A program made the position numbers and the translations under genes. Below the pieces are notes generated by a model. That model did not search any database and was not told the origin of the DNA. It saw nothing but the letters and a program-made list of their open reading frames with translations. Below are positions 1-64,000 of a DNA stretch of 64,000 nucleotides, one piece after another. Position 1 is the first letter of the stretch. The number at the start of each line of letters is the position of its first letter. Source of the DNA: a virus; IMG/VR virus record IMGVR_UViG_3300028008_000009, positions 38,439 through 102,438 of that record; one strand, 5' to 3'.

Positions 1-2659
1 TAACTGCACCAGTAAATGGTGTAGCTGTGTAATCAGTTGATCCGACAATAGTAGGAGTGTCCGTAGAATCCGCCACAAAGTCTGCAATACGAATTGCATT
101 GTCTGTGACTACCCCATTACCTAAACTGGATTCTACAGGTATGGACGACTCAATTATTCCAAATGGTGTCGCTGTATGCACTTGAACTTTCTCGGGAAGA
201 GAAACAAAATTTCCAGTGCCATTGACATTATAAGCCCTAACTCTCAATGTTTCCACAGCCGCTATACTTGAATTAGTAATATCGATTGTTTGATCAGCGT
301 ATTGATAAGTTAAGGTATTCGCTGTTGGAATACCAGCGTTTAGGTAAGGGGTATTCTCTAAATCTGAATAACTCTTATATTGAGTGCTAATAGTTGCGCC
401 ACTTGTGCTTTCTAAATTAGCACCGTTGGATATTTCAAACACATTATTTGTATCTCTATATGCTTGTCCAATCCAATTGTTTACTGTAACACCAGCCATT
501 GTTAATTTTGGACTTCCTGTGTTATAGTATGGTATGCCTGAGATATATCTGTAGCTACCGCTGACACTTTCTGTAAGTGTTGCACTAGCTACATCAATAG
601 TTGGGCTACTTGTTAGGTCGTCACAAACTACTGTAACATAGTTTGTGTTGCCTGTTTCACTATGTTCTATACGCTGGTCGTTAACACCAGTTGTATATTC
701 AGAAAATGGTTTAGTAATTTTTGCATCAAATGTTTGATAGAAACCTGTAGGATAAGTTGAAGAACTTATACTATCGTTTGCATCTCTTTGATCACTAACA
801 ACAAGACTTCCAAAAGTGCCGTTTTCGTTTAAGGAAGTTGTAAAGTTTTGAGAACCATCGTCAACGCCATTGACAACTGATTTTACTGTTCCACTTAATC
901 CATTGTATGAATTTTGTGCAACACTAGTGTCAAGGTTTCCACTTGTGTATCGTCTTGCTGTAGTTGTTTCTAAACTTGCACCTGCTACCAATGGAGCTGA
1001 TGCACTGTTTTCTGTGAACCCATGTGCCAGTCTAGGATCGTGTCCTTGTGCTGGGTCTGTTAGTGAAATTGTTTTACTGCTCAAACCACTTGGTGCCGAT
1101 GGCACTGCATTTACTTGGAAAAATATTCCTGCATTGTCTGTTTGTGCTGTTATGTCTGGTGTGCCGCTTGCTGTGAAATCTAATTCGTAGCTTCCTGGAG
1201 TGGCACCAGTAAAGTCGTGTGTTATTATACCATCTGTTGTTGTTGTATCAGTGCTTCCATAACCCCAATCGTAGAAATAACTATCGCCGTTGTGACTTGA
1301 GTTATCTACTCTTGCTAATGCTCTATTATTACCATTGTAGTCAACACCGTCATATAAATCTAAATTATTGTCGCCGTTTCTATCTGAAACAAATTCTGCT
1401 CTACCATCTATGTATGCTCTTACATCTGGTTCAACATGCACTGTAAAATTTGCACTTGCAAATGGACTATTAGTGTGATTACTAATAACTGATAAATTTC
1501 CTACAAAGTCTTTTGCTATACCGTTTTCTTGATCTGAATTTGATAATGTATATGTGTGGTGGAACGGGTGATTTGTGTCACCGTCATCTTCTTCGCCAAC
1601 TGGTATAGTTGTAATTGTACCATCGCCCATTGTCCATTGATATGTTGTTCCAAATACAGGGTTAAATGTACCTATAGTAGTCTCTGTGGTATTTAAAAAT
1701 TCAACATTAACTCCACTATCTTTTTCGTTAATACCTGTAGTAACATCAATGGTGTATGTAGGAGTATGTGTATCGTAAATTTTATATGTAGCATTGTCAG
1801 TCATTGGGAATAGATTCTGATGTGCTGTGCTGTGACTGTCTAATGATAATGTAACGGTTCTTAGCACCTCTGTTTCTGTGCTAGGAGCAAATGTGTGGGC
1901 TATACGTCCGCCGCCTACGCCACCTGCTACATTATCTGCACTAACTACATCATCTGATAATCCATCGCCCCAATCCCAAGTATATTGAACTGTTGCGTTT
2001 GATGTGTTTGTTGCTGTATTTTCAAAATAGACAGTAGCACCGTCATCCCAATATGTTATTGGACTGCCACCTGTTGGAGAGGCATATGCCTCAAACGAAA
2101 CTGTTGGATCAACAGTAGTAATAGTAATATAATCTTCTCTTATTTTAAATACTGAGTGACCTGCACCTGTTCCACCATTGTTAGCTGCGTTTACTCGAAC
2201 AGTATATGGTGATCCAGTATTGCTTGTATATGTATGAGATACAGTATTAATGTAGTTAGAGTTTGGTACGATATTAAGGTTACTTGTGCTATCGCCCCAA
2301 TGGACAGCATAAACATCTGGATTACCAACTCCTGTTATTGTTAGGGTTACTGTTAATCCTGCGCCGCCGGCAGTTTTGTCAGCGACAAAGTCTACTGATT
2401 CAACATAAGTATTTTTACCTACGTTTTTAATAATTTCTAAAAGTTCTGCAGAGTCGGCATCATTGCCACCGTCTACTGAAGCTAATCTGGTTTCAAGGAA
2501 TATTTTTGTGACAGCATCTTGATCGTCAACAGGATCCACAACGTTAACGATTCTGTTTGTTTGGGCACTGATATTGTTATCTAGGCCCTCTGCATCAAGT
2601 TTTAAGTCTTTATCACTTGTTGATATCTTTCCACTGTTGTGGTTAATATTAATCGACAT
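1..2659 (-). CDS. PKD-domain tail fibre or adhesin, partial
   Basis: The minus-strand frame is open from an ATG at 2659 to the left edge with no stop, so only the N-terminal 886 residues are visible. The ATG follows a purine-rich ribosome site (AAGGGAAGAG). At least three PKD-like beta-sandwich units can be read: one ending in WDWGDG near residue 230, one with WTMGDG near residue 340, and a degenerate one with DWGYG near residue 475. The rest is Ser/Thr/Asn/Gly-rich and lacks cysteine-rich or catalytic motifs. PKD domains are extracellular adhesion or spacer modules, so a host-contacting fibre or virion decoration is likely. The gene lies downstream of the capsid block on the same strand. Its receptor, length and C-terminal tip cannot be judged here. 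Confidence 0.75.
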   Translation of the reverse strand, partial: MSININHNSGKISTSDKDLKLDAEGLDNNISAQTNRIVNVVDPVDDQDAVTKIFLETRLASVDGGNDADSAELLEIIKNVGKNTYVESVDFVADKTAGGAGLTVTLTITGVGNPDVYAVHWGDSTSNLNIVPNSNYINTVSHTYTSNTGSPYTVRVNAANNGGTGAGHSVFKIREDYITITTVDPTVSFEAYASPTGGSPITYWDDGATVYFENTATNTSNATVQYTWDWGDGLSDDVVSADNVAGGVGGGRIAHTFAPSTETEVLRTVTLSLDSHSTAHQNLFPMTDNATYKIYDTHTPTYTIDVTTGINEKDSGVNVEFLNTTETTIGTFNPVFGTTYQWTMGDGTITTIPVGEEDDGDTNHPFHHTYTLSNSDQENGIAKDFVGNLSVISNHTNSPFASANFTVHVEPDVRAYIDGRAEFVSDRNGDNNLDLYDGVDYNGNNRALARVDNSSHNGDSYFYDWGYGSTDTTTTDGIITHDFTGATPGSYELDFTASGTPDITAQTDNAGIFFQVNAVPSAPSGLSSKTISLTDPAQGHDPRLAHGFTENSASAPLVAGASLETTTARRYTSGNLDTSVAQNSYNGLSGTVKSVVNGVDDGSQNFTTSLNENGTFGSLVVSDQRDANDSISSSTYPTGFYQTFDAKITKPFSEYTTGVNDQRIEHSETGNTNYVTVVCDDLTSSPTIDVASATLTESVSGSYRYISGIPYYNTGSPKLTMAGVTVNNWIGQAYRDTNNVFEISNGANLESTSGATISTQYKSYSDLENTPYLNAGIPTANTLTYQYADQTIDITNSSIAAVETLRVRAYNVNGTGNFVSLPEKVQVHTATPFGIIESSIPVESSLGNGVVTDNAIRIADFVADSTDTPTIVGSTDYTATPFTGAV

Positions 2660-2715
2660 ACTCTTCCCTTTTTTAACTTTACCACAATGGTTATGTTATT
2701 GCAATCAAGTATAAA

Positions 2716-3303
2716 TTATACTGTCACGCTAGAACGGAAGACCGAAACAATGTTCCAACTGCCATTTACAAATACCAACGATGCACTGTCGCCTTTTGCT
2801 GTGAAAGTAACTGACGTAAAACCTGCTCCATTTGTTGGAGTTACTGTAACAGGCCCCGTAGGTGTAGCTGATACAGTAATAATTTTATGTTGCCCTTCTG
2901 TGCCGTCTGATAAAACAAGAGCAACCGCAGTAGAACCATCAATTGCTGATAATGACGTGTCTGCTGTAATTTCTGTTGTTTCTGTTGTAGTAGATACTAC
3001 AACTGTTTGTATGTTAAGTTGATCCCACATATTAGTACTACTACCAATATTGTGTGTTTTTGTAACGCTTGGCAATAAATCAGTTGATATGTTGCTATTA
3101 AATGCTACAGATCCACTTGCGTTTCCTAGTGTTATAACATCACCAGATGAAACTATTGAACCTTCTATGTATAAATGTCCACCAACCCATGCACCGCCTT
3201 CGACAAGCAGAGCAGAATCTGTACTATTTAAAGCATTTAAATCAATATCTTTAATACTTTTAATTATTAACTGATCACCATCTGGTTTTATATATGATGC
3301 CAT
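2716..3303 (-). CDS. Short tail fibre-like structural protein
   Basis: This 195-residue protein is rich in Gly, Ser, Thr and Val. Its N-terminal half carries the pattern common in phage fibres that list display elements, including VEGGAWVGGHLYIEGSI near residue 35 and THNIGSSTNMWDQL near residue 85. The C-terminal half is a predicted beta domain without recognisable catalytic residues. The ATG has a good ribosome site (AAGGAAG) and a late-type promoter about 35 bases upstream. It precedes the PKD gene on the same strand, so the two probably share a late transcript. A fibre or decoration role is inferred from composition and position; no specific family is recognised. Confidence 0.6.
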   Translation of the reverse strand: MASYIKPDGDQLIIKSIKDIDLNALNSTDSALLVEGGAWVGGHLYIEGSIVSSGDVITLGNASGSVAFNSNISTDLLPSVTKTHNIGSSTNMWDQLNIQTVVVSTTTETTEITADTSLSAIDGSTAVALVLSDGTEGQHKIITVSATPTGPVTVTPTNGAGFTSVTFTAKGDSASLVFVNGSWNIVSVFRSSVTV

Positions 3304-3337
3304 ACGTTATTCTTCCTTATGTTCTCTTTACAATATG

Positions 3338-3344
3338 TATTTAT
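3338..3344 (-). promoter_or_regulatory. T4-type late promoter element
   Basis: Minus-strand ATAAATA followed by C, 35 bases upstream of the short fibre gene at 3303. It matches the element recurring before other structural units in this window and should be read by the gp55-type sigma factor. Confidence 0.7.
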
Positions 3345-3370
3345 GCCGATTTAGAAATTGCTTATAGCCA

Positions 3371-3397
3371 TTAAAAAGGGCTCACAATGGAGCCCTT
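3371..3397 (-). terminator. Rho-independent terminator of the porin-like gene
   Basis: A perfect 8-bp stem (AAGGGCTC / GAGCCCTT, six-base loop) lies 25 bases past the porin-like stop codon. On the minus strand it is followed by TTTTT-like sequence. It closes the porin-like transcription unit. Confidence 0.8.
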
Positions 3398-3421
3398 AAT
3401 AAATTCGTAATCTATAATAGC

Positions 3422-4225
3422 TTAGAAGCTAAAAGATACACCAACCGCTGGTGAGGTTGTTTTAGCATCTACATCATATGATGCTTCTGCATAAAGATCA
3501 AGGCCGTTTAATGAACCTTTTACGCCTGCACCAATGTGTTGTACTGTATTATTTTCGTCGCCGTCCATGAATACTGTTAATCCACCTGTTGTTGCATTTA
3601 CTTCATATGCTAATGTATCTGCTGCATATGTACCTGTGCCACCAATTGACAATTCTGTTGTAAGATCCAACTCTGAGCTAAGTGCATATGCTTTAGCTTC
3701 TGTGTCAGTGTTATAATCTACTGCTACAGTTGAAGCAATTGCTCCAAGTTCAATGTCATATGCAAGCTGTACGTTGTCAAGATCAGTTACGTCAGTTTTT
3801 AAGCCGTCAAAACCAGCCATTGCTGATAAGTTGCCCATTGTAACCATTACTGATTCGTTAACAGTTGGGTTAGCAAGAGTAGTTGAACCTACTGTTTCTA
3901 ATCCTGCACTTGGAAACAAGTCGCCTTGCTTACCTAGTGATACTGTTGCACCTGCAACTGTTGTACCAATGTGCCATTCTTCAACACTTACTGATGTGTC
4001 TGGAGTCGCTGTAAACGAAATACCGCCAAATGCTGGTCCTGTTCCTGAAATCTCAAGATCAAGTGTTGTTTTACCAACATACTTGTCTGATGTGTTTTTT
4101 GTTACGTCGAACTCAACTGAAGCACTTACTGGTGATGTCGGTGCTGGGTGAGTATGTGCTGTTGTATCTGCTGATGCAACTGATGCCGCCATCAACATTG
4201 CTAAAACGCTTATTGTTGTTTTCAT
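3422..4225 (-). CDS. Phage-encoded porin-like outer-membrane beta-barrel protein
   Basis: This 267-residue protein begins with a classical signal peptide: a Lys near the start, a hydrophobic core, and an A-S-A cleavage site at about residue 19. It ends in G-V-S-F-S-F. A C-terminal phenylalanine preceded by alternating hydrophobic residues is the usual barrel-assembly signal of Gram-negative outer-membrane proteins. The mature part alternates short hydrophobic strands with Asp/Thr/Gly-rich turns and has no cysteine. A small porin or outer-membrane barrel placed in the host envelope is the best reading; a virion role is unlikely given the signal peptide. It has its own host-type promoter, a structured leader and a terminator, unlike the late genes on either side, so it looks like an inserted moron. 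The substrate is unknown. Changing host permeability or masking a receptor are possibilities, not shown. Confidence 0.75.
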   Translation of the reverse strand: MKTTISVLAMLMAASVASADTTAHTHPAPTSPVSASVEFDVTKNTSDKYVGKTTLDLEISGTGPAFGGISFTATPDTSVSVEEWHIGTTVAGATVSLGKQGDLFPSAGLETVGSTTLANPTVNESVMVTMGNLSAMAGFDGLKTDVTDLDNVQLAYDIELGAIASTVAVDYNTDTEAKAYALSSELDLTTELSIGGTGTYAADTLAYEVNATTGGLTVFMDGDENNTVQHIGAGVKGSLNGLDLYAEASYDVDAKTTSPAVGVSFSF

Positions 4226-4245
4226 AATTTATTCCCTTTAAATAA

Positions 4246-4287
4246 TCTAACTTCGTAGTTAGAAACAAACTGACTCTCTAGAGTCAG
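4246..4287 (-). promoter_or_regulatory. Two stem-loops in the porin-like gene leader
   Basis: Between the promoter and the ribosome site are two perfect inverted repeats. One is TCTAACT/AGTTAGA at 4246-4263 with a four-base loop. The other is CTGACTCT/AGAGTCAG at 4270-4287 with a two-base loop. They would form tandem hairpins in the roughly 70-base leader, or serve as a DNA operator. No known riboswitch class is recognised. Confidence 0.6.
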
Positions 4288-4299
4288 AATTTAGTGTTA

Positions 4300-4328
4300 A
4301 TTATACTACTGTATGTGAAACTTGTCAA
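4300..4328 (-). promoter_or_regulatory. Consensus sigma70 promoter for the porin-like gene
   Basis: On the minus strand TTGACA (4328-4323) and TATAAT (4305-4300) are separated by exactly 17 bases, a perfect match to the bacterial housekeeping consensus. It should be read by unmodified host polymerase, so expression can start before late transcription. Confidence 0.88.
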
Positions 4329-4357
4329 CCTTTTTGTTAACTTTTTTTATTCATCAA

Positions 4358-4383
4358 AAGAACAGGCCCCTTAAAGGGACCTG
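4358..4383 (-). terminator. Terminator downstream of the major capsid gene
   Basis: On the minus strand an 8-bp stem (CAGGTCCC with GGGGCCTG, one T-G wobble, five-base loop) is followed by TTCTTTT, about 30 bases after the capsid stop codon. It insulates the capsid operon from the porin-like cassette. Confidence 0.7.
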
Positions 4384-4410
4384 CTCCATAATATCTTCTT
4401 TAAGTAAAAA

Positions 4411-5571
4411 TTACTTAAATGATAGGTTACCTGCATTAACGTCAATTTTCGCTAAGTAGTCAGCTGCGTTACCAAGTGATGAAGCTTGGTTGTTAAGCTC
4501 TACATAACCATAACGTGTCATGAATGACACAGTTGGCTCGAAAGTTGCCGGATCAAGTACAGTACCAGATGACATCAACGGGATGTATGGGCAATAGAAA
4601 GCTGCAGCGTCAATTTCGCCTTCGCCTTTATAACCAACTAATACTGGTGTTGAATCTGATGCATACTGGTCAACAAATACACGTACTGTATTGTTCAAAG
4701 TACCAACGAATTTAGTGTTAGTTGGAGCTTCGAATGGACCTTCAGTTGTTCTTGCGAACGCTGAAGTTGTCGCTGATTGTAGTACAGTTAACATAGTTGG
4801 TGAAACAACTACGTAGTTACCTGCGCCTCTACGTGTACGTGCTGCAATTAAGTTTGCAGAACGGTTGATCAAGATCGCTAGTGCGGCATGCTGGTCACCA
4901 ACGAAAGTTGCTTGACCTGTTACTGCATTTTGATCGTATGTATCAGTAGCAGTACCTGCCAATGAACGTAATGAAGTTAATACTTCTTGATCGATTTCAG
5001 CAGTAATCTCTTGTGCAAGTGCTTGCATGATTTCTGCTTCAACATCTAGACCGTGCATTGAATTAGCGTCTTGCGCCGCTTCAAAAGTCCAACGTGCTGA
5101 TAATTTGCGTGTTTTCGCTTCAACAGTTTGCTTTAGAACTTGGATAGACATCTTACGTCCAGCCGCTGCTTCTAAAGTGCTTGTTGCTTCTGGTCCACCA
5201 GTTGCCGCATCGCCTGAGTAACCTTTTGCAATTGCAAATGGGCTCAATGCTTCGTCACCAGCTGCAACGCCTGCCGCTGCTTCTGAATAACGAATACGTA
5301 ATGTGTGGATCTGGCCTACTGGACCAGTCATTGGTTGAACACCAACTAATTCGTTCGCAATAACCGTCGGCATTACACGTCTGATTACTGGTAGAATTAC
5401 TTTGTTTAGTGTTGCGATGTTTCCTGACATAGTTGTGCCGGCAGCTGCTGATTCTGAAAGATAGCTCTTAGTATTCTCAAGAACTGATTCCATTACCACT
5501 TTTTTATTGCCGTCTAAACCGTCAGTTAGGGCGCCTTTAGTTACGTCCCAATTTTCAAATAAGTTTGACAT
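4411..5571 (-). CDS. 23: Major capsid protein, gp23-like
   Basis: This 386-residue protein follows the protease and scaffold genes in the T4 head-gene order and has an excellent ribosome site (AAGGAG, 8 bases before the ATG). The N-terminal 40 residues form a probable scaffold-interacting propeptide. L38-S39-E40 matches the [LI]-x-E cleavage rule of T4-type prohead proteases and is followed by S-A-A-A-G, giving a mature chain of about 346 residues. The body shows gp23-type features, including the HTLRIRYSE segment near residue 90 and an alpha/beta core with a C-terminal VSFMTRYGYVE segment. It is well short of T4 gp23 (about 520 residues), consistent with marine relatives lacking the insertion domain. 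It assembles the head lattice. Confidence 0.93.
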   Translation of the reverse strand: MSNLFENWDVTKGALTDGLDGNKKVVMESVLENTKSYLSESAAAGTTMSGNIATLNKVILPVIRRVMPTVIANELVGVQPMTGPVGQIHTLRIRYSEAAAGVAAGDEALSPFAIAKGYSGDAATGGPEATSTLEAAAGRKMSIQVLKQTVEAKTRKLSARWTFEAAQDANSMHGLDVEAEIMQALAQEITAEIDQEVLTSLRSLAGTATDTYDQNAVTGQATFVGDQHAALAILINRSANLIAARTRRGAGNYVVVSPTMLTVLQSATTSAFARTTEGPFEAPTNTKFVGTLNNTVRVFVDQYASDSTPVLVGYKGEGEIDAAAFYCPYIPLMSSGTVLDPATFEPTVSFMTRYGYVELNNQASSLGNAADYLAKIDVNAGNLSFK

Positions 5572-5581
5572 GGTATACTCC

Positions 5582-6691
5582 TTAATTTGTAATGATACCT
5601 GCTAATTTTTTAAGGTTTATAATTTCAGCTTCGCTGCTAGTTTCCTGCGTAGTTGCATCTTTATTACCTGTGACCTCAGTCGTCTGAGTCTCATTTAGCT
5701 TAGTTTTGTTAGTTGCTGCTGTAGTTACTGATTCATTTAACACTGTTGGCAAGTACTTATTAAATGCTGCCTTCAATTTTGGTGTGTTAACTGATTCAAG
5801 TAAGTTAGACATCAATTTACGTTTGTCTTTTGACAAAGGTGCAAGCAATTCAGACATAGCTGTTTCACGAGCGCGACTTTCATTAATCTTAGCAACTTCT
5901 TTAGTTGCTTCGACTACTTTAGCCTCTTTATCGTTGATCTCTTTTTGTGATTCCTCTAATTGAGTCTTCACGTCTAAAAGTTCTGTTGAAAGTTTAGAAA
6001 TATGTGTGCCTTCTGCAAGGTGTGAACCCATGAATTCAGCTGCAAATGTTTCGAAAATTTTGCGACCGAACATGTTTTCTTTAGCGGATTTTATATCCTC
6101 TTTAAGCATACCTAGTTCTGTTTTAATTGTAGATTCTACAATTTCAGCTAGTTTGCTTGAAGATTTGTCAATAAAGTCTGCTTTTGCTTTAGCAATCATA
6201 TCTTTACCTTCTGCGACAAGTTTTACCTTTTGTTCAATAAGGTCTTTCTTGTCTTGGTGGAATTCGTTAAGTTCCGAAGTAAGTTGTTCCATAACGAAAT
6301 CTTCCAACTGCTCGAAGTTACCTTCTTGTAGTTTTCTGTCTTCGCGTAGTTCTGTAACCTCTTTTTTAAGAGTTTCCATTACAAAACCATCAAGTAGTTC
6401 TGCATGTTCTGAAACTTTACGTTTGTACTCTACTTGAGCCTCAACTGCTTTTTGTTTATCAGCTTTGAATTCTTCTAATTCGCCTTTGATAGTTTCTGAT
6501 AACATGGCATCTAGTGCTTCCACCATTTGCTCTTTATCTGTTTCATAGCGATTAGCGAATTCTTCGCGTAATTCAGTTGTAATCTCTTCACGAGTTTCGT
6601 CTAGTTTCTCATTCCATGCTTCTGAAAGTGTTGAACGCACTTCCTCTGATAGGACTTCTGAACTTAGGAGTTGTTCTATTGCATGAGCCAT
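5582..6691 (-). CDS. 22: Prohead core scaffolding protein, gp22-like
   Basis: This 369-residue, strongly charged protein is predicted to be almost wholly alpha-helical, with long Glu/Lys-rich coiled-coil stretches from about residue 10 to 290 and no enzymatic motif. It sits between protease gp21 and capsid gp23, the position of gp22, the major core scaffold degraded during prohead maturation. Several [LI]-x-E tripeptides are available as protease sites. The C-terminus (about 320-369) is Thr/Asn-rich and then ends in a short hydrophobic helix (LKKLAGII), which may contact the capsid protein. The start overlaps the protease stop by one base. Assignment rests on position, composition and coiled coil. 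Confidence 0.85.
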   Translation of the reverse strand: MAHAIEQLLSSEVLSEEVRSTLSEAWNEKLDETREEITTELREEFANRYETDKEQMVEALDAMLSETIKGELEEFKADKQKAVEAQVEYKRKVSEHAELLDGFVMETLKKEVTELREDRKLQEGNFEQLEDFVMEQLTSELNEFHQDKKDLIEQKVKLVAEGKDMIAKAKADFIDKSSSKLAEIVESTIKTELGMLKEDIKSAKENMFGRKIFETFAAEFMGSHLAEGTHISKLSTELLDVKTQLEESQKEINDKEAKVVEATKEVAKINESRARETAMSELLAPLSKDKRKLMSNLLESVNTPKLKAAFNKYLPTVLNESVTTAATNKTKLNETQTTEVTGNKDATTQETSSEAEIINLKKLAGIITN

Positions 6692-7329
6692 TACTTTCTC
6701 CTAATATCTAGTGATTCAATGAACTTCAATACCTCTTCCTGGAGATATTTTTGTGCTGTAGCATCATTGTTGTTTGCGGCGGCAACGTCAAGTAAAATAT
6801 TACCTCTTCTGCCATTCATAATTTGTTCATAAAGTGGATCTGGATACGCATCGGGTGCCGATGGGTTTGCAACTATGTCAACCGTTTGGATTTCAAAGCC
6901 ACTTACATTTCCACTGTTATCAACTTCACCACTGCCGCGTGATGATACACCAAGTTTAACGCCATTATCCAATAGAGTGATACAAATCTGCCCCATTGGA
7001 GTTGGCAACAATTTTAGTCTTCCATAACCATCACTACCTTGCATCCACATACGTTCAATCATATGTGAAACTCGGTCCAAATTAACTTGTAAGTCATCTG
7101 GGTGGTCAGCTTCGCCTAATACTGTAAAACCCTCGTCAATTTTACCTTGAACTGAATTAACAGCCTTAGTAATTTCACTGACGGGATAAACACGTTGGTT
7201 CTGATTTTGTTTTGCACCTTGTACAAAGATACCTTCCATGAACAGGCTTTTGCCACCTTTGCCGTTATCCACGGCTTCGGTGACCATTTTAGCTTGATCA
7301 AATGTAAGGTGTTCTTTAAGTGTAAACAT
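6691..7329 (-). CDS. 21: Prohead core protease, gp21-like
   Basis: This 212-residue serine protease has the herpesvirus-assemblin-like fold expected of T4 gp21. Candidate catalytic residues are His76 in GEADHPD and Ser129 or Ser130 in GVSSRG, with the downstream QTVDIVANPSAP segment (about 148-158) typical of the family. N-terminal FMEGIFVQG (about 30-38) is also typical. It should cleave scaffold, core proteins and the capsid N-terminus after Glu in [LI]-x-E sites inside the prohead. Its ATG overlaps the stop of the upstream acidic core gene, suggesting translational coupling. Confidence 0.93.
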   Translation of the reverse strand: MFTLKEHLTFDQAKMVTEAVDNGKGGKSLFMEGIFVQGAKQNQNQRVYPVSEITKAVNSVQGKIDEGFTVLGEADHPDDLQVNLDRVSHMIERMWMQGSDGYGRLKLLPTPMGQICITLLDNGVKLGVSSRGSGEVDNSGNVSGFEIQTVDIVANPSAPDAYPDPLYEQIMNGRRGNILLDVAAANNNDATAQKYLQEEVLKFIESLDIRRK

Positions 7330-8177
7330 TACTCAGATTTACCTTTTTTCTCAGCACCATGGCCACGTGACTCAGGTGATAGTTTTGCACCATCGCCTGG
7401 GTGTGTTACGCCCATGTCTTTTGCTGTTTTGTCTGATAGACCTTTGTCTGAACCTTTGCTGTCTTTTGTCATGTCAACTGCTTTACCGCCCATGTCATTT
7501 TTACCTGCAACTGGTGATGCTTTACCATCATCGCCTGCTGGCATGTCTACTGGGTGCATTGCGCCGTCTTTACCGACTTTTTGTAGATCAGCTGCTTCTT
7601 CAAGTTCTTCTGCATTATCGTCTGATTCTGCTTCTTCAGTAACTTCGTCCGCTTCTTCTTCCTTTGCTTCTACAAACGCTTCTTCCATTTCTGGTTCCAT
7701 TTCTGGTTCCATTTCTGGTTCGTCGCCCATAATCTTGGCAAATTCTGCTTTAAGGTCGTCTAGTGCGTCTTCTACACTAACTAATTTGTCTTCGATGTCT
7801 CCATGTTCTTCTTCATGTGCGTCTGTTTCACCGTCCATGTCAAAATCCATTTCGCCTTCTTCTCCGCCTAACTCTTCAGCTGCTTCAAGGTCGTCCATTT
7901 CTGGTTCCTCGTCTTCGCCAAAAGCCTCTTCAGCTTCGATTTCTGCTTCATCTGTTTCGATGTCATCTAGGAAGTTATCAGCTTCTTCGCCGCGGATAGC
8001 TTCTTCAATTTCTTCTTCTGCTACGCCATCTTCAACGATTTCATCTGCTTCGACGATATCATTCCAGATTTCACGTGCTTTTTCAACGAAAGCCTCATGT
8101 AATAGATCTGAAGCTGATGCTTCGTCTCCGTTCACTAAGCTCTCGATTATCTTCGTATAACGATCTCGAGTACTCAT
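7329..8177 (-). CDS. Acidic prohead core protein, gp67/gp68 position
   Basis: The true start is probably the ATG at 8177: AAGGAG lies 8 bases before it, and the longer in-frame start would put that ribosome site inside the gene. The 282-residue product has a helical N-terminus (about 1-45), a very acidic middle (about 45-210, dominated by Glu and Asp, with an E-P-E-M repeat three to four times near residue 160), and a Gly/Lys/Asp-rich C-terminus. It lies between the portal and the protease, where T4 encodes small prohead core proteins gp67 and gp68. A core role, with cleavage by gp21, is inferred from position and charge. It is much longer than either T4 protein. Confidence 0.65.
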   Translation of the reverse strand: MSTRDRYTKIIESLVNGDEASASDLLHEAFVEKAREIWNDIVEADEIVEDGVAEEEIEEAIRGEEADNFLDDIETDEAEIEAEEAFGEDEEPEMDDLEAAEELGGEEGEMDFDMDGETDAHEEEHGDIEDKLVSVEDALDDLKAEFAKIMGDEPEMEPEMEPEMEEAFVEAKEEEADEVTEEAESDDNAEELEEAADLQKVGKDGAMHPVDMPAGDDGKASPVAGKNDMGGKAVDMTKDSKGSDKGLSDKTAKDMGVTHPGDGAKLSPESRGHGAEKKGKSE

Positions 8178-8267
8178 TTGTTGTTCTCCTTTATTCAACC
8201 GAATTAATATTATAGGTTATAACATATATATTTAAGAAGTCTTGGTGTATACCAATACATAATACAT

Positions 8268-8291
8268 AAAAAACCGCACTTTTGGCGCGGT
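8268..8291 (-). terminator. Hairpin terminator after the 66-residue gene
   Basis: On the minus strand an ACCGC/GCGGT stem is followed by TTTTTTA, about 40 bases past the stop of the small portal-linked gene. The rest of the 8178-8329 gap holds a 14-base palindrome (TTGGTGTATACCAA, 8242-8255) and a weak late-like TTAAATA before the acidic core gene. Confidence 0.65.
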
Positions 8292-8329
8292 CCGTAATAT
8301 ATTTACCTTTTTAGCGAAAATAATGCTAG

Positions 8330-8530
8330 TTATTCAACGCCGTCACCTGCAGACCCATAAATGTTTTTAAAGTCTTTTACTCGTTCTGCATGTTCTGTTT
8401 TAGCAAGCTCTTTCATATTTCTTAGCTTGTGTAAATGTTTTAATGTAAGTTTAGGTCGACGTGTATCGTCTACATCCCACTTATTGTAGTTATCATCTTC
8501 TGGACTTTGTGCTACATCGTTAAATCTCAT
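8330..8530 (-). CDS. Small portal-linked head protein
   Basis: This 66-residue charged protein starts at the ATG at 8530, which has GAAGGAG 7 bases upstream. An alternative GTG at 8548 would swallow that ribosome site. The start overlaps the portal stop by 11 bases, so it is probably translated with the portal. It begins MRFNDVAQSP and has a Lys/His-rich predicted helix at about 28-55. It occupies the gp67 slot of the T4 head order, but no sequence signature confirms that identity. A head-assembly role is inferred from position only. Confidence 0.6.
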   Translation of the reverse strand: MRFNDVAQSPEDDNYNKWDVDDTRRPKLTLKHLHKLRNMKELAKTEHAERVKDFKNIYGSAGDGVE

Positions 8531-10178
8531 CTGTATCTCCTTCTCCACCTAAATCATTAATTGGTGATGTATCATCACTCATATCTATATCATCGCCTAC
8601 TTCATTTTCGGCATCCACATCTGTTGGTTCAAACGTGTCTAGGTCTGTGTTTCTAATACCCATACCGCCTAAATCAGTTTGTGAATCGCTAGTAAATGAT
8701 TCGTCGCTGTTTTCTTCTTTCCACATACGCTCGTTATTAATAAGCTCGTCTTCTGACAGCCCTAGGTACTTGCTCATAATAAATCTCTTAGACATATATG
8801 GTGTTGCTTCTATTTGTGAGAATAGACTTGCACGTGCTGTATCTAATTCTAATTCTCTGTATTGACTAAAGCTCTGTGGTTCAATAAAGTTTAATTCAAA
8901 TAAACTACTTGAAACTTCGATACCTCTGTTCTTTAAGAACATTTTAAACTCTTTATCAATTGGTGGAAGTATTATGTTTTGTAGTCTTTCACAGTATTTG
9001 CTGAACCTAAATTCTTGTATCATTGCTGTGCCAACTCGTCCGTCAGTGTATGATGCTGATCCGTCCTCAGCTCCTGTTGGTAAGTAACTACTTGGTATAC
9101 GTAGTCCACGCATTAGTTTGTTATTGAAATATTTTAAGTCATCAATTTCGCCTAGGTTTTCACCACCTGGTAAAACTTCAACTTTAGATCCACGTCCTTC
9201 TGCTGTTTGGGCAAAGAAGTAATCTTCCATGATTGACAGCGGGTTATACGCTGCATCCATAACTTTTGTTCCACCACCACTCATATTTGGAATACGTGTT
9301 TGGTGAACTTCGTTCTTTGTTCGCTCAACAAAACTCATAGCTTTATGCGGTGGTAAGTTACCAACGTCTACATAAAATACTCTACGTTCTGGAGCTCTTT
9401 GAACACGATAGATAATAATACTATCTTCTAATAATTCTTTTTGTTTGTATACTTTAAATACACTATCAAGGATACTGTTACCAAATGGCCATGCATTTGT
9501 TAATCCATCGCTTAATGCGATATGCAATACGTTTGTTGAATCAACAGCAAACTCTGACATTTGGGCGCCTGGTGCACCTGTTTGTATTATTCCTGCATTT
9601 GATCTATTGCTAGTTAACACAGTTGAACTTGCATTAACATCAGAAGTTTGTTTTGTGTCTACTGCAACTAGATCTTGTAAATTTAAACTAATATTTTTAA
9701 TCAAATATTGTTCTACTTCTTTACCTTTACTTTCGTTAACAATAACTTTAGAAACATCTTGCACATTAACCCAAAATAATTTATATGTTTCTGGATCTCT
9801 AATAAAGAATTGATCGCCATACTTAATACAACTACGGAACAATCCATGTATTCTTCTATCAAAGTCGTTGATGTTGCACCATTGTTTAAGTGCAGTTTCT
9901 AATCCAACAACTTCTGATTCAGTTGCTTCTTCTTTGTAATTAATTTTAAATGGAAGCCTGGTGTCTATGTCTGATTGTGTACTAAATTCAGCAATTGTAT
10001 CTAATGCTGAGTTAATCTCACTATCTTGGTCCATAATATCATATTGAGTATAACGTTCAACACGATTTGGTTGTCCGCTGTATACTTCAGGAAGCCAACT
10101 GGCCCATCTGTTTGTTTTTTGTCCAAAAGATCCGGAATTACCAGGATCATATTTTGTAAAATGTTTTTTCCAACTCAT
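8520..10178 (-). CDS. 20: Portal vertex protein, gp20-like
   Basis: This 552-residue protein forms the dodecameric ring at the unique head vertex through which DNA passes. Family features include the N-terminal region with RYTQYDIMDQDSEINSALD near residue 40, the stem/clip region with VQRAPERRVFYVDVGNLP near 255-275, and the segment around KVEVLPGGENLGEID near 340. An acidic Asp/Glu-rich tail occupies the last 60 residues. Length is close to T4 gp20 (about 524). A late promoter element overlaps the stop codon of the upstream gene, 28 bases before the ATG, so the head block 20-core-21-22-23 can be transcribed as a late operon. Confidence 0.95.
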   Translation of the reverse strand: MSWKKHFTKYDPGNSGSFGQKTNRWASWLPEVYSGQPNRVERYTQYDIMDQDSEINSALDTIAEFSTQSDIDTRLPFKINYKEEATESEVVGLETALKQWCNINDFDRRIHGLFRSCIKYGDQFFIRDPETYKLFWVNVQDVSKVIVNESKGKEVEQYLIKNISLNLQDLVAVDTKQTSDVNASSTVLTSNRSNAGIIQTGAPGAQMSEFAVDSTNVLHIALSDGLTNAWPFGNSILDSVFKVYKQKELLEDSIIIYRVQRAPERRVFYVDVGNLPPHKAMSFVERTKNEVHQTRIPNMSGGGTKVMDAAYNPLSIMEDYFFAQTAEGRGSKVEVLPGGENLGEIDDLKYFNNKLMRGLRIPSSYLPTGAEDGSASYTDGRVGTAMIQEFRFSKYCERLQNIILPPIDKEFKMFLKNRGIEVSSSLFELNFIEPQSFSQYRELELDTARASLFSQIEATPYMSKRFIMSKYLGLSEDELINNERMWKEENSDESFTSDSQTDLGGMGIRNTDLDTFEPTDVDAENEVGDDIDMSDDTSPINDLGGEGDTDEI

Positions 10179-10205
10179 ATTATTTAGGTACCTTTGTTAT
10201 AAGTG

Positions 10206-10212
10206 TATTTAT
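10206..10212 (-). promoter_or_regulatory. T4-type late promoter for the portal operon
   Basis: Minus-strand ATAAATA followed by CACT overlaps the last codon and stop of the tape-measure-like gene and lies 28 bases before the portal ATG. Position fits a late promoter for the head block. Confidence 0.7.
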
Positions 10213-13200
10213 CTAGAGTTCATCATACGAGTGTTTATTTTTGATTTCTCGTTAATGTTGTAGCGTTTAACTATGTCTTGCAATACTTTTACTGTTTCTA
10301 TTGTTGATCTTTTAGCATCAATTAACGCAGATAAATCTTGACTATTGTTCATTATAGCAGGATTTGTTAGTTTTGTCAAGTCTCTTTGTATATCCTGTAG
10401 TTTAGTAGACATTTGATTATCTGCTGGTGCTACTTGAGGTATTTGTGTGTTATCTTCTACTACTGTGTTTACTTCAGTTTCACTGGGTACTTCTGTAGGT
10501 GTTCTATTTTCATCAGCAAGTGTTCTATCTGAATTAAATTGTTCAGACATTTCTTCAAATAACATTTTATTAGTAGATAGATTGTCTGAGAATGTTTTAT
10601 TATCTCCAGATAAGCGTTCAGACATTTCTTCAAATAACATTTTATTAGTAGATAGATTGTCTGAGAATGTTTTATTGTCTCCAGATAAGCGTTCTAAAAC
10701 TTGATTTAAGTATGTCTTATCAGTTAACATGCTATCTAAGAGTTTTTTATTTTCTTCGCCAAGTTGTTCTAACAACGTGGCCATATGCGTTTGATTGTCT
10801 GATAAATCAGGTGTTTGTTCAAGTTTATTATTTTCACCAACAAGTATTTTATTCTCTTCAGATAATTGTTCTATTATATCAAATAATCTTTGTTGACTAG
10901 TTAATGATTCCGCAAATCTTTTATTTTCATTAATAAGTTCTACATTCTGTTCAGTTAGTTGTGATATTTGACTGTTTGATAATGCAGGAATTTTTGCAGT
11001 ATCAGTGATAAGTTTTTTATTATCATCAATGAGTATATTATTTTCATCAATGAGAGTTTTATTCTCATTGAGTAATTGTTCTAGTTGTTCATTTGTTCCA
11101 GCTATATGCGAATCAATCTTTTTTGTATTATCTTGACTTATTTGATCTTTGAGATCTTTATTACTAACTATTTGTCCTGATTGATCTGGCACAAACATTT
11201 CTGCTGTGTCCATGCCCAATTCGTCACCAACAATATATGGTAGTCCAGCTGCAACTGGTCCACCGTGTTTTCTTTGAGGAACAGCGTCACCTACTAGGTT
11301 TACTTGCGCTCCAAGAGAACTGCCATCTACATTGTTTTCGGTAATAGGTTCTTCAAAAAATTTCAAAAGACTATTATCTTCTTTATTAAAGATTTTATCA
11401 CCTGAACCTGAGTAAACAACACCTAAGTTTTGATCAAGTGTAGATTTACCTGTTTCAGAATCAACACCGGTTGTAAGATCACCCGCTGCCATTGATTCTT
11501 TTAATAAGTCATATGCTGATCTGCCTGCTAAATTACCATCGCTATCTGATATTACAAACTGTGCTATTACGCCGGCATTTTGTGCTGTTTCTTCTTGCAG
11601 TGTGCCGTCTTCATTTTCGTCTCGTTCGGTTTTACCGCCTGTCATATTAATAAATTGTGCTGGCCCACCTGCTTCTACAACAGCATCCATTTTTTTGTCA
11701 TATGTATCTAATGCTACAATTAATTTTTCAGCGAACCCGGCATCAACAGTATTAATGTATGCAACTGCACCTTCTAAATTTTTAACATATTCAAGTCCTG
11801 CTGATTCTAACATTTCTAATGTTAGTTTTCCTTCGTTTTCTCGCATGGCTGTAATTATAGCACCTGCATCACTGGCTCTATCTACCTCTACATCGTTGTC
11901 GATTTCTCTTTCAACATCTGGATTAACTTCAGGTCTTTGTACTGCTGATGTATCTGCTACAATACCTGCTAGTGATTCAGCAACTCTTTCGTTATCACCG
12001 CCTGCACCACCAAAGTCATTTAGTTCATCTCCAAAACCTATTAGTGCTATTATTTTGTCTAATTCTTTTTTGCCACTCTTTAAGCTAGATGTTAACATGT
12101 CAAACAGTCCTGCGGTGGTTTCCATATCAACTGTTAATGCTTCCTGTACTGCAATAAACTTTTCACCCATTTCATTCATAGCTAAAACTGTTTTTCCAGA
12201 CTCTTTCAAATCTTTTTGAGAAGTTACGATTTTATCCTCAATTGCTTGTGAATCTGCTAGTTTGCCAAGATCTCTTTCTACTACACTGAATTCAGCAGCC
12301 AATGTTAATAATGCAGATGAAAATTTATCACCGGCGTTTCCTGCGGCTGCTAGTTTAGTTTGGTCTGCATTAGAAAGTGCATCAACTATGAATGATAAAA
12401 ATCCTTCAGCTGGTGCAACACCAGATTTTGTCATTCTTTCTATATCTTCTACTATGTTTACATTCATAGCTGTCAGTTGAGCTTCAAGTCCTGGAGATAT
12501 GTTTTCTAAGACTGCACTCATATCAAAGTTTGTTGGATCGCCAACTGATTTGTATGCAGCTATATTGTAAGCATCTAATAGACCTTGCAGACTCGGAGCT
12601 TTTTCACTCATAAGTTTTACTCCTTGTGCAATCTCTTTTTGTACTTCTGCTGCTTCTGGGAATCCGTTTTTAATAAGTTCTCTTTGTGCTGCTGATCCAT
12701 AATCATCTAATGCTTCCATTGATGCTCGCATGGCTTCTTGACGTGTTAGTGATGTTAAGTTTGCAACTGCTCCGGCTTCTATTTGCATATCAATAAATGT
12801 GCCATTCATTTCTTCAGCACCCTGATTTAGACTCTTATGAAACTGACCAGTTCTACGTTGAAAAGATATAAACTCACCATATGCTGACAGCATATCTTTT
12901 GAGCTCATTCCTAAGTCTCCAAAACTTTCTGCTGTTTTATCTAACTGTTTATAGTATTTTACAAATTGTGTACTACCAGAACTAACACTATCACCAAGTC
13001 CTAGCATACCATCACTAAATGTTCCTAGGGTGTTGGATAGATGCAAGTATGTATTACCTGTGTCTTGTATTCCTTTTCTTAATTCATCGTATGCTGCTGC
13101 GCCGCCATTAAATAAAATACCACTATCTATCATTTTTGCTTGTATTGATGCAAACTGTTCTAATTTGGCTGCATTCCAACCTGCATATGCTAAGAAGGCG

Positions 13201-13670
13201 TCTACTGCAACATTTAAAGTTGTTCCTACACCAGCCATGACAGCACCTGTGCTGTTTGTCATTTTTTCAAAGATCTTAAAACCGCCGCCAGTTGCTTTGG
13301 CACCTGCTGCTAGTTTACTGACTCCATCTGTCATTGCAGTTAATGGCTTTTCGTGATTATTAAAGAAGCCCATTGCTCTATCTAGTTTACTAGAAGCTCT
13401 GACTACCTTTTTCGTAAATTTTTCTTGTTCGGTATCTGATTTATCATCTGCTTTAATATCAACACTTGTTGCTTTTGCCAGTCCGCTAATTTCAGCTTGC
13501 AGATCGCCTAAGTCGCCACCAACTTTTTTCATTACCTTATGGAACATTGCATCAGTTTTTGCTGTTTGGGCCATGTAGCTTGCTACTTGTCCCATTGTTG
13601 CTTCTGAGGCCCATGCTGGTACTTGTATTTCTTCTCCGCCAATTAACAGAGTATGCATTTTATCAGCCAT
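10209..13670 (-). CDS. Tape-measure-like tail protein, no lytic domain
   Basis: This 1153-residue protein has an Ala/Gly-rich, helix-prone N-terminal half with a hydrophobic segment near 140-170, as in tape-measure proteins. Its C-terminal third (about 830-1110) is a long Asn/Asp/Glu/Leu coiled coil with repeated E-N-K or D-N-K triplets. That part contains two identical 25-residue units. It starts 8 bases inside the preceding gene's end with a GGGAG ribosome site. Residues 17-35 (PAWASEATMGQVAS) resemble residues 18-32 of the next protein upstream (YPWASEETARKLAT), and both share overall design, so they are probably paralogues. A tail-length or tail-core role is inferred from size, helicity and context; T4 gp29 itself is not recognisable. 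Confidence 0.55.
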   Translation of the reverse strand: MADKMHTLLIGGEEIQVPAWASEATMGQVASYMAQTAKTDAMFHKVMKKVGGDLGDLQAEISGLAKATSVDIKADDKSDTEQEKFTKKVVRASSKLDRAMGFFNNHEKPLTAMTDGVSKLAAGAKATGGGFKIFEKMTNSTGAVMAGVGTTLNVAVDAFLAYAGWNAAKLEQFASIQAKMIDSGILFNGGAAAYDELRKGIQDTGNTYLHLSNTLGTFSDGMLGLGDSVSSGSTQFVKYYKQLDKTAESFGDLGMSSKDMLSAYGEFISFQRRTGQFHKSLNQGAEEMNGTFIDMQIEAGAVANLTSLTRQEAMRASMEALDDYGSAAQRELIKNGFPEAAEVQKEIAQGVKLMSEKAPSLQGLLDAYNIAAYKSVGDPTNFDMSAVLENISPGLEAQLTAMNVNIVEDIERMTKSGVAPAEGFLSFIVDALSNADQTKLAAAGNAGDKFSSALLTLAAEFSVVERDLGKLADSQAIEDKIVTSQKDLKESGKTVLAMNEMGEKFIAVQEALTVDMETTAGLFDMLTSSLKSGKKELDKIIALIGFGDELNDFGGAGGDNERVAESLAGIVADTSAVQRPEVNPDVEREIDNDVEVDRASDAGAIITAMRENEGKLTLEMLESAGLEYVKNLEGAVAYINTVDAGFAEKLIVALDTYDKKMDAVVEAGGPAQFINMTGGKTERDENEDGTLQEETAQNAGVIAQFVISDSDGNLAGRSAYDLLKESMAAGDLTTGVDSETGKSTLDQNLGVVYSGSGDKIFNKEDNSLLKFFEEPITENNVDGSSLGAQVNLVGDAVPQRKHGGPVAAGLPYIVGDELGMDTAEMFVPDQSGQIVSNKDLKDQISQDNTKKIDSHIAGTNEQLEQLLNENKTLIDENNILIDDNKKLITDTAKIPALSNSQISQLTEQNVELINENKRFAESLTSQQRLFDIIEQLSEENKILVGENNKLEQTPDLSDNQTHMATLLEQLGEENKKLLDSMLTDKTYLNQVLERLSGDNKTFSDNLSTNKMLFEEMSERLSGDNKTFSDNLSTNKMLFEEMSEQFNSDRTLADENRTPTEVPSETEVNTVVEDNTQIPQVAPADNQMSTKLQDIQRDLTKLTNPAIMNNSQDLSALIDAKRSTIETVKVLQDIVKRYNINEKSKINTRMMNSR
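10541..10690 (-). repeat. 75-bp direct tandem repeat inside a tape-measure-like gene
   Basis: Two copies (10541-10615 and 10616-10690) differ at one visible base. Each encodes 25 residues of coiled coil beginning ERLSGDNK, so the frame is kept. Near identity at DNA level implies recent duplication or ongoing conversion. Confidence 0.92.
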
Positions 13671-16600
13671 CGCTACGCTCCCTTTCTAGATTTTGTAATT
13701 TTTTCATTTCAACTGCTAGTTGTGATTCTAACATTATTAATTCGTTTATATCAGCTTCGTTTGTTTCATGTGGATATATTGTAGAATACTGGTCTTGTTC
13801 TTCGTTGATCTGTTCAATTCTGTTAGTCAATGTTTCAATTGTTGCTTGTACAACAATTACGTTTTCTATAACTACTTCATCTTGTGTATCTGTAGCAGTT
13901 GATTTTTTGTCTTCTGCAACTATTGGAGTTAATGAAGTTGTGTCAGTTGTTTCCGTAGAATTATTTTCTAATATTCTTTTTCCATCATTGTAATCTTTTA
14001 ATTGTTGTGCTGGCAATTCATTGCCCATTGCAATTCTCATTGTGGTTGCTGCAACTTGATTCTCTGTCATTGGTACTCCAGGAACATACAATTCGTCAGC
14101 TATTAGAGTATCATTAGTAGAAAGAGAGGAGGTTGTTTCTTCTACAACTACAGTAGTTGTGGAAGAGGTTGTTTCTTGATTACTAAGTTGTTGTTCTTTT
14201 GTTGCTTTTCTTTCCCTTTCTAAATCTAATTGTGCCTTGCTTAGAGCGGTTGCAACTGATTCAATTGAGTGACTAGATCGATTGCCATTTCCATACACAC
14301 TGTTTCCAGTATCTGGATGCGGCAGACTTGCCCACTCACGTGCAAAATCTAGCATAGCATCTCGTATAGTGACAGTTGTATCTCCTTGCAGGTATGCAGC
14401 AAGTTTGGGTCTTTTTGCATAACCATCGTTTCCAACAAGTAATAATTTTCCTAATATGTCTTGGTTTTCTTCTGTAAACTTATCAGTTAAACTTAGTCCA
14501 CTATGTGGGAATATTTCTTGCATTGTGTCGGGTATAATTTGATATTTTCCAACTGCAAATAATCTATCTACATTGTTTGGATTTTTTATTTTTTGAAGCT
14601 CAAAGATTTCTGCAAACGTCATATCTTTTAATGCTTTTCCATCTCTATTTGTATTATGAGTTGATCCAATTATTCTGTCGTTTATTGTTCCTCTATTACT
14701 GCTATTATAACTTCCTTCGCCTTTTCCTATAAAATCTAATAAACGATCTACAGCTGACCCATCAACTGGTGCTGTAATATCTGGTGCATCAGAGTCTGTA
14801 GCCTCAGATGTTGTAAGCATACCCCAATTTTGTGTATTTTCTTTTTGCCCTTGGACATTACGCTGAAGTAACTCTTCTACTTGAGCAAGAGTTTCTTGCA
14901 ATGGTTGTGCTTCTTTTCTTGTTGTTCTAAGTTCTTGTTCGGCTTCGTTGAGATCATTTTGTGCGTTTACGATATTTGAACCATCTTTATCTGGTTGCAG
15001 TTTTGCTTCTTCAAGTTTAGATCTAAGTCTTTCTACAGTAGATAGTTTTCCATCTAAATTTAAAGACGCTAGTTCAATTTTTACATCATTGCGTTGTCGC
15101 ATAAGAACACGATTTTCATCTCGCAAATCATTTCGTCTTTGTTCTGAATCTGTTATTGCTTGACGTCTTTGATCCTTTGTTGCATCCGCAGGTAAAAATG
15201 TAGTGCTTCCACCAATAATAGTTCCTGTGTCAAGTTTAATTGTTTCTAATGAATTTTCTTTTGAGTCGTCGTTAATATTGTTATCAAGTCCAAATATAGA
15301 AGTCCACACAGATGCAAATCCATCTACTGACGTTGCCATAATGTTCATTACTTCGCCTGTGGTTCCAAATCCTGGTGTGATTAAATTTTGTGCTTGAATA
15401 AAAGCCTTGCTCATTCCACCAACAATATCAATAGAATCATCAGCACCATCAACTTTACCAGCTACAGCATCAAGTCTTGCTCGGATATCTGCCATTGTTC
15501 CTTGAAACATCTCAGGCTCTAATAGCATTGCTTGAGCTCTAATTTTTGAAACTTCTAACATGTCTGGAGATAGTCCATCTAGGATAGGACCTTTTCTGAT
15601 TAAATCTACCATCTGAGTCATAGCAAAAATAGTTTGTTCTTCTGTTTTTATTTCGTTTGTTTGGCCTAGTCTTGACATTTCGATAAACTTTTCTAACACA
15701 CCAGGTCCAAGCATTTGCATTTTTTTGATTAATTCGCTGCTCATGTTATTAATAGGCGTATCATCATACTGTATGTCGTTTGCCATATTTGCCATAACAG
15801 TAATTAGTTCTTTTCCTAATTCTTCTCCTAGCATTGGGCCAGCCAGCATCGCAAAAACATCATTAAACCTTAAAATATTATCTTGGGCATCTTCGCCAAA
15901 TTGGTCTCTATAAAAGTCTTGATTTTGCCTCATTGCTTGTTTGAAGTTAGCATTGTCACGTATTAATGCTCTTGAGTCCATTAGTTCTTGCCTACGTCCG
16001 CCCAATGAATCTGCTAGAAATAAACCTACTTTGTTTCCTGTTTCAAAACTACGTACAACTTTATTTTGTTCAATTTCGCTAAATTCATTTACTTCATTTA
16101 ACTCATACAATTGTTTTAATTCATCAGCCATTGCCATTGACAATTGTTTTGGTGCATATCCAAACTGATTCATACGTTTAAACATTTCTGGATTTTCTAA
16201 AAAGTCTAACAACTTACCAGAGCCGTATTGCAATGAACTGCCTATGCCTGTTAATACGTTTGATGTATTTTGCATTACTCCATTGTAATCAGCTAATGTC
16301 ATTCCTAATTGCGCAGCAGTATCACGCAGAGTTGTGTAGTTGTCTTGATCAGACATTACTAATCCCAAATCAATCATTGTTCTTAATTCTTTTTCTTGTT
16401 GAGATATTAATTTACTAAACACTGCTACTACACCGGCGCCGGCTGCTACACCACCTGTTAGCCAAGACGCACCTTTGGCAACTGCACTAATTTTTGGAAA
16501 GGAAGATGTTAATCCTGCTAATCCACCAGCACCGGCAGAAAGTGCTTCTGCTCCTGCGGCAGTTAATTCTGTAATTGCATCTAAACCAGACATGTCTCCG

Positions 16601-16881
16601 CGAACGCCGGCAAATCTGTCTGTATACTTTTTTGTTCTTCTTACACGTGCTGCATTAGCCGCCGAACTAGTTCTCAATTCGCTTGCAGTATCTGATATTG
16701 TTTTCTTTAATTTTTCTGCACCAGAAATACCATGTAATTCTTGAATTGCTATTGCCAGAGCTGTGGCTTTAACGGAATTTCTCGTTGACAAGGTAGCTAG
16801 TTTTCTAGCTGTTTCTTCACTTGCCCATGGATAATTTGCATATACTTGGTCAAGTTGTTGTTTTAAAAGTTCTATGTCCAT
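13663..16881 (-). CDS. Tape-measure-like tail protein with lysozyme-like domain
   Basis: This 1072-residue protein has an Ala/Gly-rich helical N-terminal region with a hydrophobic stretch near 110-155. A muralytic domain spans about residues 710-870. That domain shows LLDFIGKGEG (candidate catalytic Glu near 722), VGKYQI near 779 and REWASLPHP near 840. This order matches the lambda-lysozyme (GH104-like) transglycosylase pattern of E, G-x-Y-Q and W-A-S-L-P. Coiled-coil and Thr/Glu-rich stretches fill 570-690 and 880-1072. Tape-measure proteins often carry such domains to open peptidoglycan during DNA entry. It is the first gene of a minus-strand unit with a late promoter about 60 bases upstream. 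Its paralogue follows directly. Confidence 0.65.
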   Translation of the reverse strand: MDIELLKQQLDQVYANYPWASEETARKLATLSTRNSVKATALAIAIQELHGISGAEKLKKTISDTASELRTSSAANAARVRRTKKYTDRFAGVRGDMSGLDAITELTAAGAEALSAGAGGLAGLTSSFPKISAVAKGASWLTGGVAAGAGVVAVFSKLISQQEKELRTMIDLGLVMSDQDNYTTLRDTAAQLGMTLADYNGVMQNTSNVLTGIGSSLQYGSGKLLDFLENPEMFKRMNQFGYAPKQLSMAMADELKQLYELNEVNEFSEIEQNKVVRSFETGNKVGLFLADSLGGRRQELMDSRALIRDNANFKQAMRQNQDFYRDQFGEDAQDNILRFNDVFAMLAGPMLGEELGKELITVMANMANDIQYDDTPINNMSSELIKKMQMLGPGVLEKFIEMSRLGQTNEIKTEEQTIFAMTQMVDLIRKGPILDGLSPDMLEVSKIRAQAMLLEPEMFQGTMADIRARLDAVAGKVDGADDSIDIVGGMSKAFIQAQNLITPGFGTTGEVMNIMATSVDGFASVWTSIFGLDNNINDDSKENSLETIKLDTGTIIGGSTTFLPADATKDQRRQAITDSEQRRNDLRDENRVLMRQRNDVKIELASLNLDGKLSTVERLRSKLEEAKLQPDKDGSNIVNAQNDLNEAEQELRTTRKEAQPLQETLAQVEELLQRNVQGQKENTQNWGMLTTSEATDSDAPDITAPVDGSAVDRLLDFIGKGEGSYNSSNRGTINDRIIGSTHNTNRDGKALKDMTFAEIFELQKIKNPNNVDRLFAVGKYQIIPDTMQEIFPHSGLSLTDKFTEENQDILGKLLLVGNDGYAKRPKLAAYLQGDTTVTIRDAMLDFAREWASLPHPDTGNSVYGNGNRSSHSIESVATALSKAQLDLERERKATKEQQLSNQETTSSTTTVVVEETTSSLSTNDTLIADELYVPGVPMTENQVAATTMRIAMGNELPAQQLKDYNDGKRILENNSTETTDTTSLTPIVAEDKKSTATDTQDEVVIENVIVVQATIETLTNRIEQINEEQDQYSTIYPHETNEADINELIMLESQLAVEMKKLQNLERERSDG

Positions 16882-16913
16882 TGCTTCTCTTAATTAACTG
16901 GTGTTTTAATCAG

Positions 16914-16920
16914 ATAAATA
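16914..16920 (+). promoter_or_regulatory. Late promoter for the gp26-like gene
   Basis: GATAAATACTAT on the plus strand, 38 bases before the gp26-like ATG. It faces an opposing late element at 16940-16946, and the two are arms of one imperfect palindrome. Confidence 0.75.
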
Positions 16921-16939
16921 CTATTGTACTGTACTACAG

Positions 16940-16946
16940 TATTTAT
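16940..16946 (-). promoter_or_regulatory. Late promoter for the tape-measure-like unit
   Basis: Minus-strand CCATAAATACTGT lies about 59 bases upstream of the ATG at 16881. It points toward the plus-strand promoter 20 bases away, so the two transcripts would overlap at their 5' ends. Confidence 0.75.
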
Positions 16947-16957
16947 GGAGATTAAAT

Positions 16958-17788
16958 ATGACGAATCCACTTATACAGGCATATAGGAAGCCTGCTTTGT
17001 ATGTTTCTTTGCCAAGTGGCGGGAATTATTATAAAGAAAAGCCTAAACTCAGCGTTGATGGTGAATTAGCTATCTATAGCATGACTGCTAGAGATGAACT
17101 AATTTCAAAAACACCTGATGCATTGTTCAATGGAGAAGCAACATTTAGTTTAATTAAAAGTTGTGCACCTGACATTGCTGATGCACATGATATGCCAGTT
17201 AATGACCTTATGGTTGTATTAATTGCTATACGCATGGCCAGTCATGGTGATACTATCAGTGTTGACATTAAATGTCCAAAGTGTTCGCACCTAAACCAAC
17301 TTGGTATTAGCACTGCCGGATTGTTGTCTACTGTTGAAGAAAACAAAAGTTCTGACCATATTATATTAGATAATGACTTTAAAGTTAACTGTAAACCTTA
17401 TAGTTTAGCAGACCGTACGCTGTTGCAAATACAACGTATTAAACAAGCTAAATTAATCGAAGGACTTAACAACGAAGATTTATCTGATGAAGAACGTCAG
17501 ATTAGATTTGGTGAGACTTTTATTGAGATTGCTGACATTACTGTTACTCTTATTGCAAATGCAATTACACAAGTAAGTCCACCAGAAGGTGAAAAAGTAG
17601 CTGATCATAATATGATATTGGAATGGTTAAAGAGCATTACCAAAGATGATTATGACAAGATCAAGAACTGTGTAGAAGATTTAAGTGAAAATAATATTGA
17701 CACTAAATTTGATGCAAGTTGTCAAGCATGTGAACATACTTGGAAAACAACAATAGATCTAGACATTGCAAATTTTTTCGTGGGTTGA
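16958..17788 (+). CDS. 26: Baseplate hub/tail assembly protein, gp26-like
   Basis: This 276-residue protein has the N-terminal KPALYVSLPSGGNYY segment (about 12-26) and TARDELISKTPDALFNG (about 44-60), typical of the T4 gp26-type baseplate family. A zinc-ribbon-like arrangement is visible: K-C-P-K-C near residue 108 and C-Q-A-C near residue 259. The ATG follows GGAG by 7 bases. T4 gp26 acts in baseplate hub assembly. Near its 3' end are a slippery heptamer and a hairpin that would extend the product into the -1 frame, giving a fusion of about 356 residues. Adjacent divergent tape-measure-like genes fit a tail-chaperone role. The frameshift model is inference; the family call is from remembered motif patterns. 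Confidence 0.75.
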   Translation: MTNPLIQAYRKPALYVSLPSGGNYYKEKPKLSVDGELAIYSMTARDELISKTPDALFNGEATFSLIKSCAPDIADAHDMPVNDLMVVLIAIRMASHGDTISVDIKCPKCSHLNQLGISTAGLLSTVEENKSSDHIILDNDFKVNCKPYSLADRTLLQIQRIKQAKLIEGLNNEDLSDEERQIRFGETFIEIADITVTLIANAITQVSPPEGEKVADHNMILEWLKSITKDDYDKIKNCVEDLSENNIDTKFDASCQACEHTWKTTIDLDIANFFVG

Positions 17789-17807
17789 TAGCATCTCGAC
17801 AACCCGC
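17770..17807 (+). promoter_or_regulatory. Programmed -1 ribosomal frameshift signal
   Basis: In the gp26-like reading frame the heptamer A AAT TTT (17770-17776) fits X XXY YYZ. It is followed directly by T TTT TTC, a second slippery choice. Five bases after the first heptamer, GTGGGTTG (17780-17787) pairs with CAACCCGC (17800-17807), an 8-bp stem with one wobble. The -1 frame then stays open for 83 codons, whereas the zero frame stops at 17788. Confidence 0.75.
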
Positions 17808-18027
17808 TGAAATAGATGAAATATTAAAACGTTACAACAAAGATCTTGAACAAACTGAAGCCGGCTATTTAGACTTAGTTATTAAATCGGGAGGCTTGGT
17901 AAGTTATGAACAAATACTGGCAATGCCACTTGATGTATTGTCCATGTTTGTTGAGCGTTTGAATAAACATAGAGAAGAACAAAATCAGGCCGCTGCAGCA
18001 GCGTCAAAGCCTAAGGGCAGAAGATAA
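17776..18027 (+). CDS. -1 frame extension, gp51-position tail assembly domain
   Basis: After the slippery site this frame encodes 83 residues. They form a predicted helical domain (E-I-D-E-I-L-K-R-Y-N onward) ending in an Ala/Lys-rich tail. Independent initiation is poorly supported: the only upstream in-frame start is a TTG at 17740 inside the gp26-like gene with no ribosome site, and another TTG lies at 17785. T4 places gp51, a baseplate hub assembly factor, as a separate gene; here the equivalent position seems reachable mainly by frameshifting. The design parallels the G/GT tail chaperones of lambda-like phages. The stop at 18027 directly abuts the convergent gene. Confidence 0.65.
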   Translation, partial: FRGLIASRQPAEIDEILKRYNKDLEQTEAGYLDLVIKSGGLVSYEQILAMPLDVLSMFVERLNKHREEQNQAAAAASKPKGRR

Positions 18028-18477
18028 TTACTGATCTAACATTATAGATTTGTAATACTCTGCAGGCCAGCTATCATAATAAGATGTTCTATGCAATGAT
18101 GCTCTACGTCTAAGCAACTCAGCTCTTATTTGAATTAAAATCACATTAGATATATTTTGAACAAAATGCCCAGAAGTTTTTGTACTTTGTAAGTACATTA
18201 AATCTGGGTTAAGTTCTGACATGGTGACTAAATCAATAGTATCTAAATCTACTTCATCACCAAAGTAACATACACCTACCATTTTTACTCTAGGATCAAA
18301 CTCAAGCATAGCATCAGGATTAGGACCACTGCAATCTATAAACTGTAGTTTATCTTGAACTCTGGCAGTCTTTGCATATGGACAAGTAGGATATCCATCT
18401 TCCTTGTTTACTTCTAATTGGTTTATCATCCAATCAGTAAAGTCTTGTTTAAATTGCTCAAAGTGTTTATTAGTCAT
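18028..18477 (-). CDS. Unknown 149-residue protein with paired-cysteine motif
   Basis: No family is recognised. The soluble protein has an acidic N-terminus, the segment YPTCPYAKTARV near residues 29-40, and a second cysteine pair position at F-I-D-C-S-G near 48-52 and V-C-Y-F near 73. A C-terminal basic helix (about 112-135) carries L-L-R-R-R. Cysteines spaced this way could bind metal, but nothing confirms it. Its stop codon touches the stop of the convergent plus-strand gene. The ATG has only a weak ribosome site. A consensus-like late element lies about 145 bases upstream at 18622-18629, across part of the gene-free stretch. Confidence 0.6.
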   Translation of the reverse strand: MTNKHFEQFKQDFTDWMINQLEVNKEDGYPTCPYAKTARVQDKLQFIDCSGPNPDAMLEFDPRVKMVGVCYFGDEVDLDTIDLVTMSELNPDLMYLQSTKTSGHFVQNISNVILIQIRAELLRRRASLHRTSYYDSWPAEYYKSIMLDQ

Positions 18478-18995
18478 AACTGTCCATTATCTATTATTAA
18501 GTTTAGTATATCGATGTCTTACGACATCATCATTATCACAAAGCTAACGCTTTGTTCAATGTATGTTTTTAAGAGTTAATATTAGTATCTATAAACAATA
18601 AGAACTTATTAACTACTATGTTATTTATATTAGCTTATTTCCTTGATTTTTTATTCACACTTAGCTTGTTACAGCCAAGTGCAAAATACTCATTTCCCGT
18701 CAAGAATACCCACTCGTTATAGTAAAACCTTTTTAGCACAAGGTAGTGGCGGTTATGCGATACCACTTTACATACTGCTTATTAACGCAGAAACACTCTA
18801 AGCCATAACGACGACTTTCGAGCTATCCGTAAGTTCCAATTGTCAGGAGAGCTTACTCATTTCGGTTTGTCAAACCATGCATTGACTAAGGCGCACCAGT
18901 TCCAGACACTTATGTATCTTCAAGGTGAGTCGAGCGTATCCCGACCAATCTGAGCCATGTGAGCCTGTGTTAGAAATGTGTTAGTTATGTGTTAG
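18478..18995 (-). other. 518-base gene-free stretch, unexplained
   Basis: No open frame of useful size with a start is present. The part from about 18650 to 18960 is visibly richer in G and C than its neighbours. On the plus strand, 18790-18950 can be read as about 50 residues without a start codon, beginning after a TAA and ending at TGA, with protein-like composition. Near the right end TGTGTTAGTTAT occurs twice in direct repeat (18965-18995 area). It may be a structured RNA, a remnant of an acquired gene, or a regulatory region. I see no tRNA or intron signature. Confidence 0.5.
18622..18629 (-). promoter_or_regulatory. Late promoter candidate TATAAATA
   Basis: This exact T4 late consensus TATAAATA sits on the minus strand within the gene-free stretch and reads toward the unknown gene at 18477. 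The leader would be about 140 bases, unusually long here. Confidence 0.5.
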
Positions 18996-19541
18996 TTATC
19001 TAGGGTCTATGTTAGCGCCATTGATAGCAAATTTTTCTAGTGTTTCTAGGTTGTCTTTGTTGTTTGCAAAATCTTCCCAGAATGTAATTGTCCAGGAGCC
19101 GTATTGCTGTGAGCCATAAGTAACCCTTCGGGCAGTGAATAGGAATCTATCCAAGTTCGAAGGAAATGCCAAGTAAATGCCTTTGCGATTAAACTTCATA
19201 AACAGTATGTCTAAGTCGTTTTCATCGTGTGCGTCTAATGTTTGTTCTAGCCATTGTTCTAGTAGTGGTATTGGTTTTTCTTGTATTAAATGATGAAAAG
19301 GGAAATCTGCATAGTTCTTACACTCGCAGTTGAAATAGTTCCAATGATCGGGTGGAATGATGTCCCCTTTAAATGCCTTGATTTGATTTTCCGTAAGTGT
19401 ACTCTTACGTATGGCGTTCATGCCTCCGACAAACGCACCACTGTGTGGAACACGTTCAAAGTTGTCGTCGTATATTTTGGAAAGAATGTTACAAACTTCT
19501 CGTTCGAATCCTTTACCTTTTGTTTTGCTTTTGCTCGCCAA
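18996..19541 (-). CDS. PD-(D/E)XK nuclease, Holliday-junction-resolvase-like
   Basis: This 181-residue protein shows the order of the PD-(D/E)XK fold seen in archaeal-type and phage resolvases: KGKGFEREV (Glu13/Glu15), then Asp60 in K-G-D-I, then E73-C-K75 as the E-x-K motif. A basic N-terminus precedes the first Glu. It would cut branched DNA arising in replication and recombination, fitting its place directly after gp46 and gp47. The start is a TTG at 19541, overlapping the preceding small gene by 29 bases, with only an A-rich leader; no ATG is available near the conserved N-terminus. A general recombination nuclease remains possible, so no symbol is given. Confidence 0.7.
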   Translation of the reverse strand: MASKSKTKGKGFEREVCNILSKIYDDNFERVPHSGAFVGGMNAIRKSTLTENQIKAFKGDIIPPDHWNYFNCECKNYADFPFHHLIQEKPIPLLEQWLEQTLDAHDENDLDILFMKFNRKGIYLAFPSNLDRFLFTARRVTYGSQQYGSWTITFWEDFANNKDNLETLEKFAINGANIDPR

Positions 19542-19659
19542 TTTTTATTTCTTTTTTTAGTCTTTGTAGGATATCGTATCCTACCTTTTTATCGTCAATG
19601 TAATGATTATCTTTTTCAGGCCAAAAATCTATTTGTCTGATATCAGGATAATCATGCAT
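19513..19659 (-). CDS. Small 48-residue gene between gp46 and the resolvase
   Basis: An ATG at 19659 lies within the overlap ATGCATGA with the gp46 stop. The frame encodes 48 residues ending at TAA 19513-19515, inside the next gene's start. The product begins MHDYPDIRQIDFWPEKD and ends in a Lys-rich helix. Overlaps at both ends and the absence of any other explanation for this gap support a real, translationally coupled gene. Function is unknown; a small accessory to the recombination proteins is plausible by position only. Confidence 0.6.
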   Translation of the reverse strand: MHDYPDIRQIDFWPEKDNHYIDDKKVGYDILQRLKKEIKIGEQKQNKR

Positions 19660-21427
19660 CGACTACGTCGAGTTCGACATTAAATGTAGTGAAGCCATTT
19701 TCTTTAGTAACTTGTAATACATTATCAACTCTGCCTACTAGTTCATCTCTATGACTAATAAGCAAAATGTTTTTATGTCGTTCTCGTTCCATTTTCTTTA
19801 ATACACCTAATGCACTTTCAACACCAATTGTATCCATTCCGCTGTCAACTAATTCGTCAATACAAATTAAGTTAATAGGATGATTCATACTTTCGAATAC
19901 ATCACGGAAGCTCCAACTGAGTCCAAGTATAAGTCTATTACGCTCACCACGTGATAAGTTGTCAAAATCCAAATCTTGTCCTAACTGTGTAATAGTTACA
20001 GTTAAATCGCTTTGGAATTGTACTTCATGTGGTAAACCTAATCTTGTGATATAATACTCTAGTCGAGTATTTAAGAATTGTAAGTTTTGTTCAATAATTT
20101 TCTTACGTACAAAACTATCCTTGTTTGTAAGTAGCTTCAGCAAAAAGTCCTGATGCTCTTTCAATTCTGTAATTCTATTTACCTCATCCCAATTAACTTC
20201 CTGCAAACCAGTATCTTTTAATGCGGTTATTTGTTCGTTGTAGGGATTTACCTCTTGTTTGATACGTACTAGGTCAGTTTCAGCAGTGCTGAGTTTACCT
20301 TGATGTTCGTATGCTTCTTTGATACTATTATAATGCATTGTGGGTGCTTTGTCAAGTGGTCCTAGTTCATTTAATGCAGTATTATATTCATCTATCTTAG
20401 CATTATAATCATCTATATGCTCCTGACTTTCTGTAACTGCTTCTGTTTTTTGTGTTACAAGTTCTTCATGTTTTTCATCATGTATTTCTTGTCCACACGC
20501 ATAACATTTGTGTTCTAGTGTATTATTAAGGTCCTTTTGTGCTTTGTCTAAGCGTTTTTGCTCTCTATCTTTAGTGCTGGTTAGTCTTGCTATTTCGGCA
20601 GTTAAAGTATCTATTTGTTGCTTCTTACTAGTGAATTCTTCGTAGTCTGCGTGTGCTTTTAGTTCAACATCAACATCAATATGTTGCAAGTTTAACAGGT
20701 CTGTTTCCAGTTCTTGTATGTCTTTATCACGCTTTGACTCCCATACTGTTTGCCTACGTTCCAAGTCTGATATACTTTTACCAATACGTTCGTTTGCTTC
20801 TTCTGTGCCGCGAATACGATATGTCTCTTCTGTTATTTTGTCTTTGCTTAATTTAGTAAGTTCTTTAAGTATCTCAGCCTTTTCACTAAGTTTAGTAATA
20901 CCCAATAGCTGTTCAATCATATCACGTTGATCGTTAGCTCGCATACTCAAGAAAGGTTCAGTGTATGTGTTTAGTGCAACAATGTGTTTAAACATTGTAT
21001 GACTCATGCCAACCACACGTTCAATTACACGTTGACTTTCACGGCCTTCGCCCTGCATCTCATCAGTAATCTCTCCGTCACCGCCAGCTCCATTAACAAG
21101 GAACTTAAAAATATTAGGCTTGCGTCCACGTTCAATTCGATAATCAATTCCATTCATTTCAAAGTCAACAGTAACCAACATACCTTTGTTGTTTGTTTTG
21201 TTAACTAGATTATCTTTTTTAATGTTGTATAATGCATTGCCGTATAGACCAAAACTTAATGCGTTTATGATAGTAGTTTTACCTGTACCATTACGTGAAC
21301 CATCTCCACCTAAGTCCATGTTGTTACCTAACACAAGTGTTAGTCCTGAATTATCAAAGTGGACAGCCTGTGTGACATTGCCCACACTCATAAAATTACG
21401 TACGGTGATATTTTTAATTCTTAGCAT
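19652..21427 (-). CDS. 46: Recombination endonuclease subunit gp46 (Rad50/SbcC-like ATPase)
   Basis: This 591-residue SMC-type ATPase has a Walker A region SRNGTGKTT near residues 44-52 and two long coiled-coil arms (about 165-300 and 320-430). A CYACGQ zinc hook lies near residue 305, the ABC signature LSRGERNR near 490, and Walker B LICIDEL near 520 followed by a D-loop. With gp47 it forms the Mre11/Rad50-like complex that resects DNA ends for recombination-dependent replication and host DNA breakdown. Length is close to T4 gp46 (560). It lies two bases downstream of gp47 in a tight minus-strand operon headed by the late sigma gene. Confidence 0.96.
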   Translation of the reverse strand: MLRIKNITVRNFMSVGNVTQAVHFDNSGLTLVLGNNMDLGGDGSRNGTGKTTIINALSFGLYGNALYNIKKDNLVNKTNNKGMLVTVDFEMNGIDYRIERGRKPNIFKFLVNGAGGDGEITDEMQGEGRESQRVIERVVGMSHTMFKHIVALNTYTEPFLSMRANDQRDMIEQLLGITKLSEKAEILKELTKLSKDKITEETYRIRGTEEANERIGKSISDLERRQTVWESKRDKDIQELETDLLNLQHIDVDVELKAHADYEEFTSKKQQIDTLTAEIARLTSTKDREQKRLDKAQKDLNNTLEHKCYACGQEIHDEKHEELVTQKTEAVTESQEHIDDYNAKIDEYNTALNELGPLDKAPTMHYNSIKEAYEHQGKLSTAETDLVRIKQEVNPYNEQITALKDTGLQEVNWDEVNRITELKEHQDFLLKLLTNKDSFVRKKIIEQNLQFLNTRLEYYITRLGLPHEVQFQSDLTVTITQLGQDLDFDNLSRGERNRLILGLSWSFRDVFESMNHPINLICIDELVDSGMDTIGVESALGVLKKMERERHKNILLISHRDELVGRVDNVLQVTKENGFTTFNVELDVVDA

Positions 21428-21429
21428 GT

Positions 21430-22452
21430 TTAACTAGTTAATCCTGTATATATGTCAATAAGCATTTGTTTTTTGATTGTATCGCTTTGTACTGAATCAA
21501 GTTGTGATAGTACAATTGTATCTACGTTTTCTACTTCAATGTCAACACCTTGTTGCCAATCGTTAGTGTGTTCTTCTTTTTTGCTTGGTATCAAACTAAT
21601 CTCTCGCAAGTCATATTGTTTAGCAAATGTTTCTTTAATAAAGTTTGCTTCTTCATATGTAATGCTTACATCAAGTGTAATGCGACAATATGTTTTGTCT
21701 GCTAGATATTTTTCTGGGTTATCAATAAGTTTGCTTAATGGTAGTGTGCGATACTTTGGTGCATCCGGCCAAGCTGAATATTCAATAGTACCATCCCAAT
21801 CAAGGAACATGCAACCTCTGTCATCATCCCATGCATCACTAAAGTTGTGAGGGAAGCAGTTGCCTGGATAAATTACATTACCACGCTCTTGTCGTTTGTG
21901 GAAGTGTCCACTAAAAACTTTTTCAGGACCGCTTAGGTCTTCTGCTTTAAGTCCACCGTGGTCTGGCATTTGTACAAGTGCGTTCATGTAAAAGCTAGGA
22001 AGTTCAAAGTGACCAAACATAAATTTACATTTTACATTTTTAACTTTCTTCCATTCATCTTCTACTAGCCAAGGAATAAATGCACAATCACCTTCTTCGT
22101 AAATTTCTTCGTTTACAATTTTAATGTTAGGGTATTCATCTGCCATTGGGATACTGTGAATCTCACGCTTCTCTCTATAATAGAGATCGTGATTGCCCAT
22201 AATCATAATAACTTGTTCAAAGCTATCATTGAGTCTACGTAAATTACTTACTGTATAATTAAGTGTACTAACATTAATCGTTGCACGATGGTGATGCCAG
22301 TCTCCCATAAAGATACATTTAGTAATGCCACGTTTCTTTGCTTCACTAATCATCCAAATAATAAAGTCTTCACAGTCTTGATTGTGTAGACGTGAATTAT
22401 TCTTATTACCTAAATGGATGTCAGTAAAAATTACTGCTTTATCAAATAACAT
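21430..22452 (-). CDS. 47: Recombination endonuclease subunit gp47 (Mre11/SbcD-like nuclease)
   Basis: This 340-residue metallophosphoesterase carries the Mre11-type metal motifs in order: TDIHLG (Asp11, His13), GDWHHHR near 46-52, GNHDLY near 85, GHFELP near 144 and GHFHKRQ near 180. These coordinate two metal ions for 3'-5' exonuclease and endonuclease activity. Length matches T4 gp47 (339). It partners gp46, encoded immediately downstream, and is preceded by an unknown gene only 8 bases away, with a ribosome site (CTAGGAG) in the short gap. Confidence 0.95.
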   Translation of the reverse strand: MLFDKAVIFTDIHLGNKNNSRLHNQDCEDFIIWMISEAKKRGITKCIFMGDWHHHRATINVSTLNYTVSNLRRLNDSFEQVIMIMGNHDLYYREKREIHSIPMADEYPNIKIVNEEIYEEGDCAFIPWLVEDEWKKVKNVKCKFMFGHFELPSFYMNALVQMPDHGGLKAEDLSGPEKVFSGHFHKRQERGNVIYPGNCFPHNFSDAWDDDRGCMFLDWDGTIEYSAWPDAPKYRTLPLSKLIDNPEKYLADKTYCRITLDVSITYEEANFIKETFAKQYDLREISLIPSKKEEHTNDWQQGVDIEVENVDTIVLSQLDSVQSDTIKKQMLIDIYTGLTS

Positions 22453-22460
22453 TCATTCTC

Positions 22461-23378
22461 CTAGCTAAACGTTTTTCTGACTAATGAATCAAACCAGTCA
22501 CGTCTTATTTTATACTCATATTTGTATCTGTCAAGAGTTTCATCAAGTTTATTGCATCTTTCAACTTTTAGAAATTCTAATATCTTATTAGCACTATTAA
22601 ACCAATTTGGATCACATACATATAATGATCCTGGATTAGACCACAACGTCTGGTCTAACCTTGTTGGTTGCTTGTTATCAAGTAATCTTTCAAATAATAA
22701 TCTTTTTAAGTTGTCAGCAGGTTCAAGTGTTGGTTTAATATCTTCACCGTTGATTAAACTATTAACATCCCAATGCATATAATTTAATTGCCACATGTAC
22801 AACAGATTACCTTTGTCAAATTCGTCATGCATCTTTTGATGGTATGTATCATACCATACTTTTTTCCAATTATCTGTTACCTTGTCATTTACTAATTTAT
22901 GATCAGTCCACCATATTTCACTATGTTTATCAATAAATTCTTTTGTTAATACTCTGAATGCATGACTAACCATATAATGAAAAGCATCTTCGTACGTGTC
23001 TTGATTACATATAATAAGTTTATCACATTCTATTTTTTGATCAGGATATAATAAATCTCCAAAGTAGTTACTCCATACTAACATATCATAATCTTTTTCT
23101 AGTGGACGCATAGGAGCAATAATGTCACCACGTATATTTTCCATAAGCCTATGACATTCAGTATGCTCTTTGTGTCTAACTGCATCTAAAACTAAAGCAC
23201 TATCATTATTAGCCTTACCACTCCATTGCCTATTCCGGAGGGGAGGTAATGCACGGTAATAAAGGTCTGGTACAAACTCATATACCTGTGGACCAATATT
23301 CTGGGTCATAGAGTTACATAACCACCAAGCTATACTATCTTGTGTACCACCATAAGTACCATACACTACTGTGAGCAT
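22461..23378 (-). CDS. Unknown 305-residue protein, possible nucleotide-binding N-terminus
   Basis: No family is recognised. The protein begins with a hydrophobic strand and a glycine-rich turn (VVYGTYGGTQDS, about 4-15), loosely like a P-loop but lacking GKS/T. It is rich in Trp, Tyr and Asp, as are several proteins of the radical SAM region. Sulfotransferase-like or kinase-like folds sometimes open this way, but no binding residues can be assigned. The ATG has AAGGAC 9 bases upstream. It is second in the gp55-gp47-gp46 operon, suggesting early or middle expression. The unknown gene at 55984-56799 opens similarly (LYSSGLGGEFI), and distant relation is possible. Confidence 0.6.
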   Translation of the reverse strand: MLTVVYGTYGGTQDSIAWWLCNSMTQNIGPQVYEFVPDLYYRALPPLRNRQWSGKANNDSALVLDAVRHKEHTECHRLMENIRGDIIAPMRPLEKDYDMLVWSNYFGDLLYPDQKIECDKLIICNQDTYEDAFHYMVSHAFRVLTKEFIDKHSEIWWTDHKLVNDKVTDNWKKVWYDTYHQKMHDEFDKGNLLYMWQLNYMHWDVNSLINGEDIKPTLEPADNLKRLLFERLLDNKQPTRLDQTLWSNPGSLYVCDPNWFNSANKILEFLKVERCNKLDETLDRYKYEYKIRRDWFDSLVRKTFS

Positions 23379-23389
23379 CTAGCGTCCTT

Positions 23390-24274
23390 TTATTTTTTAG
23401 ATTTTGCGTTCTCGGCGTTCATTACTCTAATCTTCTCAATCTCTTTTTTCTCTTTACCTTCCCATTCAGCATTGAATGTTCTAGTGTGACTTGGATTGAG
23501 ACCAGCTTCTTCTAGTAAGTCGTCTCTGATATTTTGACTACGTTTTTCTAAGTTAAGAACTCTTGTGAAGCTGTTGTTGATAGCGGCCGTATAATATGCA
23601 AATGGATTCTGTGATTTAAACTCGTTAAACTGTAATCCAATTTGACTAAGTTGAACTAATGCTTGTCCACGCATCTCATCTACATATGTGTATCCACGCC
23701 AGTTGCCTCGCATACTGTAACGTTCGCATAACTTAATATACATTCCGCCTAGTGTATTTGATGTTTTACCATGCGTTACACTAAAGTATCCATTATCAAT
23801 TCCACCTTCCCAATGACTGCGAGTAACTTCTGTTAGCTTGTCGTCAATATAAGCATAATGCTTAAACGGAGGGAAGTTACATTTTGAATGTAAGTCTGCT
23901 TCTGTTTTGGGTTTGTTCTTGCGGTTCTCTAATGGTATATGATCAAATGTCATTACACGAATAACAATGTCAGTGTCTTTGATTGTATCAACTTCTACAA
24001 GGAAGTCTGCAACACGTGGCTTTGTTTTCTTACCAGTTAAGCCTTTTTCCCATCTAGCAACTTCGGCAACGTGTGCATTCTTTTGTAAACGTGTTGCACG
24101 TGATTGCCTTGCTTCTTCAACTGCTTCTGGTGTAATGTCATCAAACGATTCAACGATTAAGTCATATTCTGCATATTGATCATCCTTAACATAACAATAG
24201 GACATCTTGGATTTATGTATCTCTTTTAACAACTCTTTGTTTGTTAAGTAAAATTGTCTTGGTGCTCTTGCCAT
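23390..24274 (-). CDS. 55: Late-transcription sigma factor, gp55-like
   Basis: This 294-residue protein contains a sigma region 2-like helical block at about 195-265. It has VDEMRGQALVQLSQ, then F-N-E-F-K-S-Q-N-P-F-A-Y-Y-T, then FTRVLNLEKRSQNIRDD, the pattern of T4 gp55 and its marine relatives. The N-terminal 190 residues are charged and less recognisable, longer than in T4 gp55 (185 residues total). It should direct host polymerase to ATAAATA-type late promoters, of which about ten are visible in this window. The gene itself has a host-type promoter, as expected for a factor needed before late expression. The start has GAGGAA 8 bases upstream. Confidence 0.85.
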   Translation of the reverse strand: MARAPRQFYLTNKELLKEIHKSKMSYCYVKDDQYAEYDLIVESFDDITPEAVEEARQSRATRLQKNAHVAEVARWEKGLTGKKTKPRVADFLVEVDTIKDTDIVIRVMTFDHIPLENRKNKPKTEADLHSKCNFPPFKHYAYIDDKLTEVTRSHWEGGIDNGYFSVTHGKTSNTLGGMYIKLCERYSMRGNWRGYTYVDEMRGQALVQLSQIGLQFNEFKSQNPFAYYTAAINNSFTRVLNLEKRSQNIRDDLLEEAGLNPSHTRTFNAEWEGKEKKEIEKIRVMNAENAKSKK

Positions 24275-24296
24275 AATTTATTCCTCTGTTTAAACT

Positions 24297-24324
24297 ATTA
24301 TAACTGAATGCGTGTAAAAGTCAA
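24297..24324 (-). promoter_or_regulatory. Host-type promoter for the gp55-gp47-gp46 operon
   Basis: Minus-strand TTGACT (24324-24319) and TATAAT (24302-24297) are separated by 16 bases, about 23 bases before the gp55 ATG. It lies back to back with a late promoter for the plus-strand operon. Confidence 0.8.
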
Positions 24325-24340
24325 CCGATTTTTATAAGTC

Positions 24341-24347
24341 ATAAATA
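24341..24347 (+). promoter_or_regulatory. Late promoter for the baseplate operon
   Basis: CATAAATACTTG on the plus strand, 17 bases before the nucleotidyltransferase ATG, whose GGAG ribosome site falls between. It is the only promoter-like element seen before the block running to about 30285. Confidence 0.75.
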
Positions 24348-24363
24348 CTTGTGGAGAACAGAC

Positions 24364-24972
24364 ATGATTATTAATGAAATTATACAAATTAGAGAAGATG
24401 TAGGTAGCATTGCAGTGTTTTATGGTGGTCGCTTTCAGCCTATGCACCAAGGACACCGAGATGTATATAAACATCTAGTGGGTAAGTTTGGTGCGGATAA
24501 CGTATTTATCGCTACTACATTTAGTCAAAAAGCTACAAAGGCACACGCTGCAGGCAACTACAGTGATGATCCATTTACATTTGATGAAAAGAAAAGCATC
24601 ATGTCTACGATGTTTGGCATACCAGCAGACAAGATTGTAAACAGCAATCCATACAGAAGTGAACCATCTACAGTAGGCAGAGACAACAATACAACAGGTA
24701 TTGTGTTGGTGTTTGGTGCCAAAGATGCAGGACGCTTGGGTGGATCAGCAAATGTACAAAAATTGCCAGATGATATCTCACAAATAAAACCACAAAGCGA
24801 AATGATATATTTTTACGAAGCACCTCTTATGCAAGGCGGTATGAGTGCAAGTGACTTCCGAGCAACAATGGCAAGTAATGTATCAACTGAAGAAAAACAA
24901 AAAATGTTTACTAAGTTCTTTGGAAAGTTTGATGAAAAGATATTTAGATTCATTGAGGAGAGACTGACATGA
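24364..24972 (+). CDS. Cytidylyltransferase-like nucleotidyltransferase
   Basis: The ATG at 24364 with GTGGAG upstream is preferred over a TTG at 24349. The 202-residue product has the HxGH superfamily signature GGRFQPMHQGH at about residues 21-31 and a C-terminal MSASDFRA segment in the place of the family's ISGT-x-I-R motif. Such enzymes transfer AMP or CMP to phosphorylated substrates such as NMN, FMN, pantetheine phosphate or sugars. Marine T4-like phages carry relatives among baseplate genes. The substrate cannot be fixed here. It overlaps the next gene by ATGA, so it is co-translated with virion genes. Confidence 0.8.
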   Translation: MIINEIIQIREDVGSIAVFYGGRFQPMHQGHRDVYKHLVGKFGADNVFIATTFSQKATKAHAAGNYSDDPFTFDEKKSIMSTMFGIPADKIVNSNPYRSEPSTVGRDNNTTGIVLVFGAKDAGRLGGSANVQKLPDDISQIKPQSEMIYFYEAPLMQGGMSASDFRATMASNVSTEEKQKMFTKFFGKFDEKIFRFIEERLT

Positions 24973-25631
24973 GTATGATAGCAGGTTTTCACAATTCATC
25001 GTTGTTTGATCAAGCAGGAATACGAGGGAACAGAGTATCATTAAAAGCACAAAAAGAAAATCCGTTTCCGTTAACAGGAGTGTTAGCTCCCTTGCGAGAT
25101 CCAATGCTTGCTGACTTTATGGGTGGAGTTACATTTCCACTTACTCCGACAATACAAATGGGACACCAAGCTTCTTATGGAACATACGATGCTACACACA
25201 CTGCATATCAACCAAATTATTATATTAATACACCAAGTCCAACTATAAGTATTACAGCAAACTTTGTTTCAAATGATTTAACCGAAGCAGCATACACAGC
25301 CGCCTCTATACAATTTTTTAAATCATGTACCAAGCCAGACTTTGGAGAAGCAGCAAAACAAAGAGGAACAGCAGGCACACCTCCTCCTATACTAGTGCTT
25401 GCAGCATATGGTAAAAATACTATGCATGCACAAAACGTTCCAGTTGTTATTAGAAGCTTCAACTACACAATGCAAGAAGATGTAAACTATGTCGAAGGCG
25501 ACTTTGGTGTACTACCAACTATGCTAGTAATGTCGTTAGAACTATCAGTACAACTATCACCAAATAGAGTTAGAAAACAATTTGATATTCAACGTTTTGC
25601 AAATGGTGGATTAATGGGAGGATTCATGTAA
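24969..25631 (+). CDS. Baseplate tube-cap-like protein (gp48/gp54 type)
   Basis: This 220-residue beta-rich protein shows features seen in tail-tube-fold proteins of T4-like phages: TPSPTISITANFVSNDLTEA in the middle (about 87-106), a Gly/Pro-rich loop, and a C-terminal half reading VPVVIRSFNYTMQEDVNY then LVMSLELSVQLSP. The tube fold underlies gp19, gp48 and gp54. Its place immediately before gp53 and the hub genes supports a baseplate tube initiator or cap. Which of gp48 or gp54 it matches cannot be decided. The stop overlaps the next start (TAATG). Confidence 0.5.
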   Translation: MSMIAGFHNSSLFDQAGIRGNRVSLKAQKENPFPLTGVLAPLRDPMLADFMGGVTFPLTPTIQMGHQASYGTYDATHTAYQPNYYINTPSPTISITANFVSNDLTEAAYTAASIQFFKSCTKPDFGEAAKQRGTAGTPPPILVLAAYGKNTMHAQNVPVVIRSFNYTMQEDVNYVEGDFGVLPTMLVMSLELSVQLSPNRVRKQFDIQRFANGGLMGGFM

Positions 25632-25918
25632 TGGCCACTGAATATAGAAGAGATAGTTTATATAAATCTACAACTATAGAGAATAATAAATATTTAGATA
25701 TATGGGAACCAAGTGTAGCTGATATCAAAGGCATAGCAACAACTCCATACACTATACAACCAAGATATCACCAACGTCCAGATATGTTAGCAAATGAACT
25801 ATATGGTAATCCAAAACTATGGTGGGCGTTTGCATTAATCAACCAAGACGAACTAAATGATCCTATCATGGACTTTACAGCAGGACTAAGTATTAAAGTA
25901 CCAACAAGGTTTACGTAA
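25631..25918 (+). CDS. 53: Baseplate wedge subunit gp53-like
   Basis: This 95-residue protein has the compact gp53 pattern: TPYTIQPRYHQRPDMLAN (about 38-55), then ELYGNPKLWWAFALIN and a C-terminal FTAGLSIKVPTR. This order of Y-x-I-x-x-R-x-x-x-R-P-D, L-W-W and a G-x-x-I-x-V-P end is characteristic of phage wedge proteins that close the baseplate sheet. It is shorter than T4 gp53 (196 residues), as is usual in marine relatives. One-base overlaps with both neighbours show operon translation. Confidence 0.87.
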   Translation: MATEYRRDSLYKSTTIENNKYLDIWEPSVADIKGIATTPYTIQPRYHQRPDMLANELYGNPKLWWAFALINQDELNDPIMDFTAGLSIKVPTRFT

Positions 25919-27768
25919 TGTTAAAAGACAATTGGCTTAACACTGTATCATCAGCCACATACAAATTTACATTTTATATCACAGATTCAGATGTGTGGAA
26001 TAACCCATTTGCGTATCTTTCGCCCACTGACGAACCAGCACTCAATGCCGGCAAAGCAATTATTATTGCCGAAGACGGAGTAGAAGGCGCATTTAACATA
26101 CAGAACGTTAACATAAGTGCCGCCGCAGCAAGTGTCAACAATGGCCATGCAACTGCAAATGAAATCCAATTTGATTTAAACGAAAATTTAGGATTTTCAT
26201 TTATGGATAGAATATTAGCAGCTGGTAGAATGATGAAAAAAGAAAACGTAACAGGTACAAACTTTGCAGCACAATTATATGTTTTAAAATTAGATTTTAT
26301 AGGCAGAGACCCAGTAACTGGCGCTACTGTTAAATACCCTGATCCATTTTTATACTCAATGAAGATTTCAGAAATAAATGGCTCACTTGGTCCAGCAGGT
26401 GCATCATATTTCATAATAGGCGCACCACTTGAAAAACTTGCTCAAGAGGATTCAGCAGTACGAGAAAGTATAACTGTAGAAAACATCACAACAGCAAAAA
26501 CATTTGCTGATCAGTTAAAGATTGCACTAAACAAAAGTGCCCAAAACATGGTTGAAAATTTAGGTCACCCAGGAGCTGGCGGAGTAAAGCCACTAATTGA
26601 ATGGGATGTAGATTTTGATCCATCAGCAACTATACGAGCTATTGAAACACGTGCTATTCCTGGATTTGATTTACGATCTGCAGAATGGGCAGGAACAGCA
26701 GATGCTGTTAATCAAGGTGGATTAGCAGAAAGTGTCGAAACATTAGGTATAAGACAAACAACACTGAATAGAGAAACACAGTTAACTTCGTGGATAGCCG
26801 ACACCCTTGCTACAAATATACCGACATTTGCAGATTATAATTTAGAAGCAGCTAAAGGTGGAGTAACTTATGCAATTGAAGTAGAACAAATAACAAAACT
26901 ATCTGGTGAGATGCATGGCCATTTTAACCAAGAAATAAGAAAAATTAAAGTAGTAATAAAAGTAAGAAAAACAGACACTACTCCGCCACCAGACGAAGCT
27001 AGTATTTTAGCACTTAGAAATGTAAAATCAGTACAAGAAGAACGTTTTGAATCACAGATATTGCCAAGTCTTATAAAAAAATATTCATATCAATACACAG
27101 GCGAAAATACAGAAGTAGAAGCAGTAGATATAAAAATTCAGAACGGGTTTTTTAATGCAATGTCTCCTGGTGTTGGTATATATTATGCAGACGAGAAATT
27201 TCAATTTGAATCAAATATAAGAACTAATAAGCCAGTTGAAGAATGGATAGCTAATCCACACCGTGACGAGCAGTTTGTCGTTTCGTCTCCGGTGAAATAC
27301 CTAAGTGACTTACAATTAGATAAATTTAATGTTAATCAAAATTCAGTATTTGATATTAAGATGGTTAGCGCAGAAGGCCAAATGGTTAATGAAATTAGTC
27401 CGGGTTCTAAAATTGCTGCTGGAGCACTACAATCACAAGCTGGCAGATTATTGGATAATCAAACTATGACAATAGAAACCAAAGGTGATCCAATATTCAT
27501 GGGTACTAATAATAAAAATTTCTTTAACACACAAACAGGTTCAGTCTATATAGCATTTGTTAGCTTTGTGCCAGAACCAATTGATTTGCTTGAAAGACAA
27601 CGACGAGGACCAATCGACTTAGTAACAACAGGCATTTATAAAGTTACATACATTCATAGTAAGTTTTCGCAAGGCAAATTTACACAATCAGTTAGTTGTT
27701 ATCGAGACCCGAACAGCAATCCCATTCTATTAGCTGATACATTAATAAATTTAGAGGTAGGTGAATAA
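25918..27768 (+). CDS. Probable baseplate hub protein preceding gp5 (gp27 position)
   Basis: This 616-residue protein lies between the gp53-like and gp5-like genes with one-base overlaps. It is beta-rich, without transmembrane segments or catalytic motifs. The N-terminus opens with Y-K-F-T-F-Y-I-T-D-S-D and has an Ala-rich turn near residue 60. The C-terminal region carries FMGTNNKNFFN and a strand-rich segment ending LIYNLE-like. In T4-like baseplates the hub partner of gp5 is gp27, which binds the tail tube; position suggests that role. Sequence similarity to gp27 is not evident to me, so this is a placement-based call. Confidence 0.45.
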   Translation: MLKDNWLNTVSSATYKFTFYITDSDVWNNPFAYLSPTDEPALNAGKAIIIAEDGVEGAFNIQNVNISAAAASVNNGHATANEIQFDLNENLGFSFMDRILAAGRMMKKENVTGTNFAAQLYVLKLDFIGRDPVTGATVKYPDPFLYSMKISEINGSLGPAGASYFIIGAPLEKLAQEDSAVRESITVENITTAKTFADQLKIALNKSAQNMVENLGHPGAGGVKPLIEWDVDFDPSATIRAIETRAIPGFDLRSAEWAGTADAVNQGGLAESVETLGIRQTTLNRETQLTSWIADTLATNIPTFADYNLEAAKGGVTYAIEVEQITKLSGEMHGHFNQEIRKIKVVIKVRKTDTTPPPDEASILALRNVKSVQEERFESQILPSLIKKYSYQYTGENTEVEAVDIKIQNGFFNAMSPGVGIYYADEKFQFESNIRTNKPVEEWIANPHRDEQFVVSSPVKYLSDLQLDKFNVNQNSVFDIKMVSAEGQMVNEISPGSKIAAGALQSQAGRLLDNQTMTIETKGDPIFMGTNNKNFFNTQTGSVYIAFVSFVPEPIDLLERQRRGPIDLVTTGIYKVTYIHSKFSQGKFTQSVSCYRDPNSNPILLADTLINLEVGE

Positions 27769-28994
27769 TGGCAGGATATAGTGGAATAGGTATAAAATCA
27801 ACAAATGTTGAAACTCCAGGTAGAGCAAATCCGCATCAAGGTTATAATATTAATAATATTGCGGGAGTATATGTAGCTGAAGTAGTTAATGACAAAGATG
27901 TAAAACATAATGGTAAGGTAACTGTAATCATACCAGAACTAGGAACAAACTTTGAACGTATTATTTTATTAACAACACCGTTTGGCGGCAATACGGAAAT
28001 TACAGAATCATCAGAAGATGTTACATCATACGAAGGTGCGCCAAAAACGTACGGCATGTGGCCTCAACCGCCAGCAGTTGGATCAAATATATTAGTAGCA
28101 TTTGTTGGATCAATGGAACAAGGATTTTTTGTGGGATATCTACCACCGCTAGATCGTAATGCTACCATGGGAGGTCAAGCAAGTAGTAATGCATATGATG
28201 GATCAGAAGATAAACAAATACTTTCCGGAAGTAGTGAAAAAAATGATCTTGATGAAATAGATAATGATACTAGACCTGCAAACCCTGAATCAGTGGCTCA
28301 CCTAAACGACTCAGGACTTGCAGCTGATCTTGTGCGTGGACACAGCATGAGTAGTGCAAGACGAGAAAGCCCTAGTAATGTATTTGGTGTTACTACAAAA
28401 GCAGGACATACTATTAGCCTAGACGATGGCGCAGAAGATGGAACTAGTAATAATATTAGACTAAAAACAAGAGGTGGCCACACTGTATTACTTGATGACA
28501 CTAACGGTTTCATATTTATAGTCAACAAAGGTGGAACCGGTTGGATAGAATTAGATGCTGAAGGTCAAGTAGACATATACAGCCAAGGTGGCGTAAACAT
28601 AGGAACAGATGGAGATTACAATGTACATGCCAAGGGAAGTATTAATATGGAAGCAGAGCAAGGAGTTAACATCAGAAGCACAGGAACTGAAGGTATTAAA
28701 ATACAAAGCACTGTCGGTTCAATTGATATTCATAGTCATATCAATATTAACAGCACTGCTGATCAGCAAGTAAACATGTGGTCAAAAAGCAATACGTATA
28801 TCAAAGGCACACGTGTTGATATAAATCATCCTAAAAACCCAGCAGAAGCAGAAAAGCCTACACCACAAAGTCATATGGTAAACACTAGCGTAACGGAAAC
28901 CATTAACAGTAGAGTTCCAGAACATCATCCGTGGAAAGGTGCATCGACAATCCAAGAAGGATATCAGTATCCAAAAGGAAATTCAGTATCATGA
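27768..28994 (+). CDS. 5: Baseplate central spike protein, gp5-like, lacking the lysozyme domain
   Basis: This 408-residue protein has an N-terminal OB-fold-like part (about 30-125: YVAEVVNDKDVKHNGKVTV onward). The C-terminal half is a repeating beta-helix (about 220-370) with G-H-T-x-x-L-D-D units, then short G-x-x-x-I/V repeats such as GQVDIYSQGGVNIG and KGSINMEAEQGVNI. This matches gp5/VgrG needle architecture. T4 gp5 carries a lysozyme domain between these parts. Here none is present, and a separate lysozyme-like protein is encoded next, overlapping by ATGA. The spike pierces the outer membrane at infection. Confidence 0.82.
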   Translation: MAGYSGIGIKSTNVETPGRANPHQGYNINNIAGVYVAEVVNDKDVKHNGKVTVIIPELGTNFERIILLTTPFGGNTEITESSEDVTSYEGAPKTYGMWPQPPAVGSNILVAFVGSMEQGFFVGYLPPLDRNATMGGQASSNAYDGSEDKQILSGSSEKNDLDEIDNDTRPANPESVAHLNDSGLAADLVRGHSMSSARRESPSNVFGVTTKAGHTISLDDGAEDGTSNNIRLKTRGGHTVLLDDTNGFIFIVNKGGTGWIELDAEGQVDIYSQGGVNIGTDGDYNVHAKGSINMEAEQGVNIRSTGTEGIKIQSTVGSIDIHSHININSTADQQVNMWSKSNTYIKGTRVDINHPKNPAEAEKPTPQSHMVNTSVTETINSRVPEHHPWKGASTIQEGYQYPKGNSVS

Positions 28995-29716
28995 AGAATT
29001 TAACTTTACCAACAACCATAGAAGAAACAGATTTGTTACCTTTTGATTTATTTAAGGCTACTGACAAAGAACTGGCGACAACACTTGTGCCTATTAAAAA
29101 TTTAGAAGCAAGTCCGGCTATAATTAATTTACTGTTGCGTAAAATAACATGGCGTGGATACTCATATTTAGATACAGATGGAGTTAGAAAAATTGGATAC
29201 AATTTAACTAACGGCGTTGATGGAAATGGACTCACCGAAGAAGAATCGTACAGTATATGGATTGAAGTATTTAAAGATGCTGAAAGAAGATTCAAAGAAA
29301 TATTTGTGTTAGACTCCCTAAGCCAAAGCCAATATGATGGTATGTTAAGTTTGTATTATCTAACTGGTGACTGGACAACAGTGGGTTCTGAAACAAGAAA
29401 ATTTAATCTATATGATTATGTAAAAAATAGACAATGGAATTATGTAGCAACTGCAATGGTTAATAGTGGGCCCAATAGGACTATGAGACAACTTGAAGCA
29501 AAAGTTATTATGCTTGCTGATTATGGAATTCGAAAAAATATACCGCTGATCAGACGACAAGGAATACAAGACATAGCAAGCAAGTATCCATCAAGATTAC
29601 TTGATGATAAAAGCAGAGCTCAAGCAGAGTATGTATACTACGAATTAACAAATAGGTTCTTGCCCCACATGGCAGAATCACGACAACGGATATTATCATC
29701 TCAACTTAATAAGTAA
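28991..29716 (+). CDS. T4-lysozyme-like fold protein with missing catalytic residues
   Basis: The ATG at 28991 overlaps the gp5 stop (ATGA), so it is preferred to an upstream GTG at 28931. The 241-residue product has a GH24-type layout at about 45-185: LDTDGVRKIGY (60-70), LTEEES (81-86), a central helical bundle, and GPNRTMRQ near 159. Aligned with T4 lysozyme, the conserved D-T of the active site remains as Asp61. The position of catalytic Glu11 is Ile52 (or Thr53) and that of Thr26 is Lys67. It is probably inactive as a muramidase, or uses other residues. It looks like the domain that T4 gp5 contains internally, here encoded separately. Confidence 0.65.
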   Translation: MKNLTLPTTIEETDLLPFDLFKATDKELATTLVPIKNLEASPAIINLLLRKITWRGYSYLDTDGVRKIGYNLTNGVDGNGLTEEESYSIWIEVFKDAERRFKEIFVLDSLSQSQYDGMLSLYYLTGDWTTVGSETRKFNLYDYVKNRQWNYVATAMVNSGPNRTMRQLEAKVIMLADYGIRKNIPLIRRQGIQDIASKYPSRLLDDKSRAQAEYVYYELTNRFLPHMAESRQRILSSQLNK

Positions 29717-29727
29717 AGGACGACAAA

Positions 29728-30285
29728 ATGCATGCAAGTGTATTACTTTTAAACGCTGATGCAACACCTTTAAGTTTACTTCCGTTGAGTACAATCAGCT
29801 GGCAGAATGCAATCAAGGCCATGTGGAGTAACAAAGTACATGTACTAGAAAACTATGCAGGTCGATTTTTGCATACACCCACAATAGAAGTACCACTACC
29901 AAGTGTTGTTATGATGAACACTTATCACAAGCCTCCAAGCAAAGCAAAGTTTTCTCGCAAAAATGTATACTTACGTGATGGATACTGTTGTCAATACTGT
30001 GGTAATCTATTTTACTACAACGAGCTTACAATAGATCATGTAGTTCCAAAATCAAAAGGTGGGAAGCTAACATGGGAAAATAGTGTTACTGCATGCGGTC
30101 CTTGTAATGTAAAGAAAGCCGACAAGTTATATCCAAAACCAATTAGGCAACCTGTGCGTCCTACATGGTTTCAAATAAATCATTCAACAACCTTTCATGA
30201 TCTTCAAATTCCAGATGCAAATTGGAAAAATTACCTAAAGTGGCCAGAAGAACGACTACATGTTGCTGATACTATCACACTTTAA
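29728..30285 (+). CDS. HNH endonuclease
   Basis: This 185-residue protein has a zinc-stabilised HNH core in its middle: C-Q-Y-C-G-N (about 88-93), LTIDHVVPKSKGG (104-116) with the catalytic His, W-E-N-S-V (about 119-123), then C-G-P-C-N near 128-132 with a Lys-rich end. The N-terminal 75 residues match the widespread bacterial and phage HNH type that begins with a V-L-L-L-N-A-D-A-T-P-L strand. The gene has AAAGGACGAC before its ATG and sits between the lysozyme-like gene and gp25, interrupting virion genes. A free-standing homing endonuclease or a packaging/recombination nuclease are both possible. Confidence 0.88.
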   Translation: MHASVLLLNADATPLSLLPLSTISWQNAIKAMWSNKVHVLENYAGRFLHTPTIEVPLPSVVMMNTYHKPPSKAKFSRKNVYLRDGYCCQYCGNLFYYNELTIDHVVPKSKGGKLTWENSVTACGPCNVKKADKLYPKPIRQPVRPTWFQINHSTTFHDLQIPDANWKNYLKWPEERLHVADTITL

Positions 30286-30315
30286 TAAAAATTAAATACT
30301 ACTATAATTTAATTG

Positions 30316-30322
30316 ATAAATA
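30316..30322 (+). promoter_or_regulatory. Late promoter giving a leaderless gp25 mRNA
   Basis: GATAAATACTTGT directly precedes the gp25 ATG. The last A of the element is six bases before the A of ATG, the spacing between a T4 late element and its start site, so transcription should begin at the start codon. No ribosome site exists. An AT-only hairpin (8-bp stem) lies just upstream at 30290-30314. Confidence 0.75.
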
Positions 30323-30327
30323 CTTGT

Positions 30328-30777
30328 ATGAGTAATATAGTAGGCTACACAACCGTAAATCAAAAGAATGCAAGTTTAAGATTAAATGATCTGGAACTAG
30401 CTAAACGTGATTTGATAAATCACTTTCATATCCGTAAAGGTGAGAAGTGGACACAACCTGACTTTGGCAGTAACTTACCGTATTATGTCTTTCAACCATT
30501 GGGTGATAGCACAGTTCAGTTAATTAAAGATGAAGTTTATGAGATTGTAACATACGATCCTAGATTTGAGTTAGCAGACGGAGATGTTGTATTACTCGAC
30601 GACACAGGTAGAAACGTTGCTAGTTGGAACGCAACAAGTGGTAATGTTGTAGTTACAACAGACAATGACGGACATTCAATAACAGTAGCGGTCAAGTTAA
30701 TATATGTACCAACTACGACTGCAACAGATTTGCAGATTAAATTTGACAGAGAATTTAACGAAAAAGAAGAGTTTTAA
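30328..30777 (+). CDS. 25: Baseplate wedge subunit gp25-like
   Basis: The ATG at 30328 is chosen over a TTG at 30313, which lies within the promoter. The 149-residue protein has the gp25/GpW family pattern: D-L-E-L-A-K-R-D-L-I-N-H-F near 23-35, then IRKGEKWTQPDFGSNLP (about 37-53) and a C-terminal strand pair ending V-K-L-I-Y-V. Gp25 binds gp6 and nucleates sheath assembly; related proteins occur in contractile injection systems. Gp6 follows two bases after its stop. Confidence 0.9.
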   Translation: MSNIVGYTTVNQKNASLRLNDLELAKRDLINHFHIRKGEKWTQPDFGSNLPYYVFQPLGDSTVQLIKDEVYEIVTYDPRFELADGDVVLLDDTGRNVASWNATSGNVVVTTDNDGHSITVAVKLIYVPTTTATDLQIKFDREFNEKEEF

Positions 30778-30779
30778 TT

Positions 30780-33700
30780 ATGGCACAAAATATTAGACAA
30801 TCAAAACTTTTTGCATCAGAAGATTATAAAGCAGTATACGATTCATATATCAATGCTAATTTACAAGCATATGATTATGATACTATTCGTACAGCGATGG
30901 TCGAGTATGTAAGAAACACATATCCAGAAAACTACAATGACTGGATCGAAAGTTCAGAATTTGTTGCACTACTTGACGTAGTAGCACAAATGGGACACAA
31001 CTTAGCATTTAGAGTTGACCTTAACTCGCGCAATAACTTTTTAAGTACAGCCGAAAGACAGGACAGTGTTTATAAACTTGCAGAATTTATTGGCTATACA
31101 CCAAGACGTAACGTGCCAGCGTTTGGTGAGATGAAAGTAATTAGTGCAAAAACAAACGAGACTGTAATAGGTAGTGCAGGAACAAGTTTGGGTGGACAAG
31201 ATATTAAATTTGAATCAACAAGCAATGTAAACAACTTAGATGATTTTATTGCAGTAATGAACAGCATACTACAATATGGTAACCAGTTTGGTAGCCCAAA
31301 GAAACAAACATCAGTTGGCAATATCACACAACAGTTTTATGAATTAAACAATACACCAGGACAAATTAAATTTAATGTAACTGGCCTGGCAAATGGAACA
31401 ACAGCCACATACAATATTATAAGTGTAGACTATGACAACAATCTTGTATACGAAAAAAGTCCAAGCCCAACTAGTGCGTTTGGTGTTTACTATAAAAACA
31501 GTGGACTTGGTTTAACAAACAAAGACACAGGATTCTTCTTAGCAGTCAAAGAAGGAACATTAGAATTTAAAGATATTAACATTACAGATCCAGTAGATAA
31601 CCAAACAATAGATATTAATGTTGATAACGTTAATAACAGTGATGTATGGGTACAAACTGTTAACACAGATGGTACAGTTATTAAACAATGGACTAATGTA
31701 AAAAATGCGGCAGCATACAGTAACACATCATACAACGGTGTTATGTCATCTACCAGAGATATCTATTCAGTAAAGACACGCAAAGATAATCAAATATCAA
31801 TTAACTTTGCCGACAAGTCGTTTGGTAATTTACCAAAAGGTATTATACGTGTATGGTATCGTGTAAGTAAAGATGAAACATATGTAGTGCGTCCAGATGA
31901 TTTATCAAACAAAAAAGTTTCAATTAAATATCAAGGACTTGACGGTAACGAATATACTGCACAGCTTACATTACAATTAAAGACAAGCATTACAACAGCT
32001 TCTGCAGCTGAAACATTGGATAACATTAAACAAAATGCTCCACTGGCATATGCAAGTCAAAACAGATTAGTTACAGCAGACGATTATAATACATTATTCT
32101 CATATCAATCTAATAACGTAGTAAAAGTTAAAAGCCTCAACAGAACATTTAGTGGACACAGTAGATACATTGACTTTAGTGATCCTACTGGTGAATACAG
32201 TAACCTATTGATAAATGGAGCTGATGGCAGACTTTACGAAGACAACATTGTTAAAAGTAAAACCACAGTAGTTGGACAAAATAAAGATTACATATTTGAA
32301 AAGTATGTTAAAAATCAATTAGGTGATTTTGATCTTATTAATTTATATTATACAAAATTTACAAATGCGTTTGATACGCTCAAAACTGAGTATTCATATG
32401 TAGCAAATACTACATATGGAGATGCAAATTTTGGCATAGGCGGATTTGTTTGGACAGTACCAGGTGGTAATATTTATAATGCTAACACAGGATACTTTAT
32501 TATTAAAAATGGAGTTGACGTACAACGTGTAGGTAAATCACAAACAAATTACTTGAATCAACTTAAAGTAGGCGCAATGGTTAAGTTTATTACTCCAACC
32601 GGAGAAACTGTATGGTCTAAAGTATTAAACATATTTGCAAGTGGACTAGGCATTGACAGGGCACAGCTAGGTGAATCCAGCGGACTAAAGTCAGATGGAC
32701 TAGGAGCCATTACATTAGATTCTGTAGTTCCAAATAATAGTATCATCGATATTATTGTACCATCATTTCAACGATTATTTAAAACAAGAGAATCAAATAT
32801 TATTAAAACATATCTTGATGCAAAAGTTTCATTCTCTCTTAGATTTGATTATAAAAATCAAAGTTGGGAATTAGATAACACACCAGAGGCATATGATGCT
32901 GATTTTAGTAATGTTGTTTTTGATAACACAGATAGCAGCTGGTTAATTTATTTTAAATTTGAATCCGGTAGGTATGAAATTTATACTAGAACTACTAGAT
33001 ACGTATTAAAAAGCGATAGTGTTGCATTTACTAATGTTAGTTTAAATGCTGGACTTGATTCGCTTACTAAAAAGAAAGCAAAAGATACAGTTGAATTTAC
33101 TATTAATAATATTGTAAATGCTGAAATTAGCACAACAACTGGAATAATGCATGTAAGCGGAATAGCACAAGATGATAATGGTGTTATTGATGCTTCGCAT
33201 GTTTACTTGTCGTTAGTAGATGATAACTATGATAATCGACCAGACAACCCACTGGTGTTCAGTGAGCTTACCAATCCTTTAAATTTATCTCCTGCACCAA
33301 ACCCAATTATTACAGAAGACAGTGTAACATACACTGGACTTAAAAATCTAAACTTTGTTTGGAAACACATTGCTGCAGATAGAGAAATTGTAGACCCAAG
33401 CTATACAAATATAATTGATGTATATGTTCTTAACAGAACATATGACACTGCATATAGAACTTGGCTATTAACAAACGAAGGCGAACAACCTCTTCCACCT
33501 ACAAGCGATGCTTTGGCATCTAGCTTTGTGGATGTTGAAAGACAAAAAACAATTAGTGATACAGTAATTTATAAACCAGTTAAATATAAAACACTATTTG
33601 GTCCAGCAGCACATTCATCATTACGTGCAACGTTTGATGTAGTAAAAACAAAAGGAAGCAACGTAGTTGACAGTGAAGTTAGAGCAAATGTTGTTAAAGC

Positions 33701-33947
33701 AATCTCAGATTTCTTCGCAGTTGAAAACTGGAGCTTCGGCGAAACATTTTACTTTACAGAACTTGCTGCATATGTACACAAAGAATTATCAATGCAAGTG
33801 AGTAGCTTTACTATTGTACCTCATGGGTCATCAAGTGTATTTGGTGAACTATTTGAAATCACACCAAACATCGATGAGATGTTTATACCAGATGTGAGCA
33901 TAGATGATATTGATATCGTTAGTAACGTTGTTACTAAAACAAATTAG
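30780..33947 (+). CDS. 6: Baseplate wedge subunit gp6-like
   Basis: This 1055-residue protein has the gp6/gpJ-type N-terminus: a short helix, W-I-E-S-S-E-F-V-A-L-L-D near 57-68, then RVDLNSRNNFLSTAERQDS (about 79-97) and a domain with YTPRRNVPAFG (about 107-117). A segment QNRLVTADDYNTLF near 422-435 is also typical of wedge proteins. It is longer than T4 gp6 (660), carrying extra beta-rich sequence in the middle and C-terminus, as in marine relatives. Gp6 forms the inner baseplate ring joining the wedges. The gene follows gp25 directly, as in T4. Confidence 0.9.
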   Translation: MAQNIRQSKLFASEDYKAVYDSYINANLQAYDYDTIRTAMVEYVRNTYPENYNDWIESSEFVALLDVVAQMGHNLAFRVDLNSRNNFLSTAERQDSVYKLAEFIGYTPRRNVPAFGEMKVISAKTNETVIGSAGTSLGGQDIKFESTSNVNNLDDFIAVMNSILQYGNQFGSPKKQTSVGNITQQFYELNNTPGQIKFNVTGLANGTTATYNIISVDYDNNLVYEKSPSPTSAFGVYYKNSGLGLTNKDTGFFLAVKEGTLEFKDINITDPVDNQTIDINVDNVNNSDVWVQTVNTDGTVIKQWTNVKNAAAYSNTSYNGVMSSTRDIYSVKTRKDNQISINFADKSFGNLPKGIIRVWYRVSKDETYVVRPDDLSNKKVSIKYQGLDGNEYTAQLTLQLKTSITTASAAETLDNIKQNAPLAYASQNRLVTADDYNTLFSYQSNNVVKVKSLNRTFSGHSRYIDFSDPTGEYSNLLINGADGRLYEDNIVKSKTTVVGQNKDYIFEKYVKNQLGDFDLINLYYTKFTNAFDTLKTEYSYVANTTYGDANFGIGGFVWTVPGGNIYNANTGYFIIKNGVDVQRVGKSQTNYLNQLKVGAMVKFITPTGETVWSKVLNIFASGLGIDRAQLGESSGLKSDGLGAITLDSVVPNNSIIDIIVPSFQRLFKTRESNIIKTYLDAKVSFSLRFDYKNQSWELDNTPEAYDADFSNVVFDNTDSSWLIYFKFESGRYEIYTRTTRYVLKSDSVAFTNVSLNAGLDSLTKKKAKDTVEFTINNIVNAEISTTTGIMHVSGIAQDDNGVIDASHVYLSLVDDNYDNRPDNPLVFSELTNPLNLSPAPNPIITEDSVTYTGLKNLNFVWKHIAADREIVDPSYTNIIDVYVLNRTYDTAYRTWLLTNEGEQPLPPTSDALASSFVDVERQKTISDTVIYKPVKYKTLFGPAAHSSLRATFDVVKTKGSNVVDSEVRANVVKAISDFFAVENWSFGETFYFTELAAYVHKELSMQVSSFTIVPHGSSSVFGELFEITPNIDEMFIPDVSIDDIDIVSNVVTKTN

Positions 33948-33958
33948 GATAAGATTTA

Positions 33959-36900
33959 ATGGCTAAGAAAAAAGCAGGAAGTTATAACACTCCAATCACA
34001 AAAGCATCTAATTTATTACCTCAGGTTTTTAATACTGATGTAAATAAAAAATGGTTAGACAGTACGTTAGACCAGATGATTTCAAAAGGTAGCCTCAAAA
34101 ACGTTGAAGGCTATATTGGAGATACTTCGGGCAAGAATAGAAATGTCGGAGACACTTACACAAGCGAACAAAAATTATCACCTACAGTTACAGTTAAAGA
34201 TGAGAATAAAAATCTAGTAGATGCAATTACACCAGATGACATTGCAAACTCTGTTAATATTAATTTCTCAGAATACAATTATAGTTCTGCCAATGCTAAT
34301 AAAAAATACAGTTATCGTCCACCAATTAATGTAAACAAGTTTATAAATTATACAAACTATGCATGGGTTGACCAAATGCCTACATACGAAAGTGTGCGAA
34401 CACTTAATGCGGCAACTGTAGATGCAGCAAATCCAAGTATACCAACTGGCTCAGACTTACCCGGTGGACCGTCGGATGGTGATTACTTTGCGTTAGACAC
34501 TGGTGGCACAGTAAGAACATACAGATATTCTATCTCTATTAATAAATGGCAACCTAGTAAAACTACTAATGCAATATATAGCAAAAATGGAAACAATGAA
34601 GGTTATACAACATCTATTAATCCAGTAGAACTTTCAGCTAATCAATTAAGATATATTGTGGAAGACAATAATAATACATTTGCATTAGCAGACCAAATGC
34701 TTATTAGATTTGTTGGCGATGGATGGGACCCTAGTTCAAAGATAGGTACATATCTTGTAACAGGCACAGGCAACGGAATAAAATTAGTACCTTGGTACAA
34801 TTGGGCCTATGGTACACAAATATATCCAATGACAACAAAAACTACAATAACAGTAGGTGGCATCTGGGACGAAAGCACGGTAACAATAGTTTCCCCAAAT
34901 ACAAATAGTTCTATGTGGAATAATAATCTTACACACTTTGGAACAATGATGACTGCATACAATGAAGATGCCAATAGATTACCTATATTTGATGGGTTCG
35001 TATTTAATAATGCAGAATCAAACCCAACACAATTTATGGAAGATAAGTTAATTGTATTTGGTCCTGAATGGGTTACCGCTAATGAGAATCCTGCACTCGA
35101 TCCGCTTGAATATTATAAAGTATATTACACTAGTAGAAATAGTACAACTGGTGATGTTTCAGTTAATGTATTCATTGACGCAATGCAAGAAAACAATGCA
35201 ATAAAACAATATATAGCAACAGGCGTATCAGAAAAGGTATGGGAAAAGTATAAGGATCAACTTATAGGTTTCGATGAATTAACTTGGGATAAATCTACAG
35301 CTATAGTTTCAGCAAAAGATTATATAGTTTCAACAACAGACAGTCCATTTAGAACTGCTTGGAGCAGAAACAACAAATGGACAGACATTAGCACATTAAA
35401 GAAAGTTAACGAACTAGTACATGACGGTATTGATCTTAAAACTTTAATAGAATCTAAGAACATTGCAAAGCGTCCTATTATAGAATTTGACGGCAAGCTG
35501 AATCTATGGGATTGGGCAAGTTACTCACCGGAACTAGGTAATAATCAATGGTTAGGCGTAGCTGACTTTATGGTTAAGCCAACTGGCGACTATGCATTAG
35601 AAACTGTCAATGGTGTACTTAGATTTGCTACACCAGATAAAGTAGAAATTAATCCAACTGATAAAACTCGTATAATATTTACAGAAAGCGAGCACCAAAA
35701 TAAAGTATGGAAAATTACATTAAATGGTACACACAAACAATTAACATCAGTTACTGATCTCCAAATCAATCATGTTATGTATGTTAGAAATGCATCGCCA
35801 GATACACAAGATAGATTATGGACAAACAGTGATGTTTGGTTTGATGGTGCAAAATGGAAAATAGGACAACAACGCATTGACAATAATCAAATGCCACTGT
35901 TTAGACTTTACACAGCAGACGGTGTAGCACTTGAAACACTTGACGGTGTAGTATTCAACGGCAGCAGAGTATTCAATTACAAATTAGGCTCGGGACATGT
36001 TGATAAGGAATTAAATCATTCACTATCTTATAAAGATGTCAACGGCAGAGCTGAATATCAATTTGAGAATTATTTGTTCACTGAAGATTATTTTCAAAAT
36101 GTTAGGTCAGATGCAAATAGAGATATTACACATCGTAGAAAAATTCCAGGACAATACTTCTTCAAGCATAATAACAAGCTGAGTACATTATATAAACAAA
36201 GCGAAGATATTGCTGGTGCTGAAACATTACTAACAACAGATGTTACAAGTGTAAAAACAGACTTAGAAATTGCTGTCGGATGGAATGCTTGGAGAACAAA
36301 TCGTATTGTTCAATTACACCAAGCCGGCAAGGAATGTGTGTTAACTGAATTACAAAATGGTGTTTACTTAGATAAGACAAATATCAATCATAATAATATT
36401 TACGTAGGTAAAAGCATACAAGTTGAGTTTGACAACTTATTAGAAAACAGTAATATTAAATTTAAAACTGTAAGTGGAACAGAAATTAATATAAACAATT
36501 ATGATCCAAATCAAACAGGATACACGCATAACGTATCTGGAATAGAAATGTGGAGAGATATTAATTACAACATTGTATTAAACGTTACTACATACAATGA
36601 TAAAATTATTATCGAGCCAGATGACTTAACACTAACAAATAACTATACAATTATACCGCTTGACGACTACGATGAAATAGATCATACTGTAGAGATCAAT
36701 GGTGTACATTTGTCAGCTAACCAATATACAATCAGTGCAGACACTATTACTATACCTAAAGAATTAATAAAAGTCAACGATATTGTTGATGTAAGATATA
36801 CAAACAATGACAATGATAATAGAGCAACAAACATTTCTATTCCAAATACATTAAAGCATAATGCAACCAACGAGTTAATAAAAGACTTTACTCATAGCGA

Positions 36901-39900
36901 AACAATAGGCCACTGGCAGAGTATAATAAACTCAACACCTGGATTCGAAGGTAACATATATTCTACCAACAACTATGAAGCGATAAACACGCACACAGTA
37001 TTTGGTGGTAACTTATTCATATACAAAGACCTTAGTTTAGTACACGATGCCTTGTACGCAAGCAACCAAATAGATTTAACTAATGTACTAATATCAACAG
37101 GTGAAGAATGGGATAATTTTAAAAGTAGATTCTCAAGTCAAGTAAGTAGACTTTATGCAAGCAAGCCTTACACATCGGTTAGAGCATTAGTTGACGAGGC
37201 ACTAAAATCAATTACAGTTATTCGCAAGGGCGGTGATTTATATTCAACGTCTAATATGGTTTACTTTGAAAAGACAAAAGCACAAAAACTTGTTATTGAG
37301 CATACTTTATCTTTTCCTACATTAAAATTAAAAAACAACATTCACAGCGATACTAACATACAAGACCATGCATATGTTTATATAACCGAGCTTATCAATA
37401 CAAAGCTATCTACGAGATTAGCAGTAAAAGATATTGACTATTATCAAATTGGTAACACAGTTACATTTACATATCAGCCAGTTGGTACAGCAACTGATAG
37501 TCCATACATAGAAGTTTATTATCATCAAATGGATGGCCAATCAAATGTTCCACCAAGTTTAACTAAACTTAGACTTGCACCTGCACATGTTCCAACATTT
37601 GTCTCCGGCACATTGATTGGACACGATTGTGCAATAAAAAAGGGAAGAGTAGATTCTGTAGTAAATGATATGAACTCAGACAAATTTGATGTCGTGTTAT
37701 CTGCATTATTTGAATTAGAGAAAAGAGTATATGCTGGACTTGTAAAAGGTGATAATATTAATTCGGATAACGAAAACATAAACTATGGATTTACTTCTAT
37801 GTTTATACCAAACAAGTCAAGAAAAACTTGGTACACATTAGACGTAGTTAATAATGCATTGTATAGACATTTCAAAAAATGGAAAGCTAAGTATATCGGC
37901 GAAAACATTACACCAGCAGGCTATGATGCTAACGATCCTAAAACATGGAACTGGAGCAATTCTGCAGTAGGTGGACATTTTAAAACTAACAAACTACCAG
38001 GGCATTGGACTGGAGCATACGAAGTATTGTTTGGAACACAAACTCCACACCTTACGCCGTGGCACATGCTTGGTCATGCATTCAAACCTACTTGGTGGGA
38101 TTCAAAATACAGTTGGGTTGACCCTACAAAACGTGCAGCTCTAATCAAAGCACTAAAGCATGGCTCTATATCAGAGACAAGACAGGACACAGAATGGGCA
38201 AACTACATGTGGGATTGGGATAATTATTGCCCAGTTAAAACTGATGGTTCACCTGAAAACATTGATAATGTGTTAGGTAGCGTGTCGGAATTCGACGCCG
38301 CACAAGAATTTGTGTTTGGTGATTGGGCTGGACTAGAGGGCGTGTGGAGAAATACTTCTGCAGGCAAGGCTGCATTAATAGATGTATTATTGAAACTAAA
38401 TCCAACAAAAGCATTTGGTAAATTTTACGCACCTGGTACTGCTAGACTAGAGAAGCATTTAGACTTCTTAGACAGAGACGGTAATATTAATACACTATCT
38501 TCTAATTTAATACCAGCAAAGATTTACAAACGAGTAATATCAGATATTACTATAGAAACTATAGATCAATTTGCACGTGGTACATTTATTAGACTTGCAG
38601 GACCACAAGGTGGAGTTGATGCAATAGTTACACCTAACTTTGTTGGCTCTTCTAATATGTCTTACATAGATGGAGTAAGCCTATCATCAAGAGGCAGAAA
38701 CTTAACAAACACACCTGCATTGTATACCAACTTTACACAAAAGCAAATTGATACTTCAACTGTTACATACGAAACAAAAGAAGTACAACATGTGTCATCT
38801 GGTATAGCTCAAGCATTATATAATTTTGTAACACAAAATAATATCAATTATAGTATTGATAATTTGCATAACAGAATAGATACACATTTTGGAACACGAC
38901 TAAATGGATTCTCAAGTAAACACTTGTTAGATTTTAAAACAGATACATTTGATACAACAAATCATACGCTTAGTGAAAATGATTTTGAACTAGCTATGTA
39001 TGAAAGTACACCTATTAATATTGCAATTGCAAGTTCAATTACAATTGAAAAGACAAACCAAGGTTGGCAGATTACAGGAGCCGGATACGGTAAACAAGAG
39101 TTTGCATTCTTTGAACCAAATTATACTAACTCAACTTCTTACACAAATGTACAAATTGGAACACACGAAGTTAAACAATATAAAAACTTCGCTCCTATAC
39201 ATAGCGTAATAGATTATGAAACAACACTTAAAAAGATACAAGATACTTATTCGTTCATACGTGGGTACTATGTATATCTTGAATCAATTGGTTTTACATT
39301 CCCATACAGCGGAGATAGTGTAGCAGTATCATTTGTCAAGTGGGCATTAAGTTCAAATTATGGTGATACTAAAACATTCGACTTGGGTACAAATTTAAAG
39401 TTTGCACCAACACACGGCAATGTATTAGAGCTTAACACTAGCATATATAAAGAAAATACAATAGCAACATTGGACAGCACAAGTATTGACACATCAAACT
39501 TATTCATTGATAGAGTCGATAATATATTGTCGTTGGAAACTATCGACAACACTATTATTGGTTCGGTTGGATTTGTTGTAGTTGAACATGACCATATAGC
39601 ATTGTTAAATGATAAAACAACATTTGGTGTTGTTGTTCATGATGATGTAAAAGATATATCACAAGATAGAGTATCATTTAGAGGATTAATAACAAGCAAC
39701 TGGACTGGACACAAACGTGCTCCTGGTTACCTAGTGTTTGATAATAAGATTGTTGAAAACTTTGATAGCAGTGTACAATCAATTGATGATTACTATAGAA
39801 CTGATAGCATAGATTTTAATCCAGCAATTACAAAACTAGAAGATATAACAATTGGCAACTCAAATAAAAATCTTGCAATATACGGAAAAGAATTTGATGC

Positions 39901-42900
39901 TATTAGTAAACGTAATTATTTCCAAGGACTAATTAAAGAAAGCGGCACACTAGGAAGCGTAGATAAAATTGATCGTAAATTTGCAATAAACAATTTAGAT
40001 GTTTCAGTTAACGAACAGTATATGCTGGCGAGAAGTTATTTCGGAAGTACCGATAGATTAGATAGTGTAGAATTTACATTAGACAATAATCAAAATCAAA
40101 ATAGCACACAGGCTATTAAGTTTTCTGATTATGCAATCGGCGAAACAACATATGACGATGTGTTATTATATAAACACAATGATAAAAGATTTGTTAACCC
40201 ATTTAAGAATAACAGTGTTGATAAATTTACAACAAAAGATATTACTCGCGTGGACAGTGTTAGCTTAACAGCAGGTTCTGTACTAGATGCTGAAACAAAA
40301 TACAAATCAGCAAACACACGTGGTATTGGTTCAGTGTACAATGCACTTGAGGACTATGCAACTATACCATCATGGATTAATACAAAAAGTTACAAGTTAG
40401 GCGATAGAGTTAGAAATCAAGGAAGACTACTTGAATGTGTAGTTGCAAGTACAACAATTACAAGAGGCGGCGATGCTGATATTAGCATACAAGGTGTTGC
40501 AGTTAATCCAGAATTTGATTACGGAACAATTGCTACAATAGATGGTGTAGCAACACAGTTTACTGATATTGTTAAACAGTATGCAACTATAGAGTTAACA
40601 GGCACTGAAAGCAATCCCACAGTTACACCAACGTCTAATGATACATTTTCAATTGACGGAGAAGCTATTTCGTTTAACAATCCAGTAGAAACACCAGTTG
40701 TTGATGGACCAGCAGTTGACGTAGGTGGCAACCCAGATCCAGAATTTAGCGATGTGACTGGCAAGAGTATTAGTATCAACGGTACGAACATTAACTTTGA
40801 TACTACACCAAGTGATGTAATAGAAACTTTTGCAGGCGAAGACATTGGTGTTACACCAAGTGATGTAGTAGAAAATATTACAGGTATTGCAGCACAACAA
40901 ACATACACAATTATTCAATCATTAAGTGGATCAACATATAGTGTCAGTGGTGTTACGGTTGACGGAACAGCAAACACAGACTTTACAATAAGCGGTCAAG
41001 ACATTACATTTAATACTCCAACATTTGCAGGTAGCGAAGTTATTGCAGTTACAATGACACATGCTACAGTAGTAGACTTAAAAGATACATTTACAATTGC
41101 ACAAGATCTGTCAGGGTTATACTTTGTTAATACAGTTACAGTTGACGGTGTTGTAAAAACTAGCCCAACACATTATTCAGTAAGTGGACAAGACTTAATA
41201 TTTACAGCAGGCAACGAACCAACAGTTGGTCAAGCAATTGTTGTAACAATGGCGCACACTTCTGTGTCAATGACAACAGCAGAAATTGTTGCTAGAATAA
41301 ACAGCGAACTTTCTGCAGCAAGCATCAACATAACACCTGGTGTTACTGGCGCCGTATTTGCAGATTTAAGTCCAACAGCACAGCCGGTAGATTCAAGACT
41401 ACGTATAAGATATTGGTCACCCACTATTAGTGACGACTTGATTATAACAGGTGATGCTGATATTATGATAAACGATTTAGGATTCCCTACAGCAACAACA
41501 ACTAGTCCACCAGAACAAAGTTTAGACTTAATACAACAACCATTAAACTTAGCTGGTATTATAACTCAGATTAATTCAGTTGTGGGATTACCTCACATAA
41601 CTGCATCTGCATCTGGTACTTCATTAAAATTAACAAGTGATAGCGGCGGCAGTAGATCTACAATAGTAGTAGCTGGAAATATTGCAGCATCAATAATGGG
41701 TACAGCATTAACAAAGGATGCAGTGTTGGAAGATGTACAAGTTAAAACAACAATGATAAATGCAGTACAACAAATCAACAATGCGCTAACTGCCGCAAAC
41801 AAAACTGGTGTATCACTAACAACAACAGGTAGTGTTGTTAATATTATTTCAACAAATGCAACACTTGAACTATCAGCACAAGGAGATAGCTTCTTATCAC
41901 AAGCAGGTATATCTGAGTTTGGAACAGTTAACAGGATTACAGATGATACAATTAATAATTCAATCTTACCAGCAGAATGGACTGACATCAGTTACAAAGA
42001 CCCAGCATTGTTTAATATTTGGGTTGCTAACGATTCAGATTATACTGTTGAATCAGTAGATACAATTAAAACAAAATTCTTTGGATGGAATGTATTCCAA
42101 ATGCAAAATAATGGACTGTTTCCAACTACAGCAGCTGACTGTCCAATATGTGCAGGTACATCAACCACCGACGGCAATGATGCACAGATCACCACAAATG
42201 TTAGTCATAACTTAGCAGTAGGTGACTACATTATGTTAATGAACACAACAACTATTCCTAATATAGATGGTATACACAAAGTAACTAAAGTTGAAGGAAC
42301 TGATAGATTTTACATAGACGAGTACATTGACCGATGCGGTAGTGCTTCGAGTATCATGTTATTACGTTCTGTAAGATTTGATACAATTGCAGATAGAACA
42401 GCAGCACTTGAAACTACAAAATGGAATGTACCACCTGGATCAAATGTTTGGACAGACTACAATGCAAATGGAGAGCGTTCTGTAAATGTGTTTAGTTTAG
42501 ATTATCCAAATGATGGTGGAGCAGTATTAACTGGTGCAAGTTATACAGCGGGTTACTTAAATGCAAATGTTAATCAAAGTACACCTCCATACACATTGAA
42601 TTCAATACGTAGTGCTACAAAAGTAATTACAAATACAGACTTAGACAATATTACAATATATGACTATGAGAACAATACACCTATACTTGATTTAGAATTG
42701 TATGACCCGATGCGTGGAATTATTCCTGGCGTTGCAGATGCAGAGATTGATGTTAAGAGTGTACATGATGTAGCTATATATAATACATCTACAGAAGAAA
42801 CATACGAAGCAGATGAAGATAACGCTTGGGGCAACGAAGAAGTAGGCAGACGTTGGTGGGATACAGGCAGAGTAAGATTTTACGATTACGACCAAGGTGA

Positions 42901-45181
42901 TATCAATGACAAGGCAATCAATTGGGGTAGGCAGTTTATTGATAGTGAAATTGTAGTCTGGGAATGGACCAAAAGTACAGTAGCACCAGATGATTATGCA
43001 AAGGCAGTTGCTGGCAACAAAGTAATGTTTGGTGTACCAGCTAGTGGTACAGCATATGCTGAATTTGATGCAATTAAAAACCAAAACGAATATTATTATA
43101 CATTACAAACTGTTTGGAATAACAAAACAGCAACAAATGATAATGTATACTACTTCTGGGTACGCAACAAAGAAACTATTGGCAGTAAAGATAAAAATAT
43201 TATCACAAGTGAGGTTGAAAATATTATTGCAAACCCAAGTGCAAACGGCATATATTGGTTCTCAATAATTGACAATGATGCTATTATTTTATCGGACATT
43301 TGGGATTTTGTTAACAAAAAAGTTGTGGTACAATTAAACAAAAAGTTAATAAGTAACAATCATCAAAATTGGATACTGTTAAGCAAGGACTCAGATATTG
43401 TTCCTGATTATTGGTACACTGGTTTAGTAAACAATTTAGCTGCGCACGATAAAAACGAATTACGTATTCCAGATTTTAACAAACATCCATATGCAAGATA
43501 CGGTGATGACAGAGCTAATAGACAAGCATGGTTTGATGATGTACCTACTGCAAGAACAACCGCAGTTGACATTATTAATAGATTGTTAGTATCAGTTAAT
43601 GTTTATGATGATTGTAAAGATAAATTCCAATCTCAAATTAAAACATTAAAATTATTAGACCATACATGGGACTGGGCAGATTATATTACAGCAGATCATT
43701 CTTCAGAAAGCACATACATAACAGATGTTGAAACAGTTGAACAGCTTGAAGCACTTGATGTTTCTAATTATGAAACTGCAAAAATTGAAATCATAAACGA
43801 AGATGAAGTTGACAGATCAGAATTTTACACGTATACTGTTAGTGATGGATGGAAGTTAACTAAGAAGAAAAATGCTACAATCAAATTAAGCGAACTTCTT
43901 TTAGGTAAATCATACGCATGGGATATTGAAGCATGGGATACTACGCCGTGGTCAAATACTGCTATTGCAGATTGGTGGATTGGTATAATTGCAGTGTTAA
44001 GAGATACCGTGTTCGTTGGTAATCATCAAAGCAAATTTAATAAGTTTTTCTTTAGTATGATAGACTATACTATGGCAAGAAACTTACAGGTTGATTGGGC
44101 AATGAAAACATCTTACATACGTTTGAACATTAGCAGTGAACTAACACAACAAAAGAAATATAAGAAAGATAATGTTGCAGTCATAGAAGGTTATGTAAAT
44201 GAAGTTAAACCTTTCCATGTTAAGATAAGTGAAACAAATAGAAACTTTACTAACCTCGACAAAACTACACTGAATGTTACTGAACTAAGTCACAACAAAG
44301 TTATAACTATAAAACATGATAACAAAGGTTTAAACTTTGAAGGACTAGTTATAGATGCCAATGAAAGTCTAACCAAAGACATTGTATTAACAAACAAGGG
44401 TGTTGCTATTAAGAAATATACTATACTAGAAACAGATGCAATACTTGAAACACATGCTAACCAAGATGATGGCGAGTGGGATATTACAAGTGTCACAGAC
44501 GACACAGGCACTCTTGTAGTTGACGTTGATTATTATCAAATAGATCAAGTACTTATGTTTACTGTACCTCCAACTGGTGATATTACACTAAGTCTTAAGT
44601 ATCTCAAAGACATAATTATATCAGGAGGCGATGCAAGCGATACGCCTGGTACTATCAACGGCGGAATAGCAGACTACAGCGAATTAGAAAGATCAACAGA
44701 AGTACGTCTAAGACCACAAGAGGTTGTGTCAATAGTCGTGCAGACAAACAGAGCAGGATCAACAGACGATACAGAAACAAGAACATTTGCATATATCAAA
44801 GATGTGTTTAGTCGTGAACATGTATTTGCATTACAGGATGCTAAGAGCACAACACTTGCAAGCGATATAACATCTAACATTATATCAGTTGCAACAGCAA
44901 GTAATCTTGTAGGTGCAGAATATATATTAGTTAACGACGAAGTAATGCAAGTGACAGTTGATGGAAGTACAATACGTATTTTAAACAGAGCAGTCAACGG
45001 AACATTTGAACACAAACATTTATCAGGAAGTAGAATTACTGATATTACAGATGTTGCAGTATCATTTATGAATCCAGTCACTGACAGAAGATTTAATGAT
45101 GTAGGAACAACATTACTGGATAGTACAACAACTGACGAAGCAGTGTTGTTAAACAGTTTAGGAAAAGGCGTAGTGCTATAA
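33959..45181 (+). CDS. Giant 3740-residue baseplate/tail structural protein
   Basis: This single frame of more than 11 kb follows gp6 with a ribosome site (AGGATAAG). In T4 the next wedge gene after gp6 is gp7 (1032 residues); this protein may occupy that role with large additions, but no gp7 signature is recognised. The N-terminal 1500 residues are Asn/Asp/Tyr/Trp-rich. At about 2315-2440 two tandem beta modules share the pattern (T-x-T-I..L-S-G..V-T-V-D-G..Y/F-x-x-S-G-Q-D..V-T-M). A related unit appears near residue 900. At 2440-2660 repeated helical segments I-x-x-x-I-N-x-x-L/V resemble flagellar hook-associated modules. No signal peptide or enzyme motif is seen. Virion localisation is inferred from context. 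Confidence 0.75.
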   Translation: MAKKKAGSYNTPITKASNLLPQVFNTDVNKKWLDSTLDQMISKGSLKNVEGYIGDTSGKNRNVGDTYTSEQKLSPTVTVKDENKNLVDAITPDDIANSVNINFSEYNYSSANANKKYSYRPPINVNKFINYTNYAWVDQMPTYESVRTLNAATVDAANPSIPTGSDLPGGPSDGDYFALDTGGTVRTYRYSISINKWQPSKTTNAIYSKNGNNEGYTTSINPVELSANQLRYIVEDNNNTFALADQMLIRFVGDGWDPSSKIGTYLVTGTGNGIKLVPWYNWAYGTQIYPMTTKTTITVGGIWDESTVTIVSPNTNSSMWNNNLTHFGTMMTAYNEDANRLPIFDGFVFNNAESNPTQFMEDKLIVFGPEWVTANENPALDPLEYYKVYYTSRNSTTGDVSVNVFIDAMQENNAIKQYIATGVSEKVWEKYKDQLIGFDELTWDKSTAIVSAKDYIVSTTDSPFRTAWSRNNKWTDISTLKKVNELVHDGIDLKTLIESKNIAKRPIIEFDGKLNLWDWASYSPELGNNQWLGVADFMVKPTGDYALETVNGVLRFATPDKVEINPTDKTRIIFTESEHQNKVWKITLNGTHKQLTSVTDLQINHVMYVRNASPDTQDRLWTNSDVWFDGAKWKIGQQRIDNNQMPLFRLYTADGVALETLDGVVFNGSRVFNYKLGSGHVDKELNHSLSYKDVNGRAEYQFENYLFTEDYFQNVRSDANRDITHRRKIPGQYFFKHNNKLSTLYKQSEDIAGAETLLTTDVTSVKTDLEIAVGWNAWRTNRIVQLHQAGKECVLTELQNGVYLDKTNINHNNIYVGKSIQVEFDNLLENSNIKFKTVSGTEININNYDPNQTGYTHNVSGIEMWRDINYNIVLNVTTYNDKIIIEPDDLTLTNNYTIIPLDDYDEIDHTVEINGVHLSANQYTISADTITIPKELIKVNDIVDVRYTNNDNDNRATNISIPNTLKHNATNELIKDFTHSETIGHWQSIINSTPGFEGNIYSTNNYEAINTHTVFGGNLFIYKDLSLVHDALYASNQIDLTNVLISTGEEWDNFKSRFSSQVSRLYASKPYTSVRALVDEALKSITVIRKGGDLYSTSNMVYFEKTKAQKLVIEHTLSFPTLKLKNNIHSDTNIQDHAYVYITELINTKLSTRLAVKDIDYYQIGNTVTFTYQPVGTATDSPYIEVYYHQMDGQSNVPPSLTKLRLAPAHVPTFVSGTLIGHDCAIKKGRVDSVVNDMNSDKFDVVLSALFELEKRVYAGLVKGDNINSDNENINYGFTSMFIPNKSRKTWYTLDVVNNALYRHFKKWKAKYIGENITPAGYDANDPKTWNWSNSAVGGHFKTNKLPGHWTGAYEVLFGTQTPHLTPWHMLGHAFKPTWWDSKYSWVDPTKRAALIKALKHGSISETRQDTEWANYMWDWDNYCPVKTDGSPENIDNVLGSVSEFDAAQEFVFGDWAGLEGVWRNTSAGKAALIDVLLKLNPTKAFGKFYAPGTARLEKHLDFLDRDGNINTLSSNLIPAKIYKRVISDITIETIDQFARGTFIRLAGPQGGVDAIVTPNFVGSSNMSYIDGVSLSSRGRNLTNTPALYTNFTQKQIDTSTVTYETKEVQHVSSGIAQALYNFVTQNNINYSIDNLHNRIDTHFGTRLNGFSSKHLLDFKTDTFDTTNHTLSENDFELAMYESTPINIAIASSITIEKTNQGWQITGAGYGKQEFAFFEPNYTNSTSYTNVQIGTHEVKQYKNFAPIHSVIDYETTLKKIQDTYSFIRGYYVYLESIGFTFPYSGDSVAVSFVKWALSSNYGDTKTFDLGTNLKFAPTHGNVLELNTSIYKENTIATLDSTSIDTSNLFIDRVDNILSLETIDNTIIGSVGFVVVEHDHIALLNDKTTFGVVVHDDVKDISQDRVSFRGLITSNWTGHKRAPGYLVFDNKIVENFDSSVQSIDDYYRTDSIDFNPAITKLEDITIGNSNKNLAIYGKEFDAISKRNYFQGLIKESGTLGSVDKIDRKFAINNLDVSVNEQYMLARSYFGSTDRLDSVEFTLDNNQNQNSTQAIKFSDYAIGETTYDDVLLYKHNDKRFVNPFKNNSVDKFTTKDITRVDSVSLTAGSVLDAETKYKSANTRGIGSVYNALEDYATIPSWINTKSYKLGDRVRNQGRLLECVVASTTITRGGDADISIQGVAVNPEFDYGTIATIDGVATQFTDIVKQYATIELTGTESNPTVTPTSNDTFSIDGEAISFNNPVETPVVDGPAVDVGGNPDPEFSDVTGKSISINGTNINFDTTPSDVIETFAGEDIGVTPSDVVENITGIAAQQTYTIIQSLSGSTYSVSGVTVDGTANTDFTISGQDITFNTPTFAGSEVIAVTMTHATVVDLKDTFTIAQDLSGLYFVNTVTVDGVVKTSPTHYSVSGQDLIFTAGNEPTVGQAIVVTMAHTSVSMTTAEIVARINSELSAASINITPGVTGAVFADLSPTAQPVDSRLRIRYWSPTISDDLIITGDADIMINDLGFPTATTTSPPEQSLDLIQQPLNLAGIITQINSVVGLPHITASASGTSLKLTSDSGGSRSTIVVAGNIAASIMGTALTKDAVLEDVQVKTTMINAVQQINNALTAANKTGVSLTTTGSVVNIISTNATLELSAQGDSFLSQAGISEFGTVNRITDDTINNSILPAEWTDISYKDPALFNIWVANDSDYTVESVDTIKTKFFGWNVFQMQNNGLFPTTAADCPICAGTSTTDGNDAQITTNVSHNLAVGDYIMLMNTTTIPNIDGIHKVTKVEGTDRFYIDEYIDRCGSASSIMLLRSVRFDTIADRTAALETTKWNVPPGSNVWTDYNANGERSVNVFSLDYPNDGGAVLTGASYTAGYLNANVNQSTPPYTLNSIRSATKVITNTDLDNITIYDYENNTPILDLELYDPMRGIIPGVADAEIDVKSVHDVAIYNTSTEETYEADEDNAWGNEEVGRRWWDTGRVRFYDYDQGDINDKAINWGRQFIDSEIVVWEWTKSTVAPDDYAKAVAGNKVMFGVPASGTAYAEFDAIKNQNEYYYTLQTVWNNKTATNDNVYYFWVRNKETIGSKDKNIITSEVENIIANPSANGIYWFSIIDNDAIILSDIWDFVNKKVVVQLNKKLISNNHQNWILLSKDSDIVPDYWYTGLVNNLAAHDKNELRIPDFNKHPYARYGDDRANRQAWFDDVPTARTTAVDIINRLLVSVNVYDDCKDKFQSQIKTLKLLDHTWDWADYITADHSSESTYITDVETVEQLEALDVSNYETAKIEIINEDEVDRSEFYTYTVSDGWKLTKKKNATIKLSELLLGKSYAWDIEAWDTTPWSNTAIADWWIGIIAVLRDTVFVGNHQSKFNKFFFSMIDYTMARNLQVDWAMKTSYIRLNISSELTQQKKYKKDNVAVIEGYVNEVKPFHVKISETNRNFTNLDKTTLNVTELSHNKVITIKHDNKGLNFEGLVIDANESLTKDIVLTNKGVAIKKYTILETDAILETHANQDDGEWDITSVTDDTGTLVVDVDYYQIDQVLMFTVPPTGDITLSLKYLKDIIISGGDASDTPGTINGGIADYSELERSTEVRLRPQEVVSIVVQTNRAGSTDDTETRTFAYIKDVFSREHVFALQDAKSTTLASDITSNIISVATASNLVGAEYILVNDEVMQVTVDGSTIRILNRAVNGTFEHKHLSGSRITDITDVAVSFMNPVTDRRFNDVGTTLLDSTTTDEAVLLNSLGKGVVL

Positions 45182-45199
45182 TGCAAGATCACTAAAGGC

Positions 45200-45206
45200 A
45201 TAAATA
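45200..45206 (+). promoter_or_regulatory. Late promoter for the fibre genes
   Basis: CATAAATAGTAT follows the giant gene's stop by about 20 bases and precedes an AAGGAG ribosome site and the ATG at 45231. It departs from the usual C after the element. Confidence 0.6.
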
Positions 45207-45230
45207 GTATACAAGGAGTAGGCAGAAGCA

Positions 45231-45830
45231 ATGAATAATAATTTTAACGAGCAAACAAACATTTCAGTAGATGGACATGTCTTGATTAAGGACGTGGACA
45301 CGAATGAAGTATTGTTAGACAAACATAATGCTATTAACTTCCAGAACTTTGCTTTTGCAGTTGCAAATTGCCTAGCAAACAAAACGGAAAGTAGTGAAAA
45401 CTTTTACATAACCAAAATGGCGTTTGGCTATGGCGGTACAGAGATTGACGGTAATGGAAATATTACATATAAAAGTCCTAATGTAGATGGCAGTAATGCA
45501 TCTCTATATAATGATTTATTAGACGGCAACAATAACCCCTACTACAAACAAGTTTCAAACATAGAAGTGTTGAATGCAGAAGGAAGTCCATATACAGATA
45601 TATCTGTAACGGTTGTACTTGATTATGATGATCCAGGAACAAATGACGAGCAATTAGCTTTAGACAATGCATCAACCTTTGATACAAATACAGACTGGGT
45701 TATAGATGAACTTGCACTAGTTACCGAATCAGGTTACAAGTTAACACACCTAATATTTCATCCTATACAGAAGTCAAAGAATCGTAAAATAGAAATTCTG
45801 TATTCAATTAGAATCAGAGCAGGAGTATAA
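45231..45830 (+). CDS. Virion structural protein, unknown family
   Basis: This 199-residue protein has an AAGGAG ribosome site and heads the short fibre block after the giant gene. It is beta-rich, acidic and ends in two strands (R-K-I-E-I-L-Y-S-I-R-I-R). The N-terminal part reads VDGHVLIKDVDTNEVLLDKHNAIN, a fold opening seen in phage baseplate-to-fibre connectors, with A-F-G-Y-G-G-T near residue 65. No T4 counterpart can be named. A baseplate edge or fibre-attachment role is inferred from position. Confidence 0.6.
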   Translation: MNNNFNEQTNISVDGHVLIKDVDTNEVLLDKHNAINFQNFAFAVANCLANKTESSENFYITKMAFGYGGTEIDGNGNITYKSPNVDGSNASLYNDLLDGNNNPYYKQVSNIEVLNAEGSPYTDISVTVVLDYDDPGTNDEQLALDNASTFDTNTDWVIDELALVTESGYKLTHLIFHPIQKSKNRKIEILYSIRIRAGV

Positions 45831-45833
45831 AAA

Positions 45834-46748
45834 ATGTCGTATACAGTAAATTTAAATAATAAAACATTAACCGTAGAGTACGGAACACTTAATACTGAAA
45901 CTAGTTTAGAACTAGTAGGTAAAGATTACTTTGGGTACGGAGAAGCAATTGCACAAAACTTTGCAACATTGTTAGAGAACTCAGCAGTAAAAGATGACGC
46001 AACAGGTCCTGAAAATCCAGTTGCAGGTCAGCTATGGTATAAAAAAACAGCAGGCAGATTAGAAGTATACGATGGAACTAACTGGTCAGGTACTGACATT
46101 GCAGACAAAGTAGTAAAAGATACGGTTGGCCATAGTCATAACGTTCACATCATTGAAGCTACAGGCAAGTTTACAAATGGAGTTGCTGGAACAAATAAAC
46201 CTATTGCTGCATTTGCTAAAGAGTCATTTGATTTAAGTACAACTGATGCAGGCACGGCAGCATTTCTTACACATTTTCCAGCAGATAGAATAGAAGTAGG
46301 CTTAACAATGGCAACCGGTATGATAATGCATGGTACAGCCACTACAGCACAATATGCCGACCTTGCAGAATTATACACAAGTGATGAAGCATATGAGCCA
46401 GGCACAGTTGTTAAAATTGGCGGCGAGCATGAAGTAACACAAACAACAATTGAATATTGCCCAGAAGTATTTGGTATTGTATCCACAAACCCAGCATACT
46501 TAATGAACAGTGCTGCAACAGGTATTACTGTTCCAGTAGCATTAGAGGGTAGAGTTCCTTGTAAAGTTATAGGCGAAGTTCGAAAAGGGCAAAGACTAAT
46601 AGCAAGTAACGAACCAGGCATTGCACGTGCATTGTCTACATACGAAAAAGAAATAGGTATGGATTGGTTCCGTGTAGTTGGTCGTGCAATAGAAAGCAAA
46701 GACACATTAGGCGTTGGATTAGTTGAAGTAGTAGTTGGAGTAAAGTAA
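45834..46748 (+). CDS. Tail fibre protein with C-terminal G2-peptidase-like region
   Basis: This 304-residue protein has an N-terminal fibre motif (SYTVNLNNKTLTVEYGTLN) and NPVAGQLWYKK near 61-71, common in marine T4-like fibres. The C-terminal 140 residues contain YADLAELYTSDEAYEPGTVV (about 172-191), V-F-G-I-V-S-T-N-P, and GRVPCKVIGEVRKGQRL. This order, D-L-A-E..Y.. followed by G-x-V-S and V-A-L-x-G-R-V-P, is found in G2-peptidase-like C-terminal regions of phage fibres, where they assist folding or self-cleave. Catalytic residues cannot be assigned surely. The next gene begins immediately after its stop. Confidence 0.65.
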   Translation: MSYTVNLNNKTLTVEYGTLNTETSLELVGKDYFGYGEAIAQNFATLLENSAVKDDATGPENPVAGQLWYKKTAGRLEVYDGTNWSGTDIADKVVKDTVGHSHNVHIIEATGKFTNGVAGTNKPIAAFAKESFDLSTTDAGTAAFLTHFPADRIEVGLTMATGMIMHGTATTAQYADLAELYTSDEAYEPGTVVKIGGEHEVTQTTIEYCPEVFGIVSTNPAYLMNSAATGITVPVALEGRVPCKVIGEVRKGQRLIASNEPGIARALSTYEKEIGMDWFRVVGRAIESKDTLGVGLVEVVVGVK

Positions 46749-48152
46749 ATGCCAACTATCCCTATCAACTCGGGTGAGAATATTACTGCCGCACAGTTCA
46801 ACGAACTGGTCAGTGATTATAATACATTTTGGCAGGGCAATGTCTACACTTATACTGATAGTATAGTAACCGAAACTTACAACGACGGCAACGGTGCCGC
46901 TGGTCAAACATACACTATTCAACAGCTACTTGGCGCACCTGCTGGTTGGTTTATAAAAAAAGTAATGTTACTAAAAGCTAACGGCTTTCTAAAAGAGCTT
47001 CAAACACAACACAATGAGTATCAAACAAATGGTCAAGTTATTACATTTACCGATCCATATGGAGATATTCCATCATCCGGCGATGTAGTTACAATTACTA
47101 TAGCAAACAATCACACCACAGAAGTAGCTAGAAGAAAAGGTTGGGGACAACCAGCAGTTATACCAACTGTAGCGCAAACCACAATAATTACAGCAGAACA
47201 CACAAACTACTTGCTTGCACAGATTAATGCAGGACTATGGCACATCGAAGAAAATCTTTCTAATATGCAAACTAAACGTGGAGCTTCAACTTCGGTATTA
47301 GCAAGTATATACGAAGCATTAGAAAATTTATACGACAATGTTATTGAACCAAAGAAATTTAATATAGACCCTTCATCGAAGAGTGTCAACAATGCTTTGC
47401 TTACTACAGGAAACAGTAGCACACCTTGGCAATCAGATTTATACAGTGTACATAAATTTGTATTCACAAGTTATAATGAAGCAAGACATTTCTTTAACAG
47501 TGGTGGAGAATTAATTGTTGACATGTCATCTACTTCCGGTGGCACAAACGCACCATCAGTTACGTGGAACTCATTCTTTGATAACCTAGGTATTATTCGA
47601 ATAGGTGCAGAAACTACAACCAATGACGGTGATAACGCAAACGATGTACCTTATACTAGTGTAGGTGGTGCAAAAGGTTTTTATAGTATGAGCGGAGCTG
47701 ACAACGGAGACAATCCTACAAATGATGATTGGCAAACAATATATAATATTGCTGCTGACAATGACAACGGCTCTGGTGCATACGGTGGTGAATATGGTGA
47801 ATATGGTTCTGGTTATTCTACTCCAGGCGGCATATATTCACAGCGAAGATTTATAATGGATATAAGAGGAACCATTAACACTACCACAAACAATTTTGAA
47901 GTGCATTTAAAAGTAAAACTTATAGAAGATGACGACGATGGTGCTATGTTTGTTAATGCTAATATCGTTGGCGAGTTTGGATATGCACAACCACTGGAAA
48001 CTCCAATAGCATCTGAATCATCAACTCATCAATTCTTCTCACCAGTAGCTGGTGTAGACTACGTATTCCTAGAGCGTGCCGCGCCAACTATATCAATGGT
48101 AGAGACGTGGACGGCTGTTAACTACCTAGGCGTTACAATTACCGGCGTCTAA
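46749..48152 (+). CDS. Virion fibre protein sharing a module with the giant protein
   Basis: This 467-residue protein starts at the base after the preceding stop. Its N-terminus (PINSGENITAAQFNELVSDYN) is a fibre-type helix and linker. Residues about 55-120 form a beta module: Q-T-Y-T-I-Q-Q-L-L-G, then NGQVITFTDPYGD and V-V-T-I-T-I. The same pattern occurs in the giant protein near 2315-2440. The C-terminal half is Gly/Tyr/Asp-rich (GGEYGEYGSGYS near 350) and may form the exposed tip. No enzyme motif is seen. It is the last gene before the promoter pair that opens the radical SAM operon. Confidence 0.6.
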   Translation: MPTIPINSGENITAAQFNELVSDYNTFWQGNVYTYTDSIVTETYNDGNGAAGQTYTIQQLLGAPAGWFIKKVMLLKANGFLKELQTQHNEYQTNGQVITFTDPYGDIPSSGDVVTITIANNHTTEVARRKGWGQPAVIPTVAQTTIITAEHTNYLLAQINAGLWHIEENLSNMQTKRGASTSVLASIYEALENLYDNVIEPKKFNIDPSSKSVNNALLTTGNSSTPWQSDLYSVHKFVFTSYNEARHFFNSGGELIVDMSSTSGGTNAPSVTWNSFFDNLGIIRIGAETTTNDGDNANDVPYTSVGGAKGFYSMSGADNGDNPTNDDWQTIYNIAADNDNGSGAYGGEYGEYGSGYSTPGGIYSQRRFIMDIRGTINTTTNNFEVHLKVKLIEDDDDGAMFVNANIVGEFGYAQPLETPIASESSTHQFFSPVAGVDYVFLERAAPTISMVETWTAVNYLGVTITGV

Positions 48153-48158
48153 GTCGAT

Positions 48159-48166
48159 AATAAATA
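48159..48166 (+). promoter_or_regulatory. Late promoter element before the radical SAM operon
   Basis: AATAAATACTTG on the plus strand, 55 bases before the first gene. Its downstream flank runs into the -35 box of a host-type promoter, so both can drive the operon. Confidence 0.65.
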
Positions 48167-48167
48167 C

Positions 48168-48196
48168 TTGACAAAACCCCACAATTAGCGTATTAT
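48168..48196 (+). promoter_or_regulatory. Near-consensus sigma70 promoter for the radical SAM operon
   Basis: TTGACA (48168-48173) and TATTAT (48191-48196) with a 17-base spacer. Transcription should start near 48203, just before the AGGAG ribosome site of the first gene. Confidence 0.85.
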
Positions 48197-48220
48197 AGTA
48201 TATAAACTAGGAGAACTTCT

Positions 48221-48571
48221 ATGGACGAACGTCTGGAGAAAGCGTTAGAGTTTAGCAATTACACTCTGACACTTAACAATCAAAAACGAAATATTAAAAA
48301 TAGAGTAGCACAGTTACAATTGGTGCATCACCAAGCAGGTGTATTCATTGCAGACCAAGAAACAATTGCATTTGTAAAGACATTAATTGATCTAGAGAAA
48401 ACCAAAAACACAGTTCTAATTGATTCAAAAGATAACCCTGTCCGTGTTAGTGACTTAAAAGAATTACTAGAAAAACTAGTAGATCAGTATATCAGTGCTA
48501 CACAAGAATATGATGTTGAATATCAGAAACTGAGAAAGTCAAGAAGTATCAAAACAATAATGGATTGGTAA
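48221..48571 (+). CDS. Unknown 116-residue helical protein, first gene of the operon
   Basis: This protein has a strong ribosome site (TAGGAG, 10 bases before the ATG). It is mostly alpha-helical and charged: helix 1 at about 1-50, a short strand with N-T-V-L-I-D-S-K-D-N near 68-77, and a C-terminal coiled coil (about 82-112). No catalytic motif or membrane segment is visible. As leader gene of the glycosyltransferase/radical SAM run, it may be an adaptor, but no function can be given. The stop and next start overlap (TAATG). Confidence 0.7.
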   Translation: MDERLEKALEFSNYTLTLNNQKRNIKNRVAQLQLVHHQAGVFIADQETIAFVKTLIDLEKTKNTVLIDSKDNPVRVSDLKELLEKLVDQYISATQEYDVEYQKLRKSRSIKTIMDW

Positions 48572-49482
48572 TGAGCGAAAACAATTTGCAAGTATACGAA
48601 GAACACGAAGGTGTATGTTTCTTTGTGTACAATAACGAGCATTTGGATTATGTTGACTTGGCAATACTTGCTTCTAGGTATGTTAAAGAATATCTCAAAT
48701 TACCAGTATGTATAATTACTGATGCTGGAACATATAAATGGATGATGCAGTCACAAAAAGAAGAAGTCATTAACGAATGTTTTGATTATATAAAACTAAC
48801 AGATGATGAGTTTAAACCTAATGAACGCAGGCACCACGATAGTCCATGGACACAATTCAAAGCACAGTTCAGTAATAGCAACAAACATAAGATATGGGAA
48901 TACAGTCCATTTGAAAAAACATTATTGCTCGACACTGACTATATTGTAAAGAACAACTTCTTACTACGTAGTATGTCCTACGAAGGCGTTGCAATGTTTG
49001 ACAATGCCATAAGTGCTAGAAATGATAGACCACACATAAACGAAGTGTTGTTATACCCTGGCGGCATTAAGATGTGGTGGAGTACAGTTGTGTATTTTGA
49101 TCGTAGTGAATTTAGTGAAATGTTTTTTGATACATGGGCTCACGTTGCAGACAACTATGAGTTCTATCAATTCTTATATAACTTTCCAAGTAAACTATTT
49201 AGAACAGACTATTGTGTAAGCATTGCGGTTCACATATTAAATGGAATGGAAGAAGGCGATGTTATTCATAACTTTGACAATCAGCCAATGTACTATCTAT
49301 CTCAAAAAGATGATATAGTTGATGTTAATAATATACAAGATTGGATCTGTCTTGGCAACGACACAAGAGAAGAATGGAAAAACATATTAGTTAAGCATAA
49401 AAATTTAGACTTACATGTTATGAACAAACGTGCATTATCAAGAGTAAAGCCAAAACTTATGGAGTTCTTTGATGGACGATGA
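48571..49482 (+). CDS. Glycosyltransferase-like protein with DxD motif (GT-A type)
   Basis: The ATG at 48571 overlaps the previous stop; an upstream TTG is less likely. The 303-residue product opens with a nucleotide-binding-type strand (V-C-F-F-V-Y-N), then has YSPFEKTLLLDTDYIVKN near 111-128. The D-T-D is the metal and nucleotide-sugar motif of GT-A enzymes, with the usual hydrophobic strand before it. Downstream G-G-I-K-M-W-W and a Trp/Tyr-rich acceptor region follow. GT8-like or related transferases are closest in layout. The acceptor is unknown: LPS, a virion protein or a modified metabolite are options. Its paralogue follows immediately. Confidence 0.65.
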   Translation: MSENNLQVYEEHEGVCFFVYNNEHLDYVDLAILASRYVKEYLKLPVCIITDAGTYKWMMQSQKEEVINECFDYIKLTDDEFKPNERRHHDSPWTQFKAQFSNSNKHKIWEYSPFEKTLLLDTDYIVKNNFLLRSMSYEGVAMFDNAISARNDRPHINEVLLYPGGIKMWWSTVVYFDRSEFSEMFFDTWAHVADNYEFYQFLYNFPSKLFRTDYCVSIAVHILNGMEEGDVIHNFDNQPMYYLSQKDDIVDVNNIQDWICLGNDTREEWKNILVKHKNLDLHVMNKRALSRVKPKLMEFFDGR

Positions 49483-50323
49483 AATTATATCTGAGAACGG
49501 CTATGTAATTATAGCTGTCAATCCTATTGAGTTTAGACAAGCACAATGTTGTGCATTTTCAATTAAGAGCAAGATGCCAGATGCCAGTGTTACATTAGTA
49601 GTTCCAGACAGCAATAAAGTAGAACGTTCTTTTCTGGAAGGGTTTGATGCAGTTACAGAATTACCATTTAAAAAACATACAACATGTAGACAGAATGATT
49701 GGCAGCTATATTGGAGTAGTCCATATGAAAATACAATAGCTATAGATTGCAAGTCGTTGGTCAAAGATGATCAAACTAGCATTTGGGATTACTTAATAGA
49801 TCATTATGATATTGTATTTCCAACTCAGGTAAATGATATTAGAAAAAATAAAATTAATCTAAAATACCAAAACAATTTACAAAGCGAATATGATTTAAAT
49901 GTAGTGTACTCTAATATGTTCTTCTTTAAAAAGAATGAAGTATCACTACGTCATTTTAAATTAGCAGATGTTTATTTTCAATATTGGAAAGACACTTGTG
50001 TTAAATTTTTACAGCCTCAACACATACCAGACTTCTTTGATGCTGATGTTATGCACTCACTTGTTGCTACACACACTGGTGACGATGCAGTTGCACAACA
50101 CAATGTATTACAATACATTGACATGAAGAATAGTGTAGTGTCAGGTGCATTAGGTAGAATAACTAAGTGGACTGATAAATTAAACATTTGGTCAAGTTCT
50201 AATGGAAAAATTAAAATCCAAAACTATGCAATCAACGGAACACTAAGTTACCACGAGAATGAATTCTTAACAGACGAAATATTTAATGAGCAACGAGACT
50301 ACTACAGCAACATCACAAAATAA
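49472..50323 (+). CDS. Glycosyltransferase-like paralogue with degenerate DxD
   Basis: This 283-residue protein overlaps the previous gene by 11 bases. Its layout repeats that of its neighbour: SPYENTIAIDCKSLVKDD at about 85-102 aligns with the neighbour's SPFEKTLLLDTDYIVKNN. The second Asp of D-x-D is Lys here. Metal-dependent sugar transfer may therefore be lost, leaving a binding or regulatory partner, or catalysis may use another residue. V-Y-S-N-M-F-F-F-K-K and D-A-D-V-M near 190 resemble later GT-A elements. Relationship is judged by eye. Confidence 0.55.
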   Translation: MDDEIISENGYVIIAVNPIEFRQAQCCAFSIKSKMPDASVTLVVPDSNKVERSFLEGFDAVTELPFKKHTTCRQNDWQLYWSSPYENTIAIDCKSLVKDDQTSIWDYLIDHYDIVFPTQVNDIRKNKINLKYQNNLQSEYDLNVVYSNMFFFKKNEVSLRHFKLADVYFQYWKDTCVKFLQPQHIPDFFDADVMHSLVATHTGDDAVAQHNVLQYIDMKNSVVSGALGRITKWTDKLNIWSSSNGKIKIQNYAINGTLSYHENEFLTDEIFNEQRDYYSNITK

Positions 50324-51260
50324 AAAGTGGTACATTCGATTTAATAAAAACTCAGGCAAAATACTGAGTGTTGGTCCACGACCGTTTGTTACTGTAAACG
50401 AAGAAGAAGAAGTAACATCGACTGAGAATGATATATGTAAACAGTTAATAACAGGTGCAAAAAAGATTAACAAGTATTCAGTGCATTGGGATGTTTTTAA
50501 TGAGACTTGGGATATTGATGTTAAAAGTTCAACCCTAGAATTAAAAACAAATGGTGAAAAACTAAACCAAGCACTAGAAAGAGATCCAAGTATGTGTGAT
50601 GTATACATTAAAGTTATACGTGCAACTAATACTATTAAGATGGAAATTAATTTATACACTGTCAAGAAATCATTAAACTTGGGACAGATCAATAGTATTA
50701 AACAAGATAACACAAGCATACTAGATCTTTATCTTTGTAGGAAGAATGATCCAGATTATATGATTGGAGTTATTCCAGTTGATGCGATTAAATTAATCAA
50801 TAAAAGACATCTTTATATACAAGTTCCACCTAATATAACACGTCATATTAATAGTTGGGATGAGATAAGTTTTTTTACCCAGCCTGTGTTTGAAACATAT
50901 GGTATTGAATTTACTGATGTCACAGTAACAGCAGCTGATGATAACAATCAACGTCCGCATCAATATGCAAACAGAGGTGAAACAGCACACATAAATATGT
51001 ATACATTAAATGATAAGTTAATGATTAAAAGCGATGTGAGTGCTGATACAATGTATTATTTTGATAACAAACCTAAATTAGAATTACATATATCAGGCGA
51101 GACAATTGATAACTATATTAACACGTTGACACTTAACACTGCTAGATTAATTAATGATACAATAGAAATAGATTTGCCAAATGAGTGGCCTGCTAATCCT
51201 ATAATTACATTTAAGAATAAAAAGTTGACAGTAAATTACCACGGAGAAAAGAATGAGTAA
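50286..51260 (+). CDS. Unknown 324-residue beta-rich protein
   Basis: No family is recognised. The start overlaps the preceding gene by 38 bases. The N-terminus has a Thr-rich leader, then W-Y-I-R-F-N-K-N-S-G and charged strands. The C-terminal part (about 235-324) looks like an immunoglobulin-like sandwich ending I-T-F-K-N-K-K-L-T-V-N-Y. There is no catalytic or metal motif. It could be a structural or carrier protein acted on by its enzyme neighbours, or a misplaced fibre component. Position inside the enzyme run makes a substrate or scaffold role worth considering. Confidence 0.6.
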   Translation: MSNETTTATSQNKKWYIRFNKNSGKILSVGPRPFVTVNEEEEVTSTENDICKQLITGAKKINKYSVHWDVFNETWDIDVKSSTLELKTNGEKLNQALERDPSMCDVYIKVIRATNTIKMEINLYTVKKSLNLGQINSIKQDNTSILDLYLCRKNDPDYMIGVIPVDAIKLINKRHLYIQVPPNITRHINSWDEISFFTQPVFETYGIEFTDVTVTAADDNNQRPHQYANRGETAHINMYTLNDKLMIKSDVSADTMYYFDNKPKLELHISGETIDNYINTLTLNTARLINDTIEIDLPNEWPANPIITFKNKKLTVNYHGEKNE

Positions 51261-52239
51261 CATACAAAGTATTAATGAATTTGATATTGTATATATCAGC
51301 TACGACGAGCCTAATGCAGATGAGAACTATGCAGACTTGTTAGACAAATGCCCGTGGGCTAAACGTAGTCATGGCGTAGAGGGAAGTGATGCGGCACACA
51401 AGGCTGCGGCGCAGATGGCAGAGACTGATAGGTTTATTACAATTGATGCAGACAACATTGTACATGATGCTTTCTTTAGTGTTGACGTTGACATGGATAA
51501 AATTGGACCCACTGATGTTATTAGTTGGGCAGGCAAGAACATTACCAACGGACTTGTATACGGCAACGGTGGTATCAAGTGTTGGCCAAAAGATGTTGTT
51601 ATGAATATGCAAACACATGAGAATGCACCTGCAGGTGACAAGCGAGCGCAAGTAGATTTTTGTTGGAACATCAACTACGTACAAATGAATAATATCTATT
51701 GTACAGTAATGAACAACGGTAGTCCACTACAAGCGTGGCGTGCCGGCTTCCGTGAAGGTGTTAAGATGGGATTAGTAGATGGAGATGTTATTGACCCAAT
51801 TGACTTAAAACAACGTGTGCATAGTAAAAACTACAAACGTTTGTTAACATGGATGAGTGTTGGTGACGATAGTGAGAATGGTATATGGGCAATCTACGGC
51901 GCACGCCTTGGTTGTTACATGACAAACATTACTAGAACAGAATGGGATTGGAAAAACGTTAGAGATTTTAAATGGCTTACTAACTATTTTGAAACAGACG
52001 TATTGCCCAACTTCCAAGATAATGATGATCAATTATGTAAGCGAACAGGCATTCGTTGGAACTACAAATCAGTAGAGGACGAAAGCAACAGACTTGGAAT
52101 TGAATTACGCAAGCAACTTGATTTAGAAATTGCAGACCTAGGCAAAGAAGGATCACGCTTCTTTAAAGAAGTTTATATTAACCCGAGCCGCATGCATGCA
52201 CAAATCAGAGAAGACCAAGTAATAGATACACTGGAATAA
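51253..52239 (+). CDS. Glycosyltransferase-like protein, third copy
   Basis: This 328-residue protein opens with F-D-I-V-Y-I-S-Y-D-E-P and has DRFITIDADNIV near residues 57-68, giving a D-A-D motif at the end of a hydrophobic strand as in GT-A enzymes. YGNGGIKCWPKDVV near 102-115 parallels the G-G-I-K-M-W-W segment of the first transferase-like gene, supporting a shared fold. The region from 190 to 270 is Trp-rich. Overlap with the preceding gene is 8 bases, and the next gene starts two bases after its stop. Donor and acceptor are unknown. Confidence 0.6.
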   Translation: MSNIQSINEFDIVYISYDEPNADENYADLLDKCPWAKRSHGVEGSDAAHKAAAQMAETDRFITIDADNIVHDAFFSVDVDMDKIGPTDVISWAGKNITNGLVYGNGGIKCWPKDVVMNMQTHENAPAGDKRAQVDFCWNINYVQMNNIYCTVMNNGSPLQAWRAGFREGVKMGLVDGDVIDPIDLKQRVHSKNYKRLLTWMSVGDDSENGIWAIYGARLGCYMTNITRTEWDWKNVRDFKWLTNYFETDVLPNFQDNDDQLCKRTGIRWNYKSVEDESNRLGIELRKQLDLEIADLGKEGSRFFKEVYINPSRMHAQIREDQVIDTLE

Positions 52240-52240
52240 A

Positions 52241-53245
52241 ATGGCATTAGGTGAACAAGGATTCTATAACGTACTTGACCACCATCACAAAGAAGCAAGT
52301 GATTGGGTTGTAGTAAATTGGAACTTGGGAAATATGTGCAACTATAGTTGTTCGTATTGCCCGAGCATACTCAATGACGGCAGCTTTGGTTGGAATGATT
52401 TTACAGTAGTGCAAGGATTTATTGACGCTACTGCTAAACACTATGCACCACGTAAAGTTTACTTTGAGTTCACTGGCGGCGAAGTTACACTATGGAAAGA
52501 CTTTATTAAGACTGTACAATACATTAAAGAGATTGGACATGACGTAGGGTTTATCAGCAACGGTAGTAGAACATTACGCTGGTGGGAAAAGAATAAAGAA
52601 AACTTTGATCACGTGTGTCTAAGTTATCATCCAGAGCATGCAGATGCTGATCACTTCTTTGAAGTAGTAAAGATTATGGCAGGCAGTTGTCGTACACACG
52701 TAAACGTAATGGGTCATACCGATCCAGAATTATTTGACAAAGGTATTGTACTAAGTGAAAAGCTATGTACACAAGTAGAAAACATCAGCATGGCATTCCA
52801 GCCTTTGGTAATAGACTTTGGCGAAGTACGTTTTCCATACACAGATGAACAACAAAAGATATTTGATGATCAATGGAAGTTGTATGGTAGCAAAATAAAA
52901 CACACAAAAGAATTTAAGTTATACAGAGGTAGCATGGATATGCACGATACTGTTAACACACTAAAACAAAATAGTTCAGCACATAGATTTATTGCAGACA
53001 ATAATAACAACTGGAAAGGTTGGGATTGTTGGGCAGGTGTTGAACAGTTCATTGTAGACTTTGATGGTACAGTATGGAGAGGCTGGTGTAGAGTAGGCGG
53101 AGCATTTGGAACTATACACGAACCAGATAAAATTAAATTTCCTACTAAGCCAGTAGCATGTAATAAGAGTTACTGTCATTGTAACTTTGATATTATGTGT
53201 AAGAAAGTTTTACCAGAACATAAGTATGAGGTAATCGAAGAATGA
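52241..53245 (+). CDS. Radical SAM enzyme with C-terminal SPASM-like cluster domain
   Basis: This 334-residue protein has the radical SAM motif C33-x3-C37-x2-C40, preceded by a strand (VVVNWNLGN). F-T-G-G-E near 77-81 is the SAM-binding glycine motif, and G-F-I-S-N-G-S near 103-109 follows. The C-terminal 75 residues hold six more cysteines (C263, C283, C307, C312, C314, C320) around a V-D-F-D-G-T-V-W-R core, an auxiliary-cluster domain of SPASM or twitch type. Such enzymes modify peptides, proteins or sugars by hydrogen abstraction. The substrate is not evident. Its C-terminal domain reappears at the N-terminus of the enzyme at 54756. Confidence 0.85.
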   Translation: MALGEQGFYNVLDHHHKEASDWVVVNWNLGNMCNYSCSYCPSILNDGSFGWNDFTVVQGFIDATAKHYAPRKVYFEFTGGEVTLWKDFIKTVQYIKEIGHDVGFISNGSRTLRWWEKNKENFDHVCLSYHPEHADADHFFEVVKIMAGSCRTHVNVMGHTDPELFDKGIVLSEKLCTQVENISMAFQPLVIDFGEVRFPYTDEQQKIFDDQWKLYGSKIKHTKEFKLYRGSMDMHDTVNTLKQNSSAHRFIADNNNNWKGWDCWAGVEQFIVDFDGTVWRGWCRVGGAFGTIHEPDKIKFPTKPVACNKSYCHCNFDIMCKKVLPEHKYEVIEE

Positions 53246-53853
53246 TAGCTACATACGATGAAACTTGGAAGTTTCTAGTTAGGCAGTTCGGATACACAGC
53301 TAGACATCCACAGTTCAATCCATTTTATATAATAGATACCTTACATCACTTTATACAATCAGCTGACGATACTATACTTGATATTGGATGCGGAGACTTT
53401 AATCTAAAGTGGGCATACCCACATAAGAAATGGTTTGGTGTAGATAAAACAGTAGAAGCTGACATATGGGGTTATCCATCTGATGGCGCTCTACATTGGA
53501 CACATAAATTTAAATACGGAGTTGCTATTAATAGTTTACATCATGGTAATATAAAAAAGAATATAGAAATAGCAACAAAGCATGCGAACATTTTATATGT
53601 AACACTAAACGAAGTTAAGAACATTGACGAGTGGAAAGACAAAACATATTGGGAACAGTTTGGTAAAGTAAAAATGTTTTGGCATGGACAAAAATCAGAA
53701 ACTGTAAATGAAATGACTGAGTATGTGCAAAACGATAGTATGTATATCGATAGATGGAAACCAACACAAGAACATATAAATCGTATAGCAGAAGATGGAA
53801 TACACACTGATCCATATTATGGAGTAGTAAGGGTTATTATATCAAATGAATAG
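53242..53853 (+). CDS. Class I SAM-dependent methyltransferase-like protein
   Basis: This 203-residue protein contains ILDIGCGDF at about residues 45-53, the motif I glycine loop for SAM, and W-F-G-V-D-K near 63-68, the acidic end of strand 2. The later strand V-A-I-N-S-L-H-H-G near 92-100 occupies the catalytic region. It is shorter than many class I enzymes and lacks an N-P-P-Y motif, so DNA base methylation is unlikely. A sugar, peptide or small-molecule methyltransferase fits. Overlaps ATGA with the radical SAM gene before it and 8 bases with the gene after. Confidence 0.7.
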   Translation: MIATYDETWKFLVRQFGYTARHPQFNPFYIIDTLHHFIQSADDTILDIGCGDFNLKWAYPHKKWFGVDKTVEADIWGYPSDGALHWTHKFKYGVAINSLHHGNIKKNIEIATKHANILYVTLNEVKNIDEWKDKTYWEQFGKVKMFWHGQKSETVNEMTEYVQNDSMYIDRWKPTQEHINRIAEDGIHTDPYYGVVRVIISNE

Positions 53854-54766
53854 AGTAATTACATTTGGATGTAGTCATGCCTGGGGAGCTGAACTAACGT
53901 CAGCAAGTCGTCAAGATTTACCTGAGAACTTAAATGCATCGTTTGGAAAACAAGTAGCAAACAAACTGGGTTTAGATTTTGCAATGTCGGCTCGTACAGG
54001 AGTAGGCAATGATCAAATATTATTTGATGTCATAGAGCATGTGCAAGAGAACGACCTTTGTTTAGTGTCGTGGACATATCTTGATAGATATCTGTGGACT
54101 GCTAGAAACAAAGATGAAGAAAGCAGTTGGTTTACTAATTGGCATGTGCTTACTGTATTGTCAAACAACTTGCCGAGATATTTTGAAATAGCAGAAAAGT
54201 TTTTTAAACTAAAACAAGAGGTTAGAGATAGACATATACATGCAAATAGATTTCATCCATTTCTAAAAGATATGCACAATCCAGACTTAATAAAATTTTG
54301 TGAAGGACAAGCAATATATGGATTAGCATCTATGCCTAAGATTGTAAACTTTCTAAAAACATATCATGCTGTAGATAATATTATAAGGGCACGTGGAGCC
54401 ACACCAGTTTATTTTCATTACGACATGGAAATACAAGAACTACAAAATATATCAGGCACAGATGATTTAGAAGTAAAAAGAATATTCCCTAACAGACTGT
54501 ATGAAATGGAAGAAACAAAAGAAACAGATGCATGGAACGAAGTGTTGTTTCATAATGAGATTGACAATACAAAATTGCTAAATGGTTATAGAGCAGATAC
54601 TAATTTTATACGTTGGAAGATAAAAGACAATGCAGCAAGCTATAAGGATTGGTACTTTCATAATAACAATCTTACATCGTGGCCAGGAGACAGAATAGGA
54701 CACCTTGATGAGAAAGCACACAAGGAACTTGCAGATATTATATTGGAAAAAATAAATGCCGATTGA
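53846..54766 (+). CDS. SGNH-type hydrolase-like protein
   Basis: This 306-residue protein begins I-T-F-G-C-S-H-A-W-G (about 5-14). The G-C-S-H block fits SGNH block I with Ser10 as nucleophile. ARTGVGNDQI near 51-60 has the block II/III Gly and Asn. G-H-L-D-E-K-A-H near 286-293 supplies the Asp and His of block V. The middle is Trp/Tyr/Lys-rich and longer than in small esterases. Members remove or move acyl groups on glycans and other molecules, which would suit an operon of sugar enzymes. Acyl transfer rather than hydrolysis is possible. Confidence 0.7.
   Translation: MNRVITFGCSHAWGAELTSASRQDLPENLNASFGKQVANKLGLDFAMSARTGVGNDQILFDVIEHVQENDLCLVSWTYLDRYLWTARNKDEESSWFTNWHVLTVLSNNLPRYFEIAEKFFKLKQEVRDRHIHANRFHPFLKDMHNPDLIKFCEGQAIYGLASMPKIVNFLKTYHAVDNIIRARGATPVYFHYDMEIQELQNISGTDDLEVKRIFPNRLYEMEETKETDAWNEVLFHNEIDNTKLLNGYRADTNFIRWKIKDNAASYKDWYFHNNNLTSWPGDRIGHLDEKAHKELADIILEKINAD

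Positions 54767-64000: not shown

Follow-up and report, generated by a model that had tools for sequence, protein, structure and literature searches.

Gene content of the locus

We analysed a 64,000-nucleotide stretch of the virus record IMGVR_UViG_3300028008_000009 (hereafter the window), in which a gp26-like gene is overlapped at its 3′ end by a second reading frame and is preceded by two large genes on the opposite strand. The features considered here are:

10209..13670, minus strand, divergent gene for a 1153-aa protein that resembles tape measures in composition and in one motif
13663..16881, minus strand, divergent gene for a 1072-aa protein without cysteine, matching unnamed PHROGs only
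16958..17788, plus strand, gp26-like gene of 276 codons with PF12322 and phrog_150 matches, putative short chaperone form (TAC-N type)
17770..17776, plus strand, A AAT TTT slippery heptamer, whose conservation is confined to the clade of the window
17773..17779, plus strand, T TTT TTC slippery heptamer, the deeply conserved putative shift site
17779..18027, plus strand, −1 frame extension with a conserved peptide (TAC-C type), 82 aa after Phe-Phe, stop included
17780..17787, plus strand, 5′ arm of a likely stimulatory hairpin, conserved core 17782-17788
17786..17788, plus strand, 0-frame stop TGA within the hairpin, read from the sequence
17800..17807, plus strand, 3′ arm of the likely stimulatory hairpin, with pairing conservation and a covarying pair

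The 276-aa product matches PF12322 (T4_baseplate) at an E-value of 4.8e-20, its 72.6 bits lying far above the curated cut-off of 24.5 and placing it in the family, and phrog_150 (baseplate hub) at 1.7e-21, in agreement with the initial annotation, which had called the gene gp26-like. It contains two CxxC pairs, its predicted fold (pLDDT 85.9) is matched in BFVD by T4-like baseplate hub assembly proteins, and neither sequence nor fold searches returned a solved structure for the family. In the sequence and the ORF list the gene ends GCA AAT TTT TTC GTG GGT TGA.

Neither of the two divergent neighbours contains cysteine; both are long, and their sequences are not related to one another. Both had been taken for tape-measure-like proteins, and in favour of this a stretch of the 1153-aa protein resembles one that we take to come from tape measures. 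Against it, neither protein has a tape-measure name in PHROG or Pfam, and the tape measure predicted in Atu_ph07 is another gene, gp701 (PMC6102473). Where the window has its two large, overlapping minus-strand neighbours, PA5oct and GAP32 each have a single gene; in PA5oct mass spectrometry identified the product of the gene occupying the place of the 1072-aa neighbour as a virion protein. Elsewhere in the window, an ORF of 3740 aa (33959-45181, plus strand) lies just past a baseplate wedge gene.

A conserved slippery site at the end of the gene

The heptamers A AAT TTT and T TTT TTC overlap and are both in register for a −1 slip, with the frame and coordinates first proposed for them. TTTTTTC occurs 17 times in the window against 21 expected, without enrichment, and the heptamer alone is explicable by chance; the case rests on conservation because the count is not raised, and the position and conservation of the site exceed chance. 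The comparison drew on 137 loci, 133 of which were parsed (the window's own copy and T4 were kept outside the set, and two loci were truncated before the stop); ten remote loci were set apart and the other 123 comprised 84 distinct sequences.

The conservation that the initial annotation had named as a check is complete for T TTT TTC: every one of the 84 distinct relatives has it in frame, and so has every one of the 76 distinct cyanophage-type loci (from the best 80 of 598 encoding a relative). Codon use predicts the TTT-TTC spelling of Phe-Phe in ~15 of the 84 relatives, against 84 observed. The residue before Phe-Phe varies, its codon being of nine kinds, with the third base always T (84/84, where codon use predicts ~51). 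The final C of the heptamer is conserved partly because of an arginine codon in the −1 frame, a constraint which itself argues that the −1 frame is translated there. The upstream heptamer has a different history, a valid XXXYYYZ motif being present in 49 of 50 distinct members of the window's clade compared with one of the 34 others. At the end of the gp26 gene of XacN1 (L145) the heptamer reads T TTT TTT, the sole variant among 13 phage records.

A conserved peptide in the −1 frame

The −1 frame ends at TAA 18025-18027, and joining it to the gp26-like frame gives a fusion of 356 residues, 82 of them after Phe-Phe, the length that had been predicted. A homologous −1 peptide is open to its stop in 83 of the 84 distinct relatives (the exception, L124, runs off its contig) and the extension is present in all 13 phage records examined, out of 63 found. 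Phe-Phe-Arg occurs in the −1 frame in 82/84, upstream of any usual start codon in most, and is replaced by Phe-Phe-Gln in two PA5oct-type rows. The pattern of the peptide is kept, with a Tyr...Met-Pro stretch and a charged helix at its end, and changes are rarest at the second codon position of the −1 frame (511 of 2352, vs. 1241 and 1376). AlphaFold models the extension as an all-helical domain (pLDDT 86.7), for which BFVD gave no fold match below E 0.4 and Pfam and PHROG gave no name at useful E-values.

The −1 frame had been described as lacking a good start of its own, which holds with one caveat, a TTG at 17784 that overlaps the stop as TTGA. Between the last upstream stop and 75 nt past the site, the −1 frame of 18 of the 84 relatives is free of ATG, GTG and TTG. 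Where a start codon exists its kind and place differ, and most relatives are without the clear downstream start that would have told against frameshifting. The extension is conserved independently of any start of its own, as in a pair of the G/GT kind. As annotated, it is joined to gp26 in none of the 13 phage records, where it is left out, cut at an internal start or called a hypothetical protein or predicted ORF, an annotation which can now be mended.

A hairpin specific to the window's clade

Just past the shift site, GTGGGTTG (17780-17787) pairs with CAACCCGC (17800-17807) to form the 8-bp stem that the initial annotation had proposed, with a predicted energy of −11.3 kcal/mol and the 0-frame stop codon TGA held in the stem. 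Against shuffled sequences this is modest alone (z −1.90; 9 of 200 shuffles fold as well). When pairing was scored on 41 distinct 44-nt rows from the window's clade, 92.3% of cells were paired, vs. at most 49.5% when the arms were slid. The fourth pair is never broken in these rows, occurring as C-G in 18, U-A in 16 and U-G in 7; the outermost pair is weak (14/41 unpaired) and the innermost less so (8/41). The two bases of the fourth pair are, in the −1 frame, the first of a leucine codon and the third of a glutamine codon; both are synonymous sites, and as both are free to change silently their covariation points to RNA structure.

With simple shuffles, no comparable stem was seen at the other 34 loci (median z −0.61) or in cyanophages (median z −1.3). 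The hairpin is likely a stimulator specific to the window's clade. The five-base spacer originally described applies from A AAT TTT to the conserved core at 17782, whereas the full 8-bp stem begins after 3 nt; the core starts just 2 nt past T TTT TTC, which, like the missing hairpin in deeper relatives, is a point against the mechanism proposed below. Given the lack of such a stem elsewhere, we take T TTT TTC to be the old signal and the hairpin, together with the extended slippery run, to be an apparent local addition.

Proposed mechanism and alternative explanations

By far the best reading is a programmed −1 frameshift, by which this marine, T4-like phage would make a short and a long tail-assembly chaperone. 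We place the probability that the end of the gp26-like gene carries a programmed −1 frameshift, yielding a 276-aa short form and a 356-aa long form as a tail chaperone pair, at roughly 0.93. Most ribosomes would read the gp26-like frame to TGA 17786-17788 and release the short form; a fraction would move one base back on AAT-TTT-TTC, helped by the hairpin in the window's clade, and continue to 18027 to give the long form. By analogy with lambda G/GT, the tape measure protein may be coated by both forms while the tail is assembled, and the long form may recruit tail tube subunits through its C-terminal helical domain.

The downstream frame might instead be a separate small gene, translated by reinitiation at TTG 17784 where it overlaps the stop. 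A TTG stands at this place in 25 of the 84 distinct relatives, with ATG at or near it in a few; PBECO4 has an ATG in TAATG and the frame annotated as its own gene, and Cygsa01 combines an ATG of its own with no usable heptamer. The same codon is CTG in 18 of the 41 distinct rows of the window's clade, PA5oct joins the relatives that have no start codon at all, and no purine-rich ribosome site was seen by eye before 17784. The conserved −1 peptide also begins at Phe-Phe-Arg, upstream of the candidate start, and we regard reinitiation as very unlikely in the window. Slippage of the polymerase on the T6 run, producing mixed mRNAs, would leave nearly the same sequence as ribosomal slippage, and the six-T run is conserved. 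Six T is, however, short for efficient transcriptional slippage, the third-base T before the two Phe codons completes the ribosomal heptamer exactly, and a pair of the hairpin covaries at the RNA level, leaving transcriptional slippage a slender chance.

An assembly error, or a decayed gene split by a frameshift mutation, might be suspected in a metagenomic record of 102438 bases that is not closed. All 84 distinct relatives, which come from many samples and include cultured phages, have the same split; this refutes both and makes them scarcely credible here. Chance, assembly error and an independent start all fail as explanations. Ribosomal frameshifting draws on a conserved shift site, a −1 peptide that is conserved too, a hairpin in which one pair covaries and the homology to gp26 and gp51, and its support is as good as sequence alone allows.

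As to the biological role, gp26 and gp51 are listed in the literature as hub assembly chaperones, gp51 being needed and absent from the particle; the same source reports genetic studies that locate gp26 within the hub, which speaks against its being purely a chaperone (PMC3004832). The gp26 of phage CBB (CBB_250) is annotated as structural, which does not fit a chaperone that departs from the virion. For PA5oct, EST35_0147 carries no mark of detection by mass spectrometry.

Relation to T4 gp26 and gp51

Both T4 gp26 and T4 gp51 belong to PF12322 (E 8.8e-64 and 3.9e-52), the match in gp51 covering residues 1-201 and leaving ~48 extra C-terminal residues. Aligned with this C-terminal stretch, the cyanophage −1 peptide scores prob 97 and E 8.7e-11. 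The −1 peptide of the window and jumbo group aligns weakly, at prob 35 and E 4e-4, a score reached by none of 200 column-shuffled controls. Against gp51, the cyanophage fusion gives prob 99 and E 3e-18, the window and jumbo fusion prob 47 and E 2e-4. Their shared family and the tree described next show gp26 and gp51 to be paralogues, and the extension probably corresponds to the gp51 C-terminus, the link of the window's group being weak on its own. The tie to gp51 drawn in the initial annotation is upheld by gp51 being a PF12322 protein whose C-terminal part is matched by the −1 peptide of cyanophages.

A tree built on the shared domain joins the gp26 and gp51 of T4-type phages as sisters (96/84), with the frameshifting phages Aeromonas 65.2, SRB7757 and the cyanophages as neighbours, the forks placing 65.2 and SRB7757 being weak. 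T4, kvi, Ac42 and 50AhydR13PP have two PF12322 genes each, and each of nine frameshift-type records has one; among the latter is the window's own 102-kb record, possibly a fragment, which thus lacks the T4-type two-gene arrangement. SCTP-2, one of the 14 records, gave no PF12322 match at the same threshold. No separate gp51 gene was found in the frameshift phages with PF12322 or with a gp51 profile, the latter missing even the jumbo gp26. In S-RIM8 (L143) what is annotated as a 45-aa 'baseplate hub assembly catalyst' (2232-2369) is the final part of gp26's −1 extension.

T4 spells Phe-Phe as TTC TTT, which is not slippery, and gene 25 occupies its −1 frame at this point. We read these relations as a frameshifting ancestor whose gene was doubled in the T4 line. 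This matches the published view, for which PMC10885494 cites Vladimirov et al. 2022, that in some T4-like phages a short copy exists beside a long, fused one. Poly-T slippery sites are described in short-form genes of T4-like phages (PMC12846349).

Remote relatives with other arrangements

The remote relatives are the part of the result most worth attention. In four of them (L127, L128, L129 and L133) the C-domain is in frame (L127: prob 96.7, E 4.5e-10), and in L127, L129 and L133, whose contigs (G001-G003) were the three searched for it, a short PF12322-type copy lies directly upstream of the long copy in tandem. A first tree with a single L127 copy grouped it with L130 and L131; in a second, which took both copies and only from L127, these lay across a 100/100 branch from the T4 pair and were not joined as sisters, which suggests that the L127 tandem pair may be old. 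The L127-type tandem appears from this placement to be a two-gene arrangement separate from that of T4.

In three further loci the C-domain lies in the +1 frame, L130 with prob 89 and L135 with prob 73, L131 being less clear with prob 35, and a +1 frameshift in the same gene family is possible in all three; the site before the C-domain in L130 is GGG TTT TTT TGG. The +1-frame C-domain is positioned near 2350 in L130, near 3214 in L135 and near 3253 in L131. L132 was considered as a further +1 case and rejected, the profile giving no support. In L134 and L136 the C-domain is in the −1 frame at prob 25 and prob 9. In Pseudomonas phage Cygsa01 the downstream frame has a separate start.

We consider the odds about even that the gp26/gp51 family has rebuilt its short-plus-long output repeatedly: by T TTT TTC alone, by the composite heptamer and hairpin that would have arisen in the window's marine clade, by a +1 extension (L130, L135), and by an overlapping gene that starts independently (Cygsa01), frameshifting having been lost on at least two occasions when the gene was doubled (the divergent T4 type and the tandem L127 type). 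If true, the family would be a natural series on the gain and loss of a decoding signal.

Comparison with known systems

In their abstract, Vladimirov and colleagues reportedly describe frameshifting as conserved in several T4-like groups. The T4-like chaperone genes were identified by Vladimirov, Gautam and Davidson (2022, Virology 566:9-15), with gp26 as the short and gp51 as the long form, as cited in PMC10885494 and PMC12846349. The initial annotation was right to link this locus to chaperones of the lambda G/GT type, as the conserved shift site and −1 extension indicate, and the link that it drew between the T4 hub genes and G/GT was already in print. The window resembles T4-like gp26/gp51 in its Pfam family and in pairing a short form with a long form that has the same C-terminal domain, and differs in that T4 uses two divergent genes, the window one gene and a putative frameshift.

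The lambda G/GT heptamer is GGGAAAG, other than the window's. In lambda, two products with a common N-terminus arise when ribosomes shift to the −1 frame close to the gene's end (PMC5009743), as is proposed here, but the proteins belong to another family; the candidate tape measure genes of the window are divergent and not downstream. Cyanophage gp51 is described as 'only ~20% of the length' (PMC3037559); the short gp51 of S-RIM8 is likewise a −1 frame tail after T TTT TTC, annotated as its own gene and far from the window's in sequence. The chaperones of Vandenendeviridae and Andersonviridae, as described in PMC12846349, use a poly-T −1 frameshift and resemble the window in having a conserved T run ending the short form and an uninterrupted −1 frame; their motif is GTTTTT and they are other phage families.

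For a chaperone frameshift in jumbo phages we found no paper in the open-licence literature, an absence which says little. Relative to these systems the idea itself is already published; what is new is this member, its composite shift site, and the remote relatives, some of which pair two genes in another way than T4 while others have the extension in the +1 frame, and the gain lies in the breadth of the comparison and in the clade-specific candidate stimulator.
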